Source: Fischerella sp. CENA71
Lineage (GTDB): Bacteria > Cyanobacteriota > Cyanobacteriia > Cyanobacteriales > Nostocaceae
NCBI GenBank assembly: GCA_024239075.1
Contig: JANBVI010000020.1
Location: 212,956-276,955, forward strand
DNA length: 64,000 nt
Direction of reading: 5' to 3'
Shown here: piece after piece, positions 1 through 64,000 of the stretch
Layout of the letters: the number at the start of each line of letters is the position of its first letter
How positions within the stretch are numbered: the first letter of the stretch is position 1
The notes under the pieces: model-generated
Told to the model about the DNA's origin: nothing
Databases searched by the model: none
What the model saw: the letters and a program-made list of their open reading frames with translations, nothing else
Position numbers and translations under genes: made by a program

Positions 1-1430
1 TGAGCTTTGGCAAATCTAAAGCTCGTTTTCAAATGGAGGCCAAAACAGGAGTTAAATTCGACGATGTTGCAGGAATCGAAGAAGCAAAAGAAGAACTCCA
101 AGAAGTTGTCACTTTCCTCAAACAACCAGAAAAGTTTACAGCTGTTGGCGCTCGTATCCCCAAGGGAGTGCTGCTGGTAGGGCCTCCAGGAACTGGTAAG
201 ACTTTATTGGCAAAAGCGATCGCTGGAGAAGCAGGAGTTCCTTTCTTTAGCATCTCTGGTTCAGAATTCGTCGAGATGTTCGTGGGTGTGGGTGCGTCTC
301 GTGTGCGTGACCTGTTCAAAAAAGCCAAAGACAACGCTCCATGTATAATATTTATCGATGAAATCGATGCGGTAGGTAGACAACGGGGTGCTGGAATTGG
401 CGGTGGTAACGATGAACGGGAACAAACCCTCAACCAACTACTGACAGAGATGGATGGTTTTGAAGGTAACACTGGTATCATTATTATTGCTGCTACCAAC
501 CGTCCTGATGTATTGGACGCGGCGTTGTTACGTCCAGGACGTTTTGACAGACAAGTAACCGTCGATTCACCTGATATTAAAGGGCGTTTGGAAATTTTAA
601 AAGTTCACGCTCGTAACAAGAAACTAGATCCCAGCGTGTCTTTAGATGCGATCGCTCGTCGTACTCCTGGATTTACCGGAGCCGATTTAGCCAACCTCCT
701 CAACGAAGCTGCGATTCTCACCGCTAGACGTCGTAAAGAAGGCATCACCCTCACCGAAATTGATGATGCTGTGGATCGGGTGGTTGCTGGTATGGAAGGT
801 ACACCCCTGGTAGATAGCAAGAGCAAGCGTTTAATTGCTTACCACGAAATTGGTCATGCTTTGGTGGGTACTGTCCTCAAAGATCATGATCCAGTACAAA
901 AAGTTACTTTGATTCCACGAGGACAAGCACAGGGTTTGACCTGGTTTACCCCCTCTGAAGAAATGGGTTTGATTACTCGCTCTCAAATCAAAGCCAGAAT
1001 TACAGGTGCTTTGGGTGGTCGTGCTGCTGAAGATGTGATTTTTGGTCGGGATGAAATTACCACTGGTGCCGGAAATGACTTACAACAAGTGAGTAACATG
1101 GCACGGCAAATGGTAACTCGTTTCGGAATGTCTGATTTAGGCCCCCTTTCCTTAGAAAGTCAGACAGGAGAAGTATTCTTGGGTCGAGATTGGATGACTC
1201 GTTCTGAATATTCGGAAGCGATCGCATCTCGGATCGATGCTCAAGTCCGCGCCATTGTTGAAGAATGTTATGACAACGCCAAGCGGATTATGCGTGACAA
1301 TCGTACTCTCATGGATCGTTTAGTTGATCTGCTGATCGAGAAAGAAACTATCGACGGCGAACAATTCCGTCAGATTGTGGCTGAGTACACTGTTGTCCCC
1401 GAAAAACCTCAATTTACACCTATTCTCTAG
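1..1430 (+). CDS. ftsH: ATP-dependent zinc metalloprotease FtsH (5' end outside window)
   Basis: Membrane-anchored AAA+ protease that unfolds and degrades membrane proteins, including damaged D1 in cyanobacteria. The frame is open from the first bases ([10 protein letters not shown] before the first visible Met at 33), so that Met is internal and the N-terminal membrane segments lie upstream of the window. Visible are Walker A GPPGTGKT, Walker B IIFIDEID, the second region of homology around RPGRFDRQV, the zinc motif HEIGH (fits HEXXH) and the downstream Asp ligand in TTGAGNDL. The C-terminus is complete and a terminator follows. Cyanobacteria carry several FtsH paralogues; which one this is cannot be told from the fragment. 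Confidence 0.97.
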
Positions 1431-1465
1431 GTTTGTTTAGGTTTTTAAGTTTATAATTTTTTACT

Positions 1466-1504
1466 CCCCATGTTTATAAATAAAAAACATGGGGATATTT
1501 ATTT
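1466..1504 (+). terminator. Rho-independent terminator of ftsH
   Basis: A perfect 10-bp inverted repeat (CCCCATGTTT / AAACATGGGG) with a loop of about 9 nt is followed by ATATTTATTT, 36 bp after the ftsH stop. Confidence 0.8.
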
Positions 1505-1520
1505 AAAAGTTCGCTAGACT

Positions 1521-1555
1521 CTTAACCCTTGACTCTTGACTCTTGATTGTTGACG
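1521..1555. repeat. Heptamer short tandem repeat (CTTGACT-like, about 5 units)
   Basis: Five 7-bp units (CTTAACC, CTTGACT twice, CTTGATT, GTTGACG) lie just upstream of the nitrilase-family gene. This belongs to the heptamer repeat class found throughout the window. Confidence 0.7.
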
Positions 1556-1589
1556 ATAAATTATTAACTATTAATTTCTTGTTAAATCT

Positions 1590-2402
1590 ATGAAATCTTA
1601 TTTAGCTGCTGCTATTCAAATGACCAGTGTGTCTGATCTAGAAAAAAACTTGCTGCAAGCAGAGGAATTAATTGATTTAGCGGTGCGTCAGGGTGCTGAA
1701 TTGGTGGGTTTACCTGAAAATTTTCCCTATATGGGAGAAGAAAAGGACAAACTCGCTCAAGCGGAGGCGATCGCACGTAAAACAGAAGCATTTCTCAAAA
1801 CGATGGCGCAGCGCTATCAAATTACCATTTTAGGTGGTGGCTTTCCGATTCCTGTAGAAGCCACTGGTAAAGTTTACAACACAGCTTTACTTGTTGACCG
1901 CAACGCCCAAGAATTATTGCGTTACCAAAAGGTACATTTGTTTGATGTCAATGTTCCTGATGGGAATACTTACAGAGAATCTAGCACAGTCATGGCTGGT
2001 ACAGAACTACCTTCTATTTATGCTGATGAAGTACTAGGTAATATCGGACTTTCTGTTTGTTATGACGTTCGTTTCCCGGAACTTTATCGCCACATGTCAT
2101 CCAAGGGAGTAGATGTGATATTTGTGCCTGCGGCTTTTACTGCTTTTACAGGTAAAGATCATTGGCAGGTGCTACTGCAAGCACGTGCCATTGAAAATAC
2201 CAGTTATATTATCGCCCCAGCCCAAACTGGACTTAACTACGATCGCCGTCAAACCCATGGTCATGCAATGATTATCGACCCCTGGGGAGTGATTTTAGCT
2301 GATGCAGGAGAAAAACCAGGAGTTGCGATCGCCGAAATTAAACCATCACGGCTAGAACAAGTCCGCCGTCAAATGCCTAGTTTGCAACATCGGATATTTT
2401 AA
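1590..2402 (+). CDS. Carbon-nitrogen hydrolase, Nit1/omega-amidase-like
   Basis: Nitrilase-superfamily amidase of 270 aa. The catalytic triad is visible: Glu43 in LPENFPYMG, Lys114 in YQKVHLFD and Cys157 in SVCYDVRFPELYR. The HLFDV and DVRFPELYR signatures match the Nit1/Nit2 branch, whose members hydrolyse deaminated glutathione or omega-amides such as alpha-ketoglutaramate. That substrate is known from the branch, not shown here. The length is normal for the family. The protein is soluble with no signal peptide. The gene stands alone after the ftsH terminator and converges with the coiled-coil gene that ends at 2418. Confidence 0.9.
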   Translation: MKSYLAAAIQMTSVSDLEKNLLQAEELIDLAVRQGAELVGLPENFPYMGEEKDKLAQAEAIARKTEAFLKTMAQRYQITILGGGFPIPVEATGKVYNTALLVDRNAQELLRYQKVHLFDVNVPDGNTYRESSTVMAGTELPSIYADEVLGNIGLSVCYDVRFPELYRHMSSKGVDVIFVPAAFTAFTGKDHWQVLLQARAIENTSYIIAPAQTGLNYDRRQTHGHAMIIDPWGVILADAGEKPGVAIAEIKPSRLEQVRRQMPSLQHRIF

Positions 2403-2417
2403 CGCTCAAGGAGCTGG

Positions 2418-3107
2418 CTACCCATTCTTCGGGAATTGGGGATTTCGTGCTGGTGGTAAGTTTGGTTGCAATTGTTCTCTGCCTTTGTGAACAATTTGTA
2501 ACATTTCGTGAAGTTGCTCTTCGATATTTTCTAGAACGCTATCAGCATAGTCATCCGCACCCTGTTCGATGGCTTCAGCTTCTGCGATCGCGGCTCGTCG
2601 CATTTCCTCCAACTCTTGCTGACATTGGCGGCGTTTACGATCAATTTCTTCGAGAGTATTTTGTAACATTGCATCACATTCTTGTTGCACTTGTTGCCGT
2701 AGTTCTGCGGCTTCTCGTTCTGCTTGTCTGAGAATGTCGCTGTCATCTAATATTTGCGCTCTTTTTGCTTGTGCGGCTTCTACTATTTGCTGTCCGTACT
2801 CTTCTGCTTGCAACAAAATTTCTTCTTTGTGTTGCAACATATCTGTTGCTTCCGAAAACGCAGTTGGCAAGCACACTCGGATAAAATCAAGCTGATCAAG
2901 CAGCTTATCTTCATCCACTAACGTCCGTCGCGTCAGTGGAATGTGAAAGCTAGCAAGAATCATTTCTTCCAAACGATTGAGTTCCATTTGAATATCTATG
3001 CTTCCCGTTCGCATAGCTTCTTCAGGTACTCCGTCGCTGAATTCCGGTCGAGCTAAATTGCTTCCGTCTTGACTTGGTTCGATACGGGATGGTTTTGGGC
3101 GTAGCAT
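2418..3107 (-). CDS. DivIVA/ATP-synthase-B-like coiled-coil protein
   Basis: Protein of 229 aa. Residues from about 90 to 210 are a long Glu/Gln/Arg-rich helix with heptad character ([36 protein letters not shown]), which predicts a coiled coil. There is no signal peptide or membrane segment. Such proteins are often labelled DivIVA-domain or F0F1 subunit B-like in cyanobacteria; no function can be assigned from sequence. Its start lies inside the upstream coaD gene (55-bp overlap in another frame), so the two are probably co-transcribed and translationally coupled. If the true start is further in (for example the Met in EEAMRTGS), the overlap disappears. Confidence 0.75.
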
Positions 3108-3568
3108 TGGTAAATATCCAGGGCAACGTGCGGGGGAACAAGATGATCAACAGAACCACCAAATCTTGCAATCTCTTTTACCACACTACTACTTAAAAAA
3201 CTATATTCATTTGAGGTTGCCAAAAAAACAGTTTCTATATCTATGGAAAGAGTTTTATTAATATGAGCCATCTGTAACTCAATTTCAAAGTCTGAAATTG
3301 CTCTTAGCCCCCGCAGTAAAACAGCAGCTTCCCGCATGTGAGCATAATTGACTGTCAAGCCATCAAAAGCATCAGCTTCCACATTGGGTAAATGCTTGAC
3401 AGAATCACGAATCTGTTCCAGCCTTTTTTGTACGCTAAACAGTGGCGTCTTATTAGGATTCCGCAGTACAGCAACAATCACCTTCGTAAATAGCCGACTA
3501 CCACGCTGAATGATATCTAGGTGTCCCAAAGTAATGGGGTCGAAACTTCCTGGATAAATGGCAATCAC
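3053..3568 (-). CDS. coaD: Phosphopantetheine adenylyltransferase
   Basis: Catalyses the fourth step of coenzyme A synthesis, the transfer of AMP from ATP to 4'-phosphopantetheine. The N-terminus [20 protein letters not shown] carries the nucleotidyltransferase (T/H)xGH motif. [18 protein letters not shown] and the C-terminal [20 protein letters not shown] are CoaD signatures, the latter containing the ISSS-type phosphate-binding loop. At 171 aa it is slightly longer than the usual 160, and the extra C-terminal tail covers the overlap with the downstream coiled-coil gene. Start chosen from the universally conserved [11 protein letters not shown]. Confidence 0.97.
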
Positions 3569-3741
3569 AATTTAACGATGCCTCACAGTTGTTTAGGTGA
3601 TTATATCTAATCACAGATTAGGAGCAACAGAGGTAATTTTTATTTTTGCTAGAGATTGTATCGGAATCAAACACTGGGAAAATGTTTTTTCCTCTCTGAT
3701 CGAGCTAATTAAGACTTAGAATCTAAGCTGTAGTTTTAGTA

Positions 3742-3776
3742 GTTAGTAGTTGTCCGTTGTTCGTTGCTAGTTGTTC
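3742..3776. repeat. Heptamer short tandem repeat (GTTGTTC-like, 5 units)
   Basis: Units GTTAGTA, GTTGTCC, GTTGTTC, GTTGCTA and GTTGTTC lie in the 303-bp gap between the divergent coaD and lgt genes. Nothing else is recognisable in that gap apart from what must be the two promoters. Confidence 0.65.
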
Positions 3777-3871
3777 GTCCCAACCATCAACAAACAGCCA
3801 TCAACAAAGAACTAACTACTGGCAATTTAAAACTCTATACTTTAAATTCCAAGTTTTTTAGGTACTTCTGC

Positions 3872-4729
3872 ATGGCATTGGATATTTCCGCTTTGCCCTT
3901 GGCGTTTCTATTTACATCTCCTGGTCCCATTTTTGTCAAACTAGGGCCAATCACTATCCGTTGGTATGGTTTGTTAATTGCTTCAGCAGTCTTAATTGGT
4001 GTGACTCTTTCGCAGTACTTGGCAAAACGCCGTAGTGTGAATCCAGAGTTATTGAGCGATTTGTCAATTTGGCTAGTGATTGGGGCGATTCCAGCAGCAA
4101 GACTGTATTATGTTTTGTTTGAATGGCCAGAATACGCTCAACATCCGGAGCGGATTATCGCCATTTGGCAAGGAGGTATTGCTATTCATGGGGCGATTTT
4201 AGGGGGTCTGTTGGCAGCTTTAATCTTTGCCAAATTAAAGCGGATATCTTTTTGGCTATTGGCAGACTTAGTGGCTCCTTCGCTGATTTTAGGGCAAGCG
4301 ATCGGACGTTGGGGAAATTTCTTCAATTCAGAAGCGTTTGGCGTGCCAACCGATTTACCGTGGAAACTTTATATTCCGCCAGAACGCCGTCCCCCAGACT
4401 TAGTTAATTTTGAATATTTTCATCCCACGTTTTTGTATGAATCACTGTGGAATTTAATGGTATTTGCCTTACTGATGACATTGTTTTTTAGAGGTTTGCG
4501 GGGTAAACCACGTTTAAAAACGGGTACGTTATTTATGGTTTACTTGTTGACTTATAGTTTGGGACGCTTGTGGATTGAAGGTTTGCGAACTGATAGCTTA
4601 ATGCTTGGGCCATTGCGAATCGCACAAGTGGTGAGTTTAATCGGCATTATTTTGGGATTGAGTGGTTTAGCTTGGCTGTATATCGCTAAACGTCGATTAC
4701 CAGATGTAGTTTCGACTTCGCAAGAGTGA
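3872..4729 (+). CDS. lgt: Prolipoprotein diacylglyceryl transferase
   Basis: Inner-membrane enzyme that transfers diacylglycerol from phosphatidylglycerol to the lipobox Cys of prolipoproteins. It has multiple hydrophobic segments and the Lgt signature around [37 protein letters not shown] and [14 protein letters not shown] are also family motifs. The start is placed at the ATG at 3872 ([10 protein letters not shown]). An upstream in-frame start at 3764 would add a 36-residue polar leader encoded largely by repeat-like DNA, which the family lacks. That gives 285 aa, a normal length. The lipoproteins at 25-26 kb are plausible substrates. Confidence 0.95.
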
Positions 4730-4835
4730 GGGGAACGGGGATTGGGGATTGGGGGATAGGAAGGACACGGGGACAGGTCGAATATTTTTGATTGATTCAC
4801 CGCGTCTGTCACTCTCCGTATCACCGCATCTCTTG
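4730..4835. repeat. Bipartite G-rich/C-rich dispersed repeat
   Basis: A G-rich left half (GGGGATTGGGGATTGGGGG, GGACACGGGGACAGG) is followed by an A/T spacer and a right half rich in CACCGCGTCTGTCACTCTCC. The same plan occurs at 41341-41516, 41755-41882 and 62434-62538. Confidence 0.6.
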
Positions 4836-4865
4836 CCAATACCTAATGACTAATGGCTATTATAC

Positions 4866-4887
4866 AGACGCGACGTTCCTCGCGTCT
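4866..4887. repeat. GAGACGCGA-type hairpin
   Basis: Perfect 8-bp arms AGACGCGA / TCGCGTCT around CGTTCC. The arms resemble the outer arms of the palindromes at 8330, 11413 and 31736 but the centre differs. Confidence 0.7.
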
Positions 4888-4900
4888 CTACTAACTGACT

Positions 4901-4928
4901 AATGACCAATGACCAATGACCAATGACT
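4901..4928. repeat. Heptamer repeat (AATGACC)4
   Basis: Three perfect AATGACC units and one AATGACT in tandem, next to the terminator on the opposite strand. Confidence 0.8.
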
Positions 4929-4963
4929 AAAAATAAAAAATGCCCCAGAGTTTTCTCTAGGGC
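4926..4963 (-). terminator. Strong intrinsic terminator on the minus strand, facing cobM
   Basis: Read on the minus strand, GCCCTAGAG, the loop AAAA and CTCTGGGGC form a GC-rich stem with one A-C mismatch, followed by ATTTTTTATTTTT. No minus-strand protein gene lies upstream before 6 kb, so the transcript it ends is probably a small or antisense RNA that starts near or inside the 5' end of cobM (about 5000-5150). Confidence 0.7.
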
Positions 4964-5074
4964 TTAACCAGGGTGCATCTACCATTCATCTCTACTAGAT
5001 AGGGAGAGACGATCCGGAAAGATACTGAGAAAATCTCAAAAAAAATTTTTTTTCTTAATTTATCTGATTTTTTT

Positions 5075-5881
5075 ATGCGTAATAATTCTATAAGTGATAG
5101 TAGTATAAATAACCTATATTTATTAAGCCCATGTGTGTATATTGTTGGAGCAGGACCTGGAGATCCGGAACTTTTAACCATTAAAGCCCAAAAAATCTTG
5201 ATGGCTGCTGATGTAATTTTATTTGCTGACTCTTTAGTGCCTCAACAAATTTTGCAATTCTGTCGCCAAGATGCAGAGATTATTCCAACTGCGAACAAGA
5301 CTTTAGAAGAGATTTTGCCATTGATGATAGAACGAGTGCGATCGCACCAGTCTGTTGTCCGTCTTCATTCTGGTGATCCCAGTCTCTATAGTGCGATTCA
5401 GGAACAAATGCAGCTTTTGGCTGAAGCAGAAATCCCTTTTGAGGTTGTACCTGGTATCAGTGCTTTTCAAGTTGCTGCTGCGAAACTGAAAGTAGAACTC
5501 ACGGTTCCTGGTTTGGTGCAAACAATTATCCTGACACGGATTAGCGGACGTACAGAGGTTCCTGCCAAAGAAGAATTAACTTCTCTGGCTGCACATCAAG
5601 CTAGTCTGTGTCTTTACCTGAGTGCGCGTCACATCGAAGCAGCTCAAGCCAAATTATTAGAACATTATCCACCTGATACACCTGTGGCTATCTGCTATCG
5701 TCTAGGCTGGCCTGATGAAAAAATTTTGGTGGTTTCTCTTGACAAAATGGCTGATTGTACTCATCAAGAAAATTTAATCCGTACCACACTCTATGTAATT
5801 AGCCCTGCACTCAAACAAGGTATTGGGCGATCGCGCCTATATCATCCTGAACATAGTCATCAATTCCGTCCCCAAGAATAA
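5075..5881 (+). CDS. cobM: Precorrin-4 C11-methyltransferase
   Basis: SAM-dependent methyltransferase of corrin-ring (cobalamin) synthesis. The tetrapyrrole methylase signature VYIVGAGPGDPELLT is at about residues 21-35. It is followed by DVILFADSLV, LHSGDPSLYSAI and the CobM-typical VPGISAFQVAAAKL and TIILTRISGRTEVP. Length 268 aa is normal. The first 20 residues are polar and variable; no Shine-Dalgarno precedes the ATG. It stands alone rather than in a cob cluster, as is common in cyanobacteria. I see no cobalamin riboswitch upstream. The 5' flank instead carries a minus-strand terminator. Confidence 0.95.
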   Translation: MRNNSISDSSINNLYLLSPCVYIVGAGPGDPELLTIKAQKILMAADVILFADSLVPQQILQFCRQDAEIIPTANKTLEEILPLMIERVRSHQSVVRLHSGDPSLYSAIQEQMQLLAEAEIPFEVVPGISAFQVAAAKLKVELTVPGLVQTIILTRISGRTEVPAKEELTSLAAHQASLCLYLSARHIEAAQAKLLEHYPPDTPVAICYRLGWPDEKILVVSLDKMADCTHQENLIRTTLYVISPALKQGIGRSRLYHPEHSHQFRPQE

Positions 5882-6083
5882 CTAGACTTCTGGTAATAAT
5901 TTGGGGAAGGATAAGGGGGAATCGAAAAATCTTTTCCCCTCTACCCTAAAAGATGCACCCCAATTCACAAGTAATTATACCTTTTGTCAGAGGTTTATTC
6001 TCTTCACAAAAATATATCTGTACTCCAGTTGCTTCTGTTCGTTAGACTTAGCAGTGTAGAAAAAATATTAGGTAGATTAACTG

Positions 6084-6563
6084 ATGCTTAACGAACAGGC
6101 AAAAAAAACCATGTTGTTGAAAATACCCCACGGACTCTATATCTGTGGAGTTAAAGATGGGGAAGAAATCAATGGTTTCACGGCTAGCTGGTTAATGCAG
6201 GCTTCATTTAAACCCCCATTGGTTGTAAATTGTGTCAACCAAAATTCTATTTCTCATAAAATGATTAAAAACAGTGGGGTATTTACGATTAGCTTTTTGG
6301 AAGAAGGACAAAAAGATACAGCACAAAAGTTCTTTAAACAGATGCGTCGTGTGGGCAATAAATTTGAGGATGTAGAATTTTATCTTGGCGAAACAGGTTG
6401 TCCGATTATTTCCGATTCTTTGGGATATATTGAGTGTCAAGTTGTTGATGCAGTAATGAAAGGTGATCACACTGTATTTGTGGGTGAAGTAATAGCTGCT
6501 GGTGTGCATCGTGAAGGTAAACAGCTAATACTGGAAACAACAGGTTGGCAGTATGGTGGTTAG
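6084..6563 (+). CDS. Flavin reductase domain protein (FMN-binding split barrel)
   Basis: Protein of 159 aa spanning one flavin-reductase-like domain. GEEINGFTASWLMQASFKPPLVV matches the characteristic N(x)T(A/S)SW and PP(L/M)V strands that hold FMN. SHKMIKNSGVFTISFL and the GDHTVFVGEVIAAGV strand are also typical. Members reduce free flavin or bind FMN as redox partners. It lacks the C-terminal rubredoxin/Flv extension and is not fused to a flavodiiron core, so the physiological partner is unknown. The tautomerase gene follows 78 bp downstream on the same strand, and the stop codon lies inside a heptamer repeat. Confidence 0.8.
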   Translation: MLNEQAKKTMLLKIPHGLYICGVKDGEEINGFTASWLMQASFKPPLVVNCVNQNSISHKMIKNSGVFTISFLEEGQKDTAQKFFKQMRRVGNKFEDVEFYLGETGCPIISDSLGYIECQVVDAVMKGDHTVFVGEVIAAGVHREGKQLILETTGWQYGG

Positions 6564-6586
6564 TAGTTAGTGGTTAGTGGTTAGTA
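6559..6586. repeat. Heptamer repeat (GTTAGTG)4
   Basis: Units GTTAGTA, GTTAGTG, GTTAGTG and GTTAGTA begin inside the last codons of the flavin reductase gene; the TAG stop is part of the first unit. Confidence 0.8.
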
Positions 6587-6641
6587 GTTTCTAGAAAAAG
6601 CATCAACAATCAACAATCAACTAAAATCCAAAATTTGTGTT

Positions 6642-6995
6642 ATGCCTTTGATCAAAGTTCAAACTTCTGTTTCTGCGCCTGAAAAAGCTGAAATTGAAGC
6701 AATGCTTAAAAATCTCTCAGCGAAATTAGCCAAGCACACTGGTAAACCAGAATCCTATGTGATGACAGCTTTTGAACCAGGAATTCCGATGACATTCGCT
6801 GGTAATACAGATCCAGTGTGTTATGTAGAAATTAAAAGTGTTGGCACAATGAAGCCTGATCAAACTCAGGTAATGAGTCAAGATTTTTGTCAGGAAATTA
6901 ATCAAGCGTTAGGGATAGCAAAAAATCGGATTTATATTGAGTTTAACGATGCCAAAGGCTATATGTGGGGATGGAATAGTACAACTTTTGGTTGA
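6642..6995 (+). CDS. MIF/phenylpyruvate tautomerase family protein
   Basis: Protein of 117 aa matching the length and fold of macrophage migration inhibitory factor-like tautomerases. The catalytic N-terminal proline follows the initiator Met (MPLIKVQTSV), and the segment GIAKNRIYIEFNDAKGYMWGWNSTTFG is the hallmark C-terminal region. KHTGKPESYVMTAFEPG is also conserved. Family members are homotrimers catalysing keto-enol tautomerisation of phenylpyruvate-like substrates; the cyanobacterial substrate is not known. The gene lies behind the flavin reductase and ends at a clear terminator. Confidence 0.92.
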   Translation: MPLIKVQTSVSAPEKAEIEAMLKNLSAKLAKHTGKPESYVMTAFEPGIPMTFAGNTDPVCYVEIKSVGTMKPDQTQVMSQDFCQEINQALGIAKNRIYIEFNDAKGYMWGWNSTTFG

Positions 6996-7074
6996 TTTTT
7001 TCTAGTTCACTAATTTGCGTAGAAAATTAGTTTTGAAAGTACTTTCAAATTTGAAATAAATCAATTTATCATCA

Positions 7075-7116
7075 ACCGGGTGTTGAAAATAATTTTCCCA
7101 GCACCCGGTTTTGATG
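7075..7116 (+). terminator. Rho-independent terminator of the tautomerase gene
   Basis: Stem ACCGGGTG(TTG) / (CAG)CACCCGGT with a loop around AAAATAATTTTCC, followed by TTTTGATGTTT. It begins 80 bp after the stop codon. Confidence 0.75.
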
Positions 7117-7153
7117 TTTGCATGAGCAAGCAGATTTATCTGTAGAAGAAATC

Positions 7154-7195
7154 TAAAATTCAAAATCCAAAATCCAAAATCTAAAATCTAAAATC
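7154..7195. repeat. Heptamer repeat (CAAAATC)6
   Basis: Six units of CAAAATC/TAAAATC in perfect 7-bp register upstream of rlmN. Confidence 0.85.
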
Positions 7196-7245
7196 AAATG
7201 ACCTTGAGATAACATAGATATGCCAGTATAAAATTGTGATTAATT

Positions 7246-8310
7246 ATGTCTGTTACGTCTGTTTTGTCTGAGGTTGATTCACCCAATCAAAAAATAACAA
7301 TTCCTCCGTTGCTGGGTGCTTCTGTGACGGAGTTAACTGCTTGGGTGCAACAGCAGGGACAACCAGGTTATCGAGGTAAGCAGCTGCATGATTGGATTTA
7401 TAACAAAGGAGTGCGATCGCTTGCTGATATTTCTGTTTTTCCTAAACAATGGCGTGCAGAAGTCACAGAAATTCCGATTGGGCGTTCTACCATACATTAC
7501 CGCTCAGTTGCCCCTGATGGTACTGTCAAGTATCTTTTAAAACTGTCAGATGGATTGATTATTGAAACTGTCGGTATTCCTACAGAAAAGCGTCTAACGG
7601 TTTGCGTTTCTACTCAAGTGGGTTGTCCGATGGCGTGTGATTTCTGCGCTACTGGTAAAGGTGGTTACAAGCGCAATTTGGCACGTCATGAAATTGTCGA
7701 TCAAGTGCTGACAGTTCAAGAAGATTTTCAGCAACGAGTCAGCAATATTGTATTTATGGGTATGGGTGAACCCTTACTCAATACAGATAATGTCCTGGCT
7801 GCGATCCAATCTCTAAATCAAGATGTGGGGATTGGACAGCGTAACATGACTGTTTCTACTGTAGGAATACGCGATCGCATCCGTCAATTTGCTCAAAACA
7901 AATTACAAGTTACGCTCGCAGTCAGTCTACATGCACCTAATCAAGCACTCCGGGAAAAACTCATTCCTAGCGCCCGTCCCTACAAAATAGAAGATTTACT
8001 TACCGAATGTCGGGAATATGTTGAGATCACAGGACGGCGAGTATCTTTTGAGTATATTCTGCTGGCTGGTGTTAACGATTTGCCAGAACACGCCACCGAA
8101 TTAGCAAAAAGACTGCGGGGATTCCAAAGCCATGTTAATTTAATTCCCTACAATCCCATTTCCGAAGTTGACTACAAACGTCCCAACCGTGAGCAAATTC
8201 AAGCTTTTGTCAAAGTCCTCAAACAGCATCACATCGCTGTCAGCGTACGCTACTCTCGTGGTTTAGAAGCAGATGCTGCTTGTGGACAATTACGGGTGAA
8301 TAACCAGTAG
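7246..8310 (+). CDS. rlmN: Dual-specificity 23S rRNA A2503 / tRNA A37 C2-methyltransferase
   Basis: Radical-SAM enzyme methylating C2 of A2503 in 23S rRNA and of A37 in some tRNAs. The cluster-binding CxxxCxxC is CPMACDFC within [13 protein letters not shown]. The GMGEPL motif, STVGI, SLHAPN and the C-terminal catalytic Cys in DAACGQL are all present. The N-terminal domain with [15 protein letters not shown] is the RlmN RNA-binding part. Length 354 aa is normal. The ATG at 7246 gives [10 protein letters not shown]; no strong ribosome-binding site is visible. Single-gene unit. Confidence 0.97.
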
Positions 8311-8329
8311 ATTTGTTAGTTAATAAAGT

Positions 8330-8353
8330 AGAGACGCACCATGGCACGTCTCT
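8330..8353. repeat. GTAGAGACG palindrome, solitary core copy
   Basis: A 24-bp palindrome (arms AGAGACG / CGTCTCT around CCATGG) pairing at 20 of 24 positions. It is the same core as in the two MITEs at 11413 and 31736, but without the flanking terminal repeats. It sits 20 bp after the rlmN stop, where its RNA could act as a terminator or stabilising hairpin. Confidence 0.8.
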
Positions 8354-8380
8354 AGATTTGTGCTGACAGACTTACCTTAA

Positions 8381-8560
8381 TTATCGCCGCGCATAAATTC
8401 CAGGGGCGTAAGCTTCAATTACTTTCCCTGTAACTGTGCAACATACCATTAAGTAATCACAATTTTGGCATTGCGTCCGAGTTAATTGTCTATCCGAAAT
8501 ATAATATCTTTCACCTTCACTACCACAATTTGGACAGTGAATTTTTTGTACTGTCTGCAT
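8381..8560 (-). CDS. Small zinc-ribbon protein conserved in cyanobacteria
   Basis: A 59-aa protein beginning MQTVQKIHC. Two Cys pairs, CPNCGS and CQNCDY, 20 residues apart form a zinc ribbon. The ending VIEAYAPGIYARR is typical of a short cyanobacterial family sometimes mislabelled as a PriA fragment. An upstream in-frame ATG triplet at 8584 would add MMMARGYQ, but AGAGG lies 7 nt before the Met used here, so I chose the shorter start. No further domains; the function is unknown (nucleic-acid binding is possible for such ribbons). Confidence 0.8.
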   Translation of the reverse strand: MQTVQKIHCPNCGSEGERYYISDRQLTRTQCQNCDYLMVCCTVTGKVIEAYAPGIYARR

Positions 8561-8584
8561 TTGATAACCTCTGGCCATCATCAT

Positions 8585-9257
8585 AATTTGGTTGTTTGTA
8601 AAAGCTGTGAATATATCAACGTCACTAAATTTTTAGTTTTACATTTGTGAAAAGAATCATTTTTTTATTTGCTTGCGTAATATCAAGTTAATCTATAAAA
8701 GATTAAGAGTCGATATATTTTTTATTATCTTAAGATTTATAATCTCTCACCATCCTACTTTAGATATAAAATTTATTTTTTGATTTGCCTGACTCTTATA
8801 GAAATAGTGATCCCTGAAAGGAATGCTTGGATATTTCTAGTTTTACAGTCCTTATCATTATTGTCGGTCAGTGAAAACTTGGATTTTTTGCAAAAACAAA
8901 TTAAACGTTTGATAAATAACGTACTCTCAGACTGATTATTACTTATCAACTCTAGCGTTCAATGATAGTAGTTCTGATGTTTCGGATATTTTCTGTCTGC
9001 CTAAACTTTTCTACACACGAAAAAAATAGCCTATAGATATAGATTCACCATGAAATGCTTTGACAAACAGTAGCGTGAGTAACAAATAGTTAAAAAAATA
9101 ACACTTTATTTGTTCCAGTAACAAAGTGTTAATTTTGAGGTGAGATCAATTTTTTGTTGCTAAGGGAGTTACGATTAAACTCTTGCGAGAAAATTTAAGG
9201 AAATATTTCGATTAATAGATGAATACCATTAGCAGCGTTTGCTAATCTAATGATTAG
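8585..9257. other. Intergenic region, A/T-rich, no gene seen
   Basis: About 670 bp between the zinc-ribbon and uvrC genes. No convincing ORF, RNA gene or long inverted repeat was found; composition is A/T-rich. Confidence 0.5.
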
Positions 9258-9292
9258 TAATGGGTAATGGGTAATGGGTAATGGATAATGGG
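9258..9292. repeat. Heptamer repeat (TAATGGG)5
   Basis: Five tandem TAATGGG units (one with a final A) downstream of uvrC. ATTACCC follows about 20 bp later and can pair with a unit. Confidence 0.9.
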
Positions 9293-9343
9293 TTTTGCCA
9301 TTTATCAATTACCCATAATTTCTTATGAATTCATGTGTTCACT

Positions 9344-11221
9344 TCAAGAAGGATGAAAATAATCATAGATTTCTTGAGCCAAGCGTGGACCAATTCCAGA
9401 AACTTCAGCCAGTTGTGTAGGTGTAGCCTGCCGAATATAATCAACAGAACGAAAGTGTCCCAAAAGTTGCTTTTGGCGATGGTGTCCTAAACCAGGAATT
9501 TCATCTAAACGCGATCGCTTCAATTTATCACTGCGTTGTTGACGATGAAAACTCACAGCAAATCGATGTGCTTCGTCTCGCAACCGTCGCAATAGTTGAA
9601 CCCCTGGTTGTTCTGCGTCAGTGGAAAGTGGTTCAGACTCTCCCGGTAGAAAGATTTCTTCTCGTTTTTTCGCCAAACTAACCACACGCAAGTCTTCCAA
9701 TAAATTCATTTCTTGCAAGACTGCTACAACCGACGATAGTTGACCTTTACCACCATCAATCATAACCAAATCCGGCCAGTCTGGATTCCCCAGGCGTTGT
9801 AATTGTGGATCTTCTGCATACTTGCGAAAGCGACGTCCAATCACTTCGGCTAAACTCGCAAAATCATCTGAGTGTCCGACTGTAACTGTGGGATTTTTAA
9901 TTTTGTAATGACGATAGTATTGTTTTGCAGGTAAACCGTCAATAAATACAACTTGAGAAGCTACTGCATTAGAACCTTGAATATGAGAAATATCATAACC
10001 TTCAATGCGGTGGGGTAATTCGGGTAAGTCGAGGATCGCAGCTAAATCTTCCATCGCTTGTTGGTTGCGATCGCTCAATTTTTGCATTCTTTGCAATTCA
10101 TACTGAGCATTTCGCTCTACCATCTCAATTAATTCTGCCTTAGTTTGACGCTGGGGTGCTACTATCGTCACTTTTCTATTTTTGCGCTGTGTCAGCACAT
10201 CTGCCAAAATATCGGGTTCTGGCAATTCGTGTTGCACTAAAATTTCTGTAGGAATTTCCACCGCTTCGGCAGTTTGGTAGTGTTCTTCCAAGACACGTTG
10301 TAAAATTGCTCCGGATTCGGCCTGTGCGTCTGCGACAAACGCCAAACGTCCGACTAATTTCCCGGCCCGAATTTGGAATAATTGAATGCAGGCATGTTGA
10401 GCATCGGTTGCTAGTGCGATCGCATCGCGAGAAACTGTATCATCTGGTAAGGATACTTTTTGATCAGCAGTCAGAGACTTTAAGCCGTTAATTTGATCAC
10501 GAAATCGCGCCGCAGCTTCAAAATTCAACAATTCTGCTTGCTTGTGCATTTGTTCTGTGAGGATATCGATCAGTTCACTACTTCTTCCTTGGAACACCAT
10601 CGCCACTTTTTGGACAATTTTGCGATATTCCTCCGGAGAAATCAGTGACTGACACACACCCGGACACCGTCCTAAATCAAAATTTAAGCAAGGACGATCT
10701 TTAAATAATGGTTGGGGACGTTGACGTAGAGGAAATATCCGTTTGCACAGGCGCAAAATCTCCCGCAGTGTGTGAGAATCTGTATAGGGCCCATAATATT
10801 TATCTTTTTGGTTACTGAGTAGACGTTTGCGGGTAATATAAATCCGTGGGTAGTCTTCTGACCAAGTGATGCAAAGGTAAGGATACTTTTTATCGTCTTT
10901 GAGTAGTACGTTGAAGTATGGCAGGTGTTGCTTGATCAGATTCGCTTCTAGTGCCAAGGCTTCAGCTTCAGTATCAGTGACAATGAATTCAATTTCTGTC
11001 ACTTGCCTTACCATTGTGGCAATACGTTCAGTCAGTTTCTGTGATTCCCGGAAATATGAACGAACACGCGATCGCAACTTTCGTGATTTACCTATATAGA
11101 TAATGCGATCGCTCCCGTCTCGCATCAAATAAACTCCCGGTTCTGGCGGAATTTCAGCTAGACGATTTTCTAGCCGTTGCGGATCTTTGAGTAGCGGTAG
11201 TGTTTGAGCAGATGTTGTCAC
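9344..11221 (-). CDS. uvrC: UvrABC excinuclease subunit C
   Basis: Makes both incisions in nucleotide excision repair. The N-terminal GIY-YIG nuclease is visible ([19 protein letters not shown], then [10 protein letters not shown]). The UvrB-binding UVR helix lies in [20 protein letters not shown]. The RNase-H-like 5'-incision domain has [10 protein letters not shown] and [10 protein letters not shown] with its Asp residues. Two helix-hairpin-helix motifs close the protein ([13 protein letters not shown] and [12 protein letters not shown]). Length 625 aa is full. It is monocistronic, with a heptamer repeat about 50 bp after its stop. Confidence 0.98.
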
Positions 11222-11367
11222 AACCAGAGCTTGGTAACTTTACATTTTACCTATATTTATTTTAAGTAGTGTCACTGTTTTTAGCTGTGGATCTTATGCT
11301 TTCTTCCTCATGGAATATTAAGCTTCGATTTCAAGGAGCAATTAAGTAAAAAGCATAGAACACATAC

Positions 11368-11481
11368 CAATATTTCTCGGTTAAGGATTTTTCATCATAA
11401 TTTGGGCTATGTAGAGACGCGCCATGGCGCGTCTCTGGTGGGTTTAAATGTCAATCGAGTTGTCTGATCCGAGCAGTATTG
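11368..11481 (+). mobile_element. MITE copy A, 114 bp, with 10-bp target duplication
   Basis: The element starts CAATATTTCTCGGTTAAG and ends CCGAGCAGTATTG, so the ends are imperfect terminal inverted repeats. Its centre is a perfect 24-bp palindrome (11413-11436, arms AGAGACGCGCCA / TGGCGCGTCTCT). It is flanked by identical GAACACATAC at 11358-11367 and 11482-11491. It aligns over its whole length with the reverse complement of copy B at 31693-31805. It has no coding capacity, so it must be moved in trans. Confidence 0.88.
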
Positions 11482-11555
11482 GAACACATACACATACGCT
11501 TAAAGAAAAATATTGACAGTATTTAATTGGAGGAAATTTTTATTTTAAAAAATCT

Positions 11556-11726
11556 TTGCGTATTGAAGAGAAATATCGTGACGGTATCGCCGAAACACTT
11601 AACGAATTGCAGACAGCAATGCTCATGTTGGCTCAAGTAGAATTAAAGATTTCACAAAGTGGAAATTACTTACAAAATATGAGCCATAAATTTGAAGAAT
11701 TTATTAACGAACAAAAAACAGAATGA
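11556..11726 (+). CDS. Short helical protein, 56 aa, TTG start or decayed gene
   Basis: The frame is open from 11517 to TGA at 11724. It encodes a coherent amphipathic helix (RIEEKYRDGIAETLNELQTA, then MLMLAQVELKISQSGNYLQN and MSHKFEEFINEQKTE) quite unlike random DNA. No ATG or GTG opens the frame; the first usable start is TTG at 11556, with GGAGG 22 nt upstream (11529-11533). Either it is translated from TTG, or the original start has been lost. It lies 45 bp behind the right target duplication of MITE copy A and converges with the response regulator gene that ends at 11747. Confidence 0.4.
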   Translation: MRIEEKYRDGIAETLNELQTAMLMLAQVELKISQSGNYLQNMSHKFEEFINEQKTE

Positions 11727-11746
11727 AGAGCTATTTCAAAAAAAAA

Positions 11747-12172
11747 TTATAGATATTGACAAGCTAATTCTTCTTCGATTCCCATAACTAATTCAGTCAA
11801 ATTGATTGGTTTGACGAAGTAGCGACGCGCTCCTAATTTCATAGCTTTTTCCTGATCTGCTTTAAAAGCAAATGCAGAAACTACAAATATAGGTATGTAT
11901 TTTAAATCTGCTTTTTGCTGTTTTCTCTCTAATAGAGAGTAACCATCAATGTCTGGTAGTTTAAGGTCTAATAAAATTAAATCAGGTTTAAAGTCTTCTA
12001 TTGTTTCAAAAAAAGTAGAACCTTCTGGAAAACTTTGAACTTCATATCTACAGTAACTAAGATAGTCACTCAATAACATTCTATTGATGTCATTGTCCTC
12101 TATTAGTAATATTCTTTTTTGCCGTCTATATGATGGAAACTGTTGTTTAACAGTAAGTAATTGAGATGTCAT
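11747..12172 (-). CDS. Single-domain response regulator (CheY-like)
   Basis: Protein of 141 aa consisting of one receiver domain after a 19-residue basic leader. The acidic pocket is IEDND, the phospho-acceptor Asp is in LLDLKLPD, the switch residue is Ser in VVSAF and the Lys is in FVKPIN. It therefore has all residues for phosphorylation. There is no output domain, so it probably signals by protein contact, as in PatA-like or CheY-like systems. No kinase is adjacent; the partner is unknown. Confidence 0.9.
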   Translation of the reverse strand: MTSQLLTVKQQFPSYRRQKRILLIEDNDINRMLLSDYLSYCRYEVQSFPEGSTFFETIEDFKPDLILLDLKLPDIDGYSLLERKQQKADLKYIPIFVVSAFAFKADQEKAMKLGARRYFVKPINLTELVMGIEEELACQYL

Positions 12173-12929
12173 TTCTATCTAGTGATTGTAGGCGGGAAGC
12201 AGATAAAATTTACCGTATTTCCAAAGAGTTCATATAGAAATATGATACATACTTACAAAATAAACTTATTTAAGATCAGTTTAAAATACGAAGCAAGTTA
12301 TATTTAACTGCATGATTTATGAATTCCTACTAAAATCTTAACTCAAAACATAAATTTAATTTTGAATAAAAATGCTAATGCTAATAATCATCATCAGAAG
12401 AGTGAGGTATGAGAATGAGAATAGTTAAGACTACCAACTTCTATATATATTTATGTATTTTTACACTCTGCTACTCAGCAGATTCCACTAGCATACTCCA
12501 TAAAATGACAAATGGCATTAGAGACTAAATAAGATAAGGCGATGGGAGGCTAAAATGTTTTGTGAGTAAGGATAGAAGCCAAAAAAAGGAGCTAACCACT
12601 CTTATTGTCTGTCTATAGTCTTAGAGTCCCAGCTTTTACTATGATTGTGCTTTTTTTAGCTTACTTCGTGTAGTTATTCTGATCAATAATCCGAGCAAGG
12701 TACAGAGCTTCTCACCCCAACCCCCAAGCGCCCATTCCCCCAAATGGGGTGTGATGGTGTAGGGATGTATGGATATGAGGACAAGCCAGATTTTCATCCT
12801 TTATGAGGTGAAATGACTAATGATCATATTTTGTTTTATAAAAATATTAAGTAACACAAATAACTGATACATTTTGTGATGCGAGCCACACTATATATTA
12901 AAGATGTAAAGGAGTTTTAAAGCGACGCA
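12173..12929. other. Intergenic region, no gene seen
   Basis: About 750 bp between divergent genes. Both promoters must lie here. I see a C-rich stretch at about 12715-12750 (CCCCAACCCCCAAGCG) but no ORF, RNA gene or clear repeat. Confidence 0.5.
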
Positions 12930-13349
12930 ATGCATATAGACGAACTTCTCAGACGTTATCAGTCGGGAGAAAGAAATTTCAAAGGTGCAAACCTCATTGG
13001 TGGTTACTTGTATGGAGTAAATTTGAGTGGAGCAAATCTACAAGGAGCATCTTTGAGTGAAGTTGATTTGAGCGAAGCAAACCTCACAGGAGTAAACCTC
13101 AGAGAAGCATCTCTAGTGAGAGCCAACCTCACAGGAGCCAACCTCACAGAAGCTAATCTCAATGGAGCAAATCTGTTTGAAGCCAAGCTAACAGGAGCTA
13201 CACTCCACGGAGCGCATCTGAAAATGGCAGACTTGATAGATGCAGACTTTACTGCTGCCAATCTAGAAAAAGCTAATTTGTATGGTGCATATTTAACTGG
13301 AACTTTGTTGCAGGGTGCTATCATGCCAGATGGCACAATCTATCAGTGA
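12930..13349 (+). CDS. Pentapeptide-repeat protein
   Basis: Protein of 139 aa built almost entirely of A(D/N)LxX pentapeptides (GANLQGASLSEVDLSEANL and so on) from about residue 18 to 131, roughly 22 repeats. These fold into a right-handed quadrilateral beta-helix. The first 15 residues (MHIDELLRRYQSGER) form a capping helix common in cyanobacterial members. There is no signal peptide or membrane segment, so it is cytosolic. Function is unknown; such proteins are numerous in Nostocales. GGAG lies 15 nt before the ATG. Confidence 0.92.
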   Translation: MHIDELLRRYQSGERNFKGANLIGGYLYGVNLSGANLQGASLSEVDLSEANLTGVNLREASLVRANLTGANLTEANLNGANLFEAKLTGATLHGAHLKMADLIDADFTAANLEKANLYGAYLTGTLLQGAIMPDGTIYQ

Positions 13350-13852
13350 GTCATCCTCTAACAGGATTTTAGACTTCGTCGTGAGCGCTACTTCGACAAG
13401 GCTCAGTACAAGTCAATCGAACGATTTTGGATTGGTTCCAGGAATCTAGGGGCATGGAACTAATTATTTAATGTTTCTGAATATTTTGAAATAATTATCA
13501 CCGCAAATGTGCCAAAAATAAGTTGATGGCACCAAGGAATCGGTAAAAAGTCCATCAAGGCGATGCGATCGCCCTGAATCACATGTCCAATTCAAGTCAA
13601 TTCGTTAAGCAGTAAGCACCATCTAGACCTCCGCAAGGGTACTCCCGCCTGGATGATAAAATGGTACAGGTGTCACAGTTCCATGGTTTTAATATTCTAA
13701 AAGTTTCAATTATCAACAAATATATATTGGACATCTGAAAAATATCTGCGTACGATACTCCCATATAGAGATGGGTAAAGGGAAAGGAAAATTTTTATAC
13801 CTTTCCCAATTTCTGCTATCTAATAATTCAGGAGTCCTAAGGAAATATCAAA
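13350..13852. other. Intergenic region upstream of ilvD
   Basis: About 500 bp. It holds one fragment resembling a common cyanobacterial dispersed repeat (CTTCGACAAGGCTCAGTACA at 13392-13411) and a HIP1 octamer in GGCGATGCGATCGCC. No gene is seen. The ilvD promoter must be in the last part. Confidence 0.5.
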
Positions 13853-15538
13853 ATGTCAGAAAATTTGAGAAGCAAAGTTGTTACCCAAGGAGTACAGCGA
13901 TCGCCTAACCGTGCCATGCTGCGGGCTGTGGGTTTTCAAGATCAGGATTTTACTAAAGCCATTGTTGGCATTGCTAACGGTTATAGTACCATTACCCCTT
14001 GTAATATGGGGATCAACAAACTGGCACAAAGGGCAGAAATTGGTATTAAGAATGCCGGAGCAATGCCACAGATGTTTGGCACAATTACCATTAGCGATGG
14101 TATTTCCATGGGAACCGAGGGGATGAAATACTCCTTGGTATCACGAGAAGTAATTGCTGATTCGATAGAAACTGCCTGTAATGGGCAAACAATGGATGGG
14201 GTGCTGGCGATTGGCGGTTGTGATAAAAATATGCCAGGAGCAATGATTGCGATCGCTCGCATGAATATTCCTGCCATTTTCGTTTATGGTGGTACAATTA
14301 AACCTGGACACTACAACGGACGCGACTTAACCGTCGTCAGTTCTTTTGAAGCGGTAGGCGAATATAGCGCTGGTAAAATAGGCGAAGACGAGCTTTTGGC
14401 AGTTGAACGCAGTGCTTGTCCTGGTGCAGGTTCCTGCGGTGGAATGTACACAGCTAACACCATGTCTTCTGCCTTTGAAGCAATGGGGATGAGTTTGCCC
14501 TACTCTTCCACAATGGCAGCAGAAGATGAAGAAAAAGCCGACAGTACGGAAAAATCGGCATTTGTCCTCGTAGAAGCGATTCGTAAGCAAATTTTACCTC
14601 GTCAGATCATCACTCGTAAATCGATTGAGAATGCGATTTCTGTGATTATGGCAGTAGGTGGTTCTACAAATGCTGTGCTGCATTTTTTGGCGATCGCTCG
14701 TGCTGCTGGCGTTGAACTTTGTCTTGATGATTTTGAAACTATCCGCGCCCGTGTTCCGGTTTTGTGTGATTTGAAACCCAGCGGTAGATATGTAGCAACA
14801 GATTTACACAAAGCTGGTGGTATTCCACAGGTCATGAAAATGTTACTTGAGCATGATTTACTACACGGTGATTGCTTGACTATCAGTGGTCAAACAGTTG
14901 CAGAAGTCTTAGCAGAAGTGCCAAATGAACCCTCACCCAACCAAGATGTGATTCGTCCTTGGGATAAGCCGATGTATACTCAAGGACACTTGGCTGTTCT
15001 GAAAGGTAATTTAGCCACAGAAGGAGCAGTAGCAAAAATTACTGGTGTAAAAGTTCCGAAAATTACTGGACCAGCACGAGTTTTTGAATCCGAAGAATCT
15101 TGCTTAGATGCTATTCTCGCCAAAAAAATTAATGCTGGTGATGTGATTGTGATTCGCTACGAAGGCCCGAAAGGCGGCCCGGGAATGCGGGAAATGCTTG
15201 CTCCCACCTCAGCAATTATCGGGGCTGGTTTGGGCGATTCCGTGGGATTAATCACCGATGGTAGATTCTCAGGTGGTACTTATGGGATGGTTGTCGGACA
15301 CGTTGCACCAGAAGCAGCTGTCGGCGGTGCGATCGCATTAGTAGAAGAAGGCGATACCATCACTATTGATGCTCACGCTCGTTCATTACAACTGCACCTA
15401 TCTGATGAAGAATTAGCTCGTCGTCGTGAAAATTGGCAACCTCGTCCACCCCGTTATACTCAGGGTGTATTAGCCAAGTATGCCAAGTTGGTATCTTCTA
15501 GTAGTCTTGGTGCAGTGACAGATTTGGATTTGTTTTAA
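13853..15538 (+). CDS. ilvD: Dihydroxy-acid dehydratase
   Basis: Fe-S enzyme that dehydrates dihydroxy-acids to 2-keto acids in valine, leucine and isoleucine synthesis. Family signatures are CDKNMPGA (cluster Cys and Mg/Lys region), [17 protein letters not shown] (second cluster Cys) and the C-terminal [21 protein letters not shown]. Together with NPCN-equivalent [11 protein letters not shown] the three cluster Cys are present, consistent with a [2Fe-2S] plant-type enzyme. Length 561 aa is full. AAGGAA lies about 8 nt before the ATG, and a terminator follows. Confidence 0.98.
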
Positions 15539-15558
15539 AATAAATCAGAGATAAACAA

Positions 15559-15596
15559 AACACAGATGCACATAAATAAGCATCTGTGTTTATTTT
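15559..15596 (+). terminator. Rho-independent terminator of ilvD
   Basis: Perfect 11-bp inverted repeat (AACACAGATGC / GCATCTGTGTT) with a 10-nt loop and a following TATTTT, 20 bp after the stop. Confidence 0.85.
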
Positions 15597-15648
15597 GGAT
15601 TGATCTTCTCATTCCACTCTTTTTTGAGTAATTCTAAAGCAGGACTAC

Positions 15649-16983
15649 ATGCTAACCACCAATACCACCAGTTCTTTGCCTTTACCTCCCGGTAGTTTTG
15701 GCCTGCCTTTAATTGGAGAAACAATACCGTTTGTAAACGATCCAAATTTTACTGAAAAGCGATACAAAAAGTATGGTTCTCTTTTTAGAACTCATATATT
15801 TGGGCGTCCAACTTTAATAGTCACAGGTGCAGAAGGGAACAGATTTTTATTCAGCAATGATCATAAATACTTTTCTAATAATTGGCCTTACAGCACTAGA
15901 ATGCTTCTAGGCCCTGCATCTTTATCAGTTCAGCAGGGTACAGAACATCAAAATCGTCGTAAACTACTATCGCAAGCTTTTCAACCAAGAGCTTTAGCTA
16001 GTTATACCAGCACAATGGAGCAAATTACCCATCAATATTTAGATAGATGGGAAAAACTCGCTACATTTACTTGGTATCCAGAACTCAGAAATTACACTCT
16101 TGATATTGCCTGCAAGTTGCTTGTGGGAGTTGATTCAGCTTCCCAAACTCAATTGGGTGAGTGGTACAAAATCTGGGTGGATGGTTTATTCACCCTACCA
16201 ATAAACTTGCCGTGGACTAACTTTGGTAAGGCGTTACGTTGTCGAAAATTATTATTAGCTGAAATTGAAAAGATTGTTCGTCAACGTCAAGAAAGTGGGA
16301 ACTCATATCAGGACGTTTTAGCACTACTTTTACAAGCAGAGGATGAAGAAGGTAAACGCTTAAGCCTCACCGAACTCAAAGACCAATTGTTGACTTTGCT
16401 ATTTGCTGGTCATGAAACTTTGACCTCAGCATTGGCATCACTGTGTCTATTATTAGTACAAAATCCAGAGGTTTTAGCAACTGCTCGTAGTGAACAACAA
16501 CAACTCGGTGTAGACACACCTCTAACCTCGGAAAATCTCAAGCAAATGACTTACTTAGAGCAAGTCTTAAAAGAAGTAATGCGGCTGATTCCGCCTGTTG
16601 GTGGTGGTTTTCGAGAGGTAATCCAACCCTGTGAATTCAATGGTTTCCGCATTCCTCAAGGTTGGTCTGTACTATATCAAGTAGGTAAAACCCACAAAGA
16701 TCAAAGTGTTTATAAGAACTCAGAAACATTTGAACCAGAGCGTTTTAGCCCACAAAGAGCAGAAGATAAACCCAAACCTTTTAGTTATATACCCTTTGGT
16801 GGTGGGGTACGGGAATGCCTGGGTAAGGAATTTGCCAAATTAGAAATGAAACTTTTTGCAGCCCTTTTGCTGCGTCATTATCAGTGGGAACTATTACCCG
16901 AACAAAACTTAGAGATGATTATGGTTCCAACCCCTAATCCCAAGGATGGTTTGAAGGTAAGCTTTCAAAGATTATTGAGTTAG
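15649..16983 (+). CDS. Cytochrome P450, CYP120-like
   Basis: Haem monooxygenase of 444 aa. The I-helix LLFAGHETLTSALAS, the ExxR motif in LKEVMRLIPPVGGGFRE, the PERF-like FEPERFSP and the haem-binding loop FGGGVRECLGKEFA (Cys ligand) are all present. The N-terminal PLPPGSFGLPLIGET and the motif PPVGGGFRE strongly resemble Synechocystis CYP120A1, a retinoic-acid hydroxylase. Substrate here is therefore inferred to be a retinoid or apocarotenoid. There is no membrane anchor, so it is soluble. It follows the ilvD terminator by about 50 bp and is a separate unit. Confidence 0.92.
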   Translation: MLTTNTTSSLPLPPGSFGLPLIGETIPFVNDPNFTEKRYKKYGSLFRTHIFGRPTLIVTGAEGNRFLFSNDHKYFSNNWPYSTRMLLGPASLSVQQGTEHQNRRKLLSQAFQPRALASYTSTMEQITHQYLDRWEKLATFTWYPELRNYTLDIACKLLVGVDSASQTQLGEWYKIWVDGLFTLPINLPWTNFGKALRCRKLLLAEIEKIVRQRQESGNSYQDVLALLLQAEDEEGKRLSLTELKDQLLTLLFAGHETLTSALASLCLLLVQNPEVLATARSEQQQLGVDTPLTSENLKQMTYLEQVLKEVMRLIPPVGGGFREVIQPCEFNGFRIPQGWSVLYQVGKTHKDQSVYKNSETFEPERFSPQRAEDKPKPFSYIPFGGGVRECLGKEFAKLEMKLFAALLLRHYQWELLPEQNLEMIMVPTPNPKDGLKVSFQRLLS

Positions 16984-17007
16984 GCTCGTCTACAATAAGA
17001 GCGATCG

Positions 17008-18108
17008 CTATCTCGGATAAGAAATACCATTAATCTGACGATCACCTGTATACAATCCAGGAAATTGAGAAGTTGATGAGGAATTAGATTGTGGTACTTG
17101 AGTGGGCTGCTGCAAACTAAAAGAATTACTAGAGTTTCTGGAATTAACAACGCTTTGACTTGGTGTTTGGTTATAGTATGGCGTCACATTAGAGGATGTT
17201 GTAGGTGTAATAGATATTACCGCAGATGTGGGTGTTTGGATGCTGGGTGTAGAAAGGTTTGGATATTGGTTAGGAATGTTAGCGGCAGGAGAAACGGAAT
17301 TTTGATTAGGGTAGTTTGTAGTATTATTGACGGGAGCGATCGCATTTCCATTAAATACCGTAGTCGATGCTAAATTTTGATTGGGCAACAATAATGAATT
17401 TGTCTGACTTATCTGACTTAAAGTTGTACGATTCCCCAAAGACAAACTTTGATTTGTTGATTGATTAAGAGCAGTTTGCAAAGGACTAACTACAGCAGTA
17501 TTTTGTTTATAGTTGATAGGATTAGTGAATCCCATCCCCACATTAGTAGAAGTTTGTGTTGTATCTGTTTGAATAGACGACGTCGTTAAACCGTTTACTC
17601 CTAAAAACTGATTATTATTCTGAGAATTTTTGAATTGCAATAAATTTTCTGTTTGTGACACAAATGGATTTTCTAGCTTTGGCGTAGATGCAGGATTTAC
17701 TAGCTTCAAGCCAGAGTTGGAGTTAGCATCGGTGGCTGTTGTCTTTTGTTTGCTTAAGCTTTCTAAAATATTATTAGTATTGTCTAGTTTGGTATTTTGC
17801 TGGATATTAGTTGCTGTGGAAGGTAGAGTTCCATGAACAAAGTCATAAAATAGAACTGGTAAGTTATCAATATCCGCAGCAATGGCTTTATCTTCTTGCG
17901 AAAGAGAAGAATTTACAGAGTTTTTTGCTCCAGCTTGTTGCTTAACTGGCTTAAAATTAAACAAATCTGGCTGTTGCCAGTATTCTTCAAGCACAAATCC
18001 TACCACGGCTAAAAAAATTGCTGTTCCCCAAAAACTAGGTCGAGCCAAATTCCATAAGCTGGCTTTGAGAAAGCGTAAGTAGGTGAGAGGGTAGCGACGA
18101 CCTGACAT
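17008..18108 (-). CDS. Asn/Ser/Thr-rich protein with one N-terminal membrane segment
   Basis: Protein of 366 aa, family not recognised. Residues 1-18 are basic (RRYPLTYLRFLKASLW). One hydrophobic segment at about 22-40 (FWGTAIFLAVVGFVLEEYW) would anchor it, leaving about 320 residues outside the membrane. That part is low-complexity, dominated by N, Q, S and T (for example NQSTNQSLSLGNRTTLSQIS), with no folded domain visible. It resembles variable cyanobacterial envelope-associated proteins in composition only. It converges with the P450 gene. Confidence 0.7.
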   Translation of the reverse strand: MSGRRYPLTYLRFLKASLWNLARPSFWGTAIFLAVVGFVLEEYWQQPDLFNFKPVKQQAGAKNSVNSSLSQEDKAIAADIDNLPVLFYDFVHGTLPSTATNIQQNTKLDNTNNILESLSKQKTTATDANSNSGLKLVNPASTPKLENPFVSQTENLLQFKNSQNNNQFLGVNGLTTSSIQTDTTQTSTNVGMGFTNPINYKQNTAVVSPLQTALNQSTNQSLSLGNRTTLSQISQTNSLLLPNQNLASTTVFNGNAIAPVNNTTNYPNQNSVSPAANIPNQYPNLSTPSIQTPTSAVISITPTTSSNVTPYYNQTPSQSVVNSRNSSNSFSLQQPTQVPQSNSSSTSQFPGLYTGDRQINGISYPR

Positions 18109-18345
18109 GTTAAACCTGATGGAATTAAGGGAGAAAGAGTAGGAATATTATCCTAGCCCCTCAATAGTTATTTAGTCATTATTGATAGACAACTCTTAGT
18201 ATAAAATTTACAATAAACTACATCAGATCGTTTTTCCCCTTTCCCTTCTTTCTGTCAGTTTCGATATCATCTCAAAATTAAATCTGCTCTAACTTAATGC
18301 TTGTGGCTGGGCAAAAGTTGGACTCTAATTCAACAGGAGCAGAAC

Positions 18346-18966
18346 ATGAAAGCAGAAGATATCATGACCAAAGAGGTTGTTAGCATCCGCAGTTCAGCAA
18401 CTGTTGCTGAAGCAGTTGGTGTAATGAAGGAAAAACGATTGCGGGCTTTGGTTGTGGAGCGCAATCATGATAATGATGCTTACGGTATTGTTACTGAGAC
18501 TGACATTATTTATAAAGTAACAGCTTATGCCAAAGACCCCAAACAAGTACGTATCTACGAAATTATGAGCAAGCCCTGCATTATTGTCAATCCCGAATTG
18601 GCTGTAGAATATGTAGCGCGGTTATTTGCCAACACAGGAATTCGCAGAGCGCCCGTAATTAAAGGTAAGCTGTTGGGAATAATTTCTGTCACCGATATTC
18701 TCACCAAAAGTGATTTTGTCGAAAAGCCACAATCAGTTTTGCTAGAAGACAAAATTCAACAAGCGATCGCAGATGCTCGCGCCATATGTTCTCTCTACGG
18801 TACATTATCTTCAGAATGTGCCGCAGCCTGGGTAACAGTAGAAGAAATTCAAGCAGAAGCAGCCCATCAAAAAGCTGGACATATAGCATTTACCAAAACA
18901 TCATTTGAGCAATACTGTGCAGCCAACCCAGATGCACCAGAATGCCGAATTTATTATGAAGATTGA
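18346..18966 (+). CDS. CBS-CP12 fusion protein
   Basis: Protein of 206 aa with two CBS motifs (about 1-60 and 72-125, starting MKAEDIMTKEV and IYEIMSKPC) joined to a CP12 domain (about 140-206). The CP12 part keeps both redox Cys pairs, Cys148/Cys158 and Cys191/Cys200, the core AWVTVEEIQAEAAHQ and the ending CAANPDAPECRIYYED. CP12 binds GAPDH and phosphoribulokinase in the dark; CBS pairs bind adenine nucleotides, so this is likely an energy- and redox-sensing regulator of carbon fixation. Such fusions are known in cyanobacteria. AGGAG lies 6 nt before the ATG, which decides this start over the TTG at 18301. Confidence 0.9.
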   Translation: MKAEDIMTKEVVSIRSSATVAEAVGVMKEKRLRALVVERNHDNDAYGIVTETDIIYKVTAYAKDPKQVRIYEIMSKPCIIVNPELAVEYVARLFANTGIRRAPVIKGKLLGIISVTDILTKSDFVEKPQSVLLEDKIQQAIADARAICSLYGTLSSECAAAWVTVEEIQAEAAHQKAGHIAFTKTSFEQYCAANPDAPECRIYYED

Positions 18967-18974
18967 ATAAGTTA

Positions 18975-19077
18975 GTCATTTGTCAATGGTCAAGGGTCAA
19001 TTGTCATTAGTTATTCTCCCTTGTCCCCGTGTCTCCCTTGTCCCCGATCCCCGATCCCTGATCCCCGATCCCCGATC
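18975..19077. repeat. Two adjacent heptamer arrays, GTCAATG-type and CCCCGAT-type
   Basis: 18975-19009 has five GTCAATT-like units. 19042-19076 has five CCCCGAT units (one CCCTGAT) and stops directly before the stop codon of the lptFG gene on the other strand. Between them is a C-rich segment with CCCTTGTCCCCGTGTCTCCC. Confidence 0.8.
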
Positions 19078-20247
19078 TCATCGCCGTGCTGTCCGTACTA
19101 ATAAAAATAAACCTAGTCCCAACCCCAAAACATTGGGTAGCCAAGCTGCAACCAAGGGAGAAAGAAAACCTGTGTCTCCCAATGTACGAGTAACCTGTAA
19201 TGTTGTGTAGTAAGTAAATATAACTGCTAGACTCACCCCAAAACTGGCTGCTCGACCTGTACGTTGGGGTATTGTTCCCACAGTAGCACCGACTAGACCA
19301 CAGACAACACAGGCAAAGGGAAAGGCAATTTTTTGTTGAATTCGGACTCGCAGTTGCCGAACTTTTTGGTCATTACCACTAATTTTTTCTATTTCTAGTT
19401 GTTCTAGTGATTGAGCAATGTTCATCTCTTCAAAGTCACGGCTTCTGTTTGCCACATCTAATGGTGTGCGGGGAAGTTGTAATTGTTGATGTTTGAATCG
19501 GGCGATGTTGCGATAAGAGCGATCGGGTGCAACTAAATAGATCGTACCGTTATAAAAATCCCAAACGCTTTGTGAACCATTCCATTCACCGAATTCTGCG
19601 ACAACAATTTGATTGAGACCTTCTTGAGAACGATCTATGAGTGTCAAGCCTTTCATGCGCTTGCCATCAAATTTGTCAGCATAAAACAGACGTGTCAGTA
19701 TTCTTTCTTTACTACCGTCTGCTTGTTTCACATTTTGATATTCGGGGTAGAAAATATTTTCTTGCTTAAATGTAGGTTTATCAGACTTGAGAGCTCGATC
19801 TAAAGTAACAGTAGCTTCGTAGTTAGCTGCTGGTGCAATTTGTTCACTGACAACAAATGTGATTCCTGCAACCAAGAAACTCATCACTACGGCAGTTAGC
19901 ACCATGCGATACACACTCACGCCACAACTACGTAGGGCGATCAGTTCACTTTCGCCAGACATCCGACTGTAGGTCATCAAAGTTGCTAGCAGTGTTGACA
20001 TCGGAAAAACATAAACAATTACCCGTGGCAACTTTAATAAAAAAACCTTTAAGCCTATTTCTAGTGGTAATCCTGCTTGAACTACTTTTCGTAGCAATTC
20101 ATATAAGCTATCCGCCGTAAACACAAGGGAAGCAAAAATCCCAAAACTAAACAAAAACGGTGGAATTAATTCGCTAGCAAGGTAGCGATCCATTATGGAA
20201 ATGGACAGCAGTGAATTGAGTTTGTGGAAAGATTTAGATTTAGCCAT
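19078..20247 (-). CDS. LptF/LptG family permease (lipopolysaccharide export)
   Basis: Membrane subunit of the Lpt ABC exporter, which extracts LPS from the inner membrane. Length 389 aa; six membrane segments are expected, three near the N-terminus (LIPPFLFSFGIFASLVFTAD, VYVFPMSTLLATLMTYSRMS) and three at the end (CVVCGLVGATVG, GVSLAVIFTYYTTL, VLGLGLGLFLLVRT). The soluble beta-jellyroll lies between. MSGESELIALRSCGVSVYRM is the coupling-helix signature for LptB contact. The true start may be the Met in SIMDRYLASEL. lptB and lptA lie upstream on the same strand, supporting the assignment. Confidence 0.92.
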   Translation of the reverse strand: MAKSKSFHKLNSLLSISIMDRYLASELIPPFLFSFGIFASLVFTADSLYELLRKVVQAGLPLEIGLKVFLLKLPRVIVYVFPMSTLLATLMTYSRMSGESELIALRSCGVSVYRMVLTAVVMSFLVAGITFVVSEQIAPAANYEATVTLDRALKSDKPTFKQENIFYPEYQNVKQADGSKERILTRLFYADKFDGKRMKGLTLIDRSQEGLNQIVVAEFGEWNGSQSVWDFYNGTIYLVAPDRSYRNIARFKHQQLQLPRTPLDVANRSRDFEEMNIAQSLEQLEIEKISGNDQKVRQLRVRIQQKIAFPFACVVCGLVGATVGTIPQRTGRAASFGVSLAVIFTYYTTLQVTRTLGDTGFLSPLVAAWLPNVLGLGLGLFLLVRTARR

Positions 20248-20263
20248 GAGTCATTGGTTATTA

Positions 20264-20319
20264 GTCATTTGCCATTTGTCATTTGTCATTGGTCATTGGT
20301 CATTGGTCATTGGTCATTA
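20264..20319. repeat. Heptamer repeat (GTCATTG)8
   Basis: Eight units: GTCATTT, GCCATTT, GTCATTT, four GTCATTG and GTCATTA. It lies in the gap between lptB and lptFG. Twenty of its first 21 bases recur in the trnL intron at 23404-23424. Confidence 0.92.
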
Positions 20320-20375
20320 GGAATGGTTCATAACCACTAACTACTAAGTACTAACCACTAACAACCAACAATTGA

Positions 20376-21104
20376 CTAAACCTGAAAATTATCACCTAAG
20401 TAATATTGGCGCACCAAAGAATTATTGTAGAGTTCGTCGGCGTTGCCAGAAGCAAGAATTTGACCTTCCCGCATGATGTAAGCACGATCTGTAATAGCTA
20501 GGGTCTCGCGAACGTTATGATCTGTAATCAAGATTCCCATATCGCGTTCCCGCAGTTGTGCAATCAGATATTGAATTTCTGAAACTGCTATTGGGTCAAC
20601 TCCTGCAAAAGGTTCATCTAAAAGTAAAAATTTTGGTCCTTCTGTACCAGCTGCCAATGCTCTTGCTAATTCCGTCCGCCGTCGTTCACCTCCAGAAAGT
20701 TGAATTCCTTTGCTGTTAACTACTTTTTCCAAACGAAACTCTTGTAATAATGTTTCGAGTCGCCGTTGCCATTGCCAGCGAGGTACATTTGTTTGCTCCA
20801 GAACCAACAGTATGTTATCTCGTACTGACAATTGGCGAAAAACACTAGCTTCCTGTGCTAGATAACCAATACCCAATCGCGCCCTTTTGTGCATAGGTAA
20901 TGCAGTAATGTCCTGATGATCCAACCATACAGTTCCTCGGTCTGGTTTTTCTAAACCTGTGGCAATGTAGAATGTCGTAGTTTTACCAGCACCATTTGGG
21001 CCTAGTAACCCAACTACTTCGCCCTGGGCAACAGAAACGTTGACGCGATTGACAATCACTCGCTTGCCATAAGATTTGCGAATATTTTCTAGGACAATTT
21101 TCAC
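20376..21104 (-). CDS. lptB: Lipopolysaccharide export ATPase LptB
   Basis: Cytosolic ATPase of the Lpt exporter, 242 aa. Walker A is GPNGAGKTTTF, the Q-loop is in YLAQEASVFRQLSV, the signature is LSGGERRRTELARAL, Walker B is FLLLDEPFAGVDP and the H-loop is ITDHNVRETL. The DEPFAGVDPIAVxxIQ stretch and short length are typical of LptB. It is flanked by lptA upstream and the LptF/G permease downstream on the same strand, probably one operon, though both gaps carry repeat-like sequence (118-128 bp). Confidence 0.96.
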   Translation of the reverse strand: MKIVLENIRKSYGKRVIVNRVNVSVAQGEVVGLLGPNGAGKTTTFYIATGLEKPDRGTVWLDHQDITALPMHKRARLGIGYLAQEASVFRQLSVRDNILLVLEQTNVPRWQWQRRLETLLQEFRLEKVVNSKGIQLSGGERRRTELARALAAGTEGPKFLLLDEPFAGVDPIAVSEIQYLIAQLRERDMGILITDHNVRETLAITDRAYIMREGQILASGNADELYNNSLVRQYYLGDNFQV

Positions 21105-21222
21105 GCTCTGTGTGCTTTGTTGCTTATGAATAATTGATGAGTAGTGTTTGTTAAAAACTAACTACATAAATTAACTGTATGGGCGCATGATTTTACGCCC
21201 CTACTAACCACTAAATTCTAAT

Positions 21223-21717
21223 TTACTTAGAACGTTGAAGAGGAGGTGTGTTGGGGGCGGGTGTGGTTGCTTGATTTACTTGATTATCGTTGACTATGTA
21301 GATAGATTCTACTTGACGACCTGTTTTTGGTTGGGCAACAAATCGCCCTTCATCAATCAGGTATGTTACTGTCTCACCTCGAATACTGTTGCCGCCCTTT
21401 TGCAAAACGTAAACATTACCACTTAGAACTATGCGACGTTCTTTGCTAAAGTACTGGGCTTGTGCTGCTGTAGCCTGAATTCCTCTGGCTTCATACACCA
21501 TTTGTACGTTACCACGAGCAGTTGCGACTTGGGTTTTGGCGTCGTATTCTTGTACATCAGAGTTGATAGTGAGGGGGCGATTTCCTGCTGCTGTCTGGGC
21601 GGTAGCAGTTTGTAGTTGACTAGGAAATGCGATCGCACCAAAAAGTGCAGCTGGTAGCATTAAGGCTAATCCAAAGCGGCGCATTGGCAATAGAAGTAAT
21701 TGATACCAAGAGATCAT
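21223..21717 (-). CDS. lptA: LptA/OstA-like periplasmic protein
   Basis: Protein of 164 aa with an N-terminal hydrophobic signal segment (FGLALMLPAALFGAIAF) and a probable cleavage after TATAQ. The mature part has OstA repeats: INSDVQEYDAKTQVATARGN, then VQMVYEARGIQATAAQAQY and IVLSGNVYVLQKGGNSIRGE. These form the beta-jellyroll that bridges inner and outer membranes in LPS transport. A proline-rich tail ends the protein. First gene of the lptA-lptB-lptFG set. Confidence 0.88.
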   Translation of the reverse strand: MISWYQLLLLPMRRFGLALMLPAALFGAIAFPSQLQTATAQTAAGNRPLTINSDVQEYDAKTQVATARGNVQMVYEARGIQATAAQAQYFSKERRIVLSGNVYVLQKGGNSIRGETVTYLIDEGRFVAQPKTGRQVESIYIVNDNQVNQATTPAPNTPPLQRSK

Positions 21718-21900
21718 AGCAATTTAGGATTTAAGATTTCAGCTTGTATTCCAATTATCTCTACTACTAGAGTATGTCAGGATCACTACTAGCTGTAATA
21801 TGTTGACGTTCGCCACAAACTCAAGGTTTCGCCACTTTAGCCTTTTCCAGCTCTAGCTTAGAATCCCCTGCCCATCTTGCCGTGGGGAGTGTCAAAAATA

Positions 21901-22296
21901 CTAATCTTCACTGCCTTGTACTATCTTGGGTAAAGGAAATGCTGGCTCATCGCCTAATTTCATTGTGGCTAGTTTCTCTGGTTCTGTATGTTGTAATGTT
22001 TTCAATAACGCAGCGCTATGCTCTAATAACTCATCTACATCTATGCCACCGTAAACTGATGGATAACGTCGCAGGCGGTTGCTACCTTCTCCTAACAAAA
22101 TCGCTGCACCTCGCCAATTACTGTTACCCAAATGATACAGCGCTACTGCTATTTGTAAAATTCCCTGATAAAAAGTTTTTTCTGGCTCTGTTGCTTCCAT
22201 CCACAAAGCCTCTAAGGTATCATGACAGGCATAGAATTCCCCAGCGTTAAATTGTTCTACGCCTTGCCAAAATTGCTGGGGTTGGTCATTAGTCAT
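21901..22296 (-). CDS. DUF309 family protein
   Basis: Protein of 131 aa with the DUF309 hallmark FNAGEFYACHDTLEALWME near the N-terminus and the following FYQGILQIAVALYHLGNSNWRGA. These give an all-helical domain with a conserved His-Glu pair. LL.EGSNRLRRYPSVYGGIDV is also typical. The function of the family is unknown. The start codon directly abuts a GATTTTG heptamer array, which thus occupies its 5' flank. Confidence 0.88.
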   Translation of the reverse strand: MTNDQPQQFWQGVEQFNAGEFYACHDTLEALWMEATEPEKTFYQGILQIAVALYHLGNSNWRGAAILLGEGSNRLRRYPSVYGGIDVDELLEHSAALLKTLQHTEPEKLATMKLGDEPAFPLPKIVQGSED

Positions 22297-22298
22297 CC

Positions 22299-22340
22299 GA
22301 TTTTGGATTTTGGATTTTGGATTTTGGATTTTAGATTTCG
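22299..22340. repeat. Heptamer repeat (GATTTTG)6
   Basis: Four perfect GATTTTG units followed by GATTTTA and GATTTCG, starting 2 bp upstream of the DUF309 start codon. Confidence 0.92.
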
Positions 22341-22567
22341 GATTAATTTCCAGAATTTATCTGCTTTCTTGTACCCTACTCAGAATAATCGATCATCAGT
22401 GTCAGCTATTTTTTATCGACTATTTTTTATTAAAAAATTTTGCTTTTGTTAACAAACAAGTACATTCTTATGAACTTACCAGTGATCAGTAGATGAGCAA
22501 CTGATAACTGTTCACTGGTAACTGTAGCCTGCGGCAAGGCAGCATGTATCTGTCTATACTAATTTGA

Positions 22568-22945
22568 TTAGCCCATACCATCGCGTACTTGTTTGATGGT
22601 TTCCAAAGAGATTTCTTGCTTGTCGCCAGCAAACTCATTGTCTGGTGTAAGAAACAGCATACAGTGGCACTCTTTACGTTCGCGCATTGGTACGCAAGGA
22701 CAGTTCCAAAAAGCAGCGTTGACCTCGGCTTCTTTGTCTTCGTAGTGGCGACAAGGACATAGGGGTGATCCAAGTTCATCTTTGTGTTTAGCAAGCCCTT
22801 CAATTACCACTGCGGTTACAGAAGGTTCAGAACAGAAGTAAGTTCCAGTGCGCTTGGCATATTGTTCAGAAAAATGGCGCATTGCTTCTAAGTTTTTCTC
22901 GCTGGATTTTGTGTTTACTTCTGGGGAGATCATAGGAACGAACAC
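22568..22945 (-). CDS. ftrC: Ferredoxin-thioredoxin reductase, catalytic subunit
   Basis: Passes electrons from photosystem I-reduced ferredoxin to thioredoxin through a [4Fe-4S] cluster and a redox disulfide. Three motifs match the family: CPC at 63-65, CPC at 82-84 and CHC at 93-95. By homology the disulfide is Cys65/Cys95 and the cluster ligands are Cys63, Cys82, Cys84 and Cys93. Length 125 aa counts from MFVPM; most orthologues begin at MISPEVNTKSSEKNLEAMRH, the Met at residue 5, so the true start may be 22933. The variable subunit is not in the window. Confidence 0.97.
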   Translation of the reverse strand: MFVPMISPEVNTKSSEKNLEAMRHFSEQYAKRTGTYFCSEPSVTAVVIEGLAKHKDELGSPLCPCRHYEDKEAEVNAAFWNCPCVPMRERKECHCMLFLTPDNEFAGDKQEISLETIKQVRDGMG

Positions 22946-23265
22946 TCATAATTTACACATTTCTTTGCATTGTACCGCAGCCTTGGTAAGCTATAGCTGG
23001 GGATAATCCCCCTTTTTTTAGCTACTCTCACCTAAGAGATATCTTGCAGATACACGGTTTGCTGATTCTGTGGCGATCGCAAGCACTCATCTCCCCTTGA
23101 TTTCACCCCAGGATTGGAATTATCTGCTTTTAAAATCAAACCCGTGTTAAACAATTACAAAATTTTTTACGCTTACTAGTTGGCAAATTACGAATTTGAT
23201 GCTCAAATAGATCGAGGAACAATTTAATACTGTATAATCAACAAAAGCAAATCCCAAATTTACTT
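22946..23265. other. Intergenic region between ftrC and trnL
   Basis: 320 bp. It contains a small hairpin GGGGAT A ATCCCC followed by seven T at about 22999-23019 (plus strand), which looks like a terminator but has no gene before it on that strand. The trnL promoter must be in the last 100 bp; TATAAT occurs at 23233-23238. Confidence 0.5.
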
Positions 23266-23649
23266 GGGGGTGTGGCGGAATGGTAGACGCTACGGACTTA
23301 AGTAATTGAGCCTTAAAGAAGAAACTCTTTAAGTGAATGCTCTCAAATTCAGGGAAACCTAAATCTGGTAACAGACAAGGCAATCCTGAGCCAAGCCAAA
23401 TTTGTCATTTGCCATTTGTCATTCGTTAATTGTTTAAGTAACAAAAGACAAGTGATAAATAACAAAAGGCTAATTTGGAAGGTGCAGAGACTCGACGGGA
23501 GCTACCCTAACGTTAAAGTCGAGGGTAAAGAGAGAGTCCAATTCTCAAAGCCAAAGATAGCTAGTCTACTAGGCAGTAGCGAAAGCTGCGAGAGGATGAA
23601 AATCCGTTGACCGTAAAAGGTCGTGAGGGTTCAAGTCCCTCCACCCCCA
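23266..23649 (+). tRNA. trnL: tRNA-Leu(UAA) interrupted by a group I intron
   Basis: The 5' exon (23266-23299) starts GGGGGTGTGGCGGAATGG and ends ACGGACTT. The 3' exon (23599-23649) starts AAAATCCGT and ends with CACCCCC plus discriminator A. Joined, they give the anticodon stem ACGGA / TCCGT and the loop with UAA, the intron lying after U34 as in other cyanobacteria and chloroplasts. The acceptor stem is GGGGGTG / CACCCCC, the long variable arm ACCGTAAAAGGT, and the T arm GAGGGTTCAAGTCCCTC. CCA is not encoded. Confidence 0.97.
23300..23598 (+). ncRNA. Group I intron in trnL(UAA), 299 nt
   Basis: The intron begins AAGTAATTGAGCC and ends with the expected G (AGAGGATG). Conserved core elements are visible: CTCAAATTCAGGGAAACCTAAA (P and Q, split across P3/P4), GACAAGGCAATCCTGAGCC, GGTGCAGAGACTCGACGGGAGC (R) and AAAGAGAGAGTCC (S). 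The P6b region (about 23395-23475) holds heptamer units GTCATTT, GCCATTT, GTCATTC and GTTAATT, with a pairing A-rich complement downstream. There is no intron-encoded endonuclease. Confidence 0.93.
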
Positions 23650-23665
23650 CTAAAAATTAGAACTG

Positions 23666-23700
23666 AGCCAGTCTTCATATGAAGGCTGGCTTTGTGTTTG
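23666..23700 (+). terminator. Terminator of trnL
   Basis: Stem AGCCAGTCTTC / GAAGGCTGGCT (one G-T pair), loop ATAT, then TTGTGTTTG, 16 bp after the tRNA end. Confidence 0.8.
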
Positions 23701-23928
23701 CAAAGCATATGATCCTGTTTTGAAAATGGGTGGGGGTGTAAGCTCGACTTTATCCAAAATCCAGAGCTTGGTTCTCCTTATAGGGCAAAAACCATAGCAA
23801 TAAGAGCAAACACTTTTTCCATGTCACTGATCCATGCTGAAATCGAAAAAGTAAAACGATTTTTTTTAAAAAGGGTGTATTTAGCTAGGTTAGTAGCTTG
23901 TTATTTCCCATGCCCAATGCTCAATAAT

Positions 23929-24846
23929 TTATTCAAAGAGGCGTTCGTCAAGCCAAGCGAAGCCAGCACCTGTGATTTCTGCAAGAATACTGACTAGACG
24001 ATAGACAGCTATTGCACTGATGACTACCGCAGCAGGAAAATAGTTTTGTAGAAGCGCGATCGCAGTTGCTTCAAATACACCTAATCCACCAGGCGCACCC
24101 GGAACAACAAGCCCAAGTAACCAAGCAAAACTAAAAGCCGTGAACAATAAGGGAATTTGACTTAAATTTAAATAACTCAAAGCATAAAAAGTTAAAATAA
24201 ATCCGGTTCCGCGCAATCCCAAAAATCCCATTTCTCCTAATAAAGGCAATAGAGGGTAGTGTTCCATAGTAAAACTCACATCTGAAGTATTTGTGGGATC
24301 AGACTTCTTTGTCTTCAAGCGATACATTAAGCGAATTAATAGGTTTAAAAATCGGGGATGAAGCACACACAACACTATAATTAAACCTAGTATTTGCCCT
24401 ATATGTACACTCAAGCTAGTATTTGTTTGAACAAATAAACTGCTTGATAAGACAACAATTAAAGCTGCTGCGGCCATAAGTAAAGGTTCTAGTAATACAC
24501 TCAAAGTGGCTACAGCGGTAGAAACATTGGCATTTTTTGCCGCTATAATTCGCCCATAATAATGCCAAACATTACCCGGTAAATACTTAGCAAGGTTGGT
24601 TTGCAGATAAACGTGGATAAACTGCACAGATGATACGGGTTGATTTAAATGTTTGAGAATCCAAGTCCAAACCCAGCCAGCCCAAGTATGTCCTAATAAA
24701 GTTACACCAGTTGCGATCGCGATCATTGCCCATCCTACTGCATCAATGCGAATAGCAGTAATTCCTTGCCAGTTATCCTTTAAGGCTTTCGCCAAAAAAA
24801 ACAGCGTTCCACCCAAAATTAACCAGCGTAAAAATTTTTTTATCAT
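23929..24846 (-). CDS. Flippase-like membrane protein (YbhN/UPF0104, LPG synthase TM-like)
   Basis: Integral membrane protein of 305 aa with about eight hydrophobic segments. The family signature QTNLAKYLPGNVWHYYGR near residue 90 and the motif VVPGAPGGLGVFEATAIALL near 250 are those of the lysylphosphatidylglycerol-synthase transmembrane superfamily. The catalytic aminoacyl-transferase domain of MprF is absent, so it is the stand-alone type, implied in lipid flipping or glycolipid traffic. No neighbouring glycosyltransferase indicates a substrate. Confidence 0.85.
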   Translation of the reverse strand: MIKKFLRWLILGGTLFFLAKALKDNWQGITAIRIDAVGWAMIAIATGVTLLGHTWAGWVWTWILKHLNQPVSSVQFIHVYLQTNLAKYLPGNVWHYYGRIIAAKNANVSTAVATLSVLLEPLLMAAAALIVVLSSSLFVQTNTSLSVHIGQILGLIIVLCVLHPRFLNLLIRLMYRLKTKKSDPTNTSDVSFTMEHYPLLPLLGEMGFLGLRGTGFILTFYALSYLNLSQIPLLFTAFSFAWLLGLVVPGAPGGLGVFEATAIALLQNYFPAAVVISAIAVYRLVSILAEITGAGFAWLDERLFE

Positions 24847-25216
24847 TGCAGAGATTTAACTGTTTGGCTAGCCTTTGATTAAACACCTCAAATCATACAG
24901 TAGAGGCAGAGTCTTTGGGTAACAAATATTGAATTTGCTGTAAATAATTAAACTTAATATCTTATCTCTTTGCTTATTAAATCTTTTCTGATTTATGATT
25001 TTTTCTACTTATATCCATCTTAAGTTAGATAAAAATCCCACTATTTTAATAACAATAATGTGACTTACGCTAGAGGAAAAACCTCCTTTTAAATACGTAT
25101 TCTAAGAAATCGATTGTTGTATTAAACAAAAATCAACTCCAGCAATAAAGCTAACTGAGTTTTATCATTACTCAGATTAAGTGATTATATTTGTTTGGTG
25201 TTGAAAGGAGGAATTG
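24847..25216. other. Intergenic region upstream of the lipoprotein pair
   Basis: 370 bp, A/T-rich, divergent promoters. No gene or repeat seen; a GGAGG at 25207-25211 serves the downstream GTG start. Confidence 0.5.
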
Positions 25217-25753
25217 GTGAACAGTTTAATTGCAGTTGTAAAAAAACTACGCCTGCGGCAAGTTTTAACTGTATTTTTAGCAGGTTTATTGTTAATAGTT
25301 AGTACTGCTTGTAGTAGTAAGTATGCTCAAGGCGCACAGCCATATAATCCACCTGTACAAGCTGGCGGAGCCAACAATCCTTACAAGGATAGTGGGGATA
25401 AATATACAAACTTAAAGATGTCCAAGTCTGGACGCGATCAAGCTAGTTTGCAGCTAAATTCACAAGTGTTTTTGGCTGATGTCAATGACAACTCTGAACT
25501 GCTTTATCCTGGTGCGGAAACACCGGTAGGTAGAGCCTATAAAGAAGGAGAATTACCAATTAAATCTGAAAAAGATTTCCGTCCAAATGCTGGTAATTTG
25601 ATTCAGAATGAACCAAGTGTAACTCAAAGAGCAAAAGACAGAATTGAAACTGTTAAAGAAGCTGTAGAAGAAGCTTCAGGATTTTTGAAAGATAAAGGAA
25701 ATGAAGCTGCCAATAGACCAGAATTGCAACCTAATCCAGCAGTCAATAAATAA
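25217..25753 (+). CDS. Lipoprotein, tandem paralogue 1
   Basis: Protein of 178 aa. A basic N-terminus (KKLRLRQ) and hydrophobic core (VLTVFLAGLLLIVSTACS) end in the lipobox STAC, so lipidation at the Cys is expected. The mature part is hydrophilic, with a C-terminal amphipathic stretch (RAKDRIETVKEAVEEASGFL). The start is taken as GTG at 25217 because GGAGG lies 5 nt upstream; the TTG at 25214 would leave only 2 nt. It shares its signal region plan (VKKLRLRQVLTVF) with the next gene. Function is unknown. Confidence 0.8.
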   Translation: MNSLIAVVKKLRLRQVLTVFLAGLLLIVSTACSSKYAQGAQPYNPPVQAGGANNPYKDSGDKYTNLKMSKSGRDQASLQLNSQVFLADVNDNSELLYPGAETPVGRAYKEGELPIKSEKDFRPNAGNLIQNEPSVTQRAKDRIETVKEAVEEASGFLKDKGNEAANRPELQPNPAVNK

Positions 25754-25840
25754 AGGTTAATTCCAAATTCTCAAAATTCACGATTTTAGGTTAAGTATTG
25801 CTGAGTTTTTAACTAATTCAAACACGATAAGGAGTTCCAC

Positions 25841-26368
25841 ATGAACAAAGTAATTTCTTGGGTCAAAAAAGTTAGATTACACCAAATTTTCACAGTTTTT
25901 GTACTAGGTGTTTTAGTATTCTTCACCCAGGCTTGTTCTCCTTCAACAGCTGCTCAATCTACACAATCTCCCAAAGGCAATGCTGAAGTATATGTTCCCA
26001 AGGGTGATAATGTCATTAATCCTTATGAAGGTGGGATGAATAACTTTAGCGATAGAGATCCAAGAGCAAAAAGTGATGCAAAAGCTAGAGGTGAATACTT
26101 AAAAGAAAACGCTGCCCAAAATCAAGCTGAAAAATCTACTAATAACCCCCTTGAAGCTATCCGTCGTGTAGGTTCTGATGCAGGTAGCCTTGGTAAAAAT
26201 GTTCAGCAAAAAGCTGAAGATGTAGGAAATAAAGTTCAAAATACTGCTGAAGATTTTGCTAGAGGAACCAAGCAGGGAGTTGAAAATATCAAGGGTAACA
26301 CTCAGGATGCTGGTGATTACGCCAAAGACATTACTAAGCACACGGTTCGAGATACCCTCAGAGACTAG
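25841..26368 (+). CDS. Lipoprotein with LEA-like repeats, tandem paralogue 2
   Basis: Protein of 175 aa. The signal VKKVRLHQIFTVFVLGVLVF ends in the lipobox TQAC. The C-terminal half is a series of 11-mer-like amphipathic helices (NVQQKAEDVGNKVQNTAEDF, ARGTKQGVENIKGNTQDAGD) resembling late-embryogenesis or low-temperature-induced proteins. AAGGAG lies about 7 nt before the ATG. Its N-terminus is clearly similar to the gene 87 bp upstream, so the pair arose by duplication. A role in stress protection of the envelope is inference. A terminator follows. Confidence 0.8.
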   Translation: MNKVISWVKKVRLHQIFTVFVLGVLVFFTQACSPSTAAQSTQSPKGNAEVYVPKGDNVINPYEGGMNNFSDRDPRAKSDAKARGEYLKENAAQNQAEKSTNNPLEAIRRVGSDAGSLGKNVQQKAEDVGNKVQNTAEDFARGTKQGVENIKGNTQDAGDYAKDITKHTVRDTLRD

Positions 26369-26421
26369 ATCGCCTAGTTGAAGTAAATTAAAATATTCCT
26401 CATCCTTTTAGGATATCAACA

Positions 26422-26445
26422 AAGCCTGCCTATGCAGGCTTATTT
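26422..26445 (+). terminator. Terminator between convergent lipoprotein and larC genes
   Basis: Perfect AAGCCTGC / GCAGGCTT stem with loop CTAT and ATTTA tail; it may serve both strands. Confidence 0.8.
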
Positions 26446-26522
26446 AGTGAATTCCAATAATAAATCTATGTGTGTGCATCAATGGTCTATTTTTAGAACA
26501 CAAATTTTGTTGTGCTTTCAAT

Positions 26523-27800
26523 TCACTCAGGCATAAATTGTAAATGCCAATTTTGTAGTACCATTCTTTGAATTTCTCGCCAAGGAATATTATGTTTTCT
26601 GGCTAATTCTGCACAATCTTCGTATTCTGGCTGGACGTTATTTATAACTCTATTATTTGCATTTCCTGTCCATGCTACTTTGACACGCACTACACCATAT
26701 TTTGTTTCTACTTGTTGAAATTCTCTATGCAAAATAGCGCGTTGTTGCTCATAACGACGAATACCTAAAGTTGTTGTTTCACGAAATAAAACAGTTTCAC
26801 AACTAATTAGATTTTCTGGAGGACAAATTACTGTCAGCAAGATACCTGGACGAGACTTTTTCATCCCTATAGATTGAGTAAAAACATCAACTGCACCTGC
26901 TGCAAATAAAGCCTCAAATAAATAACCGATCGCTTGAGGACTTAAATCATCTATTTGGGTTTCTAATACTGATATGGTTTCTAAAGTTGGACTAGTATTA
27001 GCGACAGATGAGCGATCGCTAACTCCGACATCTGTAGTTTCTCCTAGCCATAGGCGTAATATATTAGGAATTGATAAGTTGAGATTACCTGCTCCCAGTC
27101 CGATTTGCTTAATCTTCATCGGAGGTGGCGCACCAAATTCTTTCGCAAGTGTCGTGGCGATCGCAGCACCTGTGGGTGTCACCAGTTCCCGTTCAATCCC
27201 GTTGCTGTAAACTGGACAACCCCGCATTTCCCATAACTTTAACACTGCTGGTACTGGTACTGCCATTTGTCCATGAGCAGCACGCACTGTTCCCCCCCCA
27301 GTCGGAAATGCTGAACAGTAAAGCAGGGGTAATCCTCTTTCGTCACTCTCAACCCCCAACCAATCTAATCCCAAGCAAGTACCAACAATATCTACAATTG
27401 CATCAACTGCACCGACTTCGTGAAAGTGAACTTTTTGAGGGGAAATACCATGTACTGCGCCTTCAGCAACTGCTAACTGTCGAAATACCGCTAAACTCCA
27501 AGCTTCAACTCTTGCAGGTAAGCCAGCATTGAGAATGATTTGTTCTATTTCTGGTAAATGGCGGTGATGGTGATGATTATGGTGATCATGATCGTCAGAT
27601 AATAAGTCAACATGAACTTTCGTTGCTTGCTGACCATGGCGCTGAACAAGTTCGGCCCATAATTTATATTCCTGTACAATACCTAAGTGATTAAGTTTCT
27701 CTATTAGGTATTTCAAGGGAACACCCAGACTTACCAATGCTCCCAGACACATATCACCAGAAATTCCCGATGGACATTGAAGATAAGCGAGTTTAGTCAT
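26523..27800 (-). CDS. larC: Nickel-pincer cofactor nickel-insertion protein LarC
   Basis: Protein of 425 aa. LarC inserts Ni into the pyridinium dithiodicarboxylate cofactor of lactate racemase. The N-terminal LAYLQCPSGISGDMCLGAL is the family signature. HFHEVGAVDAIVDIVG, ELVTPTGAAIATTLAKEF and the C-terminal VLETQIDDLSPQAIGY also match. A His-rich segment (DDHDHHNHHHHRH) at about residues 69-81 suits nickel binding. It is one uninterrupted ORF, whereas the Lactobacillus gene needs a frameshift. No larA, larB or larE lies nearby, so the target enzyme is unclear. Confidence 0.92.
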   Translation of the reverse strand: MTKLAYLQCPSGISGDMCLGALVSLGVPLKYLIEKLNHLGIVQEYKLWAELVQRHGQQATKVHVDLLSDDHDHHNHHHHRHLPEIEQIILNAGLPARVEAWSLAVFRQLAVAEGAVHGISPQKVHFHEVGAVDAIVDIVGTCLGLDWLGVESDERGLPLLYCSAFPTGGGTVRAAHGQMAVPVPAVLKLWEMRGCPVYSNGIERELVTPTGAAIATTLAKEFGAPPPMKIKQIGLGAGNLNLSIPNILRLWLGETTDVGVSDRSSVANTSPTLETISVLETQIDDLSPQAIGYLFEALFAAGAVDVFTQSIGMKKSRPGILLTVICPPENLISCETVLFRETTTLGIRRYEQQRAILHREFQQVETKYGVVRVKVAWTGNANNRVINNVQPEYEDCAELARKHNIPWREIQRMVLQNWHLQFMPE

Positions 27801-27983
27801 ATGTATTTTTTGCTAGTAGTTAGTAGCCCTGCCTGAACTGCGTACACTAGGGTGAATAAAAATATGATTCTTCTTACACCCCTACACCCCTTACACCCCT
27901 TTTACAAGCTAGTTAGTAGTTAGTTGTTCGTTCACCTTTTACCACTATCCACTATCCACTAACCACTATCTATCACCCAATTT

Positions 27984-28643
27984 ATGACAAAAATTTTCTC
28001 AGTTCATCCTGATAATCCCCAGATCCGCCGAATAGAGGAGATAAAGACGGCACTGTCTGATGGTGCAGTGATGCTTTATCCTACTGATACAGTTTATGCG
28101 ATCGGTTGTGATTTAAATGCTAAGTCGGCGGTGGAACGAGTACGGAAAATCAAACAACTAGCAAACGATAAACCATTGACGTTTTTGTCTCCATCACTTT
28201 CTAATGTAGCGACCTATGCAAATGTCAGCGACACTGCCTACCGAATTATGAAACACCTAATTCCGGGGCCATATACGTTTTTGCTACCTGCAACAAAATT
28301 AGTTCCACGTCTGGTGCAAAATCCCAAACGGAAGACTACTGGAATTAGAGTGCCAGATCATAAAATGTGCTTGGAACTGCTGTCAGCCTTAGGAAATCCG
28401 ATAATTTCGACTTCAGCACATTTGCCACCAGATGAGACAAATAATGGGACTTTGGGAGTGGAAGAAGAACAAATTTTATCGCGAGTCGAATTATTTGACC
28501 GTTTGGAAGGATTGGTTGATGTTATTGTAGACACTGGTGAGGAACCAAATTACGAAGTGTCTACAATTTTGGATTTAACGGGAGAGGAACCAATAATGAT
28601 CAGGCAAGGTTTAGGTTGGGAAAGAGCCACAGCATGGGTATAG
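27984..28643 (+). CDS. YciO/YrdC/Sua5 family protein (TsaC-like)
   Basis: Protein of 219 aa with the YrdC fold. AVMLYPTDTVYAIGCDLNAK and KIKQLANDKPLTFLSPSLSN are the nucleotide- and threonine-binding signatures, followed by GPYTFLLPATKLVPRL, TTGIRVPDHKMC and PIISTSAHLPP. TsaC/Sua5 proteins make threonylcarbamoyl-AMP for the tRNA t6A37 modification. The KPLTFL version and length resemble the YciO branch, whose role is less certain. No Sua5 C-terminal domain is present. Confidence 0.87.
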   Translation: MTKIFSVHPDNPQIRRIEEIKTALSDGAVMLYPTDTVYAIGCDLNAKSAVERVRKIKQLANDKPLTFLSPSLSNVATYANVSDTAYRIMKHLIPGPYTFLLPATKLVPRLVQNPKRKTTGIRVPDHKMCLELLSALGNPIISTSAHLPPDETNNGTLGVEEEQILSRVELFDRLEGLVDVIVDTGEEPNYEVSTILDLTGEEPIMIRQGLGWERATAWV

Positions 28644-28994
28644 TAAATTAACTTCACTGCGTAGGAATTTAATTTCGGAAACTGTAAATAAGAAAACACC
28701 ACTTTCATGATTGTCATAAGGACAAAGCAAAGCTATCTTAGGAGCATTACAGGGATGAATCTTTGCAAATTAAGAGTTTTGGCTGTTTTGGAGTGGTCAA
28801 AAAAACTCGTGCATTAGCCATTGTTAAGTTGCTTATCGAAAAACCGACACATTGCCTTACCTGGAACTTGCGGATATTTCTTACATTCTTAAATGTAAGC
28901 AACGCTTGCGGTGATTATTAAGCTATCAAAGCTTAATTACTGTGGCGTCTGTTTCCATGTCGTTACGGTGCAGTACCACTCCCAATCAAAGATC
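28644..28994. other. Intergenic region upstream of the HetZ-family gene
   Basis: 350 bp without a convincing gene. The in-frame GTG at 28911 would extend the next protein by 28 residues that have no family resemblance, so I treat this as 5' leader. I did not find a clean GTA-N8-TAC NtcA box. Confidence 0.45.
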
Positions 28995-30185
28995 ATGAAA
29001 GCTAATTCTGCTAATCTACCAACTGTTACACCGATTTCTCACAGCTACAGCGATGCTTTAATTCAATTTTTATATAAAGAAATACAAGCACACTCGAAAG
29101 CAGCACCTGGTTGTATGCAAGCTGTGGCAATGCGTATAGCCAAAGAAGTAGAGCGTATATGTGAGAAAAGTCATCGTATTCAAAAATCAGGGCAACTCAA
29201 GACTTGGTTATTAACTTTAGGACGCCATCGTTTACAAAAATGCTTGCATTATTACCGATTGGGTTCCAAGCAGGGACGGGTAGAATTACATAGTTGCTTA
29301 GGTGCGATGGTATATCGTCATATTGGCATTCCCGGAACTGAATTAGGATTTCAAGCTCGCTACAACTTAATTGAAGATTTCCTCCAAGCATTTTATATTG
29401 AGGCAATCAAAGCTTTCCGCCGAGAAAATGAATTAGCCGAAGATTATACCCCCCACACTCTGCTACAGCTAGCGGAATACATGGCTTTTACAGAACAATA
29501 TGCGAAACGTCGCATTAATCTAGCTGGCGGCGCTAATCAGCAGTTGATTATCCTGCGCGCTCAAACTTTTGCTCGGCGTCTACCGCAAGAAACAAATGTA
29601 GATTTTGAAATGGCTACAGAAACTGCTAAGACTGAAGATGCAGAATCCTATCAGCGGAATTCAGCGGTGCAACAGTTGCGATCGCAAATGATTTCTCAAC
29701 CAAGTTTTGATTTAGCTGAAGATAGTGAACGCGATCGCGTCATTTCAGAATTGACCAAATATTTTGAATCCCAAGGCCAACACGATTGTATTGATTATCT
29801 CGTATTAAAACTTCAAGATTTATCAGCACCAGAAATTGACCAAATTCTTGGTTTAACCAGTCGCCAGCGAGATTATCTCCAACAACGTTTTAAATACCAT
29901 GTGGAAAAGTTTGCTCGTACCCATCATTGGCAATTAGTTCATCAATGGTTGGGTGTGGGTTTAGAACAAAAGCTAGGCTTGTCTTCTCAACAGTGGGAAC
30001 GCTTTTTAGATGAGCTTTCTGAGCAACAACGGCAGATATTGCAACTTAAAGCTGCTAAACACACAGATCAAGCGATCGCTAAAACCCTCAAATGCACTCC
30101 CAAACAACTGCAAAAGCGCTGGACTCAGTTGTTAGAACAAGCATGGGCTATCCGCAATGGAAATGCAGAAGTTCAGACTGGTTGA
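28995..30185 (+). CDS. HetZ-family (heterocyst-related) regulator paralogue
   Basis: Protein of 396 aa. From memory it matches HetZ along its length: AKEVERICEKSHRIQKSGQL, HYYRLGSKQGRVELHS, LLQLAEYMAFTEQYAKRRI and LTSRQRDYLQQRFKYHVEKF. The last 100 residues contain a helix-turn-helix-like stretch (HTDQAIAKTLKCTPKQLQKR) that suits DNA binding. HetZ acts early in heterocyst differentiation. The classic hetZ is followed by patU5 and patU3; here ycf33 follows 555 bp away, so this is more likely a HetZ-related paralogue than hetZ itself. The start at 28995 (MKANSAN) is preferred but no ribosome-binding site decides it. Confidence 0.75.
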   Translation: MKANSANLPTVTPISHSYSDALIQFLYKEIQAHSKAAPGCMQAVAMRIAKEVERICEKSHRIQKSGQLKTWLLTLGRHRLQKCLHYYRLGSKQGRVELHSCLGAMVYRHIGIPGTELGFQARYNLIEDFLQAFYIEAIKAFRRENELAEDYTPHTLLQLAEYMAFTEQYAKRRINLAGGANQQLIILRAQTFARRLPQETNVDFEMATETAKTEDAESYQRNSAVQQLRSQMISQPSFDLAEDSERDRVISELTKYFESQGQHDCIDYLVLKLQDLSAPEIDQILGLTSRQRDYLQQRFKYHVEKFARTHHWQLVHQWLGVGLEQKLGLSSQQWERFLDELSEQQRQILQLKAAKHTDQAIAKTLKCTPKQLQKRWTQLLEQAWAIRNGNAEVQTG

Positions 30186-30740
30186 AGCTTTTATTGCTTT
30201 TATTGCTTATTAGTTAAGATTGGCTAATTTCTCTAATTTTTTGGTTGTAGATGCCTATTCTAAATAAATTACTTACATATTCCCTATTTTACCCCATCAA
30301 TGGGGTAACGACTATAGGGAAACGCCATGTTTAGCACCTCTCAAATAGTCCAGAAAAAAGCAAAATTTTAATCTTTTTATTTTATTAAATTTAAATTGTA
30401 TATTTCATATATTCTTAAATAATTTTTATAAAAAACAAATAATTTGGAACAACAATATCCCCGACTTCTACTCTCCGGGAAGCCACCCGCAGAGTGTTTT
30501 CAAGAAGTCGGGGATATGACTCTCTTAATAACTACACGAAATGATATGAGAACAAAAAAAGTGAAAGCTAGAAAAGTGCCATTTTTATTAATAAACATGC
30601 TAAAATCCAATTTTGTGAAAGTTTTTAAAAAACTCAAACCAACAATCGCATCACATTTTTGAGGCGGGAGTGTCAAAATATATATAAATCGTGCAGATCA
30701 CAAAAAACCTACAGTTAAGAGCAAGGCAGTTTAAAATCAA
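30186..30740. other. Intergenic region with one large hairpin
   Basis: 555 bp. Apart from the 63-bp hairpin at 30455-30517 I see only A/T-rich DNA. A 72-codon frame at 30444-30662 runs through the hairpin and looks non-coding. Confidence 0.5.
30455..30517. repeat. 63-bp extended hairpin with AGAAGTCGGGGATAT arms
   Basis: Perfect 15-bp arms (ATATCCCCGACTTCT / AGAAGTCGGGGATAT). Inside them ACTCT pairs with AGAGT and CGGG with CCCG around the loop AAGCCA, so the stem continues with small bulges. It probably belongs to a dispersed cyanobacterial hairpin family. Confidence 0.85.
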
Positions 30741-30947
30741 ATGTTTGATGGATTTTGGGATAACGTCTTTCGCTACCAGCGCTACTTCATCACTACCCTG
30801 TTAGGCATTTTGTTGAACACGTTCGCGCCATTAGCACCCTTGTTAAAACGCCCAGTAACATTAATTGCCCTCTTGGGCTTTTTAGCTGGTGGACTAGTAT
30901 TCGTAACTCTGACCCTACGCGCCATGCTGGGTTTGAGTACAATTTGA
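30741..30947 (+). CDS. ycf33: Ycf33 / DUF751 family membrane protein
   Basis: Protein of 68 aa found only in phototrophs and in some algal plastids. The N-terminus MFDGFWDNVFRYQRYFITTL and two hydrophobic segments (LLGILLNTFAPLAPLL and LIALLGFLAGGLVFVTLTL) are typical of the family. It is thought to be thylakoid-associated, with no defined function. It lies 101 bp upstream of rbfA and may be co-transcribed with it. Confidence 0.85.
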   Translation: MFDGFWDNVFRYQRYFITTLLGILLNTFAPLAPLLKRPVTLIALLGFLAGGLVFVTLTLRAMLGLSTI

Positions 30948-31048
30948 ATTCAAACTATATAGAGGATGTATTCTCAAAACTGGATCAGGTAAACTGACAA
31001 AAACAGAAAAATAACGTAGTACAACCTCTGTGAGGAGGCATGATTTTT

Positions 31049-31453
31049 ATGGCTACAAATCGCCGCGTTTCCCGCGTTGCTGAATTAATTAAACGGGAAG
31101 TTAGCCAAATGCTACTCAATGGCATAAAAGATGACCGTGTGGGTACAGGAATGGTAAGTGTTACCGATGTTGACGTTTCTGGCGATTTGCAACACGCTAA
31201 AATCTATGTGTCAATATATGGCACAGAAGAAGCAAAAGCAGAAACAATGGCTGGCTTGAAGTCTGCGACAGGTTACGTTCGTAGCGAACTCGGCGCACGA
31301 GTGCGCCTACGCCGCACACCAGAGGTAGTGTTTATCGAAGACCGTTCCATAGAACGCGGTACAAAAGTGTTATCGCTATTGAACCAACTCGAACTTCAAC
31401 GTAAACCAGAAAATTTGAAAGATGATGGCGAAAATGGTACAGAAGATGTCTAA
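31049..31453 (+). CDS. rbfA: Ribosome-binding factor A
   Basis: KH-domain protein needed for 16S rRNA maturation and cold adaptation of ribosome assembly. [40 protein letters not shown] and the C-terminal [19 protein letters not shown] are RbfA signatures. The ATG at 31049 ([13 protein letters not shown]) fits orthologues. The ATG at 31040 lies just 1 nt after GGAGG, while 31049 lies 10 nt after it, which supports the shorter 134-aa form. Confidence 0.96.
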
Positions 31454-31682
31454 TCTGCGAAATCTGTAACTTAAACTACTATTTCTTGGCAGAAATTAGC
31501 TATGCATTTTACAGACACGACCTGTTCGTGTCTGTTTCAATATCTTTAATGAGGTTTTGGTGGCGCTTTGGCACCGCTAGAAAAGACTTTACATTTATTT
31601 ACATACTACACCTCTTGCAAAAATAATAAAGAATCCCTCCCAAATCCTTCTCGAAACGGAGAGAGATTTTTTCGTTTGAGGA
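31454..31682. other. Intergenic flank with a small hairpin
   Basis: Contains ACAGACACGA / TCGTGTCTGT arms (31511-31535), a likely rbfA terminator-type hairpin. A 74-codon frame over 31568-31792 runs into the MITE and looks non-coding. Confidence 0.45.
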
Positions 31683-31692
31683 GGAGTGATTG

Positions 31693-31805
31693 CAATACGG
31701 TTCGGATAAGACAAATCGATTGGCATCTAAACCCTGTAGAGACGTGCCATGGCACGTCTCTACATGCCCAAATCATGACGAAAAATTCTTAACCGAACCG
31801 TATTG
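31693..31805 (-). mobile_element. MITE copy B, 113 bp, with 10-bp target duplication
   Basis: The ends are CAATACGGTTCGGATAAG and CTTAACCGAACCGTATTG, near-perfect 18-bp terminal inverted repeats (one mismatch). The centre is a perfect palindrome of at least 28 bp (31736-31763, outer arms GTAGAGACGTGCC / GGCACGTCTCTAC). Flanks GGAGTGATTG (31683-31692) and AGAGTGATTG (31806-31815) are a 10-bp duplication with one mismatch. Its reverse complement aligns end to end with copy A at 11368-11481. No coding capacity. Confidence 0.92.
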
Positions 31806-31815
31806 AGAGTGATTG

Positions 31816-32844
31816 TTTATTGCTGTAGATAGTTCTTTGTGGACGAATAGATTATCTATGCTATCTGCTGTGTAAATCTGATGATTGATTCCGGTCTTGA
31901 TTTGCGAAGGCTGTATTGCAGGAAAATTTCATAGTTATAGGTTAATGGTTGAATTTTGTTTTTTATTGATAACCATTGAAAAACTTAACAGTCAATAACT
32001 AGCAACTAACTGATACTACATACTTTCCCATGCATTAGAAACTTCGTAATCATTTTTCTCAGCTATGAGAAGAATTTATAACATCAAACAAAGTTAACAA
32101 TCAATGACAAAATGGTTTACGTTGCTTAATGTTGATGCATAAATAAATACAATGTAATTTATTTATGCATATGATTTCAGCAATTTTACTGTTAACTAAA
32201 GATGGAATATGTAATTCAATTATGTGAACTCCAAATCACCACAACAGCTAGCTTAGAGGTATATCAACATAATCTAAAATCACCATCAAGATTGCTACAA
32301 ATATTCCAATGAGGAAATTTGTTTGGTAGTAGTGTTAAACTTCAGCTACTGGTTAAAAGTTTATTTAAGAAATAATTAACAAACAAACCTCTATAAGCTT
32401 GAGTGGTGTATTGTAGCCCTTATCGCTTGCAGCAGTTTATACATATATTTCAACCAGATATTCTCTGTTTGTTTTTCCATATAAAATGCTAGCGTCCAGG
32501 ACAGCTAATTACATAGATACTTGAGTATGTTATGCATTTATTTGGCCAATATATGGTTTTTGTCTATGGATACTAATATTTAATGACTGCCCTGTTCAAA
32601 GCAAGCAAACATTAACCCTAACAACAATTTGAATAATTTGATTTCAGGGAGTAAAAATAAAATGTCATGAGTATTTGACAAATTTAACATTTATTTACAT
32701 AATTTTATGATGTGTAGCGTCAAAATGAAAATAGTTCCGTATACCAAATTACAAAATCCCAGTTATAGGCCTACTCATTGCTATGTTTGTTCCTAACAGA
32801 TTTTTGGGAACACTACTTAACGTGTAAAATTCTGAGTAAAGATC
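31816..32844. other. Gene-poor A/T-rich region, about 1.0 kb
   Basis: No ORF above noise, no RNA gene recognised and no tandem repeat. The longest gene-free stretch in the window; the promoter of the DUF4327 gene should lie near its end. Confidence 0.5.
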
Positions 32845-33081
32845 ATGAGTGTTAATACGGTGCCCTCTATCAGCTACTACTCTTTAGACGTGATTCAAGA
32901 CGAAGCGCGACAACTTGTACAGAAGGGAGTGGTTAGCAGACAGCAACCAATATATACTCTCTGCCAGTACATACCAGCTCGTGAGTGGGTGTGTATTGAA
33001 TGTGAATTAGAAAAGTGCGACTTCCTCTTACGCGATCGCATCGGCGATCTGATTGGTCGGGAAGAATGGGAAAACGACTAA
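32845..33081 (+). CDS. DUF4327 family protein
   Basis: Small cyanobacterial protein of 78 aa. The stretch SLDVIQDEARQLVQKGVVSR followed by QPIYTLCQYIPAREWVCIE and FLLRDRIGDLIGREEW is, from memory, DUF4327. It is acidic, soluble, has three Cys (CQ, CIEC) and no known function. There is no close neighbour on either side. A terminator lies about 250 bp downstream. Confidence 0.82.
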   Translation: MSVNTVPSISYYSLDVIQDEARQLVQKGVVSRQQPIYTLCQYIPAREWVCIECELEKCDFLLRDRIGDLIGREEWEND

Positions 33082-33427
33082 TCAACAGAAAACGATTGAT
33101 ATTAGATTGGGAAGATATCTATTTGGAGGTGTGAATTTTCTCACAAAAGATTCAGCGCCCAATTCCAAGGAAGTCTCTGGTTTTGATTAGTCTTTCCCGA
33201 TCTAGACTTTTGTAACGACTTATCTGTTATCTGTTCTTACTGTTTTTGCTCAAGCAATGTGTACGCCACATTTTGAGGCGTCAATACACAGAGCCTGAAT
33301 TTGATTTAATTTGGTTTATTGATTATGCCGGAGTAGTTGGATTTTGGCAACTGCTCCGGTAATTTTTTGTTTTAATTTAGTGGTGAGTGGTGAGTTCCAA
33401 TCAACCACCAACAAATAAGACCCAAAT
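33082..33427. other. Intergenic region downstream of the DUF4327 gene
   Basis: 346 bp, no gene. It includes the hairpin terminator at 33328-33372 and a loose inverted repeat (AGATTGGGAAGA near 33114 and TCTTTCCCGATCTA near 33193). Confidence 0.5.
33328..33372 (+). terminator. Rho-independent terminator
   Basis: Stem CCGGAGTAGTTG / CAACTGCTCCGG (one T-G pair), 8-nt loop, then TAATTTTTTGTTTT. Confidence 0.82.
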
Positions 33428-33781
33428 CTACCTGACTTCCTCCAAATATAAATTCACATCTTCGATGACACGGGTGAGTTCTGCTTCCGTAGTCAAGCGA
33501 ATGTTGACGTCACGAATGGTAAGTAAAACCTTTGCAGCAAAAGGTGTAGGCCAAATATTGGGGTTACAAAAAATCTCTAAAAATACTTCTCCTGTATAAC
33601 GATATTCCATTGGGCGTTGGGGACTGGCTTTTCCAGCACCCGGAACAGCTTTAGTAGCAACCACTTTGAGACTAGTCATCAACTGTTCCAGCGCTGCTTT
33701 TAGTTCCTGTGCTGCTTGGGGTGAAAAGCTAAAACAGACAGAACCCTCAACCAAGTTAAGTGTCAGGTGATTTCCAGACAT
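33428..33781 (-). CDS. Conserved hypothetical protein, 117 aa
   Basis: Family not recognised. It begins MSGNHLTLNLVEGSVCFSFS and ends in a long amphipathic stretch (EAELTRVIEDVNLYLEEVR). The middle is Pro/Gly-rich (KAVPGAGKASPQRPMEYR), then an apparent beta-rich part (GEVFLEIFCNPNIWPTPFAA). No signal, membrane segment or catalytic motif. Codon use looks like that of its neighbours, so it is likely a real cyanobacterial gene. Confidence 0.65.
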   Translation of the reverse strand: MSGNHLTLNLVEGSVCFSFSPQAAQELKAALEQLMTSLKVVATKAVPGAGKASPQRPMEYRYTGEVFLEIFCNPNIWPTPFAAKVLLTIRDVNIRLTTEAELTRVIEDVNLYLEEVR

Positions 33782-34212
33782 GAGCTATTGTTTAGATTTT
33801 TAGTACAGATACCATTTTCCTGGTAGAGGTAACATCCAGATTCGTTTGTTTGTCAATGGTAATGATTCGCAAAATCTCAAGAAAGTGTTATTGGTTGTTT
33901 GGCAACGGAATTGAAAATCATGATTTTAGCTCAACTCCATCAAACAGAGGAGTAGAGTAAAAGACCAAGAAAACTAAAAAAATCCTCTGACAAATGCTAA
34001 TAAATATAGTTGTTTGAGTAATGGTATAGCCCAATTATAATCAGGTTTGTAGTTGCTGTTAATTAAAAAATATTTCAATAAAGCACGGTAATAAATTGGC
34101 GTTATAGCAAGATAAAATCCTTACTGCGTAAGAGTTTGATACATTTTATTGATGTATTTAGTTCTACACTTAGAACTCATAGAACATCATAGTTAAAATT
34201 TAAAATTCCTCT
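33782..34212. other. Intergenic region, divergent promoters
   Basis: 431 bp, A/T-rich. No ORF, repeat or RNA gene seen. Confidence 0.5.
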
Positions 34213-35115
34213 ATGTCTTTAGATAACCGGGCCACAGTTAGAAAAGTTTTAATCATCACTCTGTTCCTCAATATCTTTGTGATGCTATTAAAAGCAGTTG
34301 TTGGTAAATTGACAGGTTCTTTAAGTTTGTTAGCTGACGCCTTGCATAGCATCACCGATAGCGCAAACAATATATTGGGATTGATTGCTAGCCGATTTTC
34401 TTCACCACAGCCCGATCGCGAACATCCCTATGGACACCTAAAATTTGAAGCAGTCGGTGCTTTAGGAATTTCGGCGTTTTTGGGTATAGCCTGTTTTGAA
34501 ATTCTTCAAGGTGCTGTCGAACGCATTCTCAATGGTGGTGAACCGGTACGAATCTCACCACCAGAATTGTGGTTATTACTAGTTGTATTAGGTGTGAATA
34601 TTTTTGTCACCTATTACGAACGCCACGTAGGTGTAAAAGTCGGTAGCCCGATTTTGATCGCCGATGCTAAACATACCATGAGTGATGTTTGGGTAACTAT
34701 TTCCGTGATTGGCGGTTTGATTGGTGTATGGTTGGGTTATCAGTGGTTAGATGTGGCGTTAGCTTTTCCTGTAGCTTTGTTAGTTTTTTGGAGTGCCTGG
34801 ACAGTTTTAAAAGAAAATTTACCTTGGCTTGTGGATCAAATTGCGATCGCACCGGAACTCATTCATGCGATCGCCCTTTCTGTCCCTGGAGTGATCAACT
34901 GCCATGATATAGCGTCTCGTGGTGTTGTTGGTCGCCAAGCTTTTATTGAGATGCATTTAATAGTTGATGCTCAAGATGTGCAAACAGCCCATCGCATCAC
35001 TGAAGAAGTAGAAAAACGACTAGAAGAACGCTTTCGCCCAGTACGGATTCTAATTCACGTCGAACCACCAGAGTATCGCTCAGAGCAAATTAGCTTTGGC
35101 TCTAACTCAAACTAG
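34213..35115 (+). CDS. Cation diffusion facilitator (CDF) family transporter
   Basis: Inner-membrane metal/proton antiporter of 300 aa with six expected membrane helices and a C-terminal cytosolic ferredoxin-like domain (from about 210). The transport-site residues are in SLLADALHSITDSANN (helix 2) and in LIADAKHTMSDVWVT (helix 5, HxxxD). The histidine and three acidic residues fit Zn, Fe or Mn transport. PDREHPYGHLKFEAVG is the family loop. Which metal cannot be decided. No metal-regulator gene is adjacent. Confidence 0.93.
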   Translation: MSLDNRATVRKVLIITLFLNIFVMLLKAVVGKLTGSLSLLADALHSITDSANNILGLIASRFSSPQPDREHPYGHLKFEAVGALGISAFLGIACFEILQGAVERILNGGEPVRISPPELWLLLVVLGVNIFVTYYERHVGVKVGSPILIADAKHTMSDVWVTISVIGGLIGVWLGYQWLDVALAFPVALLVFWSAWTVLKENLPWLVDQIAIAPELIHAIALSVPGVINCHDIASRGVVGRQAFIEMHLIVDAQDVQTAHRITEEVEKRLEERFRPVRILIHVEPPEYRSEQISFGSNSN

Positions 35116-35423
35116 CAAATCATTCTTGTGTTAGACCTGTTCTCTGACTCCAGATAGGGGCTTTATCTGTAAGATTATTAGTATCTTAGTAGCATAGTAA
35201 AACGCACTGGCAGAACGTTTTACCGTTGTGGTTCTTTGCTACTTTTGGAAGGAGAGCGACGTCACAGAAGTAGACAGTGCTGATAATAAAGAGGTCTAGA
35301 TAGTTGTGGAGTTTTTGTCGCTTCCTCCACTTTGCTACGATCAACAGGAAGATTAAATTCTTCCTACAGAACGGTTGAAGATCGTGGATATCTAGTCTGT
35401 TTATCAAAGGTCAATGAGCATTC
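35116..35423. other. Intergenic region, possible decayed sequence
   Basis: 308 bp. Minus-strand reading gives short protein-like stretches in two frames but each is broken by stops, and no family was recognised. Confidence 0.35.
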
Positions 35424-35960
35424 GTGCTGATCTCGAACTTTTATTATCGATATCGCCACGTATGCTTATTTGCCATTTTGAAAATTCATAAGTTTTCAAG
35501 CGAACATGATATAACATTTCAATCGCTAGGAATAACAGTTATTATCTTAAGCTTTTGGATGAATATGAATGTATATGCACAATCATCTGTGAAACCAGAC
35601 ATTCCGACTATAATTCAGCAAGCAAAAGATGCTTGGGTTAGTCTTGATGGCGATGCTCTAGCAAAATTGTTTACACCTGATGGTGAACTTATCGTACCTG
35701 GTTATAGGTGGCAGGGACAAGCACAAATCAGGGAGGCGGTTTCCTCAATTGCTCAACAGTCGCAGGATATCAAGATTGATATTGCGCGGATAATCATTTG
35801 TGGTGAACAAGCAGTTATTGAATGGCGTTACCAAGAAACGGAAAAAGCTACTCGTCATCGAAAAATTACTGATGATGCGATCGTAGTAGATTTTCGAGAT
35901 GGTCAAATCAGCCGTTGGCGAGAATATTTTGATACTAAAACACCATCATCTATTCAGTAA
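35424..35960 (+). CDS. SnoaL/NTF2-like domain protein
   Basis: The last 125 residues form one cone-shaped NTF2-like domain: IIQQAKDAWVSLDGDALAKL, FTPDGELIVPGYRWQGQAQI, EQAVIEWRYQETEKATRHRK and DGQISRWREYFD, as in SnoaL-like or DUF4440 proteins. Ahead of it a hydrophobic segment (SLGITVIILSFWMNMNVYAQ) looks like a signal peptide with cleavage after AQ, so export is likely. The extra N-terminal 30 residues from the GTG start are odd. The true start may be nearer the signal, but no ATG precedes it closely. The 3' end overlaps the convergent response regulator by 11 bp. Confidence 0.72.
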   Translation: MLISNFYYRYRHVCLFAILKIHKFSSEHDITFQSLGITVIILSFWMNMNVYAQSSVKPDIPTIIQQAKDAWVSLDGDALAKLFTPDGELIVPGYRWQGQAQIREAVSSIAQQSQDIKIDIARIIICGEQAVIEWRYQETEKATRHRKITDDAIVVDFRDGQISRWREYFDTKTPSSIQ

Positions 35961-36390
35961 CTAGCACATTGGCGACGGCTGCAACTAAATTATCTGGGTC
36001 TACAGGTTTAGCTATGTGAGTTTGAAAGCCAGCTTCTAGGGCGCGGACACGATCTTCACTATCAGCATAGGCTGTTAATGCGATCGCTGGTACATTTCCT
36101 CCTTTTTCTGCTTTTAAGTCACGGATCTTACGAATAAGAGTATAGCCATCCTCATCTGGCATACCAATATCACAAACTAAAACATCCGGTTGTAACTGTG
36201 GTAACACTTCTAGAGCTTTTGCTGCTGACGCAACTGTAGTCACACTAGCTCCGTCTGTTTCCAATACGGTAGAAATATAAAAGCGGCTATCTTCATCGTC
36301 ATCTACGACGAGGATTTTTAATCTAGCAAGAGGGAGAGAAGATAACGTAGCGTCTCTTGCAAGATTGGAAAAAAGAGAATTATCTCTCAT
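35950..36390 (-). CDS. Single-domain response regulator
   Basis: Protein of 146 aa with one receiver domain. Acidic pocket VVDDDEDS, phospho-acceptor Asp in VCDIGMPDEDG, Thr in ALTAYA and Lys in AKPVD are all present. This sequence type is usual in receivers attached to or placed beside cyanobacterial hybrid kinases. The 22-residue leader is variable. The divergent phytochrome gene starts 430 bp away, so a shared pathway is possible but unproven. Confidence 0.9.
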   Translation of the reverse strand: MRDNSLFSNLARDATLSSLPLARLKILVVDDDEDSRFYISTVLETDGASVTTVASAAKALEVLPQLQPDVLVCDIGMPDEDGYTLIRKIRDLKAEKGGNVPAIALTAYADSEDRVRALEAGFQTHIAKPVDPDNLVAAVANVLVTE

Positions 36391-36818
36391 TACTTTAGTC
36401 CCTCCTTTTTCCTCAGAATTTTTTGATATTCTTTGAGTAATTTTACTGTGTTAGCGTCCTTTATCCATCTATCCAGACATTCTTGGCAAAATAGTCATCG
36501 CTACATGTAAATTCATCCTTAAAATAGCTTATATCAACCAGATGCTAGAATTCCGGCGTTTTGTACTTGTGAGTGTGGCATTTTTATAGTTTCTAATAAC
36601 TAGAAGTCTCTCTCAATAAAGTTTTAAGTTTGTTAAATAATATTAATGAATCTCAGTTTTTGTATTTTATCAGTTTGTGAAAATGTTTAGAATAATAAAG
36701 ACAAAATTTTACGTATCACAAAAACAGAATCAACATCAAAACCCAACTTAACTATGTTCGTTATACGTAATCTAAGTAGCAACATTGTATATTTAGTAGG
36801 GCTTGTCAAAACGTGAAT
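36391..36818. other. Intergenic region between divergent signalling genes
   Basis: 428 bp, A/T-rich; promoters of both genes. No repeat or RNA gene seen. A GTG 6 bp upstream of the phytochrome ATG is an alternative start. Confidence 0.5.
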
Positions 36819-39074
36819 ATGAGCAAAGAGGACATGGAATTTCCATTTGCAGTTGATTTAACAAACTGCGATCAAGAGCCAATTCATATTCCTAGTTATA
36901 TTCAAACACACGGAGTTATTTTAGCCTTACAAGAGTCTGATTTAACTATTTTACAAGTCAGTGATAATACAATAAATTTTTTTGGCTTACATCCGGAAGA
37001 ATTGCTCAATAAACCATTAAGTATACTTCTCGAACCAGAACAAATTGTTTTTTTTACTGATTGTTTAAATCAGGAAGATATACAAATAGTTAATCCGATT
37101 GAAATTACTATAAATATTTCTCAGGTTAATATTATTTTTGATGCTATAGTTCATCGGTTGAACGAGATGGTCATTCTAGAATTAGAACCACATAATTATG
37201 AAAAAAATCATGTCTATTTTAGATTTTATTATTTGGTAAAATTAGCTGTCGGCAAACTACAATCAGCAAAATTTGTTACTGAAGTTAGTCAGATCATAGC
37301 TCAGGAAGTGAGAAGAATCACTGGATTTGATAGAGTCATGGTCTATAGGTTTGATGAGGATTGGAACGGTATAGTCATTGCAGAAGATAAACAAGACTAT
37401 CTACCTTCCTATTTAGATTTACATTATCCTGCTTCAGATATTCCTAAACAAGCCAGAGAACTCTACCGAAAAAATTGGTTACGGATTATACCTGATGTTG
37501 ATTATCAACCTATTGCCATTTTTCCTACCCTTAATCCTTTAACAAATGAGCCTTTAGATTTGAGTAATTCGGTATTACGCAGTGTCTCACCTATACATGT
37601 TGAGTATATGCACAACATGGGTATTAAAGCATCAATGTCGATTTCACTCATTAAAAATAATCAACTCTGGGGACTCATAGCTTGTCATCACCAAACACCC
37701 AAATATGTTCCTTATGAGATCCGCAATGCTTGTGAATTTTTAGGTCAAGTAACCTCTTTAGAATTAGCAACAAAAGAAGACAACGAAGATTCAGAATCAA
37801 AAATTCAAGTTAAATCCAATCTGGCAAAATTAATCGAATATATGTCAGCGGATAAAAATTTTATTGATGGATTAATCAATAAACAACCGAATCTGCTTCA
37901 TCTAGTCAATGCTCAGGGTGCTACAATTTGTTTTAATAATGAGTTATATTTTATTGGCAGTACCCCAACGAAACTAGAGATTCAAGAGTTATTAAATTGG
38001 ATTCATAAAAATATAAATGAAGATATTTTTTACACTAATTCACTTGCAAAAAATTTTCCAGAAGCAGAAAAATATAAAAATATAGCCAGTGGTTTAATAG
38101 TTATTTCTATTTCTCAAACTCAGAATAAATATGTTCTATGGTTTCGTCCAGAGGTCATACAAACAGTTAATTGGGGTGGAAATCCTCATAAAGCTGTAGA
38201 AATTACCCAAAATGGTAGTTTGCGCCTATCTCCTCGTAAGTCATTTGAATTATGGAAAGAAATAGTCAGGCTGACATGTCTACCTTGGAAATCCTATGAA
38301 ATTAATGCCGCGCTAGAGTTACGAAGTGCCATTATTAGTATGGTAGTACAGAAGGCTGATGAATTAGCAAAGCTAAATATAGAATTAGAACGTAGTAATA
38401 AAGAGTTGGATGCTTTTGCGTATATTGCTTCCCATGATTTAAAAGAACCATTACGTGGTATTCATAATTATTCAAATTTTTTAATTGAAGACTACGGTGA
38501 GATATTAGACGAGGAAGGCAAAAATAAGCTCAGGACTCTGATTCGTCTCACTATCAGGATGGAGGATCTTATTGATTCATTGTTACAGTTTTCCCGCTTA
38601 GGAAGAGCTGATATGTCGATGCAACAGACAGATTTGAATGCTGTTGTACATCGAATTTTAGATTTATTAAACGCTCGAATTGAAGAGACAGGAGTAAAAA
38701 TTCGTATACCCAAACCATTGCCAATAGTATATTGCGATCGCGTGCAAATTGGCGAAGTTTTTAGTAACTTGATTACTAACGCCATTAAATATAACGATAA
38801 AGCCGAAAAATGGGTAGAAATTGGTTATATTGAAAACTCTGAACCACCAAAATTTTACATCCGAGATAATGGCATAGGTATTCGGGAAAAACACTTGGAA
38901 GTTATTTTCCGTATATTCAAACGTTTACATGGACCAAGCAAATATGGTGGTGGTACAGGTGCAGGACTAACCATTGCCAAAAAAATAGTAGAAAGACATG
39001 AGGGCCAAATCTGGGTAGAATCAACTTACGGTGAAGGTAGTACTTTTTATTTCACTTTACAAAAGCCAAATTAA
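36819..39074 (+). CDS. cphB: Phytochrome histidine kinase of biliverdin-binding (CphB/BphP) type
   Basis: Red/far-red photoreceptor kinase of 751 aa with PAS, GAF, PHY, HisKA and HATPase domains. The GAF domain keeps PASDIPKQAREL, but where Cph1 has its bilin Cys (…YHCHL…) this protein has SPIHVEYMHNMG, with Ile. Instead Cys17 in DLTNCDQEPIHIPSYIQTHG is the N-terminal biliverdin Cys of bacteriophytochromes. The PHY tongue WFRPEVIQTVNWGG and SPRKSFELWKE are intact. The kinase has phospho-His in ASHDLKEPL, N-box ITNAIKYND, DNGIGI and GAGLTIAKKIV. The rcpB-like receiver follows, as in Calothrix cphB-rcpB. Confidence 0.93.
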   Translation: MSKEDMEFPFAVDLTNCDQEPIHIPSYIQTHGVILALQESDLTILQVSDNTINFFGLHPEELLNKPLSILLEPEQIVFFTDCLNQEDIQIVNPIEITINISQVNIIFDAIVHRLNEMVILELEPHNYEKNHVYFRFYYLVKLAVGKLQSAKFVTEVSQIIAQEVRRITGFDRVMVYRFDEDWNGIVIAEDKQDYLPSYLDLHYPASDIPKQARELYRKNWLRIIPDVDYQPIAIFPTLNPLTNEPLDLSNSVLRSVSPIHVEYMHNMGIKASMSISLIKNNQLWGLIACHHQTPKYVPYEIRNACEFLGQVTSLELATKEDNEDSESKIQVKSNLAKLIEYMSADKNFIDGLINKQPNLLHLVNAQGATICFNNELYFIGSTPTKLEIQELLNWIHKNINEDIFYTNSLAKNFPEAEKYKNIASGLIVISISQTQNKYVLWFRPEVIQTVNWGGNPHKAVEITQNGSLRLSPRKSFELWKEIVRLTCLPWKSYEINAALELRSAIISMVVQKADELAKLNIELERSNKELDAFAYIASHDLKEPLRGIHNYSNFLIEDYGEILDEEGKNKLRTLIRLTIRMEDLIDSLLQFSRLGRADMSMQQTDLNAVVHRILDLLNARIEETGVKIRIPKPLPIVYCDRVQIGEVFSNLITNAIKYNDKAEKWVEIGYIENSEPPKFYIRDNGIGIREKHLEVIFRIFKRLHGPSKYGGGTGAGLTIAKKIVERHEGQIWVESTYGEGSTFYFTLQKPN

Positions 39075-39208
39075 TTATGAATTATGAATTATGAAGGATG
39101 AAGTATTAAATAATTAATTTTGTATCACTTAGGGTTCATCCTGACTTTAGCCTTGCTGTTACCCTTTGGGCATTTTCTCAAAGGGTGCCTACATCCTTCA
39201 TACTTCTT

Positions 39209-39664
39209 ATGATTGGCAATAGCACTCAATTAATACTTGTAATTGAAGATAGTGACGAAGATTTTGAAGCTTTGCGGCGAGTGATGTACCGCCAAAAAGT
39301 GCAAAATCCGATTATTCGTTGTGCTGATGGTGACGAGGCACTAGACTATCTTTACCACACTGGAGACTACAGCGATCCTAAAAATGCCCCTCGTCCTTCA
39401 CTGATTTTACTTGACTTGAACTTGCCAGGAACGGATGGGCGAGAATTCCTAGAACAAATTAAGCAAGATCAAAATCTCAAAGATATTCCTGTTATAGTAT
39501 TTACCACCTCTTCTAATCCGAGAGATGTCGAAATATGTTATCGCAATAGTGTTGCTAGTTATATTCTTAAACCAATTGATATCAACAAATTAAAACAAAC
39601 TCTTCAAAGCTTCCTTACTTATTGGTTGGATATTGTGGTTCTTCCCGATACTATCGGCAGGTAG
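39209..39664 (+). CDS. rcpB: Rcp-type response regulator of the phytochrome
   Basis: Receiver of 151 aa. Acidic pocket [12 protein letters not shown], phospho-acceptor in [11 protein letters not shown], Thr in [11 protein letters not shown] and Lys in LKPIDIN. The inserted loop with [17 protein letters not shown] is diagnostic of the Rcp1 family, partners of cyanobacterial phytochromes. It sits 134 bp behind cphB and 2 bp before the hybrid kinase, so all three are likely one phosphorelay operon. The ATG at 39209 is preferred to the GTG at 39185 because Rcp proteins begin just before the receiver. Confidence 0.9.
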
Positions 39665-39666
39665 TC

Positions 39667-41745
39667 ATGGTACAACAACAGTTAATCATTTTAATAATAG
39701 ATGATTGTCCGGAAGACCGTGCAGTCTATCGCCGTTATCTTTTGCAAAATTCACAATATCAGTACAAAATTTTGGAAGAGGAAACCGGGGAAAGCGCACT
39801 ACAACTGTGTCAGGAAATCCAGCCAGATATTATATTATTAGACTTTTTGTTGCCAGATATGGATGGGTTGGAGTTTATAGAAGAACTCAAACAGCAACTT
39901 CAAGCAACTATGCCAGCTGTAATTATGTTAACAGGACATGGTAATGAAACTGTTGCTGTGCAGGCAATGAAAAGTGGCGTTCAAGACTATTTAGTGAAAG
40001 GAGATATAACAGCAGAGAATCTACGCTTTACTATCCAATCTACGATTGAAAATGTCCAACTACGCCAAAAGCTACAACATAGTGAAGAACGTTTCCGTAC
40101 CTCTGTTGAAAATATGCTCGACTGCTTAGGTATTTACTCAGCAATTCGTAACGAAGCAGGGGAAATCTTAGATTTTAGAATAGATTATTTGAACGCCGCA
40201 GCTTGTGAATCTAATCTGATCATCAAAGAAGAACAAATAGGTAAAAATTTATGTGAAATTTTACCTGGACATAGAAAATATGGCTTGTTTGATCAGTATT
40301 GTCAGGTTGTAAATACAGGCAAACCATTTGTAAAAGAATCATTAATCTACACAGATATATTTGGTAAACAACAATTTACTAGAGCCTTTGATATCCGCGT
40401 AGCGAAGTTGGGAGATGGCTTTGTCGCATCTTGGCGGGATGTCACTAAAAAAAAGCAAATAGAACAAGCATTGCGGGAAAGCGAAGAACGCTACCGTTTT
40501 TTATCTGAAGCAATACCACAAATAGTGTGGATTTGTGACGCGAATGGTAAATGTGAATATCTCAATCAACGATGGTACGAATTCACTGGACAAACCATTG
40601 ATCAAGGAATGGGAACTAGTTGGATGGAAGTTGTGCATTCAGAGGATATCCCACTAGCCATGCAAGCATTTACACAGTCTTTAAATACAGGAAAACCCTA
40701 TGAAGTAGAACTGCGTTATCGCTGTCATGATCAAACTTATCATTGGTTTTTAGCTAGAGCTTTGCCCAAAAAAGATGAGCAAGGACAGATTTTAAAATGG
40801 TTTGGTACAAGTACAGATATAAACGATCGCAAACAATTAGAAGCAGAACGTAGCCGTCTTTTTCAACTTGAGCAAGCAGCTCGTGCGGAAGCAGAAGCAG
40901 CAAACCTTGCTAAAGATGAGTTTGTGGCTATGGTATCCCATGATCTGCGTTCTCCTTTGAATGCTATTTTGGGTTGGGCGAAATTGCTACAAAGCCGCAG
41001 ACAAGATGAAGCAACTACCATCCGCGCTTTGCAAACTATCGAACGCAACGCTATATCTCAAGCAAAACTCATAGATGATTTGCTGAATATGTCCCGCATC
41101 ATCCAGGGGAAACTAGAACTTCAGCTATGTCAAGTCAATCTTGTGACGATTATTCAAACAGCATTAGAAACAGCCTACCCTAGTGCTAATGCCAAAAATA
41201 TTCACTTAGAATCTAAGCTGGATGATGCAATTCCACCAATTGTCGGCGATCCAAATCGTTTGCAACAAATTTTAGGAAATGTACTTTCTAATGCGATTAA
41301 ATTCACTCCTGAAGGTGGGAGAGTAGAAGTACGATTAGAGCGGAGATGGGACGCGGGGATGCGGGGACGCGGGGACACGGGGACACGGGGACATGAGGAC
41401 AAGTCGAGAGTTTCTGATAATTTCTCCGTGTCTCCCACTCACCACGTCATCGCGTCTTCAGAAGCGTCACCGCGTCTCCACCTCCCCGCGTCCGCTTCAC
41501 TCTCTGCGTCTCACTTCTATGCTCGAATCACTGTTATTGACACAGGTATTGGTATCAGTCCTGACTTTCTACCCCACATTTTTGAACGTTATCGTCAAGC
41601 AAGTTCCTATGAGCAGGGTGGCTTAGGATTAGGTTTAGCGATCGCTCGTCATTTAGTAGAGTTACATGGCGGAATGATTCAAGCAGCCAGTGATGGTGAA
41701 GGTAAAGGCACGACTTTCACCATTTTGCTGCCATTTAGGGGATAG
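39667..41745 (+). CDS. Hybrid histidine kinase (receiver-PAS-PAS-HisKA-HATPase) with a repeat-derived insert
   Basis: Protein of 692 aa. The N-terminal receiver has [10 protein letters not shown], Asp in [11 protein letters not shown] and Lys in LVKGD. PAS domains lie at about 140-260 and 275-405. The phospho-His is in [14 protein letters not shown]-box [13 protein letters not shown]1 [10 protein letters not shown] and G2 [12 protein letters not shown]. The ATG at 39667 lies 2 bp after the rcpB stop; an upstream in-frame ATG at 39622 would overlap rcpB. Between the N-box strand and G1 lie about 58 residues ([20 protein letters not shown] to LSASHF) encoded by the dispersed bipartite repeat. 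It may still fold, since this is a loop region. Confidence 0.92.
41341..41516. repeat. Bipartite G-rich/C-rich repeat inserted inside the hybrid kinase gene
   Basis: The left half has 8-bp units GACGCGGG, GATGCGGG, GACGCGGG, GACACGGG and GACACGGG. An A/T spacer with AATTTCTCCGTGTCTC follows, then a C-rich half with CATCGCGTC and CACCGCGTCTCC. The same build is found in intergenic DNA at 41755-41882, 4730-4835 and 62434-62538. The reading frame is kept. Confidence 0.8.
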
Positions 41746-41754
41746 GAAAGCGGG

Positions 41755-41882
41755 AAGAGACGCGGTGACGCGGTGAGCGAAAGACGCAGTGACACGACTG
41801 TATTAAGAAATTCTCCGTGTCTTCATGTCTCCGTCTCCCTCTTGTCCTCCTTGTCCCCTTTGTCCCCGTGTCTCCGTGTCCC
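41755..41882. repeat. Bipartite G-rich/C-rich repeat, intergenic copy
   Basis: Left half GACGCGGTGACGCGGTG, middle AAGAAATTCTCCGTGTCTTC, right half with repeated TTGTCC, CCGTGTCT units. It fills the gap between the hybrid kinase and guaA stop codons. Confidence 0.75.
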
Positions 41883-43505
41883 CTATTCCCACTCAATAGT
41901 TCCAGGCGGCTTAGAGGTAATATCGTAAACTACGCGGTTCACTCCTTTGACTTCGTTGACAATCCGGTTGGAAATCACTTCTAGTACGTCGTATGGTACA
42001 CGCGCCCAGTCTGCTGTCATCCCATCTTCACTGGTGACGATGCGTAAAACGATGGGATAGGCGTAGGTACGTTGATCGCCCATAACGCCCACGCTTTTAA
42101 TTGGCAACAATACAGCAAAAGCTTGCCAGTAGTCATGATATAAGCCTCGCTGATTAATTTCTTGCCGCACAATTAAATCAGCATCCCGCAAAATCTTTAA
42201 GCGTTCGGCGGTGATTTCACCTAAAATCCGAATCGCCAATCCTGGACCAGGGAAGGGGTGACGCTGTACGATTTCTTCTGGTAAACCGATAGAACGCCCA
42301 ACTTTTCGGACTTCATCTTTAAATAGTTTCCGCAGTGGTTCCACCAGTTTAAATCGTAGGTCTTTGGGTAAACCACCAACATTATGATGACTCTTGATTT
42401 TCACTGCTACCCGTTCCCCTGTCTGGGGATCAACATTGGTGTCAGCAGATTCAATCACGTCTGGATACAGCGTACCTTGTGCCAAATAATCAAAAGGTCC
42501 AAGGCGTCTGGATTCTTCTTCAAATACTCGAATAAATTCGTGACCAATTATACGACGTTTTTCTTCAGGCTCAGTAACACCATTGAGGGCATTTAAGAAG
42601 CGATCGCGAGCATTAACGTACTCAACGGGAATATGGAACTGCTCTTGGAATAACTTCAATAACCGCTCTGGTTCATACTTCCGCATGAAGCCTTGGTCAA
42701 TAAATACACAAGTTAACTGATCTCCAATCGCTTTGTATAGCAAAAAAGCGAGGGTTGAGGAATCAACACCACCAGATAAAGCCAACAGTACCCGCTTGTC
42801 ACCGACTTTGGCGCGAATTTCACGAATTGATTCTTCGACAAAAGCGGCTGTTGTCCAAGTCGGTTCACACTCGCAAATATGGTAAACAAAATTGCGAATT
42901 AATGGCAAACCACCGATAGAATGTACTACCTCTGGGTGGAACTGCACACCATAGAGTTTGCGGTTGTGATCAGCGATCGCAGCACAAGGAGTATTGTCTG
43001 TATGTGCCAATAATTCAAATCCTGATGGCATTGTTGTTACTGAGTCGCCATGACTCATCCACATGGTTGTGCCATCTTCAACGTTGGTCAGCAAGTCTGT
43101 GGGATCATCTATATATAATGATGCCTTACCATACTCAGCTCGATCAGCTCTGGTCACTTCCCCGCCCAACTGCTGTACCATCAGCTGCATACCATAGCAA
43201 ACACCAAGGATGGGAATTCCTAAATGCCAGATTTCTGGGTTACATTTAGGAGCGCCTTGATCATAAACTGAACTGGGACCGCCAGAGAGGATGATCCCTT
43301 TAGGATTCAGCTTTCGTAGCTGTTCAATGCTGGTGCGATAGGAAAGAACTTCAGAATAAACTTGAGTTTCTCGAATTCGGCGGGCAATCAGTTCGGAATA
43401 TTGAGAGCCAAAATCGAGGATTACAATCATTTGGCGATTAATTTGCCCCAAATCTTCTACTACTTGAGACGCTTCTTCTGTTGGTAGGGTCACCGCTGTA
43501 CTCAT
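41883..43505 (-). CDS. guaA: GMP synthase (glutamine-hydrolysing)
   Basis: Converts XMP to GMP using ATP and glutamine. The N-terminal class I glutaminase has its Cys in GVCYGMQL and His-Glu in QFHPEVVHS. The ATP pyrophosphatase P-loop is [12 protein letters not shown], and the C-terminal dimerisation domain ends [17 protein letters not shown], the invariant GuaA tail. Starting at the ATG at 43505 ([11 protein letters not shown]) gives 540 aa; a TTG two codons upstream is less likely. The first 25 residues are a cyanobacterial extension. Confidence 0.98.
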
Positions 43506-43831
43506 GATCAAGAGAGTGTGTGTGAATGTAAAAATAAAATTGTCGCTTTACGGTCTTGCTAACACCATCTACTCCTCACGTTTCCAGGCTATTAAGGTTA
43601 AATTAACCCTATACAAACGCGACTTCAAACACGTTTGCTTTGCCTACTTATTTGTTAATGGTATTAAAAAGAAAAAATTACCCTAGAGTGGTTACTGAAA
43701 AAGATATTTATAGTGAATTGTTATGATTATTCATAATAAATTAACATAATTTTGTGATTCGTGAACAAGCTGTTTTGTTTTTTATGAGTATAGGGATTGG
43801 GGGCGAAGGGGTAACGAGGATTGGGGAGATC
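43506..43831. other. Intergenic region upstream of guaA
   Basis: 326 bp, holds the guaA promoter. No gene or repeat array. A heptad-like GGGGATTGGGGGCGAAGGGG occurs near 43792. Confidence 0.45.
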
Positions 43832-44131
43832 CTATATACCAAGTTGGGACAGCACAGTTTCCATATCTTTCCAAGTCAGTCCTTGTTGAATATAGCGGGG
43901 TGCTTCTGGGTTATAAGGACTCGCAACTATGTCGATTTTGAGAATCTTTGCTTCTTCTGGTAAAACAGGTACATCTGGATCGAAGGCAGTAGAACGCATC
44001 AAAGAACTGGAAAAACCTTTAAATATAGCTATTTGATCTTCTTCTTTGGCAATTTCTACCGTCACCAGCAAGACTTCTTGGGGACGTTTGATAGTGTATT
44101 TTTCTAGTCTTTGACCTATAGAATTTGTCAT
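43832..44131 (-). CDS. Conserved hypothetical protein, 99 aa
   Basis: Soluble protein, family not recognised with certainty. IKRPQEVLLVTVEIAKEEDQ is a beta-strand-rich start, and IFKGFSSSLMRSTAFDPDVP with VLPEEAKILKIDIVASPYNP reads like a conserved compact domain. No cofactor or catalytic motif is evident. Similar short proteins occur in cyanobacteria and plants. The DUF445 gene ends 113 bp upstream on the same strand, with a hairpin repeat between. Confidence 0.68.
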   Translation of the reverse strand: MTNSIGQRLEKYTIKRPQEVLLVTVEIAKEEDQIAIFKGFSSSLMRSTAFDPDVPVLPEEAKILKIDIVASPYNPEAPRYIQQGLTWKDMETVLSQLGI

Positions 44132-44160
44132 TACGTTTAATGTGAACGATGGATAAAAAA

Positions 44161-44216
44161 GTTCGTAGTCAGGACTTTAGTCCTTTTTTTTAAGCACTAA
44201 AGTGCTTACTACGAAC
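44161..44216. repeat. GTAGTA-type inverted repeat with two inner hairpins
   Basis: Outer arms GTTCGTAGT / ACTACGAAC; inside are GGACT-TT-AGTCC, a T8 run and AGCACT-AA-AGTGCT. Related copies lie at 47780-47831 and, as a half element, at 54501-54520. Confidence 0.82.
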
Positions 44217-44244
44217 TCTTGATTAAAATTTTACAGATTAATAC

Positions 44245-45486
44245 TTAAAATTGACTGAAATAAATAAATGCTGTTTGAAATAAGCCGACAATAAAACCTA
44301 GTATTCCACCTAAAGATACTATTGCCTGTAATTCATTTTTAACAATTCCTTCAATAGCAGCTTCTAAATCAGCAGGTGAAGTTGACTTAACACGGTCAAT
44401 AATTACTTGATCAATTGACAAAATTGGTATTGCTTGAGAAACGATCGCTTCTAAATCTCTTTCCAAATACCTTTCTAAGATTAAAGCTAGTTCTAGACTC
44501 ACGACTTCTAAAGAAGTATTAACGACAGCAGAATTACTAAGGCGATTCACTAATAAGACAGCAATATTTTCCCAGTTAACCGAATCACTGAATCCTTGTA
44601 ATAATTCTCCACCACGTGTTTGTAGATATTGACGAACGCTTTCGCGGGTAGTTTTTCGTAGCTGTCGGACTGTGCTTACAGGCAAGTTTTGTAAAGCGAT
44701 ATCTTGCAGTAAAGTTTTGATGCGATCGCGTACTTGTAATTCTTGAATTAACTCTTCTAAACGTTGGTTTGTGGCTTCTTTTTCATCCAAACAGTAAGTC
44801 CGCAAGCGGGTTAAACTATTACGTAAACCAAATAAATTCGCGACTACCCAATAAGTACCACTAGTTTTTTCTCGAAAACTTTCATCTATAGTTTGAATTG
44901 TGCGATCGGTCAAAAAATTAATGATCCCCTGTCGGATGACATCGGGTGGTAAGACAGTTTCTAATAACCAATCAGCAAGCCGAGAAGCTTGTTCTTCACT
45001 CAGTTTAAATTCTAATAATATTCGATCAAAAATTTGATTGACCTGGGCTTCTAAAAAATCTTCTCGGCGTGCCAAAACTTTTAACAGACGAGGTAGTGAT
45101 TCACCTAACAAATCCCGCAAAATATTTGCTACAATTTTGGCAGTTTTTTGCTCACGGTCAGCTTTGACTTGATCAATTGCCATTTGTAGCAACCAGAGAA
45201 TCGCTGATTGCACACGTTCTGTTTGTAGAAGTCGTCGTGCCAGATTCTGTAGTTCTTCTGGTGTTAACAGCGACCCCATAATTGTATCAGAGATATTTTT
45301 GGCAAGACGTTCCTGGTTGCGGGGAATCAGTCCAGGCGTAAACGGCATCCTTCGTCCGGCAATGTAAATTGCTCGGTAAGGACGAAATAACATTTTAATG
45401 GCTATATCGTTAGTGAAATAGCCAATGACTCCGCCCAAGATTGGGGGAGAGACGTACAGCCAAAGATGAGACCAATCAAAACTCAT
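44245..45486 (-). CDS. DUF445 family membrane protein (YheB/UPF0754-like)
   Basis: Protein of 413 aa. The N-terminal membrane hairpin has [20 protein letters not shown] followed by [20 protein letters not shown], the DUF445 signature. A C-terminal hydrophobic segment ([20 protein letters not shown]) closes it, and the body is helical. Function is unknown; members are linked to envelope integrity. The ATG at 45486 is chosen. The TTG at 45501 would start within a heptamer repeat array. menG lies 139 bp upstream on the same strand. Confidence 0.88.
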
Positions 45487-45489
45487 TTC

Positions 45490-45566
45490 GTCAAGAGTCA
45501 ATAGTCAAGAGTCAATAGCCAAGGGTCAATAGTCAAGGGTCAATAGTCAAGGATCAAGGGTCAATC
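45490..45566. repeat. Heptamer repeat (GTCAAGG/GTCAATA), 11 units
   Basis: Eleven 7-bp units alternating GTCAAGA/GTCAAGG with GTCAATA, beginning 3 bp upstream of the DUF445 ATG. It is the longest heptamer array in the window and occupies the menG-DUF445 gap. Confidence 0.92.
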
Positions 45567-45624
45567 ATTCTTTTTTAAAGTATGAACTTTTGACTATGGA
45601 CTATGGACTTTTGACTTTGGACTA

Positions 45625-46317
45625 CTAAGCTTTAGTTACCACCAGCACTCCCATCATATCGTTCGCGATGGGATAGTGTGTGGCAGTTGCAAAGCCAACT
45701 GCAAGAGCTGTTTCTACCTGTTTCTCTCCTAAAGGAAAGCGGTCTAAGCTGGGACTAATATAAGCATATTCTTCTTTTAAACCCATTTGCTCGGCAATTG
45801 GCACAACAAGATGCTCCAGATACCATTGCTGAAAAGTTCGAGCAGTCGAGTTTTTGGGACGATGAAAATCTAGAATTGCTGCTTTGGCATCTTTTTTGAG
45901 GACACGGTGTAATTCTTTGAGGCTACGCTGAATATCTGTGACATTTCGTAAACCATACCCCATCGTAGCGGCGTCAAATGTATTGTCTTCAAAGGGTAAA
46001 TTGAGTACGTCTGCTTCTATCCACGTTGTAGAGGGAATTGGGTATTGGTTTTGAGAGCGTTGTTTGGCAATTTCCAATTGTGCAGGCGAAAAATCTACTC
46101 CGTACACCTGTCCAGTTTTACCCACACGCCGTGCTAACCGAAAGGCTAAATCACCGCTACCGCAACACAAATCCAGACAAGTGTCTCCGGCTTTGGCTTC
46201 ACTCCATTTAACTGTCATTTCTTTCCATATCCGATGTTGTCCCAAGCTCAACCAATCGTTTAATTGGTCATAAAAGGGAGCGATACGGTTAAAGATATTG
46301 CGAATTTCATCAGACAT
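45625..46317 (-). CDS. menG: 2-phytyl-1,4-naphthoquinone methyltransferase
   Basis: SAM-dependent methyltransferase (UbiE/MenG family, 230 aa) for the last step of phylloquinone synthesis; the quinone works in photosystem I. Motif I is TCLDLCCGSGDLAFRLAR. The UbiE signatures YGLRNVTDIQRSLKELHRVL and NRIAPFYDQLNDWLSLGQHR are present. In cyanobacteria the substrate is demethylphylloquinone, which is family knowledge. A heptamer array begins 16 bp ahead of the start codon. Confidence 0.95.
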   Translation of the reverse strand: MSDEIRNIFNRIAPFYDQLNDWLSLGQHRIWKEMTVKWSEAKAGDTCLDLCCGSGDLAFRLARRVGKTGQVYGVDFSPAQLEIAKQRSQNQYPIPSTTWIEADVLNLPFEDNTFDAATMGYGLRNVTDIQRSLKELHRVLKKDAKAAILDFHRPKNSTARTFQQWYLEHLVVPIAEQMGLKEEYAYISPSLDRFPLGEKQVETALAVGFATATHYPIANDMMGVLVVTKA

Positions 46318-46332
46318 TGGTCAAGGGTAATT

Positions 46333-46388
46333 GTCAATGGTCAATTGTCAATTGTCAATGGTCAATCGTCAATGGTCAATCGTCATTC
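46333..46388. repeat. Heptamer repeat (GTCAATG), 8 units
   Basis: Units GTCAATG, GTCAATT twice, GTCAATG, GTCAATC, GTCAATG, GTCAATC and GTCATTC directly upstream of menG. Confidence 0.9.
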
Positions 46389-46532
46389 GATTTTGCATTT
46401 TGGATGACTCTCCCTTGGAGTCGCGATCGCGTCTATGGATTTTGGATGAATTCTCAGAATGTATCCACTTTTTGTACTCTATTCGGAATTATCACTCTAT
46501 TTGAAATTCTTTTTACTCTTGACAATTGACTA

Positions 46533-47492
46533 TCAAACATTGGCTGGCTGATGGTAATGAGTACAACTGAGTACGGTTGCTACCAATTGCGCTGATAAAT
46601 GAATAATTTTGAGTTCATCTTCTCGCAAAGTGCAGGGTTTTTTCCACTGGAGAGACAAAACTGCCAAAACATTATTTATATAGGTAATTGGAATCATTAA
46701 ATGCGCTTCTACACCAGATTCTGCATAATGTGAGACACCAGTAAGGTTTTCGTCATTGGGTACATTTACTGAAACTTGCATTTGACTAGTGGCGATCGCT
46801 TCACTAGTCAATGGGTCAATAGCTAACCAGTTTTCTACAGAATCCACACTACTGTAATTACCTTGAGTAGCAATTAAACTACCATTTTCTACTAATTGCA
46901 AAATACATCCATCGGCGCTGAAACTTTCACCAAAAACTGTGGCAATGGAATTTAACATAGCTTCTAAACTAAGGCCTTGTTGAGCAACTTCCACCAAAAC
47001 AGTTAACAGTGCCATTTGAGCATTCGCACGGCGTAGTTCTTCTGTGCGTTGCTTGAGCAAATCATAGGTTTCTGCTGCTCTTTGTACCACAACCTTTAAT
47101 TCTGTTGGGTCCCAAGGCTTTGTGATATATTTATATACCTGTCCAGCATTGATCGCTTCTACTAAGTCTTCAATATCAGTAAACCCAGTGAGGATTATTC
47201 TCACCGTGTTGGGAAACTGAGGTACTGTTTTACTCAGGAATTCAGTCCCCTTCATCTCAGGCATTCGTTGATCGGAGATGATGACTGCTACTTCACCTTC
47301 TGCTGCCAAAACTTGCAAAGCACTGATCCCACTGTCTGCTTTTAAAACCTGAAAATCTCTGCGGAAGGTACGATACAACAGATCCAAATTATCTGGCTCA
47401 TCATCAACTACTAAAATTTTCTGTTTTTTCGACTTTTCCAAAGTCATCAATTGACGGCGTATCTTATCAAATTCGGGAACGGGGTTAGTCAT
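46533..47492 (-). CDS. Response regulator with C-terminal GAF domain
   Basis: Protein of 319 aa. Receiver (about 24-140): VVDDEPDN, phospho-acceptor Asp in IISDQRMPEMKG, Thr in ILTGF, Lys in ITKPWDP. A short coiled-coil linker (YDLLKQRTEELRRANAQMAL) leads to a GAF domain (about 165-310) with ATVFGESFSADGCILQLVE and ESGVEAHLMIPITYINNVLA. No bilin Cys is in the usual place, so the GAF domain probably binds another ligand or mediates contacts. The output is unknown. Confidence 0.9.
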   Translation of the reverse strand: MTNPVPEFDKIRRQLMTLEKSKKQKILVVDDEPDNLDLLYRTFRRDFQVLKADSGISALQVLAAEGEVAVIISDQRMPEMKGTEFLSKTVPQFPNTVRIILTGFTDIEDLVEAINAGQVYKYITKPWDPTELKVVVQRAAETYDLLKQRTEELRRANAQMALLTVLVEVAQQGLSLEAMLNSIATVFGESFSADGCILQLVENGSLIATQGNYSSVDSVENWLAIDPLTSEAIATSQMQVSVNVPNDENLTGVSHYAESGVEAHLMIPITYINNVLAVLSLQWKKPCTLREDELKIIHLSAQLVATVLSCTHYHQPANV

Positions 47493-48029
47493 AGATAATT
47501 ACCTTGAACGCTTAACCACTTTGTTATATTCCATACAAAGCCTGATTGAGAATATAAGAGAAGTGTTTGTAGCCGCTATTTGATTAAATTAATCATGAAC
47601 TAGCTTTGAGTAGGAGAAAGTAGAAAAATTAGGAATTTAGACTTTTCTTGTCTAAGTACTATTTCGCAATAGATTTGTAAATTATAATTTTTCTATTTAT
47701 AAATTAAAGTTTTGCCTCCTGCTAAAAGTGTAGAAAGAAACCAGAAACTTAGTATTCTGTCACACTAAGTTTGCAGTACTTGTAGTGAGCCAGGACAGCA
47801 CTCAATTCAAGCACTAAAGTGATTACTACAAACCCTTGAGAGCTTGTGTTAGAAACTACTAGTCTCCCCCCGTATTTAAAGGGGATTGATTACTGAAGCC
47901 TGTTAACAACATCATTCTTCTACCGAGAAACCAGGACATCAGTCTTAAAAATACATACTCAGCAGAAAAATTTTAAAATTATATTGATAAACTTGCAGTG
48001 AAACTGCTGAGATATCTAAACCATCACCT
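47493..48029. other. Intergenic region between divergent genes, with one inverted repeat
   Basis: 537 bp; includes the GTAGT-type repeat at 47780-47831. Otherwise A/T-rich, without ORF. The raf1 promoter should be in the last 150 bp. Confidence 0.5.
47780..47831. repeat. GTAGT-type inverted repeat, diverged copy
   Basis: Arms TTGTAGT / ACTACAA; the right part AAGCACTAAAGTG(A)TTACTAC matches the 44161-44216 copy almost exactly. Confidence 0.75.
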
Positions 48030-49118
48030 ATGACTGACACACCACCCAACGCTCAAAATCTCAACGATAACCATCAACATGATATAGCTGAAGAATTGCT
48101 ACGAAAGCTACGACAAAAACAAGGCTATTGGGTGGAATGGGGACAAGCTTGTGCTTATCTACAAAAAGCAGGTTATAGTCAGCAAGCGATTTTTGAAGCT
48201 ACAGGTTTTGAACCAGTACAACAGAATCAGGTGATTGTCGGCGCCCAAGTCTACAACTCTATGGAAAAAGTAGGAGCGCCACAAGATGTGCTTTCTCATT
48301 ATCAACAGCGTGGTAGTGATATCTTGTATGAGTTGCGCTTGCTGACTCAAGAAGAACGAGCCGCCGCCGCCACAGTTACCTTTCAACACAAAGTTGATGC
48401 TGACGAAGCACGGGAAATTGCCAGAGCGATCAAAGATTTCTCCCGTTTTCGCAATCCTCCAGAAGGCTTTTCTCATCATCCAGGCGATGCAGTTGCTTAT
48501 CAATGTTGGAAACTCGCCCGCCAGAATTCAGATTTTCAAACGCGATCGCGTCTGATCGCTAAAGGCTTGAAATTTGCCCATACGCAAACCGCTAGGCAGC
48601 AAATAGAACACTTGCTTACAGATTTTACAGTTGTACCCAAAAAGCCAGCCCCCACTCTACCCTTTTACAGACCGCAATCAGCCGAAGAAGTACCCCGTCT
48701 CGTGCCAGTGGCAGGTGAGTTACCATTGACACCACAAGACTTACAAGCAGTTCCCTTAGTAGAAGAAATCGGGCCTTTCCGCATTGTTAAGTTTGCTGGA
48801 GAACAAGCTTGGGTTCCCTTACCAGGTTGGCAAACTATATTGAGTGCAGAAGATCCACTAGTGATTTTATGCAATAGCGATCGCTTACCCACCCAAACAC
48901 AAAATAGCCCAGAACCAGTCATGGTAGTTATTGATCGCGCCCAAAGAGAATGGAACTCAGGTAGCTATTTTGTAGTAGATAACTCTGGGGAATTAGATTT
49001 TCAATGGTTTGAAACTGCACCAGAAGTAACACTACTCGGACGAATTCTCGTAATTGTACGAGCTAAGAAAATTCTGGATGAAGAGTTGACAAAAGATTCT
49101 TGGCAAATTGATGAGTAG
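48030..49118 (+). CDS. raf1: RuBisCO accumulation factor 1
   Basis: Chaperone of 362 aa that stabilises RbcL dimers during RuBisCO assembly. The N-terminal helical domain (LLRKLRQKQGYWVEWGQACA, then GYSQQAIFEATGFEPVQQNQ) and the C-terminal beta domain (VPLVEEIGPFRIVKFAGEQA, VPLPGWQTILSAEDPLVILC) are separated by a Pro-rich linker near 205-225, as expected. EGFSHHPGDAVAYQCWKLAR is strongly conserved. It is not linked to rbcLXS, as usual. Confidence 0.94.
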   Translation: MTDTPPNAQNLNDNHQHDIAEELLRKLRQKQGYWVEWGQACAYLQKAGYSQQAIFEATGFEPVQQNQVIVGAQVYNSMEKVGAPQDVLSHYQQRGSDILYELRLLTQEERAAAATVTFQHKVDADEAREIARAIKDFSRFRNPPEGFSHHPGDAVAYQCWKLARQNSDFQTRSRLIAKGLKFAHTQTARQQIEHLLTDFTVVPKKPAPTLPFYRPQSAEEVPRLVPVAGELPLTPQDLQAVPLVEEIGPFRIVKFAGEQAWVPLPGWQTILSAEDPLVILCNSDRLPTQTQNSPEPVMVVIDRAQREWNSGSYFVVDNSGELDFQWFETAPEVTLLGRILVIVRAKKILDEELTKDSWQIDE

Positions 49119-49172
49119 TTGTTGGGGATTGGGCATGAATCAGTTAACAGTTAATAGTTAACAGTTTAATTT

Positions 49173-49200
49173 GATAACTGATAACTGATAACTGATAACT
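49173..49200. repeat. Heptamer repeat (GATAACT)4
   Basis: Four perfect GATAACT units between the convergent raf1 and phosphatase genes. An identical array is at 52014-52041. Confidence 0.92.
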
Positions 49201-49224
49201 GATACCAATCCCCCTTCCCTACTC

Positions 49225-51168
49225 TTATCTCAATGGTGGACAAATCTGCTGCACTCCTTGGGGGAGTTGTTTGCACATCTGCTGGAATGTTTGCGGCTGC
49301 AATTGTTGCCAAGCTAATAACCCTACAGTTGTACTTCCCAGGAGTAAAGCCAATATTCTCAGCAACAATACCCCAGGTTTACGTCGAAGTTGAGTATTGT
49401 CAGCAGTTTGAGTTGTTGCCGAAATATCTAAGTCTAGTAACACTTGTGAACTTGCTGCAAACTCAGATGCTTCCGGTTGTGGTGCTGCTTCTAGAACAAT
49501 TTCTACTTGTTTTTCTTCGACAACTTCTATTTGTAATTTCTTTTGAGTCACTGGAACCAGATAATCTGGAGAAACCCGACAATGAGTAAGCACTACCGAT
49601 ACATTGTCATGACCATTTTTTTGATTCGCCAGTTGAATCCAAGCATCAACAGCCTCTTCTAGAGTTAGTTCTCCTGTTAATACTGGTGCAGCGTAATCTC
49701 GCCAAGATTCTTCTACTAAATGATTATCACTTAAGCCATCAGAACACAATAATAATATGCCGTCTTCTTCCACAATTAAGCGTTGAATCAAAGGATGCAG
49801 CAATTCGCCTTCTTTTGTTCCTAAAGCTTGGGTAAGGGCGGTAGCATCTGGGCGTTGCAATGCTTGGCGATACAGGTTGCGCCCTTGACGGACTTCCCGC
49901 GTCGCCACATCATCATCAATTGTCAATAGCTGACAGTAGTCACGGGTAATCCAGTAAGCACGACTATCACCGACGTTAACTAAATATAGTTCGTGGGCAT
50001 TTTGTGAGTGCCAACCAGCAGCAGTTTGAATGCGTTGCGGTACTTGGACAGCCATAATCATAGTTGTAGCCATGCGTTGAGTACCTGTGCGTTTTTGTTC
50101 GTCATTACAATTGCAAATGACGTTGTTGATCACCCGCAAACTAGCTTCTAACTGTTGTTGCAATAAATCGGGTGGTACAATTTCGGTTTGTTCCTCAACT
50201 TCTTGTAATAAAGCGCGAATTTGCAGTTTCACAGATTGTACTGCCAATCGACTAGCGACTTCACCGCCTTCATGTCCACCAATACCATCACAAACGATCG
50301 CCATCTGTGGTGATAATGAATTGGCGATCGCATCGTTATCATGAGGATAGCAATTATCTTCGTTTTGTATTAGTCCTTCTGGCCCTTTATCAGTTGCACC
50401 TGCGACTTTGATACTTAAAGGTAATTCTGCCGCAGATGTTAGTAATAAAGTATTGAGTTGAGTTGCAATATCTTGAAACTCTGCTTCACCACTACACATC
50501 TTTTGAACTATTTTCTGCAACTCATTTGCTACTTGGGTTTTGGCATTAACTACCAAAGATTGCCAACACTCTCCCAAATCCTTAAGAGTTGGCTGTCCCG
50601 ATTGCTGAAGTTGCAACAGTCGCACACACCAACCTTGTACTCTTAAATTATTTGGTATCAGCAAACTAGCTGCTACTCCCAATTCTGACAAAGGCTGCCA
50701 CAGTTGTAGAATTTGCCATAACCAGTAAATTTGTCTGACTGCTGTTGCTTGCTGCCATGCTTTTGTCAATGCTGGGTAAAGATTTCCCGCTTCATCTATA
50801 GGTACATTTTCCAGCAAGAGAATATTATTTGCTGCTTCTGTTTGATAACGAACCAATCCATAAACCACAGGCAAGTGTAACCGTTGTTGATATAAGCGCA
50901 GGTAAGGAATAATTTCTTGTGGTATTTTGCTAGGGATGTCCGGTAACTTTCCCGGTTGAGTATCCAGCCAAATCCGAGGGGCAATTATTTCATATCTATC
51001 AGCTACTTTTGCTCCTGGGGTAATTGTAGCTGCTGATGACCCAATTACCCAAAGATAGCGGTGAATTAGAGGAGTTTGACAATTTGCACAAACACGGTTA
51101 TCAACAGGGTTGATTGGGCGAGTACAGATAGGATTGGGACAATAAACCATCCGTTGAGTCGAAATCAT
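49225..51168 (-). CDS. PP2C-type Ser/Thr phosphatase with N-terminal zinc ribbon and C-terminal membrane anchor
   Basis: Protein of 647 aa. Residues 9-34 have two Cys pairs (CPNPIC and CANC), a zinc ribbon. Residues about 50-230 look like a degenerate kinase-like module (VADRYEIIAPRIW, LLLENVPIDEAGNLYPALTK) without catalytic residues. The PP2C domain follows (about 260-530) with its metal-binding Asp in QNEDNCYP, VCDGIGGHEGGE, LVNVGDSRAYW, CSDGLSDNH and GHDNVSVVL. A membrane segment lies near 610 (VLLLRILALLLGSTTVGLLA). It probably dephosphorylates targets of Ser/Thr kinases at the membrane. Confidence 0.9.
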   Translation of the reverse strand: MISTQRMVYCPNPICTRPINPVDNRVCANCQTPLIHRYLWVIGSSAATITPGAKVADRYEIIAPRIWLDTQPGKLPDIPSKIPQEIIPYLRLYQQRLHLPVVYGLVRYQTEAANNILLLENVPIDEAGNLYPALTKAWQQATAVRQIYWLWQILQLWQPLSELGVAASLLIPNNLRVQGWCVRLLQLQQSGQPTLKDLGECWQSLVVNAKTQVANELQKIVQKMCSGEAEFQDIATQLNTLLLTSAAELPLSIKVAGATDKGPEGLIQNEDNCYPHDNDAIANSLSPQMAIVCDGIGGHEGGEVASRLAVQSVKLQIRALLQEVEEQTEIVPPDLLQQQLEASLRVINNVICNCNDEQKRTGTQRMATTMIMAVQVPQRIQTAAGWHSQNAHELYLVNVGDSRAYWITRDYCQLLTIDDDVATREVRQGRNLYRQALQRPDATALTQALGTKEGELLHPLIQRLIVEEDGILLLCSDGLSDNHLVEESWRDYAAPVLTGELTLEEAVDAWIQLANQKNGHDNVSVVLTHCRVSPDYLVPVTQKKLQIEVVEEKQVEIVLEAAPQPEASEFAASSQVLLDLDISATTQTADNTQLRRKPGVLLLRILALLLGSTTVGLLAWQQLQPQTFQQMCKQLPQGVQQICPPLR

Positions 51169-51493
51169 ACAAGTGTAAATATCTAGATAAATTGATAGGT
51201 GAAGTTCGATTAAATTGATCTGTCAAAAACTGAAATGTTAGACTAGACTGGATTTACTGGTTTACTTTTAACACTTATTACTTAAAATTTGAAAATTTTT
51301 ACGTACAAATTTTAGTACATTACAGCAAAAATAATCAGATTGTTAATAATAGTCAAAAGGCTTATTTTATAAGATTTTGACCTTCTGGTTTTTGCCCGCT
51401 TATACTAGCTCCCAATATTTATAAATAGCGAGTGTTTTGCTGTATCTAATCATATAAATGTGTTTACACAAATGTAGTATTTAGGATGGCGCT
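51169..51493. other. Intergenic region, divergent promoters
   Basis: 325 bp, A/T-rich, no gene or repeat array seen. Confidence 0.5.
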
Positions 51494-51952
51494 ATGCCAA
51501 TTTCTACCGCAATGTGGTTATCGAGTTCTACCTTTATTTGGATTTTGGTAGGAGCAGGTTTGTGCTTAGTAGAACTGTTTTTACCTACAGCTTTTGTGGC
51601 TTTGATGATGGGAATTAGCGCTTTTGTGGTGGCGCTGCTATCCCCGGTTATTTTAGTTAAGTTATGGCTGCAATTAGTGGTTTGGCTGTTGCTCTCTGTA
51701 CTGCTAATTTGGCTGTGTCGTCGTTTAATGACACCAGTGGGAAGTAAGTCAAAAATTCAGGATGCAACCACTGCTGAAACTTTAACAGAGATCCCAGTCG
51801 GGAAAGCCGGACGAGTATTATACGAAGGCAATTCTTGGCGAGCGCAGTGTTACGATGAGCATTTAGCGATCGCACCACATCAAAAAGTTTATGTCGTCAG
51901 GCGCGAAGGTACAACCCTGATTATTATGCCAGAAGATTCCTCAATTCAATAG
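51494..51952 (+). CDS. NfeD-family membrane protein
   Basis: Protein of 152 aa with an N-terminal membrane domain (FIWILVGAGLCLVELFLPTA, then VALMMGISAFVVALLSPVIL and LQLVVWLLLSVLLIWLCRRL) and a C-terminal OB-fold of NfeD (VGKAGRVLYEGNSWRAQCYD, then LAIAPHQKVYVVRREGTTLI). It is the short form lacking the ClpP-like protease domain. NfeD proteins are coupled with stomatin-type SPFH proteins; such a gene follows after a repeat array. Together they probably organise membrane microdomains. Confidence 0.92.
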   Translation: MPISTAMWLSSSTFIWILVGAGLCLVELFLPTAFVALMMGISAFVVALLSPVILVKLWLQLVVWLLLSVLLIWLCRRLMTPVGSKSKIQDATTAETLTEIPVGKAGRVLYEGNSWRAQCYDEHLAIAPHQKVYVVRREGTTLIIMPEDSSIQ

Positions 51953-52013
51953 TTAATGGTTGGTAGTAGGTGGTTATTAGTTAGGAATCAGTGAACAGTG
52001 AGTAATCAAATTT

Positions 52014-52041
52014 GATAACTGATAACTGATAACTGATAACT
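52014..52041. repeat. Heptamer repeat (GATAACT)4
   Basis: Four perfect units between nfeD and the stomatin-like gene, followed by TCAGGAG, which serves as ribosome-binding site. Identical to 49173-49200. Confidence 0.92.
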
Positions 52042-52065
52042 GATTTATATATCAGGAGATAAATA

Positions 52066-53025
52066 ATGGAACCTTTATTTTTTCTTATAAGTATAGTTTT
52101 AGGTGGTTCAGTATTAGCAAGCTCTGTAAAAGTCGTCAACCAGGGTAATGAAGCTTTAGTAGAACGCTTAGGTAGCTACAACAAAAAGTTACAACCAGGA
52201 TTAAACTTTGTCGTTCCTTTCGTGGATCGAATTGTCTTCCGGGGAACTATTCGGGAAAGAGTTTTAGATATTCCCCCGCAACAATGTATTACTCGTGATA
52301 ACGTCAAAATTACCGTTGATGCAGTAGTTTATTGGCGCATCGTTGATATGGAGAAAGCTTACTACAAAGTCGAAAATCTCCAAGCTGCGATGGTGAATTT
52401 GGTGATGACACAAATTCGTGCGGAAATGGGCAAATTGGAACTAGATCAAACCTTTACCGCCCGTTCAGAAGTCAATGAACTTTTATTGCGAGATTTGGAT
52501 ATCGCTACCGATCCTTGGGGAGTGAAGGTAACGCGGGTAGAATTAAGAGACATTCTTCCATCTCAAGAAGTGCAGCAGTCGATGGAATTGCAAATGTCGG
52601 CGGAACGGCGCAAAAGAGCAGCAATTTTAACTTCTGAAGGTGAGCGGGAATCTGCGATTAACAGCGCTAGAGGTAAAGCCGAAGCACAAGTTCTAGAAGC
52701 TGAAGCCCGTCAAAAAGCAGTGATTTTAGAAGCAGAAGCTCAACAAAAAGCCCTGATTCTCAAAGCCCAAGCCGAACGCCAGCAACAAGTTCTCAAAGCC
52801 CAGGCGATCGCAGAGTCTACGGAAATGATTGCTCAAAAACTTGAAACCAACTCTATAGCCCCCAAAGCTTTAGAAGTTCTGCTTGCCTTGGGTTATCTAG
52901 ATATGGGTACAACTATTGGTAAGAGTGATAGCAGCAAAGTCATGTTTATAGATCCTCGCACGATTCCTGCCACCCTAGAAGGCATACGCTCCATTATTTC
53001 AGATGCACCGAAAGATTCACTCTAA
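52066..53025 (+). CDS. SPFH/band 7 (stomatin-like, QmcA-type) membrane protein
   Basis: Protein of 319 aa. One N-terminal hydrophobic segment ([20 protein letters not shown]), then the band 7 domain: [40 protein letters not shown] and [21 protein letters not shown] long Ala/Glu/Gln-rich helix follows (about 170-250, [20 protein letters not shown]), expected to oligomerise. AGGAG precedes the ATG by about 10 nt. It lies 113 bp after nfeD, an association conserved in bacteria. Confidence 0.94.
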
Positions 53026-53238
53026 GTCAAATCGGCACAAATAAAGCTAACTAGTTGGGAAGGTGTAACTTAGTGTCTTAGTGTCTTAGTGGTGAAAAAT
53101 AAATCTTAATTGAACCACCAAGACATCAAGATAAGTACATTGTCTTGTTGGTGATTCAGGTCGTAGACATGCTAGTTTTTTGTTGGGAACACCAAATTAA
53201 AAGGCTTTACACCCGCACCAACCACTAACGCAATCAAT

Positions 53239-53658
53239 ATGGCTCCTTTACCTGACTATCACCCAAAACAGTTATCTTTAGGCCCCTTAGAAGCAGAAAT
53301 CTTGAATATCATCTGGGAGCTTGGTTCAGCGACAGTCAAAGATGTACACGATCGCATTCTGGCTGATCCGAACCGAGAACTAGCTTATACTTCTGTAACT
53401 ACCGTGTTGCGTCGCCTCACTGACAAAGGTTGGCTTGTCTGCGACAAAAAAGGACGGGCATTTTATTGGCGGCCATTGTTGACAAAAGAGCAAGCCGCAG
53501 TCATTAAAGCTCACGAACAATTACAGCGATTTTTAGCAGTAGGAAATCCTGATGTTGTTGCAGCTTTTGCAGATAGTCTTGATGAAGCAGCTAGTGAGAA
53601 AATACAAGCGATCGCCAAACGCATTCAATCTGCACGGCAAGCGAGGGAGGAACAATGA
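53239..53658 (+). CDS. petR: BlaI/MecI/CopY-family repressor, PetR-like
   Basis: Protein of 139 aa, a winged-helix repressor. LGPLEAEILNIIWELGSATV begins the winged helix, and VKDVHDRILADPNRELAYTS with VTTVLRRLTDKGWLVCDKKG holds the recognition helix and wing. The C-terminal helices dimerise. The next gene overlaps it by 4 bp (ATGA) and encodes an M56 protease, the arrangement of Synechocystis petR-petP (slr0240-slr0241), which controls the copper-dependent switch between plastocyanin and cytochrome c6. The regulon assignment rests on that organisation and is inference here. Confidence 0.85.
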   Translation: MAPLPDYHPKQLSLGPLEAEILNIIWELGSATVKDVHDRILADPNRELAYTSVTTVLRRLTDKGWLVCDKKGRAFYWRPLLTKEQAAVIKAHEQLQRFLAVGNPDVVAAFADSLDEAASEKIQAIAKRIQSARQAREEQ

Positions 53659-54497
53659 TGCATGTACTAATGATTTTGATCGCTTTGGGTATTTCTTGGG
53701 GAATCAGATACTCTTGGGTTGAATGCCAAGACAATTGGAATAAACAGTGGCAAAGAGCGCTATTTTTCTTTCTTTTTCCCCCCTTGCTGATCATCATGAC
53801 AGCGATCGCTCTGCTGTATATGGGTCCCCAGGGCAGAATGTTTGGTTTGCAAACTGGTTGGTTTAGCTATGTATTAGCATTAATCTTACTTGCTGTTTTT
53901 GCAATTATATGCATGAAGAAAGCATGGCAAGGATGGCGATCGGTAAAATCTACACGTAACTGTCCGATTGTGAACCTTGCAGGTAGACAAGTGCGACTAC
54001 TCAAAACAGCAGCATTATTTGCAGGACAAATTGGTTTTTGGCAACCTGAACTTGTTCTCAGCCAAGGGTTGCTGCAAACTTTGTCGCCTGCACATTTAGA
54101 GACAGTCTTGGCACACGAGCAAGGCCATTACCATTACCGAGATACATTCTGGTTTTTCTGGCTGGGTTGGGTGCGTACTTGTACAGCTTGGTTGCCAAAC
54201 ACAGACGCTTTGTGGCAAGAACTATTAGTTTTGCGCGAACTACGTGCCGATGCTCACGCCGCATCACGAGTAGATCCCTTGCTACTAGCGGAATCATTGG
54301 TATTAGTCATCAGTACACCACCTGTAACCTCAGACATCTGCTGTGCAGCCCTAGCAGCTAGTAGCGTTGATCGTTTAGAACAAAGAATAGAAGCTTTATT
54401 AGCTAAACCAGAACCCACATCAAAATTTCACTTAATATATTGGACTAGCTTCCTCTTAGCATTACTGCCCTTAATTACAGTAATCTTCCATTCCTAA
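53655..54497 (+). CDS. petP: M56 (BlaR1-like) membrane metalloprotease, PetP-like
   Basis: Protein of 280 aa with hydrophobic segments at about 1-20, 35-55, 65-85 and 255-278. The zinc site is HEQGHYHYRD (HEXXH) at about 154, with the third ligand probably Glu in LVLRELRADAHAAS. In the family such a protease inactivates the BlaI-type repressor when a signal is present; for PetP the signal is copper. The start overlaps the petR stop (ATGA), so translation is coupled. There is no extracellular penicillin-binding domain. The 3' end overlaps the convergent DUF421 gene by 4 bp. Confidence 0.85.
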   Translation: MMHVLMILIALGISWGIRYSWVECQDNWNKQWQRALFFFLFPPLLIIMTAIALLYMGPQGRMFGLQTGWFSYVLALILLAVFAIICMKKAWQGWRSVKSTRNCPIVNLAGRQVRLLKTAALFAGQIGFWQPELVLSQGLLQTLSPAHLETVLAHEQGHYHYRDTFWFFWLGWVRTCTAWLPNTDALWQELLVLRELRADAHAASRVDPLLLAESLVLVISTPPVTSDICCAALAASSVDRLEQRIEALLAKPEPTSKFHLIYWTSFLLALLPLITVIFHS

Positions 54498-55057
54498 TTT
54501 GTAGTAGGCACTTTAGTGCTAATTTCTTGCTCATCTGACTTAGGCATAGAATTAGTTTGAGATTCTTGGCGGATAACACTAATACCACCATCCGCCTCCA
54601 TAAATGCTCTTTTGACATCTTTAAGAGATTCCACACCTTGCTGACGTAACTGGCTCATCAATTCCTGTTCAGTGATTAATTCTCTTTTCATGTGGCGATC
54701 AATAATGCGACCATTTTTTACTAGCAGCAGTGGCGGTGGATTCAAAAAACGCTGAAAAGAGGGAAGTTTATATCCCAACCAGTTTAAAAAATAACTCCAA
54801 AATATAACCGTTCCAACTAGAATAGCGCCTTCTGTAATTGACGTATAGTTACTAGCCATTGCATTTTGAGCCGCTTCTGCAAACAGCACAACTACAAGTA
54901 AATCGGCAATACCCAGGGTTCCTAATTGTCGGCTAGGGAGCAAGCGTAATACCGAAAACAATGCCAAGTAAACAATCGAAGCACGTATAATCAGTTCGGC
55001 AATTGAAATGCTAGGAATAAACATTTCTTGCCAATTGATGTGAAACCACATATCCAT
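54494..55057 (-). CDS. DUF421 (YetF-like) membrane protein
   Basis: Protein of 187 aa. Three hydrophobic segments (about 16-40, 48-65, 76-95) include YLALFSVLRLLPSRQLGTLG and IADLLVVVLFAEAAQNAMAS. A cytosolic domain follows with PPPLLLVKNGRIIDRHMKRE and LMSQLRQQGVESLKDVKRAF, as in the DUF421/YcaP family, function unknown. The last residues (STKVPTTN) are encoded by the dispersed GTAGTAGGCACTTTAGTGCT repeat at 54501-54520, so the tail was altered by that element. The start codon is followed by MWFHINWQEMF, typical of the family. Confidence 0.88.
   Translation of the reverse strand: MDMWFHINWQEMFIPSISIAELIIRASIVYLALFSVLRLLPSRQLGTLGIADLLVVVLFAEAAQNAMASNYTSITEGAILVGTVIFWSYFLNWLGYKLPSFQRFLNPPPLLLVKNGRIIDRHMKRELITEQELMSQLRQQGVESLKDVKRAFMEADGGISVIRQESQTNSMPKSDEQEISTKVPTTN
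54501..54520. repeat. GTAGTA-type half repeat inside the DUF421 reading frame
   Basis: GTAGTAGGCACTTTAGTGCT matches the right half of the 44161-44216 element (reverse strand) at 19 of 20 positions. It codes for the last residues of the DUF421 protein. Confidence 0.75.
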
Positions 55058-55251
55058 TAGAGTTTTTATTTATTTACTAATATTGATATCTTCTATTACT
55101 TAGTAAACGCAAAAACTCCAAGTATCGCAAAATCCATAGGAATGATATATCTACTAACCAAAGTAGTAAAAGTGTGAGTTCCATAGAGTATTTAGTTTTG
55201 CCATAATATCCTTAAGGCATAACGAATAACCTTTGTTGGAAGCTCACGTTA

Positions 55252-55281
55252 CTAAAAATAAAACCAGGCAAAACCTGGTTT
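55252..55281 (-). terminator. Terminator of aqpZ
   Basis: On the minus strand AAACCAGG, loop TTTTG, CCTGGTTT, then TATTTTTAG, about 40 bp after the aqpZ stop. Confidence 0.85.
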
Positions 55282-55321
55282 CAAACTTTAAGCGATCGCA
55301 TCAAAATTAATTAATTATAAT

Positions 55322-56086
55322 TTAAGCTACTTCCGACAATTGTATTTCTGGTGCAGGTACTTCTAGTACTTGTGAGTAGAAGAATCCAGCTAAGAATCCT
55401 CCCAAAAGTGGCGCTAACCAGAATAGCCATAACTGTTGAATCGCCCAACCACCAACAAAAACTGCTGGGCCAAGACTACGTGCAGGATTAACTGATGTAT
55501 TGGTAACAGGAATGCTAATTAAATGAATTAGTGTTAATGCCAAACCAATCGCAATTGGTGCAAAACCTTGAGGCGCACGGCGATCAGTAGCACCCAGGAT
55601 AATCACCAAAAACATAAAGGTGAGAACTAATTCAGCCAGAAAACAAGCCACCAGCGAAAAATTTCCGGGAGAATGTTCTCCATAGCCGTTGGCTGCTAAA
55701 CCACTACCAATGACATCAAATCCTGGTTTACCACTGGCAATCAAATAGAGAATACCAGCAGCGAGAATTGCACCGAAGACTTGAGAACCAATGTAAACAA
55801 ATAATTCTGAACCTGGGAAACGTTTAGCAGCCCACAAACCAAGAGAAACAGCCGGGTTGAGGTGACAACCAGAAATATGACCGATCGCATAAGCCATTGT
55901 TAAAACTGTCAAACCAAAAGCGAGAGAAACCCCTACTAACCCGATACCTAAAGGAAATTTTGTACCATCAGCTATTTTTGCGCCATCGGCTGTGAATGCA
56001 GCTGCTAATACTGCACTGCCACAACCACCAAAAACCAGCCAAAATGTACCGATAAACTCAGCTAAACAACGTTTTACAAGTGACAT
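55322..56086 (-). CDS. aqpZ: Aquaporin Z
   Basis: Water channel of 254 aa with six membrane helices. The two NPA motifs are HLNPAVS (77-79) and SVNPARS (200-202); His188 (LTLIHLIS) and Arg203 match the narrow, water-selective filter of AqpZ rather than a glycerol channel. Length is slightly above the 230 usual for AqpZ owing to a loop after helix 1 ([12 protein letters not shown]). It has its own terminator and seems monocistronic. Confidence 0.96.
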
Positions 56087-56215
56087 ATTTTTTAACTAGT
56101 AACACGGTAAATGCTTGAATGAGAGAATATTACCAGTACGCATTCTAGATTGATGAGTTTGTTCTAATTTCTTTATGATGATGACTATTAAAAAACTTTG
56201 ATTATCTTATAAAAA

Positions 56216-57430
56216 TTAAACGTTTTCTTCTTCTAAGACCTGTTCGATAAATCTTTGGACTAAAGGTACTTGTAAACCATTGCCTTCTGGAGTCAATATC
56301 TCTTTTCGCATCAGTTTTTTGATAATACCTTTGTCTTGTGCTGTGGGAGTTTGTGCTTGGATTAAACGGCTAATAAAATTGCGATCGCTCTCCTGCAAAC
56401 TTGTCCATAATTCCCGGAAATACTGATCGCCTCGCTCTAGTACTGTGGGAATAACAGAGTGTACATCTTTTAAACTGGCTTTGATGCCCTCTAATTCTCG
56501 CTTGTTTTCTCTAATATCTCGATTCAATCGTTCTACCACTTCGCAGCATACTAACTGGACTAAATAAGGTTGGCAACGAGTTAGTTTGATAATCTCATTG
56601 ACAGCCTCTGGTGTATAAATTGTTGGGAAATTCTCGACAGGTTCCAAAATCAATTCACGGGCAGATACTTCATCCAAAAAACTTACACGGATAGTACGGG
56701 TATTTATTAGATAGTCGTTCCAATAGGGCGGAAGTTCGGCAACTTCATGAGAGCCACTGAAAAGCAAAGTCCACTGGCGACGGTGTTGCAAGACATTGCG
56801 GAGAAAATTGAGTGGTACGCGGCTACCTGTCGCCTCTACTACTTCACTGAGGCGTTCAAATTCATCCAAATTCAGGAGAAAGCGCTTGCTGGGGTGAGTA
56901 CGTTCTATTTCTGCGAGCCAATTTTGCAGGGCGATGAATGGATCTGTTTTAATTTCCTTTGGGTAAGGCAAGTCTAAACGTCGGGGTAAGCGTCGGGCAG
57001 CTTCTATAATTTGTGTAACCAGATTTGTTGCTAAACCTGTAAGCGTAGTTGCTGATGCTGCTCCTTGTAAATCAATTAGCAATGGCACAAGTGTAGAATC
57101 TACTTTGTAAGGCAGGTACTTGAGAGCAGAAGTTTTACCAGCCCGACGCCCACCATAAAGTAACAACACGGGTGGCTGATCTGCAAGTGACAAAGTTTCG
57201 ATTTCCCGAAAAATATCAATGCGTCCTTTAAAGCGATGTTCGGCTGTTTCTGGATCTAGGGCGTTACCAGCTATATAAACTTGTCTAATTTCCTGTCGTT
57301 GTTGTGCTGTTTGGTGTAAGGTACGCTGCGCTGTTTCCAGAATCGCTAGCCATTGATCAGTGATTTGCCGAGAATTAGTAGCTAACTGCGGATTTCGCTC
57401 AAAAGCCAGACTGTTTTGCAGCTTTTGCAA
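56216..57430 (-). CDS. AAA/STAND-like P-loop ATPase 1
   Basis: Protein of 404 aa, subfamily not named. After a helical N-terminus (1-60) comes FKGRIDIFREIE, then Walker A GGRRAGKTS at 93-101 and Walker B FLLNLDEFERL (Asp189-Glu190). Sensor-type LLFSGSHEVAELPPYW and the winged-helix region with LTRCQPYLVQLVCCEVVERL fit archaeal-ATPase or nSTAND modules. The start is a TTG with no ribosome-binding site, 4 bp behind the membrane-protein stop; no internal Met is available early, so coupling or a former fusion is likely. It probably works with that membrane protein. Function unknown. Confidence 0.8.
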   Translation of the reverse strand: MQKLQNSLAFERNPQLATNSRQITDQWLAILETAQRTLHQTAQQRQEIRQVYIAGNALDPETAEHRFKGRIDIFREIETLSLADQPPVLLLYGGRRAGKTSALKYLPYKVDSTLVPLLIDLQGAASATTLTGLATNLVTQIIEAARRLPRRLDLPYPKEIKTDPFIALQNWLAEIERTHPSKRFLLNLDEFERLSEVVEATGSRVPLNFLRNVLQHRRQWTLLFSGSHEVAELPPYWNDYLINTRTIRVSFLDEVSARELILEPVENFPTIYTPEAVNEIIKLTRCQPYLVQLVCCEVVERLNRDIRENKRELEGIKASLKDVHSVIPTVLERGDQYFRELWTSLQESDRNFISRLIQAQTPTAQDKGIIKKLMRKEILTPEGNGLQVPLVQRFIEQVLEEENV

Positions 57431-57434
57431 AGCA

Positions 57435-58394
57435 TTAATTAGGACGGTTTAATAATTCACTCTGGCGAGACGAAGTTGCTGTAACTGCTGCTTTTACATC
57501 TTGGCTAATGTCTAGTAACTGGGATAATGCATTGCCTAATTCTTTTGGTGCTGGTGAGGGAATCCAATTTAGATGGTTGGGGATTTCAGCAATATCCCCC
57601 AGTGTGTGACATAGTTTGAGATTATCTATAGTAATACCAGCCATAGCTTGTGCTGCAACTTTTTGCTGGTTAGTGGAATTAATCAGATAATCAATTGTCT
57701 CACGGGCAGCATCTGGGTTTTCTCGATAGGCTTCGACAATTAGCCTATCCATAAAAGGTAGTGGCAAGTTAATTTTTTCATCAAAACGGGGTGGCAGATA
57801 ACCCAGCCATTTCCCGCCATCCCTATGTCGGGATAACACAAAAAAGAGGATTAGCATCCAGAGAAATTCTGGTAGCCAAAAGTAAAACCGTAGCACACCA
57901 AGAATAAACGCCACGCCACTCGCCACGCCTAAAGCCACGCCAAAAGCCACGCCAAAAGCCACGCCTAAAGCCACGCCTAAAGAATCGTATGTCAAAGCAG
58001 TGATAAAGCCAGCTACGACTAGTAGGAGTATTTTCAGCCTTTGCTGAGGAAAAGCTACTAGCATTAAACCTATAATCCAACCCACTAAAAATAGAAAAGA
58101 GAAGAACCAGCGAAAAGCTTCATGACTTATTAACGTGTAGATTGGCGCTACGAGTATGACAATCAGCCAAGGCACTAAAGCTGTGAGCCACCAAACTTGC
58201 CCAGCATAGCGGTGCAAGCGTGGATTAGTTTTAAAATTCGCTCGTTTGCTAAATACGTTGGTGTCTAGCTTTAGTTCTGGATGGATATCGCGTAGCCAGC
58301 GTTTCAAGGTATAGGGTTTGAAGTAAACCCAGTAGAGGAGACGGGCGCATTCAGTGATGTAAGTCCAAAGTTTGGCAGTTCGCGTTTTGCTCAT
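57435..58394 (-). CDS. Membrane protein with GVAF tetrapeptide repeats, partner of ATPase 1
   Basis: Protein of 319 aa from the ATG at 58394 (a GTG at 58409 would add five residues). Hydrophobic segments occur at about 70-90, 103-125 and 130-150, then six 12-bp DNA repeats encode GVALGVAFGVAFGVALGVAS, a Gly-Ala-rich membrane stretch, followed by FWLPEFLWMLILFFVLS. The C-terminal 120 residues are cytosolic and helical (MDRLIVEAYRENPDAARETI, QDVKAAVTATSSRQSELL). No enzyme motif. The stop lies 4 bp before the start of ATPase 1. Confidence 0.78.
   Translation of the reverse strand: MSKTRTAKLWTYITECARLLYWVYFKPYTLKRWLRDIHPELKLDTNVFSKRANFKTNPRLHRYAGQVWWLTALVPWLIVILVAPIYTLISHEAFRWFFSFLFLVGWIIGLMLVAFPQQRLKILLLVVAGFITALTYDSLGVALGVAFGVAFGVALGVASGVAFILGVLRFYFWLPEFLWMLILFFVLSRHRDGGKWLGYLPPRFDEKINLPLPFMDRLIVEAYRENPDAARETIDYLINSTNQQKVAAQAMAGITIDNLKLCHTLGDIAEIPNHLNWIPSPAPKELGNALSQLLDISQDVKAAVTATSSRQSELLNRPN
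57910..57981. repeat. 12-bp coding tandem repeat (GCCACGCCAAAA)6
   Basis: Six 12-bp units, each encoding GVAF or GVAL on the minus strand. A multiple of three keeps the frame, and copy number could vary between strains. Confidence 0.9.
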
Positions 58395-58590
58395 ATTTAC
58401 ATTTTGCACTTATGGGATAAACACCCTCAGAGTAAAATCCTTGTCATTAGACCTCTTGCACGAATACAAAACTTACCCTCATCCCCCAGCCCCTTCTCCC
58501 AAAATTGGGAGAAGGGGAGCTAATCTCAAAGTCCCTCTCTCAAACATGGGAGAGGGATTTAGGGAGAGGGCAAAAATTCATGCAAGAGTT

Positions 58591-58884
58591 CAAAGACTCG
58601 ACGACGGAGTTCAAACACTCGCTGACGAGTATCAAAGACTCGCCGACGAAGCTCAAACACTCGCCGACGAGGTTCAAACACTCGCTGACGAGTATCAAAC
58701 ACTCGACGACGAGGTTCAAACACTCGACGACGAGTATCAAACACTCGACGACGAGTATCAAACACTCGCTGACAAGGTTCAAATACTCGCTGACGAGTAT
58801 CAAACACTCGACGACGAGGTTCAAATACTCGACGACGAGTATCAAACACTCGGCGACGGGGTTCAAATACTCGACGACGAGTTT
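58591..58884. repeat. Array of fourteen 21-bp hairpin-forming repeats
   Basis: Fourteen units of exactly 21 bp, consensus CAAACACTCGACGACGAGTAT, with no indels and no spacers. In twelve or thirteen units a stem CTCG / CGAG encloses a tetraloop NNGA (ACGA, CTGA, CCGA, GCGA). Variation falls in the first two loop bases and in the last two or three bases (GTAT versus GGTT, often alternating). Changes hit all codon positions of the open plus frame, so it does not look protein-coding. It lies between ATPase 2 and the membrane-protein gene. Confidence 0.93.
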
Positions 58885-58890
58885 TCAAAC

Positions 58891-59958
58891 CTACCCCGCC
58901 ACTGCTTTTTGCAGCAAATCCTTAACCTGATCCCAATTCACTAAACCCACCACCACGAAAATTAGCAAAATCAAAATCACAAACCCGATAATCCAGTTAG
59001 TCACATCATCCACGTTTCCGCCAATGAATTTAGCGACTCTACCCAGACGAATCGGAAAATCCCAAACTATCCACCGTAACCATTCCCACTTTAACCAGCG
59101 ATGATTGGATGAAGACTGAGACTGATTAATTTCTTGCAAAAATTGCTCTTTTGCCCATTGGATATCTTTGCCTTGGTGACGCGCTTCCCACAAGCACCTG
59201 CAAGCGAGTTGTAGTTTATAAGGATGGCGCTTACCCCACTGTTGAGCGTGGTTTTGCTCATTTACACTCAAAGCTGATGCGCCAGTATTGTCAGGTAAAC
59301 GTGTGAGTTGAATCGCCTCATCTGTAGTCAGTTCACCCAAAACCAAAGTTTGACCGACATTAAAGAAAGGAGAAGTCAACCCTTTCTCAGCAGCATAAGT
59401 TCCCAGCTTTTTACGCGAAGCTACCACCAGCATCAAAGCACTATCATCCATGAGCGATCGCAAACTATTATAAAAATTGTTATCAAATTCCTGAGGACGT
59501 TCCAAAAGTATCTGAAAATCATCTAAACAGAGAACCGGTAACACATCCTGCTTTTTCCATTTTTTGATCGCGTCCGAGAAAGCTTGACGATTCAGCGGTT
59601 GAACCTGCAAAGGATTTCTCAATTGCAGTTTCCACAAAGCCAGACGATTTAATAACGCTTGTGCCACTACTTCATAAAAACCCATCTCTGTTTCACAGTT
59701 TGCATCCCGTAAGGACAGGTAAATCACCACATAACGGCTTGGATCTGTGACTCGCTGTTCCCATGTCAGGAAAAAGTAGTACAGTAACGAAGATTTACCA
59801 ATGTGTTTTTCACCAACAATATTGACACTTGTTGGCTGTACACCGCTCATCCGGGATGCGATCGCATTTAATTCTTCTTTACGACCCACAAATAACCTGG
59901 GGTCTTTAATCATTCCCGGAGCTACAAAAGGATTAGCAGACACCGCTCCTGAGTTCAT
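58891..59958 (-). CDS. AAA/STAND-like P-loop ATPase 2 with C-terminal membrane anchor
   Basis: Protein of 355 aa. Conserved N-terminal NPFVAPGMIKDPRLFVGRKE leads into Walker A GEKHIGKSS (49-57) and Walker B VLPVLCLDDFQIL (Asp146-Asp147). KRHPYKLQLACRCLWEA is the lid/winged region. A single membrane segment near 322-340 (WIIGFVILILLIFVVVGLV) precedes a short tail. It resembles stand-alone nSTAND NTPases anchored to the membrane. Its 3' end touches the 21-bp repeat array, and the membrane protein and ATPase 1 follow on the same strand. Function is unknown. Confidence 0.82.
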   Translation of the reverse strand: MNSGAVSANPFVAPGMIKDPRLFVGRKEELNAIASRMSGVQPTSVNIVGEKHIGKSSLLYYFFLTWEQRVTDPSRYVVIYLSLRDANCETEMGFYEVVAQALLNRLALWKLQLRNPLQVQPLNRQAFSDAIKKWKKQDVLPVLCLDDFQILLERPQEFDNNFYNSLRSLMDDSALMLVVASRKKLGTYAAEKGLTSPFFNVGQTLVLGELTTDEAIQLTRLPDNTGASALSVNEQNHAQQWGKRHPYKLQLACRCLWEARHQGKDIQWAKEQFLQEINQSQSSSNHRWLKWEWLRWIVWDFPIRLGRVAKFIGGNVDDVTNWIIGFVILILLIFVVVGLVNWDQVKDLLQKAVAG

Positions 59959-60258
59959 ACCAAAGTTTATGCTAATTACAGCAATTGAAAGGTAATTACT
60001 TCAAAAGATACCACTAGCTCTACAATGCTTTTGAGAACCGATACATAATTTATCTGGCTTGTTCTGCCTACAGACTTCCCTAATACGATCTCATTTTTTT
60101 GATGATACAAATACATCCGTATGGGCGTACACCTGTACACTCCTACAAGAAATAATTCTCTATATAAAGACTCTGCGACCCTCAGCGTTGACTCTGCGTT
60201 CCTCTGCGTTTAAACACAAAGTTGTACTAAGTGCTTGCCTTCCAGTATCCTAAAGCCG
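59959..60258. other. Intergenic region with dispersed-repeat fragments
   Basis: 300 bp. It contains ACTCTGCGACCCTCAGCGTT and GACTCTGCGTTCCTCTGCGT (60168-60207), direct repeats common between cyanobacterial genes. No gene seen. Confidence 0.5.
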
Positions 60259-61476
60259 CTAGCCATCACTCTCAGTTATCAATTCTCTCAGCGCTTTCCC
60301 CAAATACTCATACTCTTCAATCCTGTTGTAAATCTGCGCGGAAATTCTCACCAGTAACTTCGGTGTCTCTTGCCAAGGAACCACTTGCACCTGAATATTA
60401 AACTGATCAAATAACTCATCGCGCACAGATAAAAAATTGCGGTTTGACAAACGGAGAGGTATCGGTACAACAGCCATTGAGCCAATCATCTCTTCGGGAC
60501 AAGGTGGCAAAACTTGGAGTGTTTCACAAAGTAGCTGTCTAGCTTGCAATGCTAATTGATGATTGCGCTGTCGCAATTCATCCCAACCACCAGGTAACAG
60601 CGAACCCAAAAATGCGATCGCTTCTGGGACGCACATATACGCAGTAGGGTCATCTGTTCCCATCCAGTCAAATTCCAATTGAAAGCGACTTTTATCAGTG
60701 CGTGGCGAGTTCGCACCGTGGCTAATTGTCAAGGGACGAATTTCTGGTTGTTTATCTGGTTGCACATACAAAAAAGCCGCTCCCTTGGGCGCACACAGCC
60801 ATTTATGGCAATTTCCCGTGTAATAAGTCGCCCCAATTGATTGCAAATTTAGGGGTAACATACCCGGTGCATGAGCGCCATCTACAAGTGTGTCCACACC
60901 CCTTGCTTGCAATTGTTGCACCAACTGCTGTAGGGGAAAGATTAATGCTGTTTGACTGCTGACATGATCTAGTAATGCTAATTTTGTTTGAGGTGAAACT
61001 CGCTCGATGACTGCTTCTACAATTTGCTGAGGCGAATCGAGGGGAAAAGGAATCTGAGCGACTACTATCTGTGCGCCTGTGCGACTGGCGATAAAATCAA
61101 GGGCATTACGACAAGCGTTGTACTCGTGGTTAGTTGTGAGTATTTCGTCTCCGGGATGAAAAGTCAGGGAACGCAACACCGCATTGACGCCAGTGGTTGC
61201 ATTCGGGACAAATACCAAATCCTCGACATCAGCACCGACAAACTTCGCTAGTTTGCTTTTAGCCCCATCTAGTAGGGGTTCCCATTCCCTGGTGAAAAAT
61301 CGTAGTGGTTCCTGTTCGAGTTGCGATCGCAACTGTTGCTGAAACAATAAGACTGCGATCGGGCAAGCACCAAACGATCCGTGATTGAGAAAAGTTATCT
61401 TTGGATCAAGCGACCATAAATTCTTAAAGCGTGAATATTGAAGCCTGAAGTCTGAAAAGTTTTTTTTATCCTTCAT
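60259..61476 (-). CDS. PLP-dependent class V aminotransferase (isopenicillin-N epimerase-like)
   Basis: Protein of 405 aa of fold-type I. The N-terminus ITFLNHGSFGACP is typical of the epimerase-like branch. The cofactor Asp-His is in LVDGAHAPGMLPLNL and the Schiff-base Lys in YYTGNCHKWLCAPKGAAFL. VPNATTGVNAVLRSL binds the phosphate. Proteins of this branch include cysteine desulphurase-like and epimerase-like enzymes, so the actual reaction is unclear. A tRNA gene lies just upstream. It stands alone. Confidence 0.88.
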   Translation of the reverse strand: MKDKKNFSDFRLQYSRFKNLWSLDPKITFLNHGSFGACPIAVLLFQQQLRSQLEQEPLRFFTREWEPLLDGAKSKLAKFVGADVEDLVFVPNATTGVNAVLRSLTFHPGDEILTTNHEYNACRNALDFIASRTGAQIVVAQIPFPLDSPQQIVEAVIERVSPQTKLALLDHVSSQTALIFPLQQLVQQLQARGVDTLVDGAHAPGMLPLNLQSIGATYYTGNCHKWLCAPKGAAFLYVQPDKQPEIRPLTISHGANSPRTDKSRFQLEFDWMGTDDPTAYMCVPEAIAFLGSLLPGGWDELRQRNHQLALQARQLLCETLQVLPPCPEEMIGSMAVVPIPLRLSNRNFLSVRDELFDQFNIQVQVVPWQETPKLLVRISAQIYNRIEEYEYLGKALRELITESDG

Positions 61477-61500
61477 ACTTCACTTTTTATCCTTTTTAAA

Positions 61501-61572
61501 CTCCCCAGGCAGGATTCGAACCTGCGACCAATCGGTTAACAGCCGACCGCTCTACCACTGAGCTACTGAGGA
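61501..61572 (-). tRNA. trnN: tRNA-Asn(GUU)
   Basis: On the minus strand the 72-nt gene begins TCCTCAGTAGCTCAGTGG and has anticodon GTT in CGGCTGTTAACCG. The T arm is GCAGGTTCGAATCCTGC, the acceptor stem TCCTCAG / CTGGGGA (one G-T pair) and the discriminator G. CCA is not encoded. Confidence 0.97.
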
Positions 61573-61752
61573 ACGTCACGATTAATAATAGTAATACCAA
61601 GTTCTAAGAATGGCAAGTACTTTCAGAAAAATTTTTCCAAAAATTTTGTGAGTGTGTTGACTAGCAACCTGAATCGACTATTTTGCCAATACTCGAATCC
61701 ACTCAAACCCTCCGTTAGACAGATGCTTTAGGCTTGATCTATTGTTAATTAT

Positions 61753-62304
61753 TTACTTCAATCCCATTCGCAGTTCAGCGAGACGCTGCCTTGCTTTAGC
61801 ATCAATAGAGTTAGCTAGGAATCTACCATTAGATTTTTTGCGTGGTTGATATTTTTGCCGTACCCGACAAACTGTAGCTTGTACTTCATAACATAACTGC
61901 TGTGCTGATAACCATTCTGCCCCATACCCTTGTACCATTAGTTGTTGGACACGATCTGATGTGGCAACAATCACGCGAGAAATTAAAGATTGAGCTATGG
62001 CAGGACGCAGAGACGCACAGGCTTTTTCTATATATGTGTCTGCTGTTTGACCAAAGTCTGTATAATATACAGACACAAGGTCTGTAATCACTTCTTTGTT
62101 ACTACTAGTATTTTGATATTGGGCATCAAACACTATTTGTGTCTCATAGCCTTGAAAGGCGCTGTAATCTGTCAAAGCTTCTACTAATTCCCAGCGCGCT
62201 GCTTCTAATCCAGCTTGATCACGGGTTCTTTTCAGACAAGACCAAGTGCCTATAATGTTGTAGCCGTCTACTAAAAAAACGGCTTGGGGTAAGGAACGAG
62301 ACAT
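61753..62304 (-). CDS. YacP-like NYN-domain endoribonuclease
   Basis: Protein of 183 aa. The PIN-like NYN fold is marked by FLVDGYNIIGTW (first acidic residue), then IVFDAQYQN, YTDFGQTADTYIEKACAS and VIVATSDRVQQLMVQGYGAE, supplying the expected Asp ligands. Bacillus YacP/Rae1 cleaves mRNA on the ribosome; a similar role is inferred here. A basic C-terminal tail (RQKYQPRKKSNGR) suits RNA contact. The start fits MSRSLPQAVFLVDGYN. Confidence 0.9.
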   Translation of the reverse strand: MSRSLPQAVFLVDGYNIIGTWSCLKRTRDQAGLEAARWELVEALTDYSAFQGYETQIVFDAQYQNTSSNKEVITDLVSVYYTDFGQTADTYIEKACASLRPAIAQSLISRVIVATSDRVQQLMVQGYGAEWLSAQQLCYEVQATVCRVRQKYQPRKKSNGRFLANSIDAKARQRLAELRMGLK

Positions 62305-62433
62305 GGTTTTGAATCACAATTATATAGAGTTAACAAAATTCATTCATAACCTTTATAGTAATTCAATCATCTCTTGTAACACTATGTTACAAACTCAAAA
62401 AACGTAATAGCTTTACAAAATAGGAATTGAAAG

Positions 62434-62538
62434 AAGACGCAGAGAGGGGAAGACGCGGTGACGCGGAGAATGTTTGCTCTAAATTTATCCCGCCCCGTGT
62501 CCCCGTGTCCCCAATCCCCGTGTCCCCAATCCCCGATC
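62434..62538. repeat. Bipartite G-rich/C-rich repeat, third intergenic copy
   Basis: Left GAAGACGCGGTGACGCGGAG, A/T spacer, right CCCCGTGTCCCCGTGTCCCC and repeated CCAATCCCCG. It ends just before the stop codon of the ECF ATPase gene. Confidence 0.72.
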
Positions 62539-62539
62539 C

Positions 62540-63211
62540 CTAATCTGTGTGCAACTGCATCAGACGCTGTTTGAGGCGTTGAGCTTCTCCTTGGTCTATT
62601 AAAGAGCCTTGTTCTAGCAAAAAAGCACCGTCACAGTAATTTAATTCATCTAAGCGATGAGTGACCCAGAGGGCTGTGATACCTCTAGTTTTGACCAGTT
62701 TGCGGACACTAGCCACCAATTCTAGTTGACTATCTGGATCAAGTAAGGCAGTGGGTTCATCTAATAGTAAGACTGCACAGTGACGGGCTAAAGCACCAGC
62801 GATCGCTACTCGCTGTTTTTGTCCTCCACTCAAAGCATAGATCGGACGTCGTTGCAGTCCTAACAAATTGACTGCTGCTAATGCTTCCTCTACTCTGGTT
62901 CTAATGTCAGGTAATGGTAATTTTTCTTCCACTAGCCCAAAGGCAATATCAGCACCGACAGTAGGCATTACTAATTGATGATCGGGGTTTTGGAAAACAA
63001 AGCCCACCGGATGCAAAATCCCAATCTTACCAGATTGGGGTGCTAGTAACCCCGCTAGCAGTCTGAGCAATGTTGATTTCCCACTGCCATTTGTACCCAA
63101 GAGCATCCAAAATTCTCCCTTGGGTACTTCAATGGAGCAAGATTTAATTACTTTCTCTCCAGAAGGCCAGCTGAAGTTTAAGTCTTTTACCTTAATACCT
63201 AGTTCCGGCAT
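62540..63211 (-). CDS. ECF/CbiO-type ABC transporter ATPase
   Basis: Protein of 223 aa. Walker A LGTNGSGKSTLLRLLAG, Q-loop FVFQNPDHQLVMPTVGADIA (the FQNPxxQ of the EcfA/CbiO group), signature LSGGQKQRVAIAGALA, Walker B LLLDEPTALLDPDS and H-loop VTHRLDEL. This places it in energy-coupling-factor or cobalt transporters for vitamins or Co/Ni. No T or S subunit is adjacent; the small gene upstream (16 bp) is not one. The substrate is unknown. Confidence 0.93.
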   Translation of the reverse strand: MPELGIKVKDLNFSWPSGEKVIKSCSIEVPKGEFWMLLGTNGSGKSTLLRLLAGLLAPQSGKIGILHPVGFVFQNPDHQLVMPTVGADIAFGLVEEKLPLPDIRTRVEEALAAVNLLGLQRRPIYALSGGQKQRVAIAGALARHCAVLLLDEPTALLDPDSQLELVASVRKLVKTRGITALWVTHRLDELNYCDGAFLLEQGSLIDQGEAQRLKQRLMQLHTD

Positions 63212-63227
63212 TTTTTAATTAATCTAT

Positions 63228-63500
63228 TTATTCAGATGCCAGAGCGAAGAAACCAGGTGGTCTACCACTAGCTGTGGTTGCACTGTCTTTCTGTGTTACC
63301 TGTACTCCAGAGATTTCAATAGCACGCACAGCGATTTTTTTGTCTGTTTTACCTTCACACTTGAGTTCTACAATCTCAGGCTTACCAGAACTCATTGCGG
63401 CTAAAATTAGCTGATAAACGGCTTCTGCATCTTCAGCTGTCTTACGCTGTACCGAAATCGGGAAGGGAGTATTTCTTACGGTCAAATCGATGGTGAACAT
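63228..63500 (-). CDS. Conserved hypothetical protein, 90 aa
   Basis: Short soluble protein, not recognised. MFTIDLTVRNTPFPISVQRK and TAEDAEAVYQLILAAMSSGK are probably a beta-strand pair and a helix, then KPEIVELKCEGKTDKKIAVR (beta) and a variable Gly/Pro-rich tail. It is 16 bp upstream of the ECF-type ATPase on the same strand, so co-transcription is likely. Divergent from psbD. Confidence 0.7.
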   Translation of the reverse strand: MFTIDLTVRNTPFPISVQRKTAEDAEAVYQLILAAMSSGKPEIVELKCEGKTDKKIAVRAIEISGVQVTQKDSATTASGRPPGFFALASE

Positions 63501-63879
63501 TTAGCTTTAACTAATTTAACTTTAGGTTTAATTCTAACGTTAAGGAAACAAACCCAAAGGAAAAGACGCAAGAAGGCAGCAGATTAAGGATATGTTTATT
63601 TTCATCCATCTATGGGTTTAGATATTTGTATATACAACCATAAATATAAATTCAATTACAATTTTGATTTAATTATTTTATTTTTAAAGATTAAGTTAAG
63701 TTAAAAAACCTCTGGAAAAATTAGCGAAGAACACTTAATATGATTAGAGAGAGTAAAAATTTGTAAACTAGATTGACAATCTAGTTTATATTCTGTCTAT
63801 AGTCAGCCAAAAATTGGCAGTCTATAATACAGACAGAAAATTAAAAACCTGTACTTATAAAGTTTGGAGATTTTCTCTA
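63501..63879. promoter_or_regulatory. psbD promoter region with dyad symmetry
   Basis: A TATAAT at 63823-63828 suits a -10 element, with a start near 63835 and a leader of about 45 nt; no good -35 is seen at 17 bp. Around it lie TTCTGTCT (63791-63798) / AGACAGAA (63831-63838) and GCCAA / TTGGC. Upstream is a near-perfect palindrome AAACTAGATTG A CAATCTAGTTT (63765-63787). GGAG is 10 nt before the psbD ATG. The rest is A/T-rich without a gene. Confidence 0.6.
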
Positions 63880-64000
63880 ATGACCATCGCAATTGGACGT
63901 AGTACTACCAGAGGGTGGTTTGACGTTCTCGACGACTGGTTGAAGCGCGATCGCTTCGTATTCGTAGGATGGTCTGGTTTATTGCTTTTCCCCTGTGCAT
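63880..64000 (+). CDS. psbD: Photosystem II D2 protein (3' end outside window)
   Basis: Only the first 40 codons are in the window: [20 protein letters not shown], then [20 protein letters not shown]. This is the near-invariant D2 N-terminus, up to the first membrane helix. D2 binds the primary quinone QA and, with D1, the P680 chlorophylls. In cyanobacteria psbC usually overlaps its end; that cannot be seen here. One of often two psbD copies. Confidence 0.98.

Follow-up and report, generated by a model that had tools for sequence, protein, structure and literature searches.

In the window, that is the whole 64,000-nucleotide stretch of Fischerella sp. CENA71 DNA analysed here, positions 58591 to 58884 are occupied on the plus strand by a tandem array of 14 units, each of exactly 21 bp, as the first-pass annotation had described. 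With a score of 346 it ranks first among the tandem repeats of the window, its units have a mean pairwise identity of 0.84, and it is a member of a dispersed family. Every unit, of a CAAA-N-ACTCG-NNNN-CGAGT-like form, is composed of a 14-bp imperfect palindrome and a 7-bp spacer, the CAAA of which defines the strand. The stem CTCG/CGAG was thought to be kept almost everywhere, and this is correct for the left half, which is intact in 14/14 units, but not for CGAG, which is intact in only 10/14. Likewise, the proposed G-U change does keep pairing in unit 13 (CGGG), whereas the variants CGGA, CGAA and CAAG are unpaired in register.

The array is located, in agreement with the earlier placement, between an AAA ATPase gene, here called ATPase 2 (58891-59958, minus strand; ATPase_2 and AAA_16 matches below Pfam cut-offs), and the membrane gene part (57435-58409, minus strand). 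It comes right after the stop codon of ATPase 2, which its last unit (58864-58884) adjoins, and at the other side it is abutted by a MITE-like element (58450-58590). This neighbour has its own ends: its imperfect terminal inverted repeats match at 14 of 17 positions, the last position being the first base of the array. One promoter-like match was found inside the array, on the minus strand. In several other genomes the membrane gene is fused with ATPase 1 in one frame of about 800 codons, and the ATPase 1 part (56216-57430, minus strand) belongs to the same gene, split off here; the occurrence of two frames over 56216-58409 resembles the effect of a frameshift or a sequencing error. The membrane gene also contains a 12-bp tandem repeat at 57906-57982 (GVAFGVA-like residues), where alignments to relatives break and the length may vary.

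Locus set and unit definition

The set of 101 loci consisted of 100 fetched loci and L001, and came from six genomes. An anchor (AAANACTC and its near forms) served to find the units, which means that the conservation of these letters is partly given by construction and divergent arrays are missed. A chain was defined as at least 3 units, and 107 chains were obtained in 92 of the 101 loci; the nine loci without a chain were dropped, yet at least one of them, L105, holds an array by BLAST. From a total of 1016 units, 16 with undetermined letters were dropped, leaving 1000 for analysis, 352 of them distinct. Their consensus is ACTCG NNNN CGAGT with a spacer of 7 bases around ATCAAAG. Gene calling relied on a home-made hexamer score instead of a standard gene finder.

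Distribution of the repeat family

The array family is present at 13 places of its own genome (14 matches, one place being matched on both strands), three of which are only 32-38 bp long. All five genus genomes gave matches, 14, 17, 21, 74 and 14 in number, where overlapping and both-strand matches of one array are counted apart. At E values up to 1e-6, the family was matched in 51 of 146 genomes of the bacterial family, representing 21 of its 56 genera, while a strict pattern was matched in 7 of 242 genomes of the class. The 25 named matching stretches come, for example, from Nostoc, Scytonema, Hassallia, Mojavia, Coleofasciculus and Leptolyngbyaceae.

Carriage by plasmids or viruses was considered and set aside, as no record of the plasmid collection matched the array, and the single pattern match in the viral collection searched is one unit in an apparent reading frame, which we take as chance. 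The 21-bp family is not described in the titles and abstract beginnings of the literature searched, which is weak evidence of absence, subscription journals lying mostly outside that scope.

The array site in relatives

In this comparison, which is between species with one genome for each, the copy number at the window site was found to differ, as the first-pass annotation had suggested checking: 14 units in the window stand against 10 in G002, 9 in G003 and a single solitary hairpin in G004, in the place of the last unit. G003 possesses a similar solitary hairpin besides its array. Next to the G002 array, ATPase 1 is represented only by its last ~60 codons. The junction of the array and the MITE-like element is identical in the window, G002 and G003. 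At the ten homologous loci in other genera (L061-L070), each with a homologue of the neighbouring gene, the anchor test detected an array within 1.5 kb in none. Since the array is absent from those ten loci, varies in unit number and shares its MITE-like junction, the array and its MITE-like neighbour look like a lineage-specific insertion of changing size.

The homologues of the two genes separated by the array nearly touch in several genomes, the gap between the ATPase 2 and membrane gene matches being 18 bp in G041 and 21 bp in G036; it is 166 bp in G029 and ~360 bp in G031. A linked role of the array in the ATPase transcript, as was proposed from its placement, is not supported: the array is not conserved at the site and it is a member of a dispersed family without strand preference (see below). 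Most likely it landed between two ATPase genes by chance and does not work with them. For the ATPase cluster this serves as a warning, because a lineage-specific insertion gives no clue to function.

Turnover, dialects and flanks of the arrays

At one site, judged by the left flank only, we counted 2 units in G000 versus about 14 in G001. One array site of G003 is array-free in all four sisters (G000, G001, G002 and G004), and at another site, with a matching right flank, one dialect is found in G003 and a different one in G004 and G002. A further site carries arrays at a shared position in two genera.

Within a genome, the arrays tend towards a common unit dialect. Of 88 arrays, 55 had their nearest non-orthologous array in their own genome (permutation mean 20.3, maximum 38), and the same was true of 36 of 68 when the comparison was kept within the genus (2000 permutations; mean 20.8, maximum 34). 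Mean unit identity amounted to 0.743 for orthologous arrays (23 pairs), 0.734 for arrays of the same genome (695) and 0.708 for other pairs (1560), and the best-match unit identities were 0.859, 0.825 and 0.801, respectively. The orthologous pairs, which overlap and were chosen by eye from flank matches, exceed the own-genome mean in 16 of 25 cases. Orthologous arrays thus resemble each other little more than unrelated arrays of the same genome do, which suggests exchange between loci; a small excess of likeness persists, so the rewriting would be incomplete.

Some arrays lie inside recurring flanking sequences. Type A flanks were detected by BLAST as a 5' tail at 16 and a 3' tail at 26 of 126 loci, some over only 18-30 bp; orthologous loci are counted apart here and the window copy is not among them. 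Type B flanks recur at 6 and 8 loci (each count includes two places entered again under a different locus id) and type C flanks at 3 loci. The recurring type B and C flanks of L099, L142, L143, L177, L128, L131 and L135 suggest several carrier sequences. Neither terminal inverted repeats nor a target duplication around the arrays was seen by eye in 34 flank rows. Mobilisation by a RAYT is unsupported, as all 16 matches to a Y1 transposase are more than 5 kb from the array places known, the nearest being about 6.2 kb away, in G004. Dispersed solitary hairpins were also considered as seeds of arrays; they are not enriched in the own genome, where one pattern with one mismatch gave 11 occurrences versus 32 for the control.

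Strictness of the 21-bp step

Among 865 anchor spacings, 803 equal 21 bp, 50 equal 42 bp and 2 equal 63 bp, leaving 10 off step. In 892 pairs of adjacent units, which are not independent of each other, 3010 substitutions were counted against the 10 off-step junctions within chains, a ratio of 301; breaks between chains are out of phase in 14 of 15 cases, which brings the off-step total to 24 and the ratio to about 125. Alignments of intergenic DNA from these loci show 658 substitutions to 103 gap openings (6.4). The 21-bp step is therefore far stricter than the surrounding non-coding DNA predicts.

Other tandem repeats of these loci and of the window have a period divisible by 7 in 156 of 218 cases. 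As 7- and 14-bp repeats are abundant in the same loci, the step appears to follow a rule of 7 and not helix turns, and helical phasing is disfavoured as the cause of the number 21. Heptamers have been proposed to reflect slippage at the polymerase, according to the portion of PMC4679880 that deals with them. The TGATAAC repeats of the window, at 49172-49204 and 52013-52044, are a rotation of the TAACTGA direct repeats covered there.

The strict step would fit the possibility that the array is a set of sites for a putative DNA-binding protein, in which a 14-bp palindrome, the site of a dimer, would recur every two helical turns and act in nucleoid organisation or local silencing, with dialects tracking changes of the protein. 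The palindromic consensus, the dialects common to arrays of one genome and the lack of a strand preference, since a palindrome needs none, would all be accounted for. The many 7- and 14-bp periods fit the rule of 7 better than helix turns, however, the palindrome is imperfect with one variable half, and solitary palindromes are not in excess in the own genome, hence we regard such a protein as an unlikely explanation, if the least unlikely of the alternatives weighed here.

Placement relative to genes

Arrays are located between well-scored genes without strand preference. Out of 92 loci, 59 are between tandem genes, 21 between convergent and 10 between divergent ones, and 2 are at contig ends. 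In the tandem class, reduced to 57 by excluding L164 and L179 from the orientation counts, in which some neighbour genes are weakly scored, the array is on the strand of the genes in 30 cases and on the opposite one in 27 (p 0.79); it is nearer to the upstream stop in 37 and to the downstream start in 20 (p 0.03). This bias could be due to promoter avoidance or to a role at the 3' end. A predicted frame, usually weak, overlaps the array at 49 of the 92 loci. Of the 51 overlapping frames, 12 reach more than 150 nt outside the array; five of the weak frames were translated. A coding score >48 together with an extension of over 300 nt past the array is found only for the frames of L164, L179 and L113, which are read-through upstream of recognisable starts.

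A gene for a protein of ~158 aa was found beside arrays at several loci. In eight genomes, its close copies (identity of 59% or more across 140 or more residues; the duplicate row L238 was dropped from the table) number 11, of which 10, over two genera, have an array of at least two anchors at the 3' end (L221, L222, L223, L224, L225, L226, L228, L229, L230 and L234), and some of these arrays touch the stop codon. The gene is likewise followed by an array in L051 (Nostoc sp. ATCC 43529), which is left uncounted because it was fetched for its array. Such arrays are absent from all nine distant copies (44-49% identity) and from both fragments (43% and 60%). In G001, arrays are present and a match to the ~158-aa protein is absent. 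The protein has no match in Pfam or PHROGs and no credible one in NCBIfam, no credible relative among solved structures and none among viral contigs; one distant plasmid relative, at 38.5%, was found. The 10 array-bearing copies are not independent events owing to their shared ancestry. In view of these copies, and of the position shared by two genera at the site mentioned above, some arrays may be kept by selection.

From this gene one might argue that the palindromes are 3'-end elements which end or stabilise the transcripts of the upstream gene. The contrast between close copies and distant copies or fragments speaks for it, as do the greater nearness to stops, the excess of convergent over divergent sites (p 0.07) and the solitary hairpin that follows ATPase 2 in both G004 and G003. 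Yet the association with the ~158-aa gene may come from shared descent alone, the terminator scan gave no site in the array region, the window array separates genes that nearly touch elsewhere, and one site is empty in all four sisters; we consider a 3'-end function improbable.

Tests of RNA structure and coding

The first-pass annotation had favoured a structured RNA, and the stem was examined with this in mind. All five outer stem pairs are about as frequent as column composition predicts (observed versus expected, 0.614 versus 0.609 for pair 2-13 and 0.591 versus 0.555 for pair 5-10), while the inner loop pair 7-8 is above expectation (0.599 versus 0.418) and pair 6-9 below it (0.392 versus 0.471). 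In a half-shuffle test of folding energy, z was between -1.3 and -1.5 over all distinct units. It reached -4.6 in G009 and -3.3 when summed within arrays; the remaining five genomes ranged from -1.95 to +1.37. The z of -14.3 obtained by shuffling columns was rejected as evidence of a stem, because such a shuffle also breaks the linkage within one half, which the half-shuffle preserves.

An RNA structure acting in the ATPase transcript is not supported, covariation being little overall. Predicted folding is strong in comparison with dinucleotide shuffles (z -5.4 on the plus and -10.9 on the minus strand), but good folding would be expected of any repeated palindrome. Over 56200-60300 no Rfam match was above the gathering score, the sub-threshold matches being only to microRNAs and located in the neighbouring MITE-like element. 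With the arrays lacking strand preference and the array not conserved at the window site, we find this reading very improbable.

The array units are joined head to tail and without CRISPR spacers, so the earlier exclusion of a CRISPR stands. The earlier statement that all reading frames are open was too wide, since only 4 of 6 are stop-free inside the window array, but its conclusion that the array is not a protein very probably holds. Among 101 unbroken chains, the numbers of open ones are 24, 74, 86, 6, 25 and 82 for the six frames; none of the frames thus stays open throughout, and the only one whose variability is greatest at third positions is closed in 77 of these chains. Third-position variability follows no consistent pattern. 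A coding repeat such as a heptad coiled coil, for which a step divisible by 3, the four open frames of the window array and some arrays read through into the next gene could be cited, is already contradicted by these counts, by the random strand and by the DEYQTLA frame, open in 74 of the 101 chains and closed by TAA in L005, and is the least probable of all.

Discussion

We consider it quite probable that this array belongs, as one of many loci, to a dispersed, VNTR-like minisatellite family of filamentous cyanobacteria that is non-coding and falls in the class of repeats with lengths of 7n, its unit being three heptamers long. Tandem units within roughly 10-60 bp (14 x 21 bp) and a copy number differing between relatives at one site are both seen here. 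The first-pass annotation had set its own reading against a randomly placed, ordinary VNTR; the array largely fits that alternative.

In the mechanism which we propose, slippage or unequal recombination, aided by the palindromic units, would add and remove whole units, and copying between arrays would homogenise them and reject other lengths, keeping the step at 21. New loci might be founded by array DNA that travels together with small repeats next to it. The window array would have been inserted beside the MITE-like element, separating two genes that used to be neighbours, and probably has no specific role for them. Some results count against this minisatellite reading: neutral turnover alone does not predict so strict a step, covariation is non-zero in G009 and within arrays, and pair 7-8 exceeds expectation. 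So do the remaining likeness of orthologous arrays, the array positions shared by two genera, the nearness to stops beside tandem genes, the promoter-like match in the window array and the weak frames that overlap arrays at 49 loci.

Several known repeat systems offer themselves for comparison. REP/BIME elements are intergenic palindromes of many copies, mobilised by RAYT. The 21-bp family is similar as a many-copy intergenic palindrome, and differs in that it is tandem, its solitary copies are not enriched and no Y1 transposase gene is within 5 kb of it. Short tandemly repeated repetitive sequences (STRR) of filamentous cyanobacteria reportedly go back to Mazel et al. 1990. They are heptanucleotides, as introduced in PMC2670836, and share with our family the filamentous hosts, the intergenic location, the ability to form hairpins and a length that is a multiple of 7; the 7-bp unit of the STRR, as given there, is lacking here, where three unlike heptamers form a palindrome-bearing period of 21. 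The TAACTGA heptamers are presented in the relevant part of PMC4679880 as intergenic direct repeats in a range of cyanobacteria, with long arrays in some; their unit is of 7 bp and their sequence differs from that of the 21-bp family.

The 21-bp family behaves like a VNTR and resembles BrickBuilt of Porphyromonas gingivalis, outlined in PMC4596501 as a minisatellite/MITE with 23-nt units and 19 copies in one genome. By that outline, both have spacerless tandem units of about 20 bp in intergenic positions, with long predicted stem-loops, and a repeat number varying between strains (BrickBuilt) or between relatives at one locus (our family). The unit is 21 nt instead of 23, and the leader and tail that recur in BrickBuilt are found in the 21-bp family at a subset of loci only, the window copy having none of types A-C. 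Type A flanks have no terminal inverted repeats by eye, in contrast to the inverted ends attributed to BrickBuilt. Our family occurs in many genera, BrickBuilt, going by the same source, mainly in one species; unlike what is reported there, units of the 21-bp family are rewritten between sister genomes. The likeness is drawn from descriptions of the two families.

A more far-reaching reading, to which we give only a small chance, is that bacteria here have a counterpart of satellite DNA: chromosome-wide arrays of 21-bp palindromes, their phase kept by selection and their dialect rewritten across loci in step with changes of a putative trans-acting binding protein or of a machinery that copies arrays. 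If this were true, a candidate for the home locus would be the ~158-aa gene, whose array stands at the stop codon in two genera. The strict step, the dialects and the one conserved position of the family are in themselves worth testing. Repeats based on heptamers are a long-noted trait of cyanobacterial genomes, and in this family the number of loci in each genome, the sites shared by sister genomes, the strictness of the step and the dialects would make it possible to tell slippage from inter-locus copying and from selection for unit length.
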